IMG/VR virus record: IMGVR_UViG_3300017991_000256
Location: 1 to 34,410 of that record
Strand: one strand, 5' to 3'
From: a virus
Length of the DNA: 34,410 nt
The notes under the pieces are model-generated. The model searched no databases. It was not told where the DNA came from and worked only from the letters and a program-made list of their open reading frames with translations. Made by a program: the position numbers and the translations under genes. Shown piece after piece: positions 1 through 34,410 of this stretch; positions within the stretch are counted from its first letter, which is position 1, and each line of letters starts with the position of its first letter.

Positions 1-101
1 TGATTGTGCATCGCACGCCAGCCCAGGCGGTTCAAGGCCGTTGTCAGGGTCAGCGTCCCCGTCTTGGGGAGCCCTATGCCCAGCACGTAGGGTCGCTTCA
101 T
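1..101 (-). CDS. Sulfotransferase-like protein, N-terminus only (cut by window edge)
   Basis: The start codon is at 101 and the frame is still open at position 1, so only about 33 residues are visible. They begin MKRPYVLGIGLPKTGTLTL and continue to an LNRLGW stretch. A short beta strand followed by GLPKTGTxTL is the PAPS-phosphate-binding loop (5'-PSB) of sulfotransferases of the Sulfotransfer_4 kind, with K13, T14, G15 and T16 in the expected places. Such enzymes move a sulfuryl group from PAPS to a sugar or other acceptor. A GGAGG lies about 10 nt upstream of the ATG. The frame overlaps the open frame that starts at 228. The assignment rests on one motif, but the motif is characteristic and two more sulfotransferase-like genes lie nearby. 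Confidence 0.6.
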   Translation of the reverse strand, partial: MKRPYVLGIGLPKTGTLTLTTALNRLGWRAMHN

Positions 102-228
102 GCTCTTGCCGCCTCCGTTCGTAATTCTCCCGGGCCACCCGCCGCCGCTCTTGCAGAGCCGCCCAGTCCGGGTCAGCTTCCAGGCTGGCCCAGCCCGTGA
201 TTTCCACTATGTCATACCGCCGACCCAT
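1..228 (-). CDS. Small charged protein, unknown function, cut by window edge
   Basis: The ATG at 228 overlaps the TGA of the RecA-like gene (TGATG), a coupling used repeatedly in this operon. The visible product starts MGRRYDIVEITGWASLEADP and becomes strongly charged (ERRRVARENYERRRQEHE), probably a helix. The frame stays open to position 1, about 76 codons, but below about 101 it overlaps the sulfotransferase-like frame and its composition becomes less natural. The true stop may lie just outside the window. No family is recognised. The first 43 residues look coding; the rest is uncertain. Confidence 0.45.
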   Translation of the reverse strand, partial: MGRRYDIVEITGWASLEADPDWAALQERRRVARENYERRRQEHEATLRAGHRAPQDGDADPDNGLEPPGLACDAQS

Positions 229-1316
229 CATACCACCTTTTCCGTCGCCACCGCAACGATGCTCCGCCAGAGTTGCCGCCACAGCCCGGGGTCCCGCTCC
301 ACCTCCTCCATCAGGGCCTTGCGGGTAGGCCACTCCCGTTTCCCGAACCGCCACCTATCCGTGGAGCCCTCTGTCACCTTCTGGATGAGCCGGTACTTCT
401 GCCCCAGGCTTTGCATCTGCTTCAGGTTGTCCACCATGCCCTTCGACAGCTTGCCGCCTTCCCGTAGGCCCATCTCGAACGCGAAGTTGATCCGGGGGAT
501 GTAGGTCTTGTTCTTGTAGCACACCCCGCCCAGCTCCACGGTCGCGGTTTCCTTGTCGTCACCGTCCAGCACCTTGGCGGACTTTGTGTAGATGATGATG
601 CTGGCACAGAACCGCTGAGCCATGCCGCCGGGCAACGTGCGGGGGTCCCCAAACATCTGGCCGATGTTGACGCGGAACTGGTTCAGGCACAGCACCATCG
701 GGCCGCCCGCCGAGTTGCCCTGGGCCATCTTGTTCAACCGGCTGGTCCACTTCCGCATGGCCTTATTCACGAGCCGGGCCGCGAGGCCCACCTGCCAGTC
801 CTCGGTGGAACTTTCTATTTCCGCCGTGGGGCTCATCATGGCCACGCTGTCCAGCACGATCAGGTCGAAAAGCCCCTCCTCCAGAGCAGCCGTTATGATG
901 TCGATGGCCTGCTCCGCGTACTCCGGCCGGGCGACCGCGTGCCACGTGTCGTCCCAGCCGTGGACCTTGGCCCACTCCAGGTCAAAGGTTCCCTCCAGGT
1001 CCACAAACAAGCACCGCCCGGGGGTGAACGAGCCATCCTTGCAGAAGTCTCGGTGCCGATGGGTCTTGTGGTCGTACTCCATCACGGACTTGGCCGCCTT
1101 GAGGGCGAGCAAGGTCTTGCCCGTGCTTTCGTTTCCCGCCAGCACCACCACCCTGGAAAAGGGCCAGCCGCCGCCCAGGCCCGTGTCCAGGCTGAGCACG
1201 CCACTGGAAAACCGGCTCAGGGTCAAGGCCCCAAACCGGCCGCCCACCTCCATGACCTCCCCTTTGTAGGCTGCATTGATGCCAGCAATAAAGTCACGCA
1301 ACGGGTCCTCGCTCAT
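228..1316 (-). CDS. RecA/UvsX-like recombinase
   Basis: This 362-residue ATPase is predicted to form filaments on single-stranded DNA and catalyse strand exchange during phage recombination and recombination-dependent replication. Walker A is GNESTGKT at 61-68. The activating glutamate is E108 in FVDLEGTF, matching the FIDAEHAL region of bacterial RecA. Walker B is DLIVLDSV at 151-158. The DNA-binding L2 region is the stretch beginning LNQFRVNIGQMFGDP, which closely parallels RecA's INQIRMKIGVMFGNP. A His/Cys-rich insertion (H83, H86, H88, C92, C102) sits between Walker A and E108. The start has GGAGG five bases upstream, and the upstream gene's TAG lies between them. The stop overlaps the next ATG. 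The family is secure; whether it is closer to RecA or UvsX is not settled. Confidence 0.93.
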   Translation of the reverse strand: MSEDPLRDFIAGINAAYKGEVMEVGGRFGALTLSRFSSGVLSLDTGLGGGWPFSRVVVLAGNESTGKTLLALKAAKSVMEYDHKTHRHRDFCKDGSFTPGRCLFVDLEGTFDLEWAKVHGWDDTWHAVARPEYAEQAIDIITAALEEGLFDLIVLDSVAMMSPTAEIESSTEDWQVGLAARLVNKAMRKWTSRLNKMAQGNSAGGPMVLCLNQFRVNIGQMFGDPRTLPGGMAQRFCASIIIYTKSAKVLDGDDKETATVELGGVCYKNKTYIPRINFAFEMGLREGGKLSKGMVDNLKQMQSLGQKYRLIQKVTEGSTDRWRFGKREWPTRKALMEEVERDPGLWRQLWRSIVAVATEKVV

Positions 1317-1317
1317 G

Positions 1318-1698
1318 CTACCCTCCAGCCTTCTTCTTGCGGTATTCCCGGAGGGCCGTTGCCTCCGCGTTCATACGCTGCTCCACAAAGGACCGGGCCG
1401 CTTTGTAGGCCACGTCCAATTCCTCCGGGTAGCATGGCAGGGTCACTTCCACGGTCACCTGAGCCGTTTCGTAGTTCCCCATATTCAACGTCAGCCGCCC
1501 ACCGTGGGTCACCTGGGCCAAAGGCACCCCAGGCACCGGAGCCGCCACCTCGATGGGGTTTTCCTCGGCCTCCTCCTTTTCCACCCGGCCGCTGGTCTTC
1601 CACAGCCGCGTCACGTTCATATAGACGCTGGCCGGTTTGTCCGGGGTTGCCACTGGGGCCACAATGGCCTCACCTGGGCTCTTGTCAGCATCGCTCAT
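1318..1698 (-). CDS. Conserved-looking phage protein of unknown function
   Basis: The product has 126 residues. The start is the ATG at 1698 because AGGAGG lies 7 nt upstream; the frame is open further up but only into the helicase gene. Residues 1-50 are low-complexity and acidic. Residues 68-112 form the core, with a beta-rich segment (GRLTLNMGNYETAQVTVEV) and then a helix (PEELDVAYKAARSFVEQRM). I have the impression of similar 'LNMGNYE...VTLPC' proteins beside recombination genes in other phages, but cannot name a family. It lies between the SF2 helicase and the RecA-like gene, so a role in recombination or single-strand DNA handling is possible. That is inference from position only. Confidence 0.75.
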   Translation of the reverse strand: MSDADKSPGEAIVAPVATPDKPASVYMNVTRLWKTSGRVEKEEAEENPIEVAAPVPGVPLAQVTHGGRLTLNMGNYETAQVTVEVTLPCYPEELDVAYKAARSFVEQRMNAEATALREYRKKKAGG

Positions 1699-1699
1699 A

Positions 1700-3118
1700 T
1701 CAGGTCCTCCTACGGAAGCCCAAACGGTCAAAGGTTTCGGCCCGCTTCCCGCCCAGGGCTTCCAGGTAGGGGGTCGTGAAAACGGGGTCAACGATCAAGA
1801 GCGGCTTCTTGGTTCCCTCCGGCCGCTGTATTCGCCCCACCACCTGCTCCACCTCTGCCCGGGGCGTCCCGAAGATCAGGGTGTCCAGGGTGGGCATGTC
1901 CGTTCCTTCGGCCATCATACCATACGTCGCCAGAACGATGGGGGCCTTCTTTGCGAGCAGGAGTTCGCTCTTGCTCACCGTGGCCCGCTTCTTTGGCACC
2001 TTGCCCTCTATGGCCGCCCCTTCATCCTTTGGCCAGCTCCGGCAGTATGCCGCCGCCACCGTGCCCGGGCGTAGCCGTGGGATCATCCACCACAGCCGAT
2101 AGAGCATGGATACCCGGTCGCTGACCAGTAGCACCCGCCGCCCAGCCGCCACGCCCTTGACGCACTGCTCCGCCAGCCACTTCAGATAATCCTCTTGTTT
2201 CACGACACAATTCAGAAGGGTGGCCGTGCTCAGCTTGCCGCCGAAGTGGAACCAGCTATCCCGCAACCGGGTCTTCCACCGGACCTGAACGTACTCCCCA
2301 GTCAGCCGCTCCGTTCGTGCAACGTGGCCCACTGGCCCCACGTGCCAGTCCCACACGTCGTCAAGGCCATCCCCCCGCCGCCACGTGGCAGACACCGCCA
2401 GCCGGTAGCGAGCCGGAAACATCCCGAGCACGTGCTGGAAGGTCCGGGCCGGATAGCGGTGGCCCTCGTCATAGATCACAAGGCCGAACCGTTGCTTGAA
2501 CCCCGGGGGCAGCTCTGCCCGCCTGGAGTAGAGCGTTTGGGCCATCGCCGTGACCACGTGCTTGTCCTCCCAATCCCATCGGTCGCCTTGCACGTGGCCC
2601 CGTGTAGCGTTTGGGAAGAAGTGGTCCAGGGTGTCCCACCACTGCTCGCACAAGTCCTCCTTGTGAACCACCACAAGCGTCGGGGTCCGTAGGTTGCACC
2701 CCACCGCCAGCCCCATCAGGGTCTTGCCGCTGCCCGCCGGGCTCTCCAGGCGTAGCCCGCACCGTGGGGGCGTCACCGGGTCAAGGAACTGCTCACACAA
2801 ATCCTTCACGGCCTCGTACTGCCCAGGCCGCCACCCCTCACCGAATTTCCACACTAGGTCGCCCCAGTCGGCCGCCTGCCACGCTGTCCTGTCCTCCACC
2901 GTGTCCCAGGGGGCCATCAGGTTCGCAAGCCCCCAGGCACGTGGCACGCCCACGCGGTCGCCCTTCACCTCCCAGAGGTACATCTCCTCCGGGTCGCCCC
3001 GGAATGGTTTGGTCGTGACCGTCAGGTGGGCCTCCACGTGCTCCATCGGCACGTAGCGGAGGTCCGCCCACAGCAACCGCCCCAGGTAGTAGCGGGTCAA
3101 CCCTTCGTCACACGGCAC
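1700..3118 (-). CDS. SF2 DNA helicase, XPB/UvsW-like
   Basis: The product is about 472 residues. Counting from the slightly longer reading that starts at 3124, Walker A is SPAGSGKT (128-135), motif II is the DEGH box (219-222), motif III is SATW (245-248) and motif VI is QVVGRIQR (427-434). The order, spacing and DEGH box fit the RAD25/XPB and T4 UvsW branch of superfamily 2, ATP-driven remodelers of branched DNA. GTG at 3118 is preferred because AGGGAG lies 7 nt upstream of it and only 1 nt upstream of the GTG at 3124. It overlaps the end of the upstream coiled-coil gene. With the RecA-like protein it fits recombination-dependent replication and repair. Residues 1-110 are unassigned. Confidence 0.9.
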   Translation of the reverse strand: MPCDEGLTRYYLGRLLWADLRYVPMEHVEAHLTVTTKPFRGDPEEMYLWEVKGDRVGVPRAWGLANLMAPWDTVEDRTAWQAADWGDLVWKFGEGWRPGQYEAVKDLCEQFLDPVTPPRCGLRLESPAGSGKTLMGLAVGCNLRTPTLVVVHKEDLCEQWWDTLDHFFPNATRGHVQGDRWDWEDKHVVTAMAQTLYSRRAELPPGFKQRFGLVIYDEGHRYPARTFQHVLGMFPARYRLAVSATWRRGDGLDDVWDWHVGPVGHVARTERLTGEYVQVRWKTRLRDSWFHFGGKLSTATLLNCVVKQEDYLKWLAEQCVKGVAAGRRVLLVSDRVSMLYRLWWMIPRLRPGTVAAAYCRSWPKDEGAAIEGKVPKKRATVSKSELLLAKKAPIVLATYGMMAEGTDMPTLDTLIFGTPRAEVEQVVGRIQRPEGTKKPLLIVDPVFTTPYLEALGGKRAETFDRLGFRRRT

Positions 3119-3551
3119 GCTCACGCTCCCTATCTTCCAGGTACTCCAACCGCTGTTCTAAGCCCTGGAGCCGCCGCTCCAGTGCCAGCCGGTCGCCCTC
3201 CTCGTACAGCCGCACACGTTCCTTCACGATGCGGATGCCCTGTTCCACCCGGGCCTTGAACCGCATAACGGAGGCCCGCCACGTTTGCAGTTCTGCCTCA
3301 TAGGCAAACCACTCTTTCTTCCCCGCCTTGCCCCGCTCCAGACATCCTTGCTTGTGGTGCTTGGCCTTGGCGTCGCGTTCGATCAGTTGCACCTCCACGT
3401 CTTGCTTCAGGCGTAGCAGTTCATTCAGCCACGCCCGCACGTGCTCCCGGCTTTGCAGGGCCACAAGGGTGTCGGCATCTGCGTCACCCCGTAATTCAGC
3501 ACGTACCGCCTCCTGGAGGGCTTGCTGATCGGTCAGATCAGGCACCGCCAT
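3108..3551 (-). CDS. Coiled-coil protein of unknown function
   Basis: The product has 147 residues if translation begins at the ATG at 3551 (MAVPDLTDQQ), which has GGAGG about 8 nt upstream. An ATG five codons earlier has no such site. From about residue 40 it is almost entirely charged helix, including LNELLRLKQDVEVQLIERD and a C-terminal LERRLQGLEQRLEYLEDRER with heptad-like leucines. It overlaps the neighbouring genes on both sides by 11-14 nt, so it is probably translationally coupled. No family is recognised. It may be a structural or regulatory partner in the replication operon; nothing in the sequence shows enzymatic function. Confidence 0.75.
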   Translation of the reverse strand: MAVPDLTDQQALQEAVRAELRGDADADTLVALQSREHVRAWLNELLRLKQDVEVQLIERDAKAKHHKQGCLERGKAGKKEWFAYEAELQTWRASVMRFKARVEQGIRIVKERVRLYEEGDRLALERRLQGLEQRLEYLEDRERERAV

Positions 3552-3885
3552 CGCTTGGCCCTCCATCCCCGGTTGCCGCCGCTTCGCTGGCCGGGTCGAA
3601 CACCCCGCCGGGCTGCATCTGTAGTATCTCCACCCACTCCTTCTTCTTGTCCGGGGTCAGCTTGCGAAACCGCACGAATTGGAGCAGGACCCACCGTGTC
3701 TCGAATGGGAACTCCCAGTGCCCGTTCCACCTGCAATAATACTCCCGGATCAGTGCCAGCAAGTCAGCGTCGTGGGGTGGGCACCGCCACTTCTCTGACC
3801 CAGGCTCATGGACCTTGCCGTGGGCGTACACAATAGCCCGCCGCAATATGGTCGGCTCCAGCCGGTCGAATTCCCAGCTTGGCAT
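3538..3885 (-). CDS. Small protein of unknown function
   Basis: The product has 115 residues. The ATG at 3885 has GGAGGG 7 nt upstream. The core is aromatic-rich (REYYCRWNGHWEFPFETRW, then LLQFVRFRKL) and is followed by a helix and a disordered Gly/Asp tail (GDGGPSDGGA). I recognise no domain. It starts two bases past the stop of the sulfotransferase-like gene and overlaps the coiled-coil gene by 14 nt, so the three are likely read as one unit. Confidence 0.7.
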   Translation of the reverse strand: MPSWEFDRLEPTILRRAIVYAHGKVHEPGSEKWRCPPHDADLLALIREYYCRWNGHWEFPFETRWVLLQFVRFRKLTPDKKKEWVEILQMQPGGVFDPASEAAATGDGGPSDGGA

Positions 3886-3887
3886 CT

Positions 3888-4496
3888 TTACACCCTCCGT
3901 CGTTCGGGGTAGTCAAAGGCACGAATGTCGCTCACGTACCGCTGGGTCACCGCCGCCCACAGCTCCCGGGAGAACACGTTCTGGAAAGGTGGGTGCTCTA
4001 TCCGGTTGTCGTGAGGTAGGTCGGGCAGGCCGAACATGAGTTGCAGCCGCCGCCAGTCGTCGCCCAGCCGCTCAAAGCGACCCACAAAATCCGCCGCCAG
4101 CACACCGCCCGGCAGCACGAAATTCGTCTGGGGCTTCAGGTGCTCGTCCAGCCCCTTGTCCCAGGTAGTTTCCACCACCGCCCAGGCAAACTCCTCAAAG
4201 GAGCCAAACCGCCGCCGCGTCCAGAAGTGACGGTGCTCCGGGTCGTGGACCCAGTGCTTCAACCACACTCCATAGAGCCTTGCCCGGGGGTCCCGCACAA
4301 AGGCGACCCGGTAGTAGCCCCGCGTCGCTTCCGTCTTGTAGATGGGCACCGCCGCCCGCCATGTCCGTGTCCAGGGGTTGCACGGTGGCAGGCCGACCCA
4401 GGCCGCAAGGGCGTTCTGAATGGAGGTACTGGCCACCCGCGTGATACGGAGGTAGGCGAAGCACTTCTCAGGGAATAGCAGTGTCACAGCACTCAT
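3888..4496 (-). CDS. Sulfotransferase-like protein (Sulfotransfer_2 type)
   Basis: The product is 202 residues. The start ATG at 4496 overlaps the polymerase TGA (TGATG). Near the N-terminus, FAYLRITRVASTSIQNAL matches the 5'-phosphosulfate loop of carbohydrate sulfotransferases (usual form FxHIPKTAGTSI). VAFVRDPRARL at 65-75 matches the 3'-phosphate-binding motif, with R68 and R71 in the expected positions. Such enzymes use PAPS to sulfate sugars. Oddly, the usual loop lysine is replaced by arginine (R20), so activity should not be assumed. It sits between DNA polymerase and two small unknown genes, an unusual place for a carbohydrate enzyme. The fold assignment is fairly strong; the substrate is unknown. 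Confidence 0.75.
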   Translation of the reverse strand: MSAVTLLFPEKCFAYLRITRVASTSIQNALAAWVGLPPCNPWTRTWRAAVPIYKTEATRGYYRVAFVRDPRARLYGVWLKHWVHDPEHRHFWTRRRFGSFEEFAWAVVETTWDKGLDEHLKPQTNFVLPGGVLAADFVGRFERLGDDWRRLQLMFGLPDLPHDNRIEHPPFQNVFSRELWAAVTQRYVSDIRAFDYPERRRV

Positions 4497-6400
4497 CAGT
4501 CTTTCGCCTTTCCCCACCTGTCCACCACCTGGATTCCCACCCGCACCGGCACGTTCAACCGCACCACGTTTTCCATCGTTTGCCGTACCACTGGCACCAC
4601 GTCAGCCACCCGGTCCTCTGGCACCTCCAGCACCACCTCGTCATGGACAAAGTTCGTAGGCCGCACCACGCCAATCCACTCACCCGTGGCAACGTAGTGC
4701 TCCCGCAACTGGCCCAGGCTTCGCATGATGTAGTTCCCCGCCCCCGCCTGCATCGGAAAGTTCACGAACTGGTTCAAGGCGTGCTTCGTGTGCCGTTCTA
4801 TGTCCTCCCGCCGCAACCGCCGCTTCCGCCCAAAGATGTCTTGAACGACCCCCTTTTCCCACAAGGCCCGTTCCATCCGGCCGTGCCACACGCTGACCCC
4901 GTAGTAGTTCTCCTCGCTGAAATACTCGTCCACCACCTCCTGCCACTGGGCCACACTCCAGTCCGGGTTCTCGTAGTGGAGCCGGTAGGCCGTGATGAGG
5001 TAGATCAGAGCAAAGTTCGCCACCTTGCCCTTCTTGCGGTCCCCGCCCAGGGCCTTGATATTCTGGGCGGTTTCCGTGTGGATGTCTTTGCCGTGCCAGA
5101 AGCCCCGGCCGCCTTTGAGCACAGCCTCGCTTTCTGCCGCCCCGCACTTGGGGCAGGCGTGCAAGAGTTGCCGGTGCTCGTGCCCCCGCGTGTCGCACTC
5201 CGTACACTGCCAGAAGGTATAGGCGTCCGTGAACTTGGCGTCCCCAGTCACGTGGGCACAAAGGCGAAGCTCGATCTGGCTCAGGTCCGCCACGATCAGC
5301 TTCCAGCCGGGGGCCGCCACTATGCCGTCCCGGATGCGTAGGTGGGCAAACTCCTCGCCCAGCCACACCGGGATATTCTGGAAGTTCGGGTCCGTGCTTC
5401 TGGTCCTGCCCGTGGCACTCGTGAGCCAGAACGTGGGGTGAACCCGCTGCTCACTGTCCTCCAAGGCCGCCCGGCTCAACGGCTCCACGTAGGTGGAAAT
5501 CATCTTGCAGGCCGTCCGGTATAACCGGATCAGGTGACACACCGGGTATCGCCGGGCAAGGTGGTCCATCGTGCGGGCATCCACGCTCCACCGGCCCGCC
5601 TTTGGCAGCCACTCCACGCCCTTCGTGCTGTAGCCCAGGTCGTCAAAGAGCCGCCGTGCCAACTGGTCCCCGCTATTGATGTTCAGGTCCCCGATCTTGC
5701 TCTTGATCTGGGCCTCCAACTCCCGCCGCTTTTCCTGGAACCCCCGGAGCAAGACCCGGGCGTGCTGTAGGTCCCACCGGCACCCCTCCAGCTCCATGTC
5801 CGCGAACACTTTGTTCATCGGCATGAGCACCCGGTCAAACAGCTTGCCCAGGTTGTCCGCCTGGAGCCTGGGCTTGCACCACTGCCACAGCCGCAACTCT
5901 TGCAGGCTGTCGTTCCGGCCGTAGGCGTGGAACTGGGGCGAGTGCTCGCCGTACTTCCACGCCTCCTCGAACTCCATCATGGCCTCGCCAAACAGGTCCC
6001 GCATCAGGACCTTGAGCCCTAGCTGGTTCGGATGGCGGTTGTCGTCGATCAAGTTCATGGCCACCATAGGGTCGCACACCCGCACCGGGTAGCCGTAAAT
6101 CGGTATCACCCCAGCCGCCCGCAAGCACTGGAGGTCATACTTCGCATTGAACGCAACCGCCTCAAGCTCAGGCTCAGGGAATAGTTCTCCGCACACGTGT
6201 GCGGTCGCCGCCGGGTCCGTGAAGTAGTAGGCCAGCTCGTCGGGGCCGCCGTAGGTGCCAGTCGCAAAGGAACAGCCGCACAGCCGGAAATCCTTTCTGT
6301 AAGGCCGAAGGTTTGGCGGGTTCTCAACGTCAAAGGCGAACGCCCCAAACCGCCGGGCCGCCGCCACAAACTCACCCGCCTGTTCCAGTTGCGTGGGCAT
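4496..6400 (-). CDS. Family A DNA polymerase with 3'-5' exonuclease and zinc-ribbon insertion
   Basis: The product has 634 residues and is the likely phage replicative polymerase. Exonuclease motifs are D24/E26 in FAFDVE, N85-D89 in FNAKYD, and Y160/D164 in YGRND. Polymerase motif A is ADLSQIELR (D372). Motif B holds R455, K459 and F463. Motif C is VHDE (H586-E588). Between motifs A and B about 45 extra residues carry CTEC (C399, C402) and CPKC (C416, C419), which look like a C4 zinc ribbon in the fingers. There is no N-terminal 5'-3' exonuclease domain, as usual for phage PolA. GGAGGAG precedes the ATG, directly behind a terminator-like hairpin. It ends overlapping a sulfotransferase-like gene. 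One copy of the repeated palindrome lies inside it at 6189-6204. Confidence 0.95.
   Translation of the reverse strand: MPTQLEQAGEFVAAARRFGAFAFDVENPPNLRPYRKDFRLCGCSFATGTYGGPDELAYYFTDPAATAHVCGELFPEPELEAVAFNAKYDLQCLRAAGVIPIYGYPVRVCDPMVAMNLIDDNRHPNQLGLKVLMRDLFGEAMMEFEEAWKYGEHSPQFHAYGRNDSLQELRLWQWCKPRLQADNLGKLFDRVLMPMNKVFADMELEGCRWDLQHARVLLRGFQEKRRELEAQIKSKIGDLNINSGDQLARRLFDDLGYSTKGVEWLPKAGRWSVDARTMDHLARRYPVCHLIRLYRTACKMISTYVEPLSRAALEDSEQRVHPTFWLTSATGRTRSTDPNFQNIPVWLGEEFAHLRIRDGIVAAPGWKLIVADLSQIELRLCAHVTGDAKFTDAYTFWQCTECDTRGHEHRQLLHACPKCGAAESEAVLKGGRGFWHGKDIHTETAQNIKALGGDRKKGKVANFALIYLITAYRLHYENPDWSVAQWQEVVDEYFSEENYYGVSVWHGRMERALWEKGVVQDIFGRKRRLRREDIERHTKHALNQFVNFPMQAGAGNYIMRSLGQLREHYVATGEWIGVVRPTNFVHDEVVLEVPEDRVADVVPVVRQTMENVVRLNVPVRVGIQVVDRWGKAKD
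6189..6204. repeat. CGCACACGTGTGCG palindrome, copy 1
   Basis: A perfect 16-bp palindrome, CCGCACACGTGTGCGG. It lies inside the polymerase gene, where it encodes the A-H-V-C-G stretch at about residues 67-71. It is one of six copies of the 14-bp core in the window. Confidence 0.95.
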
Positions 6401-6413
6401 ACACTACTCCTCC

Positions 6414-6455
6414 AAAGAAAAAGGCTGCCTCCGACAGTCCTTTGCCGGGGCAGCC
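6414..6455 (-). terminator. Intrinsic terminator or attenuator before the polymerase gene
   Basis: On the minus strand GGCTGCC (6455-6449) pairs with GGCAGCC (6429-6423) and is followed by TTTTTCTTT. This is a good intrinsic terminator. It sits only 13 nt before the polymerase start codon, and the polymerase ribosome site begins right after the T-tract. There is no room for a new promoter between them, so it probably lets only part of the upstream transcription through, or is controlled by antitermination. Confidence 0.75.
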
Positions 6456-6482
6456 CATCCCGTCAATCCCTTGCCGGGGTTT
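6431..6482 (-). repeat. Imperfect tandem repeat, 31-nt period
   Basis: CCCCGGCAAGGGATTGACGGG (upper coordinate 6482) and CCCCGGCAAAGGACTGTCGGA (upper coordinate 6451) agree at about 16 of 21 positions and are offset by 31 nt. The second copy forms the loop of the terminator hairpin. The region lies between the SSB and polymerase genes. The first copy might form an alternative structure with the hairpin; this is inference. Confidence 0.5.
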
Positions 6483-6498
6483 GGCCGCTAGACCCCTC

Positions 6499-7209
6499 CT
6501 AGTAGTCCACTTCCGTTTCCGTTCCCTCCACGCCGCCGCCCCCGGCACCGCTCTCCGCCTTCAGCCGCTCCACGATCCGTTTCATGGCGTCAGGGTTCGG
6601 AGCCAGGATTTCCGCGTAGGGCAGTTCCTCCGCGTCAGGCAGGGTTGCGAGGTCCACGTGCTTCAGGTACTCAAAGTCCGTGCCGACGCTTGCGGAGGTG
6701 TCCGCGTTGCTCCGGTAGACCTTGAACATGGCCCCGCGAAGGCCACGCCCTTCCTCCAGTTGCGTGGCGTACTTCCGCTTCAGGAGTTCGGCCGTTTCTT
6801 TCTTGGCAACGAGCAGCCGCTTGGTCATGCTCCGCTCCTTGCCCGCCTTGTCCGTGAACTTGTCCGTGTCGATGATGGTAAAGACCACCACCTTGGACCG
6901 GCTGTAGTTCCCGTCGTTGCCCAGTGCCCAGTCGCACAGCCCGCACTTCATACGCAAGGGCTCCAGGCACGTGGCCCAGTTCGTCCACTTGCCGCCCATA
7001 CGGAACTGATGCTCCCAGATAACCGGGGCCGCGTTCCCCTCCGTGAGGAAAATGATCTTCTTTTCCGTGGCCTTTGGCATCCAGAACCGAAGGCCCTTGC
7101 CGCTGTCCGGTCGCGGATCACCTGTCATGTCGGTGTCCAGGCCGGAGCCTACCGCCCAGGCAGGCACGCCGCCTTCTTCGGCGTCGGGGGTGGTGGGTTC
7201 ATCCGTCAT
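6499..7209 (-). CDS. Single-stranded DNA-binding protein, T4 gp32-like zinc type
   Basis: The product has 236 residues and is predicted to coat single-stranded DNA at the fork. H67, C81, C89 and C92 are spaced H-x13-C-x7-C-x2-C, close to the zinc site of T4 gp32 (H-x12-C-x9-C-x2-C). The surrounding strands are rich in W, F and K. The C-terminus is an acidic flexible tail ending ETEVDY, as in gp32 and T7 gp2.5, where such tails bind replication partners. The start has AAGGAG 7 nt upstream inside the primase gene, and start and stop overlap as ATGA. The downstream neighbour is the polymerase, separated by a terminator. I call it from the zinc spacing, acidic tail and context, not from close identity. 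Confidence 0.7.
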   Translation of the reverse strand: MTDEPTTPDAEEGGVPAWAVGSGLDTDMTGDPRPDSGKGLRFWMPKATEKKIIFLTEGNAAPVIWEHQFRMGGKWTNWATCLEPLRMKCGLCDWALGNDGNYSRSKVVVFTIIDTDKFTDKAGKERSMTKRLLVAKKETAELLKRKYATQLEEGRGLRGAMFKVYRSNADTSASVGTDFEYLKHVDLATLPDAEELPYAEILAPNPDAMKRIVERLKAESGAGGGGVEGTETEVDY

Positions 7210-8195
7210 GTCGTTGCTCCTTCCATCTTAGAGCGAATGGTGTGAAAGTGGGCCTCCGTTAGCTGCCCGGGGTCCGTTCCCTCGGGTATTGCAGCCCGCC
7301 GGAGTGCGAAGGTGCTTGGCCCTAGTGTCTCTTGGGCCTGCTCCCATCCGCTTCGCCCAGCACTGTCACCATCATACCATATTCCCACGCTTCTCGCCAG
7401 CTCCCCAATCTCCCGCACGTGCCCCGCGTAGAGCGTACTGGTCCAGGTGCAAACCACCCCCGCACCTGCATCCCAAGCCCACTTCCAAATCCGCAAGAGG
7501 TCAAAGAACCCCTCCACCACGTACACCCACGCCCCAGGGGCCAGCCGGTCCAGGCCGCCCACGTGCTGACCGCTCTCGAAGCCAAAGTAGTTCCAATATC
7601 TGGGCTCACCTTCGACCAGCAACCGCCCCACAGCCCCGACAAGGCCCCCAGTCGCCAGCCTAACGGGAAACAGGAGCCGGTCCCGGCCTGGGTCATACCG
7701 AAGATCGAACGCCCGTATGGTGGCCGCGTAGGGGACACGTCGCCGCAAGTAGTCCAAGGCCCTGGGCACGTCCCACACGCTTGGGAACCGCTCCAAGGCA
7801 CCTTCGTCCAGGGTGGGCACCGGCTCCCGCTCCACCGGGTAGAGCCACGCATCCGTGTCACCCATAGCCGCCCGCACCGTTTCCTCTAAGCTCAGCTTGT
7901 CCGTATCCAGCAACCGGGCCGCCAGCTCTTTCAGCTCCGGCTCCTTGCGTAGGTCTGCAAGGTTGTCCACAAGCTCCCACAGCTTGCCCCGCTCGTGGCA
8001 GGCAAAGCACCGCCACCGCACCGGGGTCAGGCCGTAGCGGATGGACATGCTGGGCCGCGTGTCCGTGCCCGTCTTGTGGAACCACGGAGCGAAGGGACAG
8101 GGGACCATGACTTGCTTCTTTGCAGCACTGGGCCGCAAGGAGGCCGCGTCAAGCCCCAGCCGTGACAGCACTGGGCTCAGGTGTTCCCACTGCAT
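7206..8195 (-). CDS. DnaG-type DNA primase
   Basis: The product has 329 residues and should make RNA primers for lagging-strand synthesis. The start is the ATG at 8195 (MQWEHL), with GGAGGAG just upstream. An N-terminal CHC2-type zinc domain has C33, H40, C63 and C66 (CPFAPWFH, CFAC). The TOPRIM catalytic core has E228 in VYVVEGFFD and the DxD pair D275/D277 in IWYDGDSAG. At 329 residues it is shorter than bacterial DnaG and lacks an obvious C-terminal helicase-binding domain, as is common in phages. It overlaps the upstream gene by 47 nt and the SSB gene by 4 nt. Confidence 0.88.
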   Translation of the reverse strand: MQWEHLSPVLSRLGLDAASLRPSAAKKQVMVPCPFAPWFHKTGTDTRPSMSIRYGLTPVRWRCFACHERGKLWELVDNLADLRKEPELKELAARLLDTDKLSLEETVRAAMGDTDAWLYPVEREPVPTLDEGALERFPSVWDVPRALDYLRRRVPYAATIRAFDLRYDPGRDRLLFPVRLATGGLVGAVGRLLVEGEPRYWNYFGFESGQHVGGLDRLAPGAWVYVVEGFFDLLRIWKWAWDAGAGVVCTWTSTLYAGHVREIGELARSVGIWYDGDSAGRSGWEQAQETLGPSTFALRRAAIPEGTDPGQLTEAHFHTIRSKMEGATT

Positions 8196-8694
8196 CCCGC
8201 TCCTCCAAGTCCGGGGGCTCCTTGCCAGGGTTCGCTTCACGCCAGCCCCACCACCACCCGCCATAGAACCTAATCCACTGCCAATAATTCTCCCGCTCGT
8301 GGAACGGGTTGCTGTCCAAGGGCCTGCCCGCGTCATGGGCAAACCACCCTCGCAGATAGGCCCCGTGGGTGTTCTCCGTGGGGTGCTTCCGCTCTAAGAA
8401 GGCGAGCGTATAGATTGCGTGGCCCCAGCCGAACCACGCTCCGTCAAACTCCAGCCCGGAGCACGGGGGTGGATCGTAGCTCTTGCCAGCCGCCAGCAAC
8501 GGCTCCATCGCTTTGTAGAACCGCCGCCGCACGTCCTCCCGGCTGAAGTACACCGTCACCGGGCCAGTCCCAGGCGGAACCGCCCGGGCCACGCTTCTGG
8601 TTTCTTGCAGCCGTGCCAGCACCGGCCGCTCCGGTGCCTCCTCCTGGGCCTTCACCTCGGCAAGGCGTGCCCGTACCGCTTCCAGCACGTCCAT
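8149..8694 (-). CDS. Tryptophan-rich protein of unknown function
   Basis: The product has 181 residues. The ATG at 8694 is preceded by AAAGGAG. Residues 1-60 are charged helix. The middle is rich in aromatics (EFDGAWFGWGHAIYTLAF and YGGWWWGWREAN). The C-terminus overlaps the primase start by 47 nt. No family is recognised. It is the first gene downstream of the promoter at 8749-8777, so it leads a primase-SSB-polymerase transcript. A role in priming or helicase handling is possible, by position only. Confidence 0.7.
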   Translation of the reverse strand: MDVLEAVRARLAEVKAQEEAPERPVLARLQETRSVARAVPPGTGPVTVYFSREDVRRRFYKAMEPLLAAGKSYDPPPCSGLEFDGAWFGWGHAIYTLAFLERKHPTENTHGAYLRGWFAHDAGRPLDSNPFHERENYWQWIRFYGGWWWGWREANPGKEPPDLEERDAVGTPEPSAVTAGA

Positions 8695-8710
8695 CGCAGC
8701 TCCTTTCCGC

Positions 8711-8739
8711 CCGGCCCGTAGAGGCCGGACTTTTTCTTT
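8711..8739 (+). terminator. Plus-strand intrinsic terminator-like hairpin
   Basis: On the plus strand CCGGCC (8711-8716) and GGCCGG (8723-8728) form a 6-bp stem with a 6-nt loop, followed by ACTTTTTCTTT. The T-tract is on the plus side only. No plus-strand gene exists here, so it could stop antisense transcription entering the promoter just beyond it. On the minus strand the same hairpin lies in the mRNA leader, just before the ribosome site of the gene at 8694. Confidence 0.5.
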
Positions 8740-8748
8740 GGTTGCCCT

Positions 8749-8777
8749 ATTTTACCACAATTCCCCAGTCAGAGCAA
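8749..8777 (-). promoter_or_regulatory. Sigma-70-like promoter for the primase-SSB-polymerase genes
   Basis: On the minus strand TTGCTC (8777-8772), a 17-bp spacer and TAAAAT (8754-8749) fit a sigma-70 promoter, with the extended context GGTAAAATAGG. The same 11 bases recur at the 12259-12288 promoter. The site is intergenic, directly after the sulfotransferase-like gene stop, and leaves a leader of about 50 nt before the ATG at 8694. Confidence 0.65.
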
Positions 8778-8784
8778 CTCGGGC

Positions 8785-9501
8785 TCATAGCCCATACCGC
8801 TCGATCAGCCCCGCCCACCGCGTACCGTGTAGGGCGTTCACGGCCTCCGCGTAGTTCGTCACCACCTCGCTGAGCGGCTTCTGGCCTTGCAGGAGTGCTC
8901 GGCTTTGCACCGGCACCGGCCGCACGCCCAGGAACTCAAAGATGCGGGCCGTTTGCCCAGGCAGGTCCGCCACTGCGTCCTCGTACTTCAAGACCAACTG
9001 AGGGAAGGCTTGCCACTCCTTGCGGTCTTGCTGCCATAGCTGCCACGTCCGCCCTATGGCCCGAAGCATGAAGGCCGGGTCCACCGTAACGGTCACACTC
9101 TGGTCCGGGTCATCCTTGCCCCTCTGATGCTGGAAATAGCACCACTGCTTCCGTCGCTTGGCCACCTCCTTGCTCACGAACTGGGCGAACACGTTTTCGC
9201 GGTAGAGCATGAGCACCTTCAGGTTCGGGTGGGCTGTTCGCATGAGGCCCCGCATCCCCTTGAACTTGCCCACCCGGCCGCCATCCGACCGCTGTAGCAG
9301 AAGACCGTCCGCCTCGATGCCCAGCTCCTTGGCCTGGGCCGCCGTGTAGTAGAGTTCCTGGAACCAGTTCGGTCCCACCTTGTCCTGGTCCCTGGGGCTG
9401 TAGAATTCACCCCGGCACCGGATGGCCGGATGGGCCTCCAGAGCCGTTTGCAGGTAGTGGGACCCGGTACGCTTGTCGCTACTCAGAAGGAAGGGTTGCA
9501 T
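8785..9501 (-). CDS. Sulfotransferase-like protein (Stf0 / LPS sulfotransferase type)
   Basis: The product has 238 residues. The start ATG overlaps the TGA of the DnaB-like gene (TGATG). The N-terminus, LLSSDKRTGSHYLQTALEAHP, fits the PAPS-binding loop of Stf0-type sulfotransferases (xxSTPRSGSTLLCDLL), with R11, G13 and S14 conserved. LKVLMLYRENVFAQFVS near residue 95 fits the 3'-phosphate motif, and LVLKYEDAVADLPGQTARI resembles the later YEDLV...P segment of the family. It is the second of three sulfotransferase-like genes. Its sequence differs clearly from the one at 3888-4496, so it is not a recent duplicate. The substrate is unknown. Confidence 0.78.
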   Translation of the reverse strand: MQPFLLSSDKRTGSHYLQTALEAHPAIRCRGEFYSPRDQDKVGPNWFQELYYTAAQAKELGIEADGLLLQRSDGGRVGKFKGMRGLMRTAHPNLKVLMLYRENVFAQFVSKEVAKRRKQWCYFQHQRGKDDPDQSVTVTVDPAFMLRAIGRTWQLWQQDRKEWQAFPQLVLKYEDAVADLPGQTARIFEFLGVRPVPVQSRALLQGQKPLSEVVTNYAEAVNALHGTRWAGLIERYGL

Positions 9502-10802
9502 CAGTATTCTACCTCGCTGTCGCTGCCCACCGGGGCAAAGGTTGTCTCCTTGCCTAGCTCCAGGCTGTCCCGTTCCGAGAAGTCCATGCCCTTGAAGTCC
9601 CAGTGGATATTGAAAAAGGGCCGCCGCTTTTCGTCGGCCGCCGCGTCGCGTTCCTTGAGCAGGTGTAGCTCCATCACCCCATCCAATCGCTGGAGGTCCG
9701 TTTGGGCCAGCCCCAGCACGATGTCCGGGTTAATCACCCACTCCTTGCCGTACCGCACGTTCCAGGCCCGCATCTTGGTCCCGGGCTTCTTCTCCTTGCC
9801 CGTTTCGCTGGCGTCCCCTTGCTGGGTCGTCACAATCCAAGGCGGGCCGGTAGCCTCCGCCGCCTCTTGTAGCTGGGCCACGATTTCCACCGTGCTTTCC
9901 CACTGGCCGCCCGTGCTTGCCCCCGGGCGGAAACGGTAGCCGCCATCCACCACCACAATGTCAGGCCGGTTGTCAAGCGTCAGGGCCACCACGTCGGACA
10001 CCCGTTTGACCCGCTTCTTATCCGCAAACAGGATGTCGCCCTCGCCCTCCTTGTCCGCCGCCGCGTAGGTGGCCAGCTCCCGCTCCGTACCCTCCTCCAA
10101 CTCGCACCGGAGGAACTTGCCCCAGGGCACCCGGTAGCGTACCGCCGCCACCCGCCGGGCAATACGGTCATTCGCCATCTCCATCGACACGAACAGCACC
10201 CGCTTCCCACGGGCCAAGGCGTCGGCCGCCACGATGCAGGCGAACCACGTCTTGCCCGTGTTCTGCAAGGCTGTCAGCACGTGCAAGGAGCCATCCACCC
10301 ATCCCATGATCCTCTTGTTCAGACTGGGCCACGGGGTCGGCTGACCCAGTAGACCGCCCGTGGCCTTCACGGCCTCATAGTAGGCCAGCCGTTCCCCACC
10401 CGTGGCCCGAAAGCTATCCACCCCCACACTGGTCGAACGTGCCCGCAACCGCACGCCGGTTTCCGTGAGCAGCCGCAAGGCTTCGTCGGGCTTGCGTTCC
10501 CCTATCAGCTTGGACACCTCGACCACGCCGGTTTCTATGGCCTTGCCCAGGGTCCGCCGCCGGATCAGGTCCGTGATGTAGTCCAGCTTGTCCAGGTGCT
10601 CCGGGAGCAGGATGCCCGTCCCCTCCTCCACCTGGGCAGCCGTGGGCCATTCACCCCGCTCCCGTAGAAATGACATGGCCCATCGAAAGGCGTCCCGGGC
10701 GTCGCCAAACAGGTCACCCTCCCCCACACCCTGGGCCGCCAGCACCTCCATGTCACGCTCTACGAGCAGGCTTCTGACAAGCCGTTTGCCTAGCTCACTC
10801 AT
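9501..10802 (-). CDS. DnaB-like replicative helicase
   Basis: The product has 433 residues from the ATG at 10802, which overlaps the upstream stop as ATGA and has CAGGAG 5 nt upstream. An N-terminal helical region (1-120) precedes a RecA-type ATPase core. Walker A is LQNTGKTW (179-186), E208 lies in FVSMEMA (motif H1a), and Walker B is DIVVVDGG (D286). IVTTQQGDASETG resembles the H3 region with its Gln, and the core ends near IVLGLAQ. It should unwind the fork as a hexamer, loaded by the DnaC-like product encoded just upstream. The C-terminus is an acidic SDSEVEY tail like that of the SSB. The Walker A motif is slightly atypical (NTGKTW). Confidence 0.88.
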   Translation of the reverse strand: MSELGKRLVRSLLVERDMEVLAAQGVGEGDLFGDARDAFRWAMSFLRERGEWPTAAQVEEGTGILLPEHLDKLDYITDLIRRRTLGKAIETGVVEVSKLIGERKPDEALRLLTETGVRLRARSTSVGVDSFRATGGERLAYYEAVKATGGLLGQPTPWPSLNKRIMGWVDGSLHVLTALQNTGKTWFACIVAADALARGKRVLFVSMEMANDRIARRVAAVRYRVPWGKFLRCELEEGTERELATYAAADKEGEGDILFADKKRVKRVSDVVALTLDNRPDIVVVDGGYRFRPGASTGGQWESTVEIVAQLQEAAEATGPPWIVTTQQGDASETGKEKKPGTKMRAWNVRYGKEWVINPDIVLGLAQTDLQRLDGVMELHLLKERDAAADEKRRPFFNIHWDFKGMDFSERDSLELGKETTFAPVGSDSEVEY

Positions 10803-11383
10803 GCCAACTCCTGGGCAATCTGCCGCCGAAAATCGTATCCATACACCCGCACCGGCACCACCGCCTCCATCAGCACAGCCCCCAGGCTTGGGAACAGGTT
10901 CTTCACCTCCTCCGTCGTGTGCTCCGTCGTGACTATGGTGCAAAGCCTCGCGTCCACCCGTGCCCGCACAAGCTCATCCGCCAGCCGGTCCCGCCACTTC
11001 TGCTCCCGGGTGAGCCGTAGATTGTCCAGCACAAGCACCGGCACCCCCAGGCAGTGCTCCAGGATAGGCTTGCCGTCCCAGGTAGCGTCGTCCATCACCT
11101 CGCTGCCCAGGCTGCCCGCCGCCTGCCAGAACCCATAGACCCGCTGGCAGGCCGCCGCCTTGAGGCAGATGGCAGCCGCCGCCGACTTGCCCGTGGAGTG
11201 GATACCGTGCAAGAGCAAGCCCCGGGGCCGGGACACGTTTTCCGCAATCGCGTCAACGTATTCCCGGAGCCGGGGCTTCCAGGGACAGGCGTGGTCGGGT
11301 ATTGTGTCGAGGCGAGCGTGCCAGTGAACCGGAGGGATGCCCAGTTGCTTCAGGTGCTCCGTGGTCGTCTTACCCCCAGCCAT
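10799..11383 (-). CDS. DnaC/IstB-like helicase loader (AAA+ ATPase)
   Basis: The product has 194 residues starting MAGGKTTTEH at 11383, overlapping the initiator gene by 14 nt. Walker A is GIHSTGKS at 60-67, Walker B is VLVLDNL with D120, and IVTTEHTTEEV is the sensor 1 region. The size and order fit DnaC-type loaders that place the DnaB hexamer on DNA. It is followed by the DnaB-like gene with a 4-nt overlap, the usual pairing. The longer reading to 11434 adds a basic stretch inside the upstream gene without a better ribosome site. Confidence 0.85.
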   Translation of the reverse strand: MAGGKTTTEHLKQLGIPPVHWHARLDTIPDHACPWKPRLREYVDAIAENVSRPRGLLLHGIHSTGKSAAAAICLKAAACQRVYGFWQAAGSLGSEVMDDATWDGKPILEHCLGVPVLVLDNLRLTREQKWRDRLADELVRARVDARLCTIVTTEHTTEEVKNLFPSLGAVLMEAVVPVRVYGYDFRRQIAQELA

Positions 11384-12251
11384 AGTCTTTCTCAGCCTCC
11401 CTTGCCGCTTCGCGTTTGCCCGCTTCCGTGGCACCGTGGAACCCGTGCTCCTGGGCCTGCCTCATACGCTCGAAGAATGTCTTGCTGCCCAGCACGCCCA
11501 GGGATGGGCGTTCACCGGCTGGCAGGCGTAGCAGGTCCCGCACAGCCTCCCAGTTCCCGAACACCCAATCCAGGAAGCGGAACAGGGTGATTTCGTTGTG
11601 CCCCACGTACCCCAAGGCCCGCCCCAGGTACACGTGAGCCATCTTCAGGTTCGCCCGCCCCTTCACGTCAGGTGGGGTTTCCCCGTACCGCTTGCGATAG
11701 CTGGCCGCGTAGTGGTCCCGGAGCTTCTTGATCGTGCCCGGCAGCACTTGGCCAAGGCCGAACACTTTGGCCGCCACCGCCCGCTCCATGCCCTCGTCGG
11801 CCGGTAGCCTATCAGGCCCGTGTCGCCCCGCTGTCGCGGACTTCGCCTTGGGGGTACTGGCAGCCGCCCCCTCCCCCTTGGCCTTGCGTAGCACAGCGTC
11901 AGCCGCCGAGGAATGGATGATTTGAGTAGGCTCCGCGTCAGCATACCACCGCACACCCGTGTCCGTGCCAAACTCCCCAAGCACAGCCACGCCGCCCCGC
12001 ACCTGCATCCAGCCCCGCCGCCGCAACTCGTCAAACCGCCGCTCCGCCGTGAGTGGCGGGATGCCCAGGGCGACCGCACACGTGTGCGGTTCAAGGCTGG
12101 TCGCCAGCTTGCCGCGTTGCCGGAACAGCTTGACGGCCGGGGTGCCCGCCAGTGCTATGTCCGCACGGAGCAAGAGGTACACCATCAGGGTTTCGGCCCC
12201 CACGCCCTTGGCAGCGTCGGAGCGTAGGAATTTCGCTAGGTTCTGGTCCAT
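11370..12251 (-). CDS. Replication initiator-like protein with winged helix
   Basis: The product has 293 residues starting MDQNLAKFLR at 12251. Residues 1-90 resemble a winged helix-turn-helix: GAETLMVYLLLRADIAL, then LGIPPLTAERRFDELRRRGW as a recognition helix, then a VRGGVAVLGEF hairpin. After a low-complexity linker the C-terminal half (DHYAASYRKRYG, FLDWVFGNWEAVRDLLRLP) is helical, like the helicase-loader-contacting parts of phage replication organisers. Its place directly before DnaC-like and DnaB-like genes supports initiator function. There is no strong ribosome site; a promoter -10 element ends 7 nt before the ATG, so the mRNA may be leaderless. A copy of the repeated palindrome lies inside, at the HTCA codons. 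Confidence 0.68.
   Translation of the reverse strand: MDQNLAKFLRSDAAKGVGAETLMVYLLLRADIALAGTPAVKLFRQRGKLATSLEPHTCAVALGIPPLTAERRFDELRRRGWMQVRGGVAVLGEFGTDTGVRWYADAEPTQIIHSSAADAVLRKAKGEGAAASTPKAKSATAGRHGPDRLPADEGMERAVAAKVFGLGQVLPGTIKKLRDHYAASYRKRYGETPPDVKGRANLKMAHVYLGRALGYVGHNEITLFRFLDWVFGNWEAVRDLLRLPAGERPSLGVLGSKTFFERMRQAQEHGFHGATEAGKREAAREAEKDYGWG
12073..12090. repeat. CGCACACGTGTGCG palindrome, copy 2
   Basis: A perfect 18-bp palindrome, ACCGCACACGTGTGCGGT. It lies in the initiator-like gene, where it encodes P-H-T-C-A. This is a different reading frame through the palindrome from copies 1 and 6. Confidence 0.95.
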
Positions 12252-12258
12252 GTCGCCT

Positions 12259-12288
12259 ATTTTACCTTTCCCAAGGGGGGTTCGGCAA
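12259..12288 (-). promoter_or_regulatory. Sigma-70-like promoter for the replication operon, probably leaderless
   Basis: On the minus strand TTGCCG (12288-12283), an 18-bp spacer and TAAAAT (12264-12259) are followed by seven bases and then the ATG at 12251. Transcription would start at or next to the start codon. The extended -10 context GGTAAAATAGG is identical to the promoter at 8749-8777. It overlaps the stop of the hub-like gene, separating the late tail genes from the replication genes. Confidence 0.65.
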
Positions 12289-12289
12289 C

Positions 12290-14242
12290 CTATGCCGTCT
12301 TGGTCTTCACAAGGCTGGGGTTCCGCACGTACACCACGCCGTCCGTACACTCAATCCAGAACTTGTATGTCCCCTCGTCCACCGCCGCCACGTTGAACGC
12401 GACATTGACGGTGCCCGTGGCAAGAGCCACAGACGCCACCGTGGCACCGCCTGGGTCCTTGATTAGTAGGTTGCCGGAACCGTCGTCGGCGTCCGCCGTG
12501 ATGCTTGCGGTGAACGCTCCCTCGCTGAGAAACAGCTCTTGCCAGAAATTGCAGCCGTCGCGGACGGTGGCAATATGGTCCCCCACCCGCACGTCCCACC
12601 GGCTGTCCTTCTTCCAAACCGTGTCCTCCCCATCTTCGCTGGCCCCGTTGATCGTGTCACACGCGAGCAGGTTGCCGCTTTCGTAGGCCGTGTTCCCTAT
12701 GTCCTCAAAGCTCTCCACGGTCAAGTCCATGCTCACACTAGGAGCCGGGTCGTAGCCCAGCTTGATGGCTGCCAGCAACCCCGTCACCTCTTGGCCGGTT
12801 TGGGGCACCGTGAACGTGACCACTTGGCCCACGTTCAAGGAGGGCAGGTAGCTCACCTTCGTGGCCCACTGCTTCGCCTGCATCTTGCTTTCCTGATGCC
12901 GCCGCACGCCGACCTCAAAGGCCGTGTCCTTGTCGCTGATGTAGGGGTTGTCAATGTCCTCGTCCGTTTCCCCGAACTTGGCCGCTATGTCGGGGTCGCG
13001 GACTACGGTTTCCAGTTGCACCGGCTCCCGCTCGTCTTGGTTCTTGTCCGGGCTTTGCTTGCCCCCACCACCGGCACCACCGCCGCCCGGGTTGCCTCCG
13101 AGCTTGCGTTGCTTGGCCTTTTCCTTCTTTTCTTGCTTGCCCTTTTCCTTGCTGCCCCGGCTCCACTTGGAGATGGCCGCCTGGACGTTGATTTCCCCTT
13201 TGGTCCGCCCTTGGCGTTCCACCTTCACGCTCGCAGTTCCGGCCGCGATATAGCCGCCGCCCGGGCCTGCAATCTCCTCAGTCACAAGGCCGTCCGCCTC
13301 CACCGGGTTGCCCGTTGTCGGGTCTACGAGCGACCCCTGCCCCCAGCTATAATGAGCGTCGCTATTGTCAGCGTCCGCCCCATTGCCATCCAGGCGGTTC
13401 TTCGTCAGCACGCCCGGGACGCCCTTGCCGACCACAATACACTTCTCCACGCCGCCCTTGCCGGGCCTGCCACCCCCGCCCTTCGGTGTCTTGCTGTCCG
13501 GCCGCTTGCTGTCGCCCAGGTCCTTTTCACCACAGTCGTGGTCAGGGCTTTGCATCTTGCCACGGACGCGGACGTTGCTGGGCATACCGCCGCCACCGCT
13601 GCCACCCTCTACCGCACGGCTCCGCCGGGCATCTTGCACCGCCTGGGGTGGGATCACCAAGTCCACCGCCGAATTGTGGTCCTTCCAGGCGGTGGCCACT
13701 AGCTTGCCCGTCCGGTCCACGTAGAGGTCACTCTTGGCCGCCGTGGCAACCCGCCCCATCTCCTCCAGCAGATTGTCCCCGCTGACGGAGTTGTAGCTCT
13801 GGGGGTTTGTGTTCATGCCGCTGAAATCGTACAGCCCGGAAGGCAGGCCGCCGCTTTCCCCCGCGAGGCCCTCCATCACGCCCTGCCCGCCGCCGCTTTG
13901 CTTCTCCGTGTTCACGGGCTTGTCGCCCAGGCGTGACGCGAAGCTGGATACCTTGCAGGCCCGGGCCTGCTCGCTGATAGCCGTGTTCGTGTCAATGCCC
14001 GTGACCAGCCCGTACACCCACCGCACAGTCCCTTCCCACAGCCCGCCGTCAGGCGTGCCGTCCAGCACCGTGGCAACCGCCTCAAGGTAGATTTGGACGG
14101 GCTTGCCCAGGTAGGCGTCCTCCGTCCACTTGTCTTCCTCGTCCGTGAGGTTGAACGACGCGGAGTAGCTGCCCCGCATATTCACGTCCACGGACCAGTT
14201 CAGAAGGTCGTTGTCAAAGGTTGCGTCAGGCGGGCAGCTCAT
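12290..14242 (-). CDS. Tail hub/baseplate-like protein with low-complexity linkers
   Basis: The product has 650 residues. The N-terminus (LLNWSVDVNMRGSYSASFNL, then a beta-rich part with GLVTGIDT) fits phage tail hub proteins of the gp27 type; SGDNLLEEMGRVATAAKSDLYVDRTGKLVA also suits such a domain. Residues about 200-430 hold glycine/lysine-rich linkers (GGGGRPGKGG, GGNPGGGGAGGGGKQ) around a short beta segment. A conserved-looking segment near 450-520 contains LNVGQVVTFTVPQTGQEVTGLL. The last 120 residues look like a beta sandwich (SITADADDGSGNLLIKDPGG). GGGAGG lies 7 nt before the ATG, and the start overlaps the methyltransferase gene by 17 nt. It is probably a virion tip component; the specific role is uncertain. 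Confidence 0.55.
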   Translation of the reverse strand: MSCPPDATFDNDLLNWSVDVNMRGSYSASFNLTDEEDKWTEDAYLGKPVQIYLEAVATVLDGTPDGGLWEGTVRWVYGLVTGIDTNTAISEQARACKVSSFASRLGDKPVNTEKQSGGGQGVMEGLAGESGGLPSGLYDFSGMNTNPQSYNSVSGDNLLEEMGRVATAAKSDLYVDRTGKLVATAWKDHNSAVDLVIPPQAVQDARRSRAVEGGSGGGGMPSNVRVRGKMQSPDHDCGEKDLGDSKRPDSKTPKGGGGRPGKGGVEKCIVVGKGVPGVLTKNRLDGNGADADNSDAHYSWGQGSLVDPTTGNPVEADGLVTEEIAGPGGGYIAAGTASVKVERQGRTKGEINVQAAISKWSRGSKEKGKQEKKEKAKQRKLGGNPGGGGAGGGGKQSPDKNQDEREPVQLETVVRDPDIAAKFGETDEDIDNPYISDKDTAFEVGVRRHQESKMQAKQWATKVSYLPSLNVGQVVTFTVPQTGQEVTGLLAAIKLGYDPAPSVSMDLTVESFEDIGNTAYESGNLLACDTINGASEDGEDTVWKKDSRWDVRVGDHIATVRDGCNFWQELFLSEGAFTASITADADDGSGNLLIKDPGGATVASVALATGTVNVAFNVAAVDEGTYKFWIECTDGVVYVRNPSLVKTKTA

Positions 14243-14774
14243 GCTTCACCTCCCCCGGCTTCCGTATGCCGAAACTCGCAAACTCGTCCCGCTGGGTCAA
14301 TAGGTCCAGGGACACGCCATGCTTCCGAACAAAGGCGTGAACCGCCGCCTTTACGCCAAACCGCCGGGGGTGGTAATCGTGACCCATCAGCCACCCGCCC
14401 GGCTTGATCCTGGGCCAGTATGCCTCAAAGTCGTTGTCCACCTTTGGCCGGTAGTGATCCGCGTCCACGTACACCACGTCGAAGAAATTGTTCGGGAAGC
14501 ACGAGGCCGCCGCCGTGCTATCCGCCCGCAAGACGTACACCGTGGGGTCGTTGATAAAGTGTCGCACCACCGCACGGAACCGGCCGTTCTGGTCCCCCGA
14601 CGACCCGTACCACTTGCCCACTGGCAGCCACGCATCTATCAGGAACAACCGGGACGGTTCCAGTATGGATCGCAGGTGGCGTGAATAGGCCCCCTGCAAG
14701 ACACCCACTTCAGCCACGACCCCACCTTGGGGAAGGAGGCTGAGCATCGTTTTCCGGTTTGCTGGTCGTAGCAT
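14226..14774 (-). CDS. Class I SAM-dependent methyltransferase (Methyltransf_24-like)
   Basis: The product has 182 residues. VVAEVGVLQGAYSRHL (19-34) is the SAM-binding loop, ending motif I. LFLIDAW holds the ribose-binding acid D47. FDVVYVDADHYRPKVDND (98-115) and IKPGGWLMGHDY (123-134) are the hallmark of the Methyltransf_24 and macrocin-O-methyltransferase-like group, where the D-A-D-H and G-H-D residues bind a metal. Members often O-methylate sugars or glycopeptides. It closes the sugar cassette, and its 3' end overlaps the hub gene. The acceptor is unknown, but context suggests a glycan. Confidence 0.82.
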   Translation of the reverse strand: MLRPANRKTMLSLLPQGGVVAEVGVLQGAYSRHLRSILEPSRLFLIDAWLPVGKWYGSSGDQNGRFRAVVRHFINDPTVYVLRADSTAAASCFPNNFFDVVYVDADHYRPKVDNDFEAYWPRIKPGGWLMGHDYHPRRFGVKAAVHAFVRKHGVSLDLLTQRDEFASFGIRKPGEVKHELPA

Positions 14775-14783
14775 GGCTCCGTC

Positions 14784-15725
14784 CTACGTTAGCACCTGGG
14801 CAGCCGCAACGGCTTCCACCCCACTCCGCTTGAACTGGCGTGCCCGGAGGTCAATGGCCTCCTCCATAGCGTCCACCGTCTTTTCCGTTGCCCCTTTGCC
14901 CAGGCTTTCACCGTGAACCAGCACCGCCCACCGCTCACGGTCCCGCCGCTTTGCGTCGTTTGCCCGCACCTGCAAGAGCAGGCTGTCCAGCTCTTGCTCG
15001 CTGTAGAGGTAGGCGAACTCCCGGTGGGCCATGTCAAAGAACCGGGCCGCTTTGTGCTGGGGCCACGGTAGCCCGTGGTGAATGTAGAGTTGCTTCCTTG
15101 GGTCTGCCAAGGCACACGCAAGGACGGAACTGTAATCGCACAGCACCGTCCCCGCCTCCGCCAGTGCTTGCCAGAAGGGCCGCCCGTGGTCAATCCGCAC
15201 AAGGTTGTCAGGCAGGGCACCCCGCACACTCCGCTTCCAATCCTCAAACAGGTGGAAGCAGAAATACACCCGCTCGAAGCGGTGGCAGAGCGTGAGCAGC
15301 GTCTTGCCCACGTCTGTCCGTGGCCCTCTCCAGCCGCCCTTGTGGGCAAAGTAGGCGAACGCGACCTCTGGATTATTGAACTTGAAGTCCAGTTGCTCCA
15401 CAAAGAAGAACCCGGTGACCCAGGACCGCCGCTTGGCCGCAATACCCCAGTCCCGGGTCAGAAGCTCTATGGTGGGACTGGGCCACACTTCATAGTCGTG
15501 GGCCTTGACGCTGAGCCGGTTGGAATAGAGGGGGGCGTGGTCCACAATGAAGTTCCCCGGGGCCTCCCAGGTGCGATAGGGCAGCACCACTAGGTCCACC
15601 GCCGCCGGGTCCAGGCTCCCATTCTTGAACATCCGCACGGAAAACCGTTGCCGCATGGCATCCACGAGCGGGCCGTAGAAGGCCGCCGCGTGGGGGAAGT
15701 CGTTGACGAATACTACCTCTTTCAC
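14784..15725 (-). CDS. TagF/TagB-like polyol-phosphate (CDP-glycerol type) transferase
   Basis: The product has 313 residues from the GTG at 15725, which has GGGAGG 6 nt upstream and overlaps the previous stop as GTGA. The C-terminal half contains TVLCDYSSVLACALADPRKQ (D197-V201), close to the TDYSSV box of the CDP-glycerol glycerophosphotransferase family, and then YIHHGLPWPQ. The N-terminal half has alternating strands and helices (VVFVNDFPHAAAFYGPLV, DLVVLPYRTW) as in a GT-B fold. TagF-type proteins transfer glycerol or ribitol phosphate to build teichoic acids; here it more likely decorates the same glycan as its neighbours. The call rests mainly on the DYSSV box. Confidence 0.55.
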   Translation of the reverse strand: MKEVVFVNDFPHAAAFYGPLVDAMRQRFSVRMFKNGSLDPAAVDLVVLPYRTWEAPGNFIVDHAPLYSNRLSVKAHDYEVWPSPTIELLTRDWGIAAKRRSWVTGFFFVEQLDFKFNNPEVAFAYFAHKGGWRGPRTDVGKTLLTLCHRFERVYFCFHLFEDWKRSVRGALPDNLVRIDHGRPFWQALAEAGTVLCDYSSVLACALADPRKQLYIHHGLPWPQHKAARFFDMAHREFAYLYSEQELDSLLLQVRANDAKRRDRERWAVLVHGESLGKGATEKTVDAMEEAIDLRARQFKRSGVEAVAAAQVLT

Positions 15726-17530
15726 TTTGCACCTCCCAGCAACCCCTCGGGCACCTTGCTCGTGTCCGTGCCGTGCATCCAAACCTCGTGAGTGAAGTTG
15801 CTGTCCAACTCCTTGCCAGCCCGCTCCAAGTCGTGCCGCCGGGTCATGCCGCCAGCTTGCAGGAACTCCTCACACTCGGCCACGTGGTCGAAATTGTACC
15901 CCCACCGGGCAGCCCCGCCAAACCGCAAGACCGCCCACTGATACCGGCACACCTGCTCAAGCACCCCCTGGATGTCTGCCATGCCGCCGGTCGCGTTCAC
16001 AAGGCACCAGATGTCCGTCAGAACCACCACGTAGGCCGGGGGCCACTCCGCCATCGTGAAATCCGTGTCTGCCAGAAATTCACGTGCCCGGCCCGTGCAA
16101 CGCTCCAGGGCCTTGTGGTCAGGCTCCAGTCCCGCGATGGCCACGTTGCGTTCCAGGGCCAGTTCCAGGAAGGCCCCGTCAAAGGAACCCACCTCCAGCA
16201 CCGGCCGCCGTCCCGCAATCTGGCCCACCACCTCCGCACACGCCCGCAACTGAGCAAGGTTCTCACTCTTGTAGCCCCAGCCCCGCCGGTACGTGTACCA
16301 CAAGTCCTCCTTGTCGTTGCCCGCCAGCTCGCGTATCCAGGCGTCCCACTGGTCCACCACCACCGGGGCCGCAAACCGTTCCTCCGCCCGTTGCCGGTCC
16401 TTGTGTAGCAGTTCCGCAACCGCCTCGGGGTTGCCCTCGATCCAGGCCGCCCGCTGGGCCATGTCCTCCACGCTGGGCATCTGGAACATTCCGTTCTGTC
16501 GGGTGCTCAGGAATGCCGGGTCTACGAGCCACCGGCTGTCCTCGCCAAGCACCTCGGGCAGGCACGTGGTCCGGGGCACCACTTGGGGGCAGCCCGTGGC
16601 CATACACTCCAGGGTCGGTATCCCAAACCCTTCGCCCTGGGAGGTACTGATCCGCACGTCCGCCAGCCCAAACAGCTCCCGGAGTTCGTTCCGTTCCACC
16701 CCCCGGTCCCAGTCGAAATTCGTGTAGCACACCTGCCCAGGCTTCAGCCCGTAGTAGCGTTCCATCTTTGGCAGGTTGTAGGCCATGTCCCCCCGTTTCT
16801 TGTCCTCCTCCGTCGCGTGCTTGCCCTTGCGGGTGTGGGCGATCAGTTGCACCTCGCGGTCAGGCAGTAGCTCCGCCACCCGCCGCACCATGTCAAACGT
16901 CGCGTCCCAGAGCTTGTGATAGGTGTTCCGGTCCACGTTAATCAGCACAAAGGCGTCCGGGTCCAGGTAGCACCGCAACCGCTTGGACCACTTGCGTCGC
17001 AGCTCCAGCCGCCGGGCCTGGGCAGTGCTTGGCTCAGGATCGTAGAACCCAAACTCGTCCAGCTCTACCCCGTGGGGTATCACGATGTCGCTGGGGCACA
17101 CGTCCCGCCACAGCCGCCGGGCAAACTGGCTCAGGTTCACCACCCGGTTCGGCGGGACGCAGGAAAACATCTCCCGCCCCTTCTCTGGCAGGCTGGTCCC
17201 CTCCCAGGGCAGCCACAAGGTCATTTCCGCGTTTGCTGGCACCGTGGGCAGCCGCATCATCTGGGCGTTGACCGACATACACCAGAAAACCACCACCACG
17301 TCCGGCCGCAACTGTTCCGCCAGCCGCTCGATCAGTGCAAGGTCGCCCAGGTTTGCAAACCGCCACTCCCGGAGGTTTGGGGGCAGGGTGCCGTCAAACC
17401 TGGGGCCGGGGCCGCACGCCACGGTCACCTCATGGCCCTTTGCCGCCAAGCCCTCGCATACGAGCCGCGTCTGCCCGCCGAACCCGGTGGGCATGAACAG
17501 ACTTTCCGACAGCCACAGAACCTTCGCCAT
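15722..17530 (-). CDS. GT4-type glycosyltransferase fused to a methyltransferase-like domain
   Basis: The product has 602 residues from the ATG at 17530 (MAKVLWLSES), with GGAG 6 nt upstream. Residues 1-400 are a GT-B glycosyltransferase: GFGGQTRLVCEGL near the N-terminus, IPHGVELDEF (151-160), and SQGEGFGIPTLECMATGCP (297-315), the EGFGxxxxE nucleotide-sugar-binding motif of the GT4 family. Residues about 435-602 start with PVLEVGSFDGAFLELAL (443-459), which looks like SAM-binding motif I, and continue GLEPDH and VVVLTDIWCLV, a methyltransferase-like fold. Fusion of the two suggests that transfer and methylation act on one product. It overlaps the TagF-like gene by 4 nt. Confidence 0.85.
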   Translation of the reverse strand: MAKVLWLSESLFMPTGFGGQTRLVCEGLAAKGHEVTVACGPGPRFDGTLPPNLREWRFANLGDLALIERLAEQLRPDVVVVFWCMSVNAQMMRLPTVPANAEMTLWLPWEGTSLPEKGREMFSCVPPNRVVNLSQFARRLWRDVCPSDIVIPHGVELDEFGFYDPEPSTAQARRLELRRKWSKRLRCYLDPDAFVLINVDRNTYHKLWDATFDMVRRVAELLPDREVQLIAHTRKGKHATEEDKKRGDMAYNLPKMERYYGLKPGQVCYTNFDWDRGVERNELRELFGLADVRISTSQGEGFGIPTLECMATGCPQVVPRTTCLPEVLGEDSRWLVDPAFLSTRQNGMFQMPSVEDMAQRAAWIEGNPEAVAELLHKDRQRAEERFAAPVVVDQWDAWIRELAGNDKEDLWYTYRRGWGYKSENLAQLRACAEVVGQIAGRRPVLEVGSFDGAFLELALERNVAIAGLEPDHKALERCTGRAREFLADTDFTMAEWPPAYVVVLTDIWCLVNATGGMADIQGVLEQVCRYQWAVLRFGGAARWGYNFDHVAECEEFLQAGGMTRRHDLERAGKELDSNFTHEVWMHGTDTSKVPEGLLGGAK

Positions 17531-17531
17531 G

Positions 17532-17810
17532 TCATACTCCGTTCTTTTTCCACTGGCTGCCCTTGTCGTGCTTGCAGCCGTACTCTTTTGTCTCCTCGTA
17601 GCGTGCCAAGTCCACAAGGTTGCCATCCCCCGACAACCGGCAGCCGCACACGCTACACTTCATTCTTCCACCGCTGTCTTCCCCGATGTAGGGACAGGTG
17701 GAGCATATTTCGATCCGTGCCCGCATACGCTCCTCGGACACGGTTTCACCCGACACCACTGCCCGGAGCAGGCTCCAGGTCTTGCGAAAACTATCCCAGC
17801 TCACAAACAT
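17532..17810 (-). CDS. Small zinc-ribbon-like protein
   Basis: The product has 92 residues. The ATG at 17810 has GGAG 6 nt upstream, formed by the end of the previous gene. The middle reads RIEICSTCPYIGEDSGGRMK followed by CSVCGCRL, giving C36, C39, C52, C55, C57 and a later C79. This CxxC...CxxCxC pattern resembles small phage proteins of the DUF6171 kind that end in CPLGKW; here the end is CKHDKGSQWKK. Zinc binding is likely; function is unknown. It lies between two glycosyltransferase genes with 1-3 nt gaps, so it is probably made with them. Confidence 0.75.
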   Translation of the reverse strand: MFVSWDSFRKTWSLLRAVVSGETVSEERMRARIEICSTCPYIGEDSGGRMKCSVCGCRLSGDGNLVDLARYEETKEYGCKHDKGSQWKKNGV

Positions 17811-17813
17811 AGC

Positions 17814-19262
17814 TCACTCCGGTAGGGTGTTCACGTAGCGGAAGCCCAGCTTGTTCAACGGGTCCCCGCCAGTGCCGCCGTCTACGTTTTCCTCGGCTGG
17901 CTCGAACACCCGTAAGTCCCCATCCCCAGGGTACTCCTCCAAAGTCACCGCCCCAAACCCGGAACGCTCAAACCACCCGGAGGTCATGTGAATACCCTGT
18001 CTGCCAATATACCGCCCCCGGTTTGCGATGGGGCACAGCCGCTTCCAGCCATACCGCTCAAAGAGGTGCATCGTTGCCGCGTCTTGCCCGGTAGGGGGTG
18101 ACTTGAAGTAGCGTTCCCGGTCACGCCGGGCCTCCTTGTTCAAGGGGAACTTGCGTGGGCCACGGTCGAACACCCCATTCTTCATCTTGCGGGTGAACCA
18201 GTCCAAGATGCTCCGATGGGGCCGCTTGGCGTACTCACCTCCAAGGAATAGCTCCTCATAACGGTACACGTCCGTCGCTATGGTGTCCCAGGCCGCCCGC
18301 GTCATCAGGTAGCCCCACCAGTTCGTATAGGTGGCCCGCACCTTGTTCACAGCCCGCATCTTGTCGTCCACGCCCAGCACCGCAAAGGTCCAGCCCTGGA
18401 CGGCCCCCACGTTGTCGAAGTTCTTTTGCCCCCAGTCCAATAGGTTTTCGCAGAACTGGAAGTAGGTGGAACTCACCACCATGTCGTCCTCCAGCACAAA
18501 GACCCGCTCATAGCCCAGGTGGTCGAACAGTTGCCGCCGGGCGTCGATCAGATTTCGCCCACACCCAAAGTTCCGGGGCCGCCGCACGACGACGCAGTGG
18601 GGGAAGGCCCGCTTTGCGAGTTCCTCTTGCTGGTCAGTCGTGTGCTCCTTTTCCGTGTAGTCCAGGAACACGAACACCGGCACCCGTTGCACGTATTCAT
18701 TCGCCGCACACGTGTGCGTCACTTGCGTGAAGTAGCTGGGCCGATCACACCCCACAATCGCTATCGCCGTTTGGGACACCGGGAGCACCCCCGGGTCCGT
18801 GTCCTCCCGGATGTCGTAACGGTACGGCGTCCAGTTGATTTGAGCCGGGAGCGGTTCTTGGTAGCGGAACCCGCTGTCTTCTTCGTCAACGACGAGGTTC
18901 CGGGAAAATTGCCGCTGACTGGCGAGCGTTTGCCAGAGCGGCCTCCTGTCCGTGATGCAGGTGAGCCGGAGGTGGCCGTTGTCCCGCTGGTCCCGGCCGC
19001 ACCACTGGCCGGAACTGTAGTCCAAGGTCAGGGCCGCCAACATCGTGTCCCCAGGGCCAAAGAGCCGGAGCACGGGCTTGCGTAGCACCTCGTCCAATTC
19101 CACCCGCCACCGTTCCAGCTCGCCCCTTGCACCGACACCGAAAACCCCGCCCTCCTTGAACTCAAGAGTGCGGGGTTTGGACCTTGCCGGGGCGTAACGG
19201 AACAGGCGGGAATCCACCATCTCCTGGTCCACCGCCTGGACCCACTGTTCTTCGACGCTCAT
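17814..19262 (-). CDS. GT-A glycosyltransferase, GNT-I (GT13)-like, with N-terminal unknown domain
   Basis: The product has 482 residues. The catalytic part begins near 163 (SQTAIAIVGCDRPSYFTQV) and contains RNFGCGRNLIDARRQLFDHL and then RVFVLEDDMVVSSTYF, where E258-D259-D260 matches the EDD metal/UDP-sugar-binding motif of GlcNAc transferase I-like enzymes. Residues 1-140 are a separate beta-rich region (KEGGVFGVGARGELERWRV, LRLFGPGDTMLAALTLD) that I cannot name. It begins the sugar cassette, 19 nt after the cysteine-rich tail gene. The ribosome site is weak. A palindrome copy is inside, at codons H-T-C-A. The sugar donor and acceptor are unknown. Confidence 0.78.
   Translation of the reverse strand: MSVEEQWVQAVDQEMVDSRLFRYAPARSKPRTLEFKEGGVFGVGARGELERWRVELDEVLRKPVLRLFGPGDTMLAALTLDYSSGQWCGRDQRDNGHLRLTCITDRRPLWQTLASQRQFSRNLVVDEEDSGFRYQEPLPAQINWTPYRYDIREDTDPGVLPVSQTAIAIVGCDRPSYFTQVTHTCAANEYVQRVPVFVFLDYTEKEHTTDQQEELAKRAFPHCVVVRRPRNFGCGRNLIDARRQLFDHLGYERVFVLEDDMVVSSTYFQFCENLLDWGQKNFDNVGAVQGWTFAVLGVDDKMRAVNKVRATYTNWWGYLMTRAAWDTIATDVYRYEELFLGGEYAKRPHRSILDWFTRKMKNGVFDRGPRKFPLNKEARRDRERYFKSPPTGQDAATMHLFERYGWKRLCPIANRGRYIGRQGIHMTSGWFERSGFGAVTLEEYPGDGDLRVFEPAEENVDGGTGGDPLNKLGFRYVNTLPE
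18705..18718. repeat. CGCACACGTGTGCG palindrome, copy 3
   Basis: A perfect 14-bp palindrome in the GNT-I-like gene, encoding T-H-T-C-A in the same frame as copy 2. Confidence 0.95.
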
Positions 19263-19281
19263 AAGCTATTCGCCCTTCCTC

Positions 19282-20751
19282 CTAGATCAGCCCGAACATG
19301 GTCAGGCACTCGTAGCAGTCGATCCCGTTATTATACCCGTCGCAGTAGCAAATCTGGTAACACGTGCAATCAACCGTCGCACTCTGCTCCACCTGCCACG
19401 TGCCCGCCGGGTCGCACGCCCCCAAGAGCAGGCCCCGGCACGTCCTCTGAAAGTCCCACTGCTCGCCCTCCATGCTCAGGTAGATCGTGGAGCCGCTGGC
19501 GGATAGGGTGATAGAGCCCGGGTCCACCGTGAACAGCGTCAGGTCGCAGTAGGGGTAAACGTCTATCGCTATGTCGTCATCTTGGCACCGGAGGCCGGTG
19601 GTGCAAGGGTAGCCGATGCGGATGTATTCACACTTCCACGGAATGGGAAGGTGGACCTGGGCCTGCCATGCCGTGAGCAGGGGTTTGCCCGGGTCGATCT
19701 TGCACCTGTCGCGGGGTGGGTTCTTCATCCGCTTTTCGCGGATTTGGATGCAGGGGCCGACCGCGATGTACTTGGACTTCCCCAGGGGCGAAAGACCGTA
19801 GGTGCTTTCAGGGGCGTAGGTGCCCGTGGGCGACCGCCGCCACCGTGGGTCCGGGTAGCTTGTGATGACCGTTTGCTTGCCGGTACGGTCGTCCATCTTG
19901 AGCCAAGGCTTGCCGTCGTACCACGACCCCGGATACATATATCCGGTATAGTGGGTGTCGCAGTTCACGACCACTTGCTTGCTCACGCAACAGAGGAACA
20001 TCTGGCCGGTTTCGACGATCTTGAACTGGGCACAGCACACGAGCCAGAACTGGGAAGTGGTCTTGCACTTGGTCCCAATAATGGCCCAGGCGTCGTCGCT
20101 CTTTTCGACCCAGTTGCCCGCGTCCGCCGGGTTCTGCCGGATGGTCCATAGCGTTTGCACGTGCTCCAGAAACACGTTGCCGTCGTCGTCCTTGCAGTCG
20201 TAGCTCATGTTCAGGATGTAGAGTGCCCTGTCGCAACAATGGAGCACCTCATCCCCCTGCAATTCCATCTCCACGTTGTAGATGTCGCACAGCCCGGAGG
20301 AGCCGCCGCCCTTGGGGCTCTTGCGTTTGCTTTGCGGGCAGTCGTACTTGAACGAACGTGGCTCTGACTTGTGGGACGTGCCGCCCGTGCCGTTGCTGGC
20401 CATGACACGCCAGTGGGCTTCTTCCCCCATCCGTATGTCTTCACCCAGCTTCAGGCTCTTGGTCGTGCCCGCCACCTTTTCCGAGCGTAGCGTGGGGCCG
20501 TTGAAAGAACTGTCCTGGGACCACTGGACGATGTACTGGGTCGCCCCCGGCACCGCCTTCCACTTCAGGTCGATGCCAGTGCTATCACCCCGGGCCTTTG
20601 TTTCGTGGTCGTAGGGCTCCTCGCATAGATTGGCCCCATCCCGGGGCCATTCCAGCTCCGGGGTCGCCAGCCGTACATCGTCATGGAAGTCCACGGTGGG
20701 GAAGCCACCGTAGGTTCCAAGACCCTGATAGACACCGTATCCGCATCCCAT
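19282..20751 (-). CDS. Cysteine-rich tail protein with FN3-like segment
   Basis: The product has 489 residues and about 27 cysteines, including CC pairs and a CTCYQICYC cluster near the C-terminus; this is far more than any other gene here. Residues about 60-135 look like a fibronectin type III domain (IDLKWKAVPGATQYIVQWSQ, then AHWRVMASNGTG). The rest is beta-rich with no recognised domain. Its place right after the distal tail-like gene suggests a tail tip or receptor-facing protein. The start has AGGGTGA 6 nt upstream. Cysteines could hold zinc or form disulfides after release; the sequence cannot tell. There is no signal peptide. Confidence 0.6.
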   Translation of the reverse strand: MGCGYGVYQGLGTYGGFPTVDFHDDVRLATPELEWPRDGANLCEEPYDHETKARGDSTGIDLKWKAVPGATQYIVQWSQDSSFNGPTLRSEKVAGTTKSLKLGEDIRMGEEAHWRVMASNGTGGTSHKSEPRSFKYDCPQSKRKSPKGGGSSGLCDIYNVEMELQGDEVLHCCDRALYILNMSYDCKDDDGNVFLEHVQTLWTIRQNPADAGNWVEKSDDAWAIIGTKCKTTSQFWLVCCAQFKIVETGQMFLCCVSKQVVVNCDTHYTGYMYPGSWYDGKPWLKMDDRTGKQTVITSYPDPRWRRSPTGTYAPESTYGLSPLGKSKYIAVGPCIQIREKRMKNPPRDRCKIDPGKPLLTAWQAQVHLPIPWKCEYIRIGYPCTTGLRCQDDDIAIDVYPYCDLTLFTVDPGSITLSASGSTIYLSMEGEQWDFQRTCRGLLLGACDPAGTWQVEQSATVDCTCYQICYCDGYNNGIDCYECLTMFGLI

Positions 20752-20762
20752 GCTCGTTCACC

Positions 20763-21170
20763 CTATGCTGGGGCACACGCCGCCGACCCGGCACTCACAA
20801 CGCACACCACCTGAAACATCCCAGACACGTCAAACAGCCGCCCGCGAACGCTGGGCTGGTCCAAGGACACAAACCGCACGTCGAACACGTCGCCCCAGTA
20901 GCCGGTGAAGCGGTAGAGGGTGGGCGTGGTGTCATTGTACCACGAAAGGAACTGGTTCCACTCGGTCGGGTAGCACGCCTCGCAGGTCCACGCCAGCCCG
21001 CCGTCGCCGTGGACGATCCAGGTCGGCTTCGCGTATTGGAAAATGACCGCGTTTGCCGTGGCCTGAACGCTGTAGCGTTTGCGGGGCACGTAGGGCCGAT
21101 ATGAGAACTGGGGAGGGAGGTCCGTGTAGGGTGCCCCCGTCCCAAAGGTTGCCCGGTTTGGGTGTGCCAT
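20763..21170 (-). CDS. Distal tail-like/minor tail protein
   Basis: The product has 135 residues. GGAGG lies 8 nt before the ATG, inside the end of the tape measure gene. It is beta-rich with many aromatics (YSVQATANAVIFQYAKPTWI, FLSWYNDTTPTLYRFTGYWG) and ends in an MFQVVCVVSAGS strand. Small beta proteins placed directly after the tape measure gene usually form the distal tail (gpM-like) connection between tube and tip. The call rests on size, composition and position. Confidence 0.55.
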   Translation of the reverse strand: MAHPNRATFGTGAPYTDLPPQFSYRPYVPRKRYSVQATANAVIFQYAKPTWIVHGDGGLAWTCEACYPTEWNQFLSWYNDTTPTLYRFTGYWGDVFDVRFVSLDQPSVRGRLFDVSGMFQVVCVVSAGSAACAPA

Positions 21171-21171
21171 G

Positions 21172-24100
21172 CTAAATCCCTCCGCTGCTCATGTCGGACT
21201 GGATGAGGGCCTGGGCCACTTGCCGCTTCATGTCATCCAGGTCCAGGTTATTGTTCACCACCATGTCCACGGAGCGGTTGTCGTTGTAGTTCTGGACCCG
21301 GGGGCTGGGCTGCATCGCCACGCCCCCACCGAAGCCCGCTTTCGTTCGTGGGGCCACAGCACGCGACACAGCCGCGTTTCGGAGCCGGGGCGTAGCTTTC
21401 TCCAAGGAGGCCGCCAAACGGTTGACACCGCCCGCCACAGTGTCCACGTTCGCCTGCATCACCTGGACTAGGCTGGGCGAGTGGGTGGTGGTCGGGTCCA
21501 ACTCCACCTTCACCTCCGCCATCGTAGCCCGCACCGCGTCCACAATCCGCTGAGCCTCTGCCTGCCATGCCCCCACAAAGGCTTCCACCCACGTCCCTGG
21601 GGCGTTTGCAAAGACACCGCTGATGCCCTGCATAGCCCCTTCGATCTGGCCGTGTAGGTTGCCAATCTCGTTCTGGAGCATCTGGAGCTTGCCCTTGATG
21701 GCAACCCGCTCCGCTTCCACTTGGTCGGCCGCCGCCCCTTCCAACTGGGCTTCGCCCGCACGCTTGCCCGCGATCATCTGGCCGAGCCGCACCTGGGCCT
21801 CCGCCCGCTGGATCAGCTTGTCCAGCCGCTCCGCTTCGCGGGACCCCTCTTTCGCACCCTCCCGCCGCTTCTTCAGCTCCGCGAGTTGCTGCTCCGCTTT
21901 GATAGCTTGGTCCGCCGCTTGGCGTGCCCGCATTTCCTGGGCGTGCCGCACCATAGCGAGGCCCTGATAGAGGGCGAACAGGTCTTGCAAGGACTGGACC
22001 CGCTTGGCGAGCGTACTGGCCACGTCCTTTTCAATGTTCGCTTCCCGCTGGGCAGCCCCCACCACCTTGTCACGGTCGCCCTTGATCTGGTCCCACGCTT
22101 TGGCAACGTGCTCCTCGGCCCGCTCCTTGGCCAGCCGTTCAGCCTCCCCGCGTTGCTTCTTGATGCGGGCCTTTTCCCGGGCGTCCATCTTGTCATGGAT
22201 TTCGTACAGCTTGGCGATTTTCTCCTTCTCTTGCCGGAGCATACGCTCAGCCTCCAGCCGGGCAGCCTCCAGGTCGTTGCCCCGCCGCTTCTGTTCGTCG
22301 ATCCGCCGCTGCTCCATGTCGTCTTGCCGGGCCTTGCGGGCCTTGGCAAAGACCTCCTTCTGCCGCCGGGCAGCCTCCTCGTCGATCTGGCCCCGCATCC
22401 GCTTCAGGTTTTCGATCTCCCGTTCCAGGGCCTCCGTATGCTGGCCGGTGGCCCGGGCCATAGCGAGCTTCGCCTGGGCCATCTGTAGGGCGGTATCCAC
22501 TAGCCGCCGCCCCTCGTTCGCCCATTCGTCAATGGCCGCGATCTCAGCCTTCAGGCCCTCCAACCGCTGGCCGCTCAGCTCCTTTTCCAGCTCCGTGATC
22601 TTGGACAGGTTTTCCTTCCGCCACTTGTCCGCCTCGGTGGCCTCCCGCTTGATGCGGTCCATCTCGATCCACGCTTCCTTCTGGGCCAAGATACTGTCCC
22701 GGTTGCGTAGGTTTTCCGTGGCGTTTTCTTTCTCCAGCTCCGTGAGCCGTTTGTAGGCGTTCTGGCTGTCCTTGAGCCGGGCCTGCATACTGGCCAGCAA
22801 CTTCTCATTCTCTGCCGTGTTCGCCCCCTTGGCCTTGGCCGCCTTGATGGACTTCTCCAGGGCCGCCACCTCGGCCTCCTGCTCCTTGACCAGCCGCCCC
22901 CAGGCTTTCGCACTATTCTCCTGAGTGCCCGTCAGGTCTGCCAGCTCTTGCAGTTGCACCGCCGTCAGGTCGTTGCCCTTCTCCAGGAGCCCGATGATCT
23001 TCTGCCGCCGGTCTGCCTCCTTGGTCATTTCCGCAAGGCTGTTCCGCTGGCTCTCGACCATGCCGTCCATCGCCGCCTGGGCACGCTTCAGCTCCTTGGC
23101 CAGCCGCTCCGCCCGCTCCGTGCTTGTTTCCACGTCGTCGCCCACAAGCCCAATCCACCGGCCCGCCTTGATGGCCGCGTCCGCGACCGCGTTGTAGGCG
23201 TACACAAGGGCACCGATCACCCGCACAGCAATCTCGATCACCTTGACCGCCGCCGTGATGGCCACCACGAAAATCCCGCTGATGATTTCGCCCACCACCT
23301 GGAAGACGGTCTTGCCCTGCCCCAGGGTGCCAAACAGGGCCTCCAGTTGCTCGCCCAGCACGATGAAGGCTTGCTTCAGGCTTTCTATGGCAGGCTTCAG
23401 GAAGGACTCCCAAGCCGCCTTGAACCCCTCTTTCAGCCCCGTGATAAACGGCTCCAGCACGTTCTTCCAGAACGCCATAATGGCCGCCTTCAGGGCGTCC
23501 CAGGCACCCATCAGGGCCTTGAGCACAGACATGACCACGCCAGCAATCACGCCCACCGCCAAGGCGATCAGGGCACCCTTCACCGACAGGATGGCACCTA
23601 CCACCGCCGCGAACTTGGCGATCAGGGTTCCGAGCATACTGATGATCGGACCCACCACGACCATGACCGCACCGGCCGCCGTTAGGAAGGCACCTATGCC
23701 CGCCACCACCTTGAAGATCGTGGCCACGAGTTCCTGATGGCTGTCGATCCAGGCTTTGATCCGGGTCGCCCATTCCTGGGCCTTCTGGATCAGCTCCGTC
23801 AGGCTGGTCTTTATGGCGTTGAAGATGGAAATGTTAATGCCTTCAATGATCGACTTGAGCAGGGTGAACGCCCCGGTCAGGTTGTCGATCTTGATTTGCT
23901 GCATTTCCTCGGCCGTGCCCTTGGCACTTTGCACAGCCTCGAACGCCGCGTTAATGTCCTCCTTGCTTTGCTGTAGGATGGCCTGAATACCCCGGCCCGC
24001 CCGCATCTCAAACAGCTCAAAGATTTCCCCAGCACTCAGGCCGGTTTCCTTGAGCGTGATTAGTATTTCGTTCAGGGAGTGAATTTGCGGGTTGATGTCT

Positions 24101-24882
24101 TCAGCGGTCTTGCCGTACCGCTGCATAATCACCTGAGCCTTGTCCATGTTCTTGATGAGCATGGCCTGGGCGTTTGCGAGCGTGGTGCCGCCCATGCTGG
24201 CCTTGATGCCCGCGTTTGCGAGCAGGCCCAGGGCCGCCGCCACCTGCTCCACGGACTGGCCCATAGACGCGGACACCGGGGCCGCGTACTTCATGGACTC
24301 CCCAAGCATCTCCACGGTCGTGTTCGAGTTGGCAGCCGTGTGGGCCAGCACGTCCACGATCCGGTTCAAGTCCTGGGCCGCCATGCCAAAGGCGGTCAGG
24401 CTGTCGGATGCTATGTCGGCAGCACGCCCCAGCTCCAAAGAACCCGCCGCCGCGAGGGCAAGGGTAGCCGGTAGCGTTTCCTGGATTTCCGCGAGGCTGA
24501 ACCCCGCCATGCCCAGGTACTTGGCCGCCTCCGCCACCTGGGAGGCTGAGAATTTTGTGGTGGCCCCCAGCTCTTGTATCTGGGACGTGAGCCCCTGAAT
24601 GTTCTCAGCAAAGCCCTCCGTGGACGGCCGGAGTTCCTGGACAACCGCCTGGACCTCCGACATCGTTTGCTGGAACTTTGCCCCCTGGGCAATCACGGGG
24701 GCAAGAGCCGCCGTGATGGCAGCTCCCATGAGCGTGGCCTGCATACCGATGGAGGTCATAGCAGACCCCACCGCCTTCGCTTGCTGGCCAAAGGTTTTCA
24801 GATGGCCAGAAGCAGACCGCAAGCCCGACACAAGCCCGGCAGCCCGGGCCGTAATCTTTAGAACGGCTTCCCCTAGTGTCAC
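21172..24882 (-). CDS. Tail tape measure protein
   Basis: The product has 1236 residues. It starts at GTG 24882, two bases after the TAG of the chaperone frame, with GGGAG 8 nt upstream. Residues about 60-330 match the TP901-type tape measure core (MSEVQAVVQELRPSTEGF, ATTKFSASQVAEAAKYLGMA, AADIASDSLTAFGM). Residues about 390-470 are hydrophobic (GAVMVVVGPIISMLGTLIAK and on), the membrane-active part used in DNA entry. Residues about 590-1110 are charged coiled coil. At the usual 1.5 angstrom per residue it would set a tail near 185 nm. It supports siphovirus morphology. Confidence 0.95.
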   Translation of the reverse strand: MTLGEAVLKITARAAGLVSGLRSASGHLKTFGQQAKAVGSAMTSIGMQATLMGAAITAALAPVIAQGAKFQQTMSEVQAVVQELRPSTEGFAENIQGLTSQIQELGATTKFSASQVAEAAKYLGMAGFSLAEIQETLPATLALAAAGSLELGRAADIASDSLTAFGMAAQDLNRIVDVLAHTAANSNTTVEMLGESMKYAAPVSASMGQSVEQVAAALGLLANAGIKASMGGTTLANAQAMLIKNMDKAQVIMQRYGKTAEDINPQIHSLNEILITLKETGLSAGEIFELFEMRAGRGIQAILQQSKEDINAAFEAVQSAKGTAEEMQQIKIDNLTGAFTLLKSIIEGINISIFNAIKTSLTELIQKAQEWATRIKAWIDSHQELVATIFKVVAGIGAFLTAAGAVMVVVGPIISMLGTLIAKFAAVVGAILSVKGALIALAVGVIAGVVMSVLKALMGAWDALKAAIMAFWKNVLEPFITGLKEGFKAAWESFLKPAIESLKQAFIVLGEQLEALFGTLGQGKTVFQVVGEIISGIFVVAITAAVKVIEIAVRVIGALVYAYNAVADAAIKAGRWIGLVGDDVETSTERAERLAKELKRAQAAMDGMVESQRNSLAEMTKEADRRQKIIGLLEKGNDLTAVQLQELADLTGTQENSAKAWGRLVKEQEAEVAALEKSIKAAKAKGANTAENEKLLASMQARLKDSQNAYKRLTELEKENATENLRNRDSILAQKEAWIEMDRIKREATEADKWRKENLSKITELEKELSGQRLEGLKAEIAAIDEWANEGRRLVDTALQMAQAKLAMARATGQHTEALEREIENLKRMRGQIDEEAARRQKEVFAKARKARQDDMEQRRIDEQKRRGNDLEAARLEAERMLRQEKEKIAKLYEIHDKMDAREKARIKKQRGEAERLAKERAEEHVAKAWDQIKGDRDKVVGAAQREANIEKDVASTLAKRVQSLQDLFALYQGLAMVRHAQEMRARQAADQAIKAEQQLAELKKRREGAKEGSREAERLDKLIQRAEAQVRLGQMIAGKRAGEAQLEGAAADQVEAERVAIKGKLQMLQNEIGNLHGQIEGAMQGISGVFANAPGTWVEAFVGAWQAEAQRIVDAVRATMAEVKVELDPTTTHSPSLVQVMQANVDTVAGGVNRLAASLEKATPRLRNAAVSRAVAPRTKAGFGGGVAMQPSPRVQNYNDNRSVDMVVNNNLDLDDMKRQVAQALIQSDMSSGGI

Positions 24883-24884
24883 GG

Positions 24885-25256
24885 CTATTTCTCCCTCTGG
24901 TATACAAACCCGCGAGGCAGACTTACCGATGCCGGTCCAGGGGCCGCAACCTCCTCGTCATAAAGGGCTTCTTCCAGGCCGTTGAACCACCGTTCATAGT
25001 CCTCGGCCTTGGCCTGGGTCGCCATGCGAACAGTCTCGGCAAAGGCTTGGCGTTCCTCTACCTTGCGTTCTGCTATGGTGTCCGTCAGGCTTGTGAGTTG
25101 GAAAAAGGTATGACCCCACGTGACAGTGGACGGCCACTTGTACTCCGCTGCAAACTGGTCAATCAGGTCTGCGACTGTTTCTGCCGGGCCGCTTGGGTCA
25201 AGGTCGTCCAGAGCCCCGGCAGAAGTCCCGTAAAAAGCTCCTGGAGTTCCTCCCAG
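24885..25256 (-). CDS. Tail assembly chaperone, downstream T frame (reached by -1 frameshift)
   Basis: This open frame has no good start of its own and overlaps the end of the chaperone gene by about 94 nt in the -1 frame. It encodes LDPSGPAETVADLIDQFAAE, then FAETVRMATQAKAEDYERWF, and ends FVYQREK with a TAG two bases before the tape measure start. In siphoviruses the G and GT chaperone forms are encoded just before the tape measure gene and linked by a -1 frameshift. Slipping at CTTTTTA (25237-25231) would join 143 residues of the upstream frame to about 115 here, giving roughly 258 residues. Confidence 0.75.
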   Translation of the reverse strand: MGGTPGAFYGTSAGALDDLDPSGPAETVADLIDQFAAEYKWPSTVTWGHTFFQLTSLTDTIAERKVEERQAFAETVRMATQAKAEDYERWFNGLEEALYDEEVAAPGPASVSLPRGFVYQREK

Positions 25257-25660
25257 TCAACGACCTTTCGCATGGCAGCCGCCCACCGCACCCAGTCCGT
25301 GATACCTGCCTCATCGAACTGGGCAGGCTTGGCCCCGGTGGTGGCCGCCGCAATCTTGCGGAGGGCTCCAAGGGTGTGGGGTTGCTGTAGCACCTTGGCC
25401 AGCCATTCCAGGCCCGCCTTTCCCTTGGCCTTGGGGTCTTCTTCCTGGTCGGTGTCTTCGCCCTTGGCAGCCGCCGTCTGGAGGTCGCTGATTTGCACGT
25501 GCTCCAGCACTACCGCGAGGTCGCTGGCAAGCGTCAGCACGTGCTCCAAAGTCAATTCCCTGACACGGGCGGCCCCCTTGGGGTTCTCCTCCGTGGCAAG
25601 GCACTTGAGTTCAATCTCCAAACCCGCGTTCACCATACGTTCCGCGTCGGTCATCGGCAT
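25163..25660 (-). CDS. Tail assembly chaperone, G frame
   Basis: The product has 165 residues from the ATG at 25660 (MPMTDAERMV), which follows the previous TGA by two bases. The sequence is mainly helical and acidic, with LTLEHVLTLASDLAVVLEHV, a charged linker (GEDTDQEEDPKAKGK) and VDWEELQELFTGLLPGLW. Length, position before the tape measure gene and the overlapping -1 frame are typical of gpG-type chaperones that coat the tape measure during tail assembly. A longer reading upstream to 25774 runs through the preceding gene and lacks a ribosome site. Confidence 0.72.
   Translation of the reverse strand: MPMTDAERMVNAGLEIELKCLATEENPKGAARVRELTLEHVLTLASDLAVVLEHVQISDLQTAAAKGEDTDQEEDPKAKGKAGLEWLAKVLQQPHTLGALRKIAAATTGAKPAQFDEAGITDWVRWAAAMRKVVDWEELQELFTGLLPGLWTTLTQAARQKQSQT
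25231..25237 (-). other. Candidate -1 frameshift site CTTTTTA
   Basis: In the G frame the codons read GAG CTT TTT ACG. The TTT codon can slip back one base onto TTT and continue TAC GGG in the T frame. It is the only T-run in the overlap of the two frames. It is not a canonical X-XXY-YYZ heptamer, so slippage may be on one tRNA only. CCG GGG CTC about 18 nt downstream is an alternative site. Confidence 0.45.
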
Positions 25661-25662
25661 GG

Positions 25663-26007
25663 TCAGTTCCCTTTCTGTTTCTTGCGTCGTTTGTCCGCCT
25701 GGGCAAGGCTCCCGTGAAGCAGGTCCCGGAGGTTGTTCTGCATGGCGACGAATTGCTGGGGCTCCACCCGGCACTTGCGGTTCGCGTAATCGTAGATCAG
25801 CGTCCGCAAGTCCTCCTCGGATATTGGCAAGGTGAGCACGAACCAGATCGTGGTCCCCTGCTCACTGGCCCCGTCCAACCGTAGCAGTTCCGCCCCGGGC
25901 TGGCACCACACGAAGGCCGCTTGATTGAGGTCCTTTGTGCGGAAGGGTACTCGCTCCACTGGTTCCTCTGCCTGGATGGCAGTAGGTGCGGTTCTAGGTT
26001 CGTCCAT
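25663..26007 (-). CDS. Small phage protein, DUF5659-like pattern
   Basis: The product has 114 residues. Residues 22-95 read FRTKDLNQAAFVWCQPGAEL, a TTIWFVLTL strand, a helix, then FVAMQNNLRDLLHG. This layout (KTKDLYxAAFL..., a WFVF strand, a final F...LRDLL helix) is what I recall for DUF5659-type proteins, whose function is not known. The C-terminus is basic (ADKRRKKQKGN). GGAG lies 9 nt before the ATG, and the leader carries a GTGAAACCCC motif. It sits between tail genes. Confidence 0.65.
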   Translation of the reverse strand: MDEPRTAPTAIQAEEPVERVPFRTKDLNQAAFVWCQPGAELLRLDGASEQGTTIWFVLTLPISEEDLRTLIYDYANRKCRVEPQQFVAMQNNLRDLLHGSLAQADKRRKKQKGN

Positions 26008-26055
26008 CTACTCGTTCTCCCGTGTAGGGGTTTCACACGTACACCGCCCGGCACA

Positions 26056-26073
26056 CCCGCACACGTGTGCGGG
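26056..26073. repeat. CGCACACGTGTGCG palindrome, copy 4
   Basis: A perfect 18-bp palindrome, CCCGCACACGTGTGCGGG, in the gap just after the gene at 26080-26436. As RNA it would form a hairpin, but no T-tract follows on either strand, so it is not a normal intrinsic terminator. Confidence 0.95.
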
Positions 26074-26079
26074 GCCGAA

Positions 26080-26436
26080 CTAGATCGTGTCCGCGTAGGG
26101 GATGCTGACGGTGATGTCCCCGGTGGCCGCGATGTTGGTCAAGGCACTCAGCGTCAACTCCGCGTACTTGCCGCTGAAGTTGAGGACCAAGTTCTTGAAG
26201 CCATCCCCGACGCCCGGGTAGTCTTCGCTCCCCTTCACCTCCGTGTCACCGTTCGTGTTCAAGTCCGCACGTTCCGCCGCGATGAACTGGTCAATCGCGT
26301 CACAGAGCACCATGCGAATGAGCTTGGACGTGGTGAGCACCGCCTTGGGGTCCGCCACGGTGAACCGCACGATGTTCCCGCTGGGGTTGCTCTTGGTGAC
26401 GGTGAAGGTCGTGAATTGCGTGTAGGAATGTCCCAT
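26080..26436 (-). CDS. Small tail-region protein of unknown function
   Basis: The product has 118 residues, with AGGAGG 7 nt before the ATG. It is mostly beta strands (YTQFTTFTVTKSNPSGNIVR, FKNLVLNFSGKYAELTLSAL) with one helix in the middle (SKLIRMVLCDAIDQFIAAER). It is flanked on both sides by copies of the repeated palindrome. The position between the major tail protein and the chaperone genes suggests a virion component, perhaps a minor tube or decoration protein. No family is recognised. Confidence 0.7.
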   Translation of the reverse strand: MGHSYTQFTTFTVTKSNPSGNIVRFTVADPKAVLTTSKLIRMVLCDAIDQFIAAERADLNTNGDTEVKGSEDYPGVGDGFKNLVLNFSGKYAELTLSALTNIAATGDITVSIPYADTI

Positions 26437-26473
26437 GACTAACCTCCTGGGTCTTTCGCACGCTGTCCACTAC

Positions 26474-26493
26474 GCCCGCACACGTGTGCGGGC
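26474..26493. repeat. CGCACACGTGTGCG palindrome, copy 5 (longest)
   Basis: A perfect 20-bp palindrome, GCCCGCACACGTGTGCGGGC, in the 77-nt gap between the genes ending at 26514 and starting at 26436. It is the longest of the six copies. No T-tract is adjacent. Confidence 0.95.
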
Positions 26494-26513
26494 AACTCAC
26501 AGTTCGCGGGCTC

Positions 26514-26795
26514 CTAGCACGTTTGCCCCTCGCGGACGAGGCGAAGCATATCGTGCCGCACCCGCTTCCGGCTGGTCCACTGCGTCCCGCGAGCGGTGCA
26601 GATGGAAGCCAGAAGGTTTTTCATGCCGTCGCCGTTGCTGGCGAACTGGCTGCTCATGTCTCGGCGGTCTTGGTTCCGAACGGGGTCGGAGCACGGGTTG
26701 TCCGTGCTCACGGTGATGCTGTTCGCATTGAGTGCCGTGCAAACGTGGGCACCCAATTCCATCGACCCCTTGACAGCCGCACCACGGTCCACCAT
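26514..26795 (-). CDS. Small protein of unknown function
   Basis: The product has 93 residues. AAGGAGG lies 6 nt before the ATG at 26795. The sequence (MVDRGAAVKGSMELGAHVCT, then ITVSTDNPCSDPVRNQDRRD) has several cysteines and a basic C-terminal third (TQWTSRKRVRHDML). No family is recognised. It lies directly after the major tail protein gene, with a palindrome copy just past its stop. Confidence 0.65.
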   Translation of the reverse strand: MVDRGAAVKGSMELGAHVCTALNANSITVSTDNPCSDPVRNQDRRDMSSQFASNGDGMKNLLASICTARGTQWTSRKRVRHDMLRLVREGQTC

Positions 26796-26810
26796 GTCAG
26801 CCTCCTTCCG

Positions 26811-27293
26811 TTAGCTGTCCACGATGGTGCCGAAGTTGCCGTTGCTGTCCTTCAGCACCTCGAACTCAACCTCAAAGGCCGTTTCCTCGTCACGCTGCAT
26901 CGCGTACTCGCGGTTCCCGAACGTAACACACTTCGCAAAGGTGAACGTCCGGGTGCCACAACCGGGGGAAACGCCCACTAGGGTGATCGCCTGCTCGTCG
27001 GTCCAGCAAGCGTCATTATACCCCAGCGTCAAGGTGGAGCCCGACAGGTTTGCCAAGGGCTGCATAAAGGCGATGCGGATCAGGTTGAGCGTCACCTCCA
27101 GCAACGTGGTCACCACGTAAAGGCGTTCACCGGAGCGGGCTTTTCGCACCACACCGGCCGCCTGATCGGCTTCCACGTCAATGAAGCTGGGCTCGTAGCG
27201 GACCCGCGTTCCGCCCTTTGTGTAGCCCACGTCGGAACCACCGATAGAGACTTGAGCCGCACCGATGATGATGTTGTCGGCGTTTCCTGCCAT
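26811..27293 (-). CDS. Major tail (tube) protein
   Basis: The product has 160 residues. AGGAG is about 9 nt before the ATG. The N-terminus (ADNIIIGAAQVSIGGSDVGY, then TKGGTRVRYEPSFIDVEADQ) is typical of siphovirus tube proteins, which begin with a short strand, a 'GxxDVG...GG' turn and a beta sandwich. ETAFEVEFEVLKDSNGNFGT near the end fits the final strands. It follows the tail terminator-like gene and precedes the chaperone and tape measure genes in the usual order. The type is inferred from this pattern and position. Confidence 0.72.
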   Translation of the reverse strand: MAGNADNIIIGAAQVSIGGSDVGYTKGGTRVRYEPSFIDVEADQAAGVVRKARSGERLYVVTTLLEVTLNLIRIAFMQPLANLSGSTLTLGYNDACWTDEQAITLVGVSPGCGTRTFTFAKCVTFGNREYAMQRDEETAFEVEFEVLKDSNGNFGTIVDS

Positions 27294-27311
27294 GACAGGG
27301 GCTCCTAGTTT

Positions 27312-27785
27312 CTACGGGGCCGCTGGGCAAGGTTGTCCCACCCACACGAGGGCGGCCTCGACCAGCACGTCATAAGTGTCTGTTTCTTGGTCAAAATCGG
27401 GTCCGCGTCTTTCCATGAACCGCGTCTGCCTCACGCTGACCGTGGAGTTGCTTGGGTTCCAGTAGCCCAGGTTCGCGTCCAAGGTCTTGGCGTGCAGAAG
27501 CTCCTCTACTCTATCCGCAATCCGTATCGCTGTCAATTCGTCTTTGTCGTAGGCAACAAAATCCACCACCGCGTTCTGGACCGCCGTGGCGTCCGCCCCA
27601 ATCAATGGCAGGCTCCGGGCCACCCAAACCGCAAGGAACGGGGTCCGTTCCCGCACCTTGGGGAACTGGCGGGCAATATGGGGTTCCGCCGCCGTGTGGC
27701 CGGTCAACGTGACCAAGCTACCGGCACCCGTGTCGGCCCGGAGCTTGTCAATGACCGCCTTGTATAGCTTCTCTTGCCCAGCCAC
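27312..27785 (-). CDS. Tail terminator/completion-like protein
   Basis: The product has 157 residues from the GTG at 27785 (encoded start VAGQEKLYKAVIDKLRADTG), with AGGGGA 8 nt upstream. A longer reading to 27845 adds 20 residues whose codons (GCA, GGA, ACA, CGA, AAT) are unlike the rest of the genome and has no ribosome site, so I prefer the shorter form. The protein has an N-terminal helix, a central beta part (FLAVWVARSL), DELTAIRIADRVEELLHAK, and a long final strand pair (DTYDVLVEAALVWV). This matches proteins that cap the tail tube. The 100 nt between it and the upstream gene hold no gene that I can see. Confidence 0.6.
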   Translation of the reverse strand: MAGQEKLYKAVIDKLRADTGAGSLVTLTGHTAAEPHIARQFPKVRERTPFLAVWVARSLPLIGADATAVQNAVVDFVAYDKDELTAIRIADRVEELLHAKTLDANLGYWNPSNSTVSVRQTRFMERRGPDFDQETDTYDVLVEAALVWVGQPCPAAP

Positions 27786-27885
27786 GATATTCGTCCCCTG
27801 TCGCCACGCTGTCAGCCGTTCCGGCTCGCCTCCGTATGCTTGCACCTTCGTCGGAAGTCCGCGTATACGGGCCGCCTGGGGCCGC

Positions 27886-28398
27886 CTACGTGGCCTCCAA
27901 CCGTGCCCGCAACCGCCGCACCACGTCCTCGATGAAGTCGCCCTTCCGCGTATCCCAGGCAGGCATCACAAAGGGGTGGGGGGCACCGCCACGGGTTTCC
28001 AGGGTTCGGATAATGGCCCGCACAAGGGCCTCACCCGCTGGCATAGGTATCCCCATCTTCTTCTGAACGTACTCCCGTATCTTGTCCGGGTCTACCGTGT
28101 CCTCGCCCGGCCGCCAGCCCGCCTCCACCTTCATGCCGTAGGGCACCTGGAGGGACCCGACCTCTATGCTTGCGTCCCCACCGGCCGACGCTTTGCGGTA
28201 GCGTGCCCCGACCCGCTGATGTAGCTGGCCCCGGAACACGTGCATCCCGTTCCGTATGTTATTCCGAATTTCCGGGACCAGAATATGGAGGGCCGAGGTA
28301 TACATCGCCTGGGCCACCGCCCGGGGGCTTTCGCGTGCCCACTTTTCCAGCTTGGCACTAGCCCGTTCCAGGCCCTCCCATCTGGCGATCACCTGCAT
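27886..28398 (-). CDS. HK97 gp10-like head-tail connection protein
   Basis: The product has 170 residues. GGAGG lies 7 nt before the ATG at 28398, which overlaps the previous stop. ASAKLEKWARESPRAVAQAM begins a helix, followed by LVPEIRNNIRNGMHVFRGQL, a VGSLQVPYGMKVEAG beta part, and APHPFVMPAWDTRKGDFIED. The 'HPFVMPAW' phrase near the C-terminus is typical of the HK97 gp10 family, which joins the head to the tail. The gene order (adaptor, head closure, gp10-like, tail terminator) supports it. Confidence 0.72.
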   Translation of the reverse strand: MQVIARWEGLERASAKLEKWARESPRAVAQAMYTSALHILVPEIRNNIRNGMHVFRGQLHQRVGARYRKASAGGDASIEVGSLQVPYGMKVEAGWRPGEDTVDPDKIREYVQKKMGIPMPAGEALVRAIIRTLETRGGAPHPFVMPAWDTRKGDFIEDVVRRLRARLEAT

Positions 28399-29054
28399 CA
28401 CGTATCCTCCAGCTCCATCACGATGGAGGTGTGGTGGAACCCGCCCACCTCGTCAATCTGATCCTTTGCGTAGACCACCCGATAGTCCAAGGCCGCCCAG
28501 CCGTACTCCACGAGCCAATACCCGCCCGCGTCCCCCGCCGCTGGCCAGCTTCCAAGGAGCCACGGATTGTCCGTGACAAGGCCCCCCAGGGCCACCGTGT
28601 CAGCCGCCGCGTCGTCAGTCAGTTGCCATTCCGCCCCCGTCCATTCCAGGCTGTAATCCCCCGTGTCGTCCGTATACGTGGGAGGGCTGGCCGCGTCCGT
28701 TTCCAGGAGGATCACACCGGCCGGGGTCATCACCTTGCCCCAGGTAGGCCACACCGTTGCCAGCACCGGGGGCCGGTTGTTCGCAGGGTTGCCCCAGGGG
28801 ATGCGAAGGAAGTCGGCTTCCCGGACGTTTGGCGAGTGCTCCATCAGGACCCGCCAGTGCTTGCCGCCCGCCTGCCCGAACTCCTTCATTTCCTCCTCTG
28901 GGCTCAGCAACGTACACCGGCACCGCCTGTCCGCGTACACCGTTGTCTCTGCCCCGCCCGGCACAATACCGCCAGCCCCGTCGTCCGCGTCCGCCTTGCG
29001 GATCACGGTCGCCGTGTGGACTAGGCCGTAGATGGGGTGAACGCTTGAACTCAT
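28398..29054 (-). CDS. Head closure (head-tail joining)-like protein with an inserted domain
   Basis: The product has 218 residues. Residues 10-95 (TATVIRKADADDGAGGIVPG, a VYADRRCRCTLLS strand) and the end (LDYRVVYAKDQIDEVGGFHH) fit the short beta-barrel head-tail joining proteins related to SPP1 gp16, which are usually 100-120 residues. Between them, about residues 98-188 form an extra tryptophan-rich segment (GDYSLEWTGAEWQL, DNPWLLGSWPAAG). The start overlaps the stop of a small downstream frame as ATGA. Confidence 0.6.
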   Translation of the reverse strand: MSSSVHPIYGLVHTATVIRKADADDGAGGIVPGGAETTVYADRRCRCTLLSPEEEMKEFGQAGGKHWRVLMEHSPNVREADFLRIPWGNPANNRPPVLATVWPTWGKVMTPAGVILLETDAASPPTYTDDTGDYSLEWTGAEWQLTDDAAADTVALGGLVTDNPWLLGSWPAAGDAGGYWLVEYGWAALDYRVVYAKDQIDEVGGFHHTSIVMELEDT

Positions 29055-29209
29055 TTCACGTACTCTTGCACACTGCCGAAACTGTCTTGAGGGTAGTAGA
29101 TGTCAAACTCCAGGAAGCCCACATCCGCCGCATAGGTGTTCCGCTCTGCCGTGTCAGGGTCCCCCGTAGAGGCTACGCTTGTCCGGCACCGCAACAAAGA
29201 GGGCCGCAT
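29051..29209 (-). CDS. Small frame after the adaptor gene; possible +1 frameshift extension
   Basis: This frame runs from about 29209 to a TGA at 29051 that overlaps the next ATG. The downstream part reads DTAERNTYAADVGFLEFDIY and then YPQDSFGSVQEYVK, which looks like real protein. No ribosome site precedes the only ATG (29209), which lies 56 nt inside the adaptor gene. The adaptor gene ends CCC TGA C, a known type of +1 frameshift site; slipping there would add exactly 34 residues. So it may be the end of the adaptor protein and not a separate gene. A GTG-started 23-residue peptide is a third option. Confidence 0.4.
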   Translation of the reverse strand: MRPSLLRCRTSVASTGDPDTAERNTYAADVGFLEFDIYYPQDSFGSVQEYVK

Positions 29210-29843
29210 AGTTCACGTGTCGGGCCAGTAGCATGTCCACCTCGCGGAGGCCGGTTTGCTGGCCGGTTTGGGCGTCGCCCGTGAAGGTCACCGTGAAATC
29301 GTTCCACACGATTTGTTTCACACCGCCCGCACTGGCACCACTGGACCCGGGCTGTAGCCGCTCCAGCACGAGCAGGATCGTGGCCCGCTTGATCTCAGCC
29401 GGGACTTCCGATCTGCCCCAGGTGCCTTCCACCCGGATGTTCTTTTGCCCCCGGGGCCAGAAACCACCACGGGCCACCCGCCGCCGGGGCGTGTCGTCAC
29501 AGTAGGCAAGGGCGACCTGGATATGGTACGGGTAGGCCACAAAGTCATCACCCTCCACGTAGGTGTCCAGCAACGTGTCGTCAATGTCCACGTTCTTCAG
29601 GCTGGTCACCGTGAGCAGGCGGTAGGGCACGTCGGGCGGGAAGAACAGCTCCGACAGCCCGTTGCCATCGAACTGGTTCGTTTCCGTTTTCTCGTAGAAC
29701 AGGTCGCCCGTTATGCTTTCCACCACCGCTTCCGCAAAGGCGATTTCCGCCTCCACTTCGTCATTCGTATAGGCCGCAAGGTCCACGACGGAGCCGCGTA
29801 CCTTGAACGCCCTCACCTCTGCGACGGTTGCGTAGTTTCCCAT
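29154..29843 (-). CDS. Head-tail adaptor (gp6-like connector) protein
   Basis: The product has 229 residues. GGAGG is 6 nt before the ATG. It opens YATVAEVRAFKVRGSVVDLA followed by YTNDEVEAEIAFAEAVVESI, the start typical of phage gp6/gp15-type adaptors that sit under the portal. FEP-like features are absent, but the middle (LTVTSLKNVDIDDTLLDTYV) and the IKRATILLVLERLQPG helix fit the family. It precedes the head closure gene as expected. Its stop is in the context CCC TGA C, discussed under findings. Confidence 0.68.
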   Translation of the reverse strand: MGNYATVAEVRAFKVRGSVVDLAAYTNDEVEAEIAFAEAVVESITGDLFYEKTETNQFDGNGLSELFFPPDVPYRLLTVTSLKNVDIDDTLLDTYVEGDDFVAYPYHIQVALAYCDDTPRRRVARGGFWPRGQKNIRVEGTWGRSEVPAEIKRATILLVLERLQPGSSGASAGGVKQIVWNDFTVTFTGDAQTGQQTGLREVDMLLARHVNYAALFVAVPDKRSLYGGP

Positions 29844-29864
29844 CCCGCACCTCCAGGGCCACGT

Positions 29865-30143
29865 CTAGGCGTGGGTCAGCTTGCGGGTCACCGTCCAGTT
29901 CACACCGGCCGCCCCGCCGCTGCCCTTGGCCCGGACCCGCCGGATGCCCAGGTCACCATGAATGAACTCCACGGCTTCGTTCGCCACCACTGGGGCAAAC
30001 TCGCCGTCCTTGTGCAACCCGTCCACGTGGACGAGCAGTGTCCCGCTTGTGCAACGCACGCGGAACCCGGAGCACCCATCGGCGTCCCGGAAAATATCCT
30101 CCTCCGCATTGACGGAGGCCGTGCCAGCCGTTGCCGCTGCCAT
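29865..30143 (-). CDS. Small beta-rich protein, possibly capsid decoration
   Basis: The product has 92 residues. AAAGGAG is 7 nt before the ATG, inside a leader motif GTGAAACCCCCAAAGGAG like that before the capsid gene. The sequence is beta-rich (DGCSGFRVRCTSGTLLVHVD, EAVEFIHGDLGIRRVRAKGS, NWTVTRKL). The size, strong ribosome site and place among head genes suggest a structural part made in large amounts, such as a decoration protein. This is inference; no family is recognised. Confidence 0.6.
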   Translation of the reverse strand: MAAATAGTASVNAEEDIFRDADGCSGFRVRCTSGTLLVHVDGLHKDGEFAPVVANEAVEFIHGDLGIRRVRAKGSGGAAGVNWTVTRKLTHA

Positions 30144-30164
30144 GCTTGTTCTCCTTTGGGGGTT

Positions 30165-30548
30165 TCACGGTACACCGGAACCGCCGAGTGGCGTGCCCGT
30201 GCGGTGGCCGTTGCTTCGCCATATACCTTCAAGGAGCTTCCGCTGCTCCTTCAGTTCATCCGTATTCGTGTCCACGCCCTTTTCGATCCCCTTCAACCGC
30301 TCCTCGATCCGTTTGACCATTTCCACCTGAGCGGCGGAATGGGCCTCTAGGGCGTGCTGGGACTGGACCGCCCGGAACTGGGCGTTGTAGGCCGCAAGCA
30401 CAGACCAGCCCACCCCCGCCAGGAATACGCTCATCAGAGCGATCATAAAGGTCAACTGATTTCGCGTGGCCCTGTGCTTGACTTCACACTCGTGGGCCGT
30501 CACCGGCCGTTCCCCTTCCGGGGTGCCTCTACTCGCTGTCGCTGCCAT
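30165..30548 (-). CDS. Membrane-anchored coiled-coil protein
   Basis: The product has 127 residues from the ATG at 30548, with AAGGAG 7 nt upstream. Residues 31-53 are one membrane span (QLTFMIALMSVFLAGVGWSV). Residues 58-115 are helical coiled coil (QVEMVKRIEERLKGIEKGVD, TNTDELKEQRKLLEGI). The layout recalls XhlA-type phage membrane proteins, but those usually have the span near the C-terminus and sit in lysis cassettes; this one has the order reversed. It overlaps the glycosyltransferase gene by 20 nt, so it might tether or regulate that enzyme. Confidence 0.65.
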   Translation of the reverse strand: MAATASRGTPEGERPVTAHECEVKHRATRNQLTFMIALMSVFLAGVGWSVLAAYNAQFRAVQSQHALEAHSAAQVEMVKRIEERLKGIEKGVDTNTDELKEQRKLLEGIWRSNGHRTGTPLGGSGVP

Positions 30549-31758
30549 CTTCCGCTCCTTCCTTGGCATTCAAGATTTCACGGACAGCCCGCCGCACTAC
30601 TTCCGGGGGCACCCGCTCGTTCAAGTTCAACAAAGGCGGGGTCCGGTCCCGCCTGACTTGGGTTCCACGGGCGTGGATTTGCACGATCAGATCAAACTCC
30701 CCCCACCGCGTTGCCGGGATACCGCCCAGGGTCACGTCCGCGATCTTCTGAAGCATCCTCACGGGTGGCGTGCCAGCACCATTCAAGCACAGCACCTTCC
30801 ACCGCTGGGTCACCGCCTGGGCTTCCAGCTTCACGGGGTTCTTTGGCACCACGCCCGTCACCCCCAAGGCTCGCAGCACGTCCGGCGAAGTGATTGCCTT
30901 CCGGGCGTGAGTGGCCACCGGACAGCCGGGTTGCAAGGCCCGCGTCGGGCTCATGTTCAGCCGCTCGTAGGCGTCCACCGCCTTCAGACTGGGATACAGC
31001 CCAATCACGTCATCCGGGCAGGTGTTCGTGAACACCACCGCACCGGGCACGCCCAGCAACCCGCACACGTGTGCGAACCCGCTGTCCGTGCCCGCAAACA
31101 GGTGAGCCCCCGCACACTCCTCCGCCTGCCACAGTAGGTCGTCCGATTGTTCGCTCAGCTTGAGCACGTAGGGCGGGGCGTGTATGCCCCACTCGTCCTT
31201 CGTGCCCAACATCTTGACAAGGTAGCCCCGGTCCACAAGTCCCTGGACCACAGCCCGCCACTTGCGGTCTGTCCACCGCCGGTTCGGATTGCTGGCCCCA
31301 GCATGGACCACCGCGACCTTGTGACCGTCTTGCAACTGGGGGGCATACGGGAACGTGAACTTGCCGGGGCTGACCGCCAGCCCCACCCGTTCGCTGACCA
31401 GCCCGTAGTAGGAACCCTCCCGCAAGGCGTGGGCGTGGTTCAACGTGAAACTGAACTCCAACAGAACGTCCCACTTGGTCCGCACCGCCGGGTCGTTCAG
31501 CCGTGTAGTGGGCAGCACCTCGTCCACACCCTCCATCTGCCGAAGCAGTGGGAGCACGTGGTCCATCGCCGCCGCCCCTACGTGGCAGGTGGGGTATTCC
31601 GCCTTCAGGGCCTTGGCCGTACCGCCAAGAGCAATCAGGCAGTCGCCCACCCCGGCCGTGAACCGGAGGGCGATCCGCTTCCCCGCCCAAACGTCCGGCA
31701 GCTCCCGGGCAGGCTCCCGGGGGCTTTCCAGGTGGGCAAACTCGTCGTCGTTCAGCAT
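30529..31758 (-). CDS. GT9-family (heptosyltransferase-like) glycosyltransferase
   Basis: The product has 409 residues from the ATG at 31758; a longer reading to 31983 runs into the capsid gene and is rejected. AGVGDCLIALG (35-45) is the GxGDxLxxxP-type N-terminal motif, VVHAGASNPNRRWTDRKW (150-167) matches the 'GAS..RRW....W' signature, and GTDSGFAHVCGLLGVP (223-238) matches the GxDTGxxHLA donor-site motif of ADP-heptose transferases. The last 120 residues are an extra domain not seen in typical GT9 enzymes. It lies between capsid and connector genes, and its start follows a terminator-like hairpin by 14 nt. A palindrome copy is inside, at A-H-V-C-G. Confidence 0.82.
   Translation of the reverse strand: MLNDDEFAHLESPREPARELPDVWAGKRIALRFTAGVGDCLIALGGTAKALKAEYPTCHVGAAAMDHVLPLLRQMEGVDEVLPTTRLNDPAVRTKWDVLLEFSFTLNHAHALREGSYYGLVSERVGLAVSPGKFTFPYAPQLQDGHKVAVVHAGASNPNRRWTDRKWRAVVQGLVDRGYLVKMLGTKDEWGIHAPPYVLKLSEQSDDLLWQAEECAGAHLFAGTDSGFAHVCGLLGVPGAVVFTNTCPDDVIGLYPSLKAVDAYERLNMSPTRALQPGCPVATHARKAITSPDVLRALGVTGVVPKNPVKLEAQAVTQRWKVLCLNGAGTPPVRMLQKIADVTLGGIPATRWGEFDLIVQIHARGTQVRRDRTPPLLNLNERVPPEVVRRAVREILNAKEGAEDGSDSE
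31062..31075. repeat. CGCACACGTGTGCG palindrome, copy 6
   Basis: A perfect 14-bp palindrome inside the GT9-like gene, encoding A-H-V-C-G in the same frame as copy 1. Confidence 0.95.
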
Positions 31759-31771
31759 CGCACCATCCCCG

Positions 31772-31824
31772 AATGAAAGAGGCCCGCCCCCAGGCCCCCG
31801 GGCGAGGGAACCGGAGGGCGGGCC
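31772..31824 (-). terminator. Intrinsic terminator-like hairpin after the capsid gene
   Basis: On the minus strand GGCCCGCCC (31824-31816) pairs perfectly over 9 bp with GGGCGGGCC (31789-31781), followed by TCTTTCATT. The T-tract is weak. The loop (26 nt) could fold further. It follows the major capsid gene stop by about 30 nt, as often seen after highly expressed capsid genes, and lies 14 nt before the next start codon. Confidence 0.6.
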
Positions 31825-31853
31825 GTAGGTCCAAACGTGCCACCCCGGGCAGG

Positions 31854-32858
31854 CTACGAGTAGTCGGCCCCGGACATGGCCACGTTTTCGGCCAGGATCA
31901 CCAGATCGGGGTTCTCCACCTCGAAGTCCACGCGGAAGTGGATGGTGACTTCCCACACGTCCTGACGCGGCTGGCGGTCCCACTCGATGGTGATGTCCCG
32001 CTGGACAAAGTAGATCAAGTTCTGGAGCGGGGTCAGCCAGATTTCCGAGCCGTCCGTGCCCGCCGTGCCAAAGGACAAGTCCTCGGGCATGAGGGGAACT
32101 TCGAGCATGGGAATACCCCAGGGGCCGGGCACGGTGCCGTTCGCCAAGGCGGTGTCACCGCCGCCCGTTTCCCGGTCGCTCCAGTCCAGCATCCACTTGT
32201 CATAGGGACCGCTGGGCACGATCCACACGTAGTTCGGCCGGGCCGCACGGTAGCGGCTGGGGATTGCCCGCTTCATGTCGTAGTAGAGCTTCTTGGACGG
32301 GGCTTTCCCCCCGGCGTCGATTTGCTGGGCCGCCGGGACCTCCGCCTGCAAGATTTTGCTCCACCCGTCATTCACGCCGAGCAGGTTGTTTTCGGCCGAT
32401 TGGGTGTCCCCGGTGGCCAAGCTGTCGTCCCCCTCGATGGCCGCCATTTCCGTGTCAATGGCGATCCGCTTGGAGAACATATTCAGCAGGGTGTCCCGGA
32501 TGCCGTTGCCCTCCAGGTTGTCCTCGATGAAGTCGGTCTTCAGGTCAAACGCACTGCGGTACTTCTCGCAGTCGTAGGTGACCACCGCTTCGCTGGGAAC
32601 CCGGGTGCTGGCCTTGCTGGTCGTGTGGGCACCTTCCGTCACGATGGTGCCGAGGTCCAGCTTGTTGATCTCGCCCTTGTTGCGGTTCGTTCGCACCACG
32701 CGGACCCGCTGCATCAGCACGCTCTCGTTCACCACGAGGTCGATGAAGCGGTTCGCTTGCTGGCGGTTCAGAACCGAATTGGGCAGGCTGTTCGCGTCCA
32801 CCGCCGACTTGCTGGCAACCAACTGGTCGATGGGGAGCTTGATTTCTACGGTACTCAC
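31854..32858 (-). CDS. Major capsid protein, HK97 fold
   Basis: The product has 334 residues. It starts at GTG 32858 with AAGGAGG 8 nt upstream. RVVRTNRNKGEINKLDLGTI near the N-terminus is the N-arm to E-loop style beta region; DLKTDFIEDNLEGNGIRDTL and MFSKRIAIDTEMAAIEGDDS are the spine helix and P-domain helix; IPMLEVPLMPEDLSFGTAGT and LIYFVQRDITIEWDRQ near the end are the A-domain and final P-domain strands of HK97-like capsids. It follows protease-scaffold and precedes a terminator. The family is clear; the exact group is not. Confidence 0.9.
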   Translation of the reverse strand: MSTVEIKLPIDQLVASKSAVDANSLPNSVLNRQQANRFIDLVVNESVLMQRVRVVRTNRNKGEINKLDLGTIVTEGAHTTSKASTRVPSEAVVTYDCEKYRSAFDLKTDFIEDNLEGNGIRDTLLNMFSKRIAIDTEMAAIEGDDSLATGDTQSAENNLLGVNDGWSKILQAEVPAAQQIDAGGKAPSKKLYYDMKRAIPSRYRAARPNYVWIVPSGPYDKWMLDWSDRETGGGDTALANGTVPGPWGIPMLEVPLMPEDLSFGTAGTDGSEIWLTPLQNLIYFVQRDITIEWDRQPRQDVWEVTIHFRVDFEVENPDLVILAENVAMSGADYS

Positions 32859-32938
32859 TCTCAGACCCTCCTTGGGGGTTTCGCGTTATTGGAAACAGAC
32901 GCAAAGTTCGGGCACGTGGCCCAGGTGGGGCGAGGGCA

Positions 32939-33553
32939 CTACTGCTTCGGCAGGAAGGGCCACAGACCGTCGAACACGTGGTTCGGGTCCTCCTTGGCCT
33001 TCTTCTCGGCCTCCACTTTCTCGTCCCGCTCCGTGTCCGGGGGTGTGGCCTTGCCCAGTGCCGCAACGGTCTTCTGGACCTCCTGCAACCCCGTCGCCAG
33101 CCCCGCCAGCATCTTCTCGACCGCCGTGGGCTGGGGCTCCGTGTCCGTCTTCTTGTCCGTGTCCGATTTCTTTTCCGTGTCCGTCTTGCCCGTGCCGTCG
33201 CCAGCACCGGCAGCCGCTTCGGCGTCGGCCTTCTTCTTGGCCTCCTCCTCCGCCTTGGCCTTCTCGGCAGCCGCCTTCTCGGCTTCCGCCTTGGCCTTTT
33301 CCTCGTCCGTGGGCTCCGTCTTGGCCTGGGCCGCCTTCTGGGCCTCCGCCATGACCTTGAACCCTTCGCCCACGGTCTTCAGGGTTTCGCTCATCGCGTC
33401 CAGGGTGGGCTTCAGTGCCTCCGTGACAGCACCCGCCACGCTCTGGCCCAGGACCTCCGCCGCCTTCTGGGCGTCGGTCTTCTGGTTCTGCGTGTCGCTG
33501 CCAGCACCGTCACCGGGCTGCCCGGCAGCATCTTTCTTCGTTTCTTCCGCCAT
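32939..33553 (-). CDS. Capsid scaffold, nested in-frame start within the protease gene
   Basis: An internal ATG at 33553 (MAEETKKDAAG) has TAAGGAGTT with ATG 9 nt after the GGAG, one of the best ribosome sites in the window. It would give a 204-residue protein identical to the last part of the protease polypeptide. The sequence is low-complexity, charged and coiled-coil (EKAKAEAEKAAAEKAKAEEE, TEKKSDTDKKTDTE), ending in VFDGLWPFLPKQ, typical of scaffolds. This is the lambda C/Nu3 arrangement, in which the scaffold starts inside the protease gene. Confidence 0.75.
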   Translation of the reverse strand: MAEETKKDAAGQPGDGAGSDTQNQKTDAQKAAEVLGQSVAGAVTEALKPTLDAMSETLKTVGEGFKVMAEAQKAAQAKTEPTDEEKAKAEAEKAAAEKAKAEEEAKKKADAEAAAGAGDGTGKTDTEKKSDTDKKTDTEPQPTAVEKMLAGLATGLQEVQKTVAALGKATPPDTERDEKVEAEKKAKEDPNHVFDGLWPFLPKQ

Positions 33554-34410
33554 GTTTGGCAACTCCTTAGAAACGGGTTCGCCCGATGCGGGCATGAATT
33601 GTGATAGGGCAGCCGCCAGCACTTCCGCCAAAGGCTCCCCACGGGTCTTATCTACTGGGGTCTTGTCACCCGGGCCGCTGGCCTGGGCCGCTTTATTCGT
33701 AGGCCCCGCCACGACGTAGACGCCGGGCTGGAGCCGTACCGTCACAAGTTTCTCGACGGGAAAGAGTTCCGGGGCTTGCTGGAGGGCGTAGAAGTTGCCC
33801 GCCTCCTCCCGGATAGCGTTAGAGCGTAGCCCGTGGTTCTTGAGGCACTCCTCCGCCGCCTTGCGGCTGTCGAACCGGGTGCCCTCCAGGACTACGAGTT
33901 GCACCGCGTAGGGCTGGCCCCCCAGGGCCGCCAGATGCCCGTTCGCGTTCTTGCCCACCACAAAGGTGGAGTCCGGGTTGTCCGGGATGTTGACAAGGCT
34001 GACCTCCCAAAGGTCAATGCTCTTGAAAATCCGTTCCGTTTCCCCCCGGGTGTTCACCCGGTAGTCCACGCGGACCAAACCCCGCCAGGAAAAGGCCGCC
34101 AGCTCCCCACGCTGGACCATCTTTATCACGTCCGGCTCGCTGACAACCGCCACCACAAACAGGCCCCGGGCACCCGCCTTCAGATTGGGCACACGGGCCT
34201 TCGGAATGGTGGTCCGCACTTCCCGGCTCGCCACCTCTTGGACGCCCCACACCTCCGGGTCGTCTGTCTTGACCAGCTTGGCGACGTACACCTGCTCAGG
34301 CCGCCCCGCCGCCACCCGGTTGCCCATCCGGTCGATCCAGAAATCGTGATTGACCAGTAGCGTGGGGGCCGCCATGAACTGGTCAATGTCAAACTCCTCC
34401 GGGGGCACAA
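32939..34410 (-). CDS. Prohead protease fused to scaffold, 5' end outside the window
   Basis: At least 489 residues are visible; the true start is probably beyond 34410 because the usual 30-40 residues before the first motif are missing. With 34408 as residue 1, LLVNHDF has H21 and AAFSWRGL has S107, the expected catalytic His and Ser of the HK97/U35 prohead serine protease, and LWEVSLVNIPDNPDS (133-147) is the family signature. A small alpha/beta segment follows at 160-215 (EGTRFDSRKAAEECLKNHGL). The C-terminal third is the scaffold. The protease trims scaffold and capsid proteins during head maturation. Confidence 0.88.
   Translation of the reverse strand, partial: VPPEEFDIDQFMAAPTLLVNHDFWIDRMGNRVAAGRPEQVYVAKLVKTDDPEVWGVQEVASREVRTTIPKARVPNLKAGARGLFVVAVVSEPDVIKMVQRGELAAFSWRGLVRVDYRVNTRGETERIFKSIDLWEVSLVNIPDNPDSTFVVGKNANGHLAALGGQPYAVQLVVLEGTRFDSRKAAEECLKNHGLRSNAIREEAGNFYALQQAPELFPVEKLVTVRLQPGVYVVAGPTNKAAQASGPGDKTPVDKTRGEPLAEVLAAALSQFMPASGEPVSKELPNMAEETKKDAAGQPGDGAGSDTQNQKTDAQKAAEVLGQSVAGAVTEALKPTLDAMSETLKTVGEGFKVMAEAQKAAQAKTEPTDEEKAKAEAEKAAAEKAKAEEEAKKKADAEAAAGAGDGTGKTDTEKKSDTDKKTDTEPQPTAVEKMLAGLATGLQEVQKTVAALGKATPPDTERDEKVEAEKKAKEDPNHVFDGLWPFLPKQ

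Follow-up and report, generated by a model that had tools for sequence, protein, structure and literature searches.

Which molecules are modified by glycosyltransferases whose genes are packed between two tail genes of a phage? Phage glycosyltransferases often glycosylate modified DNA bases, and to our knowledge glycosylation of the phage virion has been proven in few systems. In mycobacteriophages, glycans on the C termini of capsid and tail-tube proteins are described in passages of PMC12619734 and PMC11256854 that cite Freeman 2023. Here we analysed such a gene array together with the corresponding regions of related phages.

Sequence data and search for related phages

The analysed DNA was the linear virus record IMGVR_UViG_3300017991_000256, a 34 kb fragment of 34,410 bases (hereafter the window). 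Its major capsid protein, encoded at 31854-32858 on the minus strand (Pfam Phage_capsid; phrog_1623, 1.7e-63), was used to search for kin, yielding 26 related loci. Further loci were obtained by means of an alignment of the GNT-I-like protein described below (GNT), and 21 records were mapped. Searching viral contigs, plus phage records, with the single GNT sequence returned no relatives. The kin records are all metagenomic and possibly fragments, and near copies within a lineage were counted once. Three isolates, RcTiptonus (Rhodobacter), Wakanda (Streptomyces) and R21Y (Vibrio), are distant, with ~27-30 percent capsid identity; in the stretches inspected, no annotated transferase was found directly behind their capsid genes or among their tail genes.

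A tightly packed gene array

All genes of the window lie on the minus strand, with the maturation protease, the major capsid protein, connector and tail genes followed by replication genes. Positions 14226-19262 of this strand are filled by five successive open reading frames, spaced by 3, 1, -4 and 9 nt, and the fifth runs 17 nt into the hub gene. The sequence-only reading of this DNA had placed five consecutive genes between a cysteine-rich and a hub-like protein, and this arrangement was borne out: the genes are translatable and tightly packed, with overlaps. It had also described strong ribosome sites. Shine-Dalgarno-like motifs at normal distance indeed precede most of the five genes, but at the GNT gene the AGGAGG lies ~15 nt upstream of the start. 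Judged by ribosome sites and the starts of homologues, the starts given by the longest reading frame were too early for genes three and four; they were corrected from 17626 to 17530 and from 15782 to the GTG at 15725, respectively. The codon-position GC of the five genes is broadly similar to that of their neighbours.

Sulfotransferases are also encoded in the window. Late expression of the five genes, as opposed to early sulfotransferases, had been proposed, which our data do not sustain. All genes share one direction and the replication genes begin only 38 nt after the hub gene, in a gap with a single, weak promoter-like match, so that timing is not readable from the sequence. A scan for promoters and terminators likewise revealed no clear early/late boundary.

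The flanking gene at 12290-14242 (minus strand; 650 aa) encodes a tail-associated protein whose predicted model matches the baseplate of phage Milano (VIA Z 22.7), Mu gp44 (19.8) and T4 gp27 (18.0). The predicted fold, at Z 18-23, confirms it as a baseplate hub of the gp27/gp44 type, in line with the initial hub-like label. Prediction confidence is very low for the middle part of the model, residues 232-408. Its C-terminal domain (521-649) resembles a carbohydrate-binding module, the best match being a porphyran-binding module (Z 16.3, 1.9 A). On the other side, between the tape-measure block and the array, a protein with 27 cysteines in 489 aa is encoded at 19282-20751 (minus strand). It gave no family match and is presumed, from gene order alone, to be a tail protein; it follows the tape measure in all kin spanning that region.

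The encoded enzymes

The first gene (17814-19262, minus strand) encodes a GT-A glycosyltransferase of 482 aa that had been called GNT-I-like, a designation that stands at the level of the fold. Its AlphaFold model (pLDDT 84), with a catalytic domain at ~160-460 and an extra N-terminal domain at ~1-130, superimposes on rabbit GnT-I (1foa) with a VIA Z of 20.2 and an rmsd of 2.8 A over 229 residues, and on human POMGnT1 (5ggi) with a Z of 20.1. Beyond GnT-I, POMGnT1 and GnT-II, the best match was to the next kind of GT-A enzyme, at Z 14.8. The Pfam matches to GT2 and GNT-I were both below threshold (PF03071, 14.8 bits against a cut-off of 25.4), and therefore we term the enzyme GT13-like rather than GT13. 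The GT13-type fold is known above all from the synthesis of N- and O-mannose glycans in eukaryotes. The phage protein shares with the eukaryotic enzymes GnT-I and POMGnT1 the fold of the catalytic domain and the EDD motif, but only 14-16 percent identity, and is known from its sequence and model. Residues E258-D259-D260, R174, D201 and D394 are invariant across nine phage homologues; by motif order, we infer that D394 would be the catalytic base.

The extra N-terminal domain is present in six of the nine GNT homologues. This, together with the location of the genes between two tail genes, would suit enzymes that are themselves virion components, for instance enzymes at the tail tip that act on surface glycans of the host during entry. 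Nevertheless, three homologues lack the domain, and transferases need nucleotide-sugar donors, which are not expected outside the cell. We regard such a role as highly improbable.

The second gene (17532-17810, minus strand) encodes a conserved zinc-ribbon-like protein of 92 aa, in which the CxxC...CxxC pattern and a later cysteine are invariant in eight homologues. Identity among kin is 44-64 percent, and there is a weak match to phrog_13558, a family of unknown function. The third gene (15722-17530, minus strand; 602 aa) had been described as a GT4-methyltransferase fusion (GT4-MT). For the GT4 half this is well founded, with a match above the cut-off to Pfam Glycos_transf_1 (7e-8), an EX7E motif and a GEGFGIPT motif that is invariant among homologues; the methyltransferase half is backed by sub-threshold matches and is methyltransferase-like. 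The closest solved relative of the GT4 half is B736L of the chlorella virus NY-2A (1.9e-14).

The fourth gene (14784-15725, minus strand) encodes an accessory protein of 313 aa with one relative, 96 percent identical, for which the name TagF-like had been suggested. No match was found in Pfam or PHROG. An alignment against 41 CDP-glycerol transferases by hhalign covered 25 columns at a probability of 0.9 percent, and the 41-member profile reached an E-value of 0.11 with hmmsearch (two-sequence search). Sequence comparison thus does not support an identity as TagF or another CDP-glycerol glycerophosphotransferase, and with the profile test failed, the label is best set aside until a structure is available. 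The fifth gene (14226-14774, minus strand; 182 aa) was correctly recognized as a methyltransferase (Pfam Methyltransf_24, 6.2e-15).

Two matches within the array recall the modification of phage DNA: GNT weakly matches a beta-glucosyl-HMC-alpha-glucosyltransferase family (phrog_842, E 0.01), and the small methyltransferase matches phrog_2675, annotated as 'DNA methyltransferase'. If the enzymes glycosylated modified bases, a base-modifying enzyme would be needed, yet relatives of TET/JBP and of thymidylate synthase/dCMP hydroxymethylase were each found in 0 of 15 related records, five of which measure 94-105 kb, although some may be fragments. This absence makes DNA glycosylation unlikely; moreover, the fold of GNT is nearest to GnT-I/POMGnT1 and not to DNA glucosyltransferases. 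Overall, we give DNA as the target a very small chance.

A GT9-like gene behind the capsid gene

Immediately following the major capsid gene, a GT9-like glycosyltransferase of 409 aa (heptosyltransferase family) is encoded at 30529-31758 on the minus strand. It is a sixth glycan gene, outside the set of five considered initially. The protein matches Pfam Glyco_transf_9 (3.8e-7; 30.1 bits against a cut-off of 22), and its profile matches the ADP-heptose lipopolysaccharide heptosyltransferase II 1psw (9.5e-6). It thus has the Pfam family and a profile match in common with the heptosyltransferases WaaC/WaaF, but differs from them in being encoded behind a capsid gene and in being fused to a GT4 domain in two relatives. 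In these remote relatives, G010 and G020, the place of the GT9 gene behind the capsid gene is taken by a GT9-GT4-GT9-like fusion of ~1,000 aa, a connection between the enzyme types of the head side and the tail side. We consider this fusion the best sign that enzymes from both sides may share one pathway.

Those GT9 enzymes whose function is known work on lipopolysaccharide. This raises the question of whether, in the course of infection, the phage alters the surface glycans of its host, for instance by masking receptors to prevent superinfection or the loss of progeny on debris. The carbohydrate-binding-like domain of the hub, which suggests that the receptor may be a glycan, would fit such a role, as would the sulfotransferases of the window and a chlamydial genome in which the same kinds of enzyme stand in a cellular glycan cluster (see below). 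However, no membrane protein, flippase or polyprenyl-phosphate transferase was found among the six genes. None of the six proteins (0/6) has a transmembrane segment, judged by hydrophobic segments above KD 1.5, so that a membrane-bound carrier-lipid or flippase step is not encoded among them; by the same measure, the membrane flippase or transferase typical of Gtr-type seroconversion is missing from this set. Furthermore, host targets would not require the fixed positions beside capsid and hub genes that are observed across lineages. Host surface glycans therefore appear to us a minor but serious candidate, with roughly one chance in five.

Gene order among related phages

Just ahead of the hub gene, the order GNT, zinc ribbon, GT4-MT is fixed in ten lineages, namely the window, G004/G012, G006, G007, G009, G011, G017, G002/G003, G173 (L129) and G174/G175 (L134, L142), at 32-64 percent identity. 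Among the ten lineages with records that span the region from capsid gene to hub (those found through the capsid protein, and the window), eight have the full three-gene core. GNT occurs without GT4-MT in three lineages, G016, L128 and L141; in G016 and L128 it stands behind the hub gene, and L128 and L141 are short records. G020 has neither GNT nor GT4-MT. GT9 homologues were found in 15 of 22 kin records. The gene is kept in the same ten core lineages and in others, always behind the capsid gene wherever mapped, while G016, without GT4-MT, also lacks GT9 at this position.

The slot itself accommodates further genes. G004 encodes a protein of 126 aa, weakly matched to HAD-like proteins, after the zinc ribbon and before GT4-MT, and one of 458 aa, carrying a laminin-G/lectin-like domain, between GT4-MT and hub; in G016, a 2OG-Fe(II) oxygenase and two methyltransferases separate the cysteine-rich protein from the zinc ribbon. 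Genes four and five of the window co-occur, among the kin mapped, only there and in L124, a relative at 95-96 percent. From this comparison, GNT, zinc ribbon and GT4-MT are assigned to a resident syntenic core, and genes four and five to a variable cargo.

This distribution bears on the initial description of the region as one cassette inserted in the tail module, for which a comparison of gene order in relatives had been suggested to see whether it moves as a unit. It does not: the core stays in place in ten lineages, genes four and five are swapped, and GT9 lies elsewhere. A mobile origin, in which the five genes recently entered as a unit between two tail genes and have no relation to virion assembly, would agree with the variability of genes four and five and with the presence of other genes in the slot of other phages. 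For genes one to three it is largely refuted by conserved synteny, given their constant order and position at 32-64 percent identity, and the GC3 of the array falls within the range of its neighbours; for the set as a whole we hold this explanation to be barely credible. A pairwise-identity comparison of core and replication genes showed that the lineages are nearly equidistant, which blunts a test for a shared tree.

In comparisons with close kin, dN/dS was lowest in the C-terminal part of GT4-MT (0.02) and came to 0.095 in GT9, 0.14 in the hub gene, 0.15 in the 313-aa gene and 0.24 in the small methyltransferase. The range of 0.02-0.24 in genes three to five indicates strong purifying selection, and all five of the genes compared appear functional by this measure. 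GNT and zinc ribbon were compared only with G004 (52-64 percent identical), where synonymous sites are near saturation.

Such an enzyme set, conserved at fixed places of the head and tail block, makes the pathway look like a standing part of particle building rather than occasional cargo.

Candidate acceptors

The phage encodes its glycosyltransferases within the virion gene block, the five genes being tightly packed in one array with tail genes. Because the enzymes are encoded next to capsid and hub genes, virion proteins are the favoured acceptors, and with GT9 behind the capsid gene and the core next to the hub, the likely targets are not confined to the tail. The initial proposal of a glycan-building set in the virion block that glycosylates tail proteins is thus supported by gene order and conservation, though not in its restriction to the tail. 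We favour, at somewhat better than even chances, a soluble cytoplasmic pathway by which the phage glycosylates its own virion proteins, in capsid and tail tip. The invariant catalytic motifs, the strong purifying selection and the lack of transmembrane segments in the six proteins fit this reading. Sugars from the host's nucleotide-sugar pool would be added and capped by the GT9-like enzyme from the capsid side together with GT4-MT and the GT13-type enzyme from the hub side, and methyl groups may decorate the ends of the glycan. The zinc-ribbon protein may be a partner or adaptor, and the two accessory genes, swapped between phages, may alter the outer part of the glycan. The acceptor is suggested by gene order and precedent, and the sequence of steps and the nature of every sugar are likewise our inference.

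Some observations speak against virion proteins as acceptors. The hub, with a Ser+Thr content of 14 percent, is not Ser/Thr-rich, known GT9 enzymes act on lipopolysaccharide, and neighbourhood is not proof of a target. In the capsid protein, no obvious glycosylated tail of the mycobacteriophage type was recognised.

More tentatively, and with the odds rather against it, a whole clade of uncultivated, siphophage-like viruses may possess this split pathway as a core trait among its morphogenesis genes, with GT9 on the capsid side and the GT13-type enzyme and GT4-MT on the hub side building a common head and tail-tip glycan whose outer sugars are varied by accessory genes. From the split positions, the fusion and the swapped accessories, clear predictions follow as to the proteins that bear glycans and the variable portion of the glycan.

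Comparison with known systems

The mycobacteriophages Che8 and Rita resemble the system proposed here in having phage-encoded glycosyltransferases and proposed glycans on capsid and tail proteins (Freeman et al. 2023, cited in PMC11256854 and PMC12619734). Their enzymes differ, and the genes of the window adjoin capsid and hub genes and are known from sequence alone. In the F1 phage Maravista, the transferases are encoded near the 3' end of the genome, unlike the capsid- and hub-side genes of the window. No relatives of GNT, GT9, zinc ribbon, cysteine-rich or 313-aa protein were found in 50,697 phage records. As a fold search of predicted viral proteins listed unnamed proteins with similar folds, we do not claim a first occurrence in phages.

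Chloroviruses (PBCV-1 A064R/A061L; NY-2A B736L) share with the window soluble virus-encoded transferases, a GT-methyltransferase fusion and a small methyltransferase. A064R, in which two GT domains are fused to a methyltransferase, makes the terminal part of the capsid glycan, and the target of B736L, the best solved match of our GT4 half, is itself unsettled (PMC9614988). In contrast to the phage, these are algal nucleocytoviruses, and the two GT domains of A064R belong to other families.

Among genomes, the GNT family was matched in one chlamydial MAG, Candidatus Sacchlamyda saccharinae (L144). Its cluster comprises a pair of GNT-like genes (33-35 percent), a fusion of GT4 and methyltransferase and small genes of the Methyltransf_24 family, but is cellular, with no phage structural gene match in the surrounding 20.8 kb. 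The presence of a GT13-type fold in both phages and a chlamydial genome would bear on the history of this enzyme family, which is rare in the chlamydial phylum (5 of 151 genomes).

Glycan-related genes in kin and in a chlamydial MAG

Three homologues of the GNT-I-like GT-A glycosyltransferase (GNT) lack its N-terminal domain of ~130 residues (L101:3170-4210, L078:231-1196 and L098:4182-5291). Two GNT-I-like transferases are also encoded in a cellular glycan cluster of Candidatus Sacchlamyda, a Chlamydiota MAG (L144:6840-20555), together with a GT4-methyltransferase fusion, a GT11, a gene resembling UDP-glucose dehydrogenase and numerous methyltransferases. Several enzymes of this cluster have signal-peptide-like N-terminal starts. 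In remote kin, three-domain GT9-GT4-GT9 fusions were found directly 3′ of the major capsid gene, one of 1007 aa on the plus strand (L118:8314-11337) and one of 987 aa on the minus strand (L106:409-3372).

In the related phage lineage G007, the slot between the Cys-rich gene, presumed to encode a tail protein, and the GNT gene contains ~19 small ORFs (64073-71671, L090), nearly all of them without relatives. Such an expansion by small ORFs is unusual.

Hub protein and replication block

The C terminus of the baseplate hub protein (residues 521-649, window 12290-12682) resembles a carbohydrate-binding module (CBM), with a porphyran-binding CBM as top match, and its ligand may be a host polysaccharide. 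The gap that separates the hub gene from the replication genes holds a weak sigma-70-like match (window 12259-12288), where a second operon may begin. Two sulfotransferase genes lie within the replication block (window 3888-4496 and 8785-9501); distant relatives of the sulfotransferases occur in some kin, far downstream of recA.
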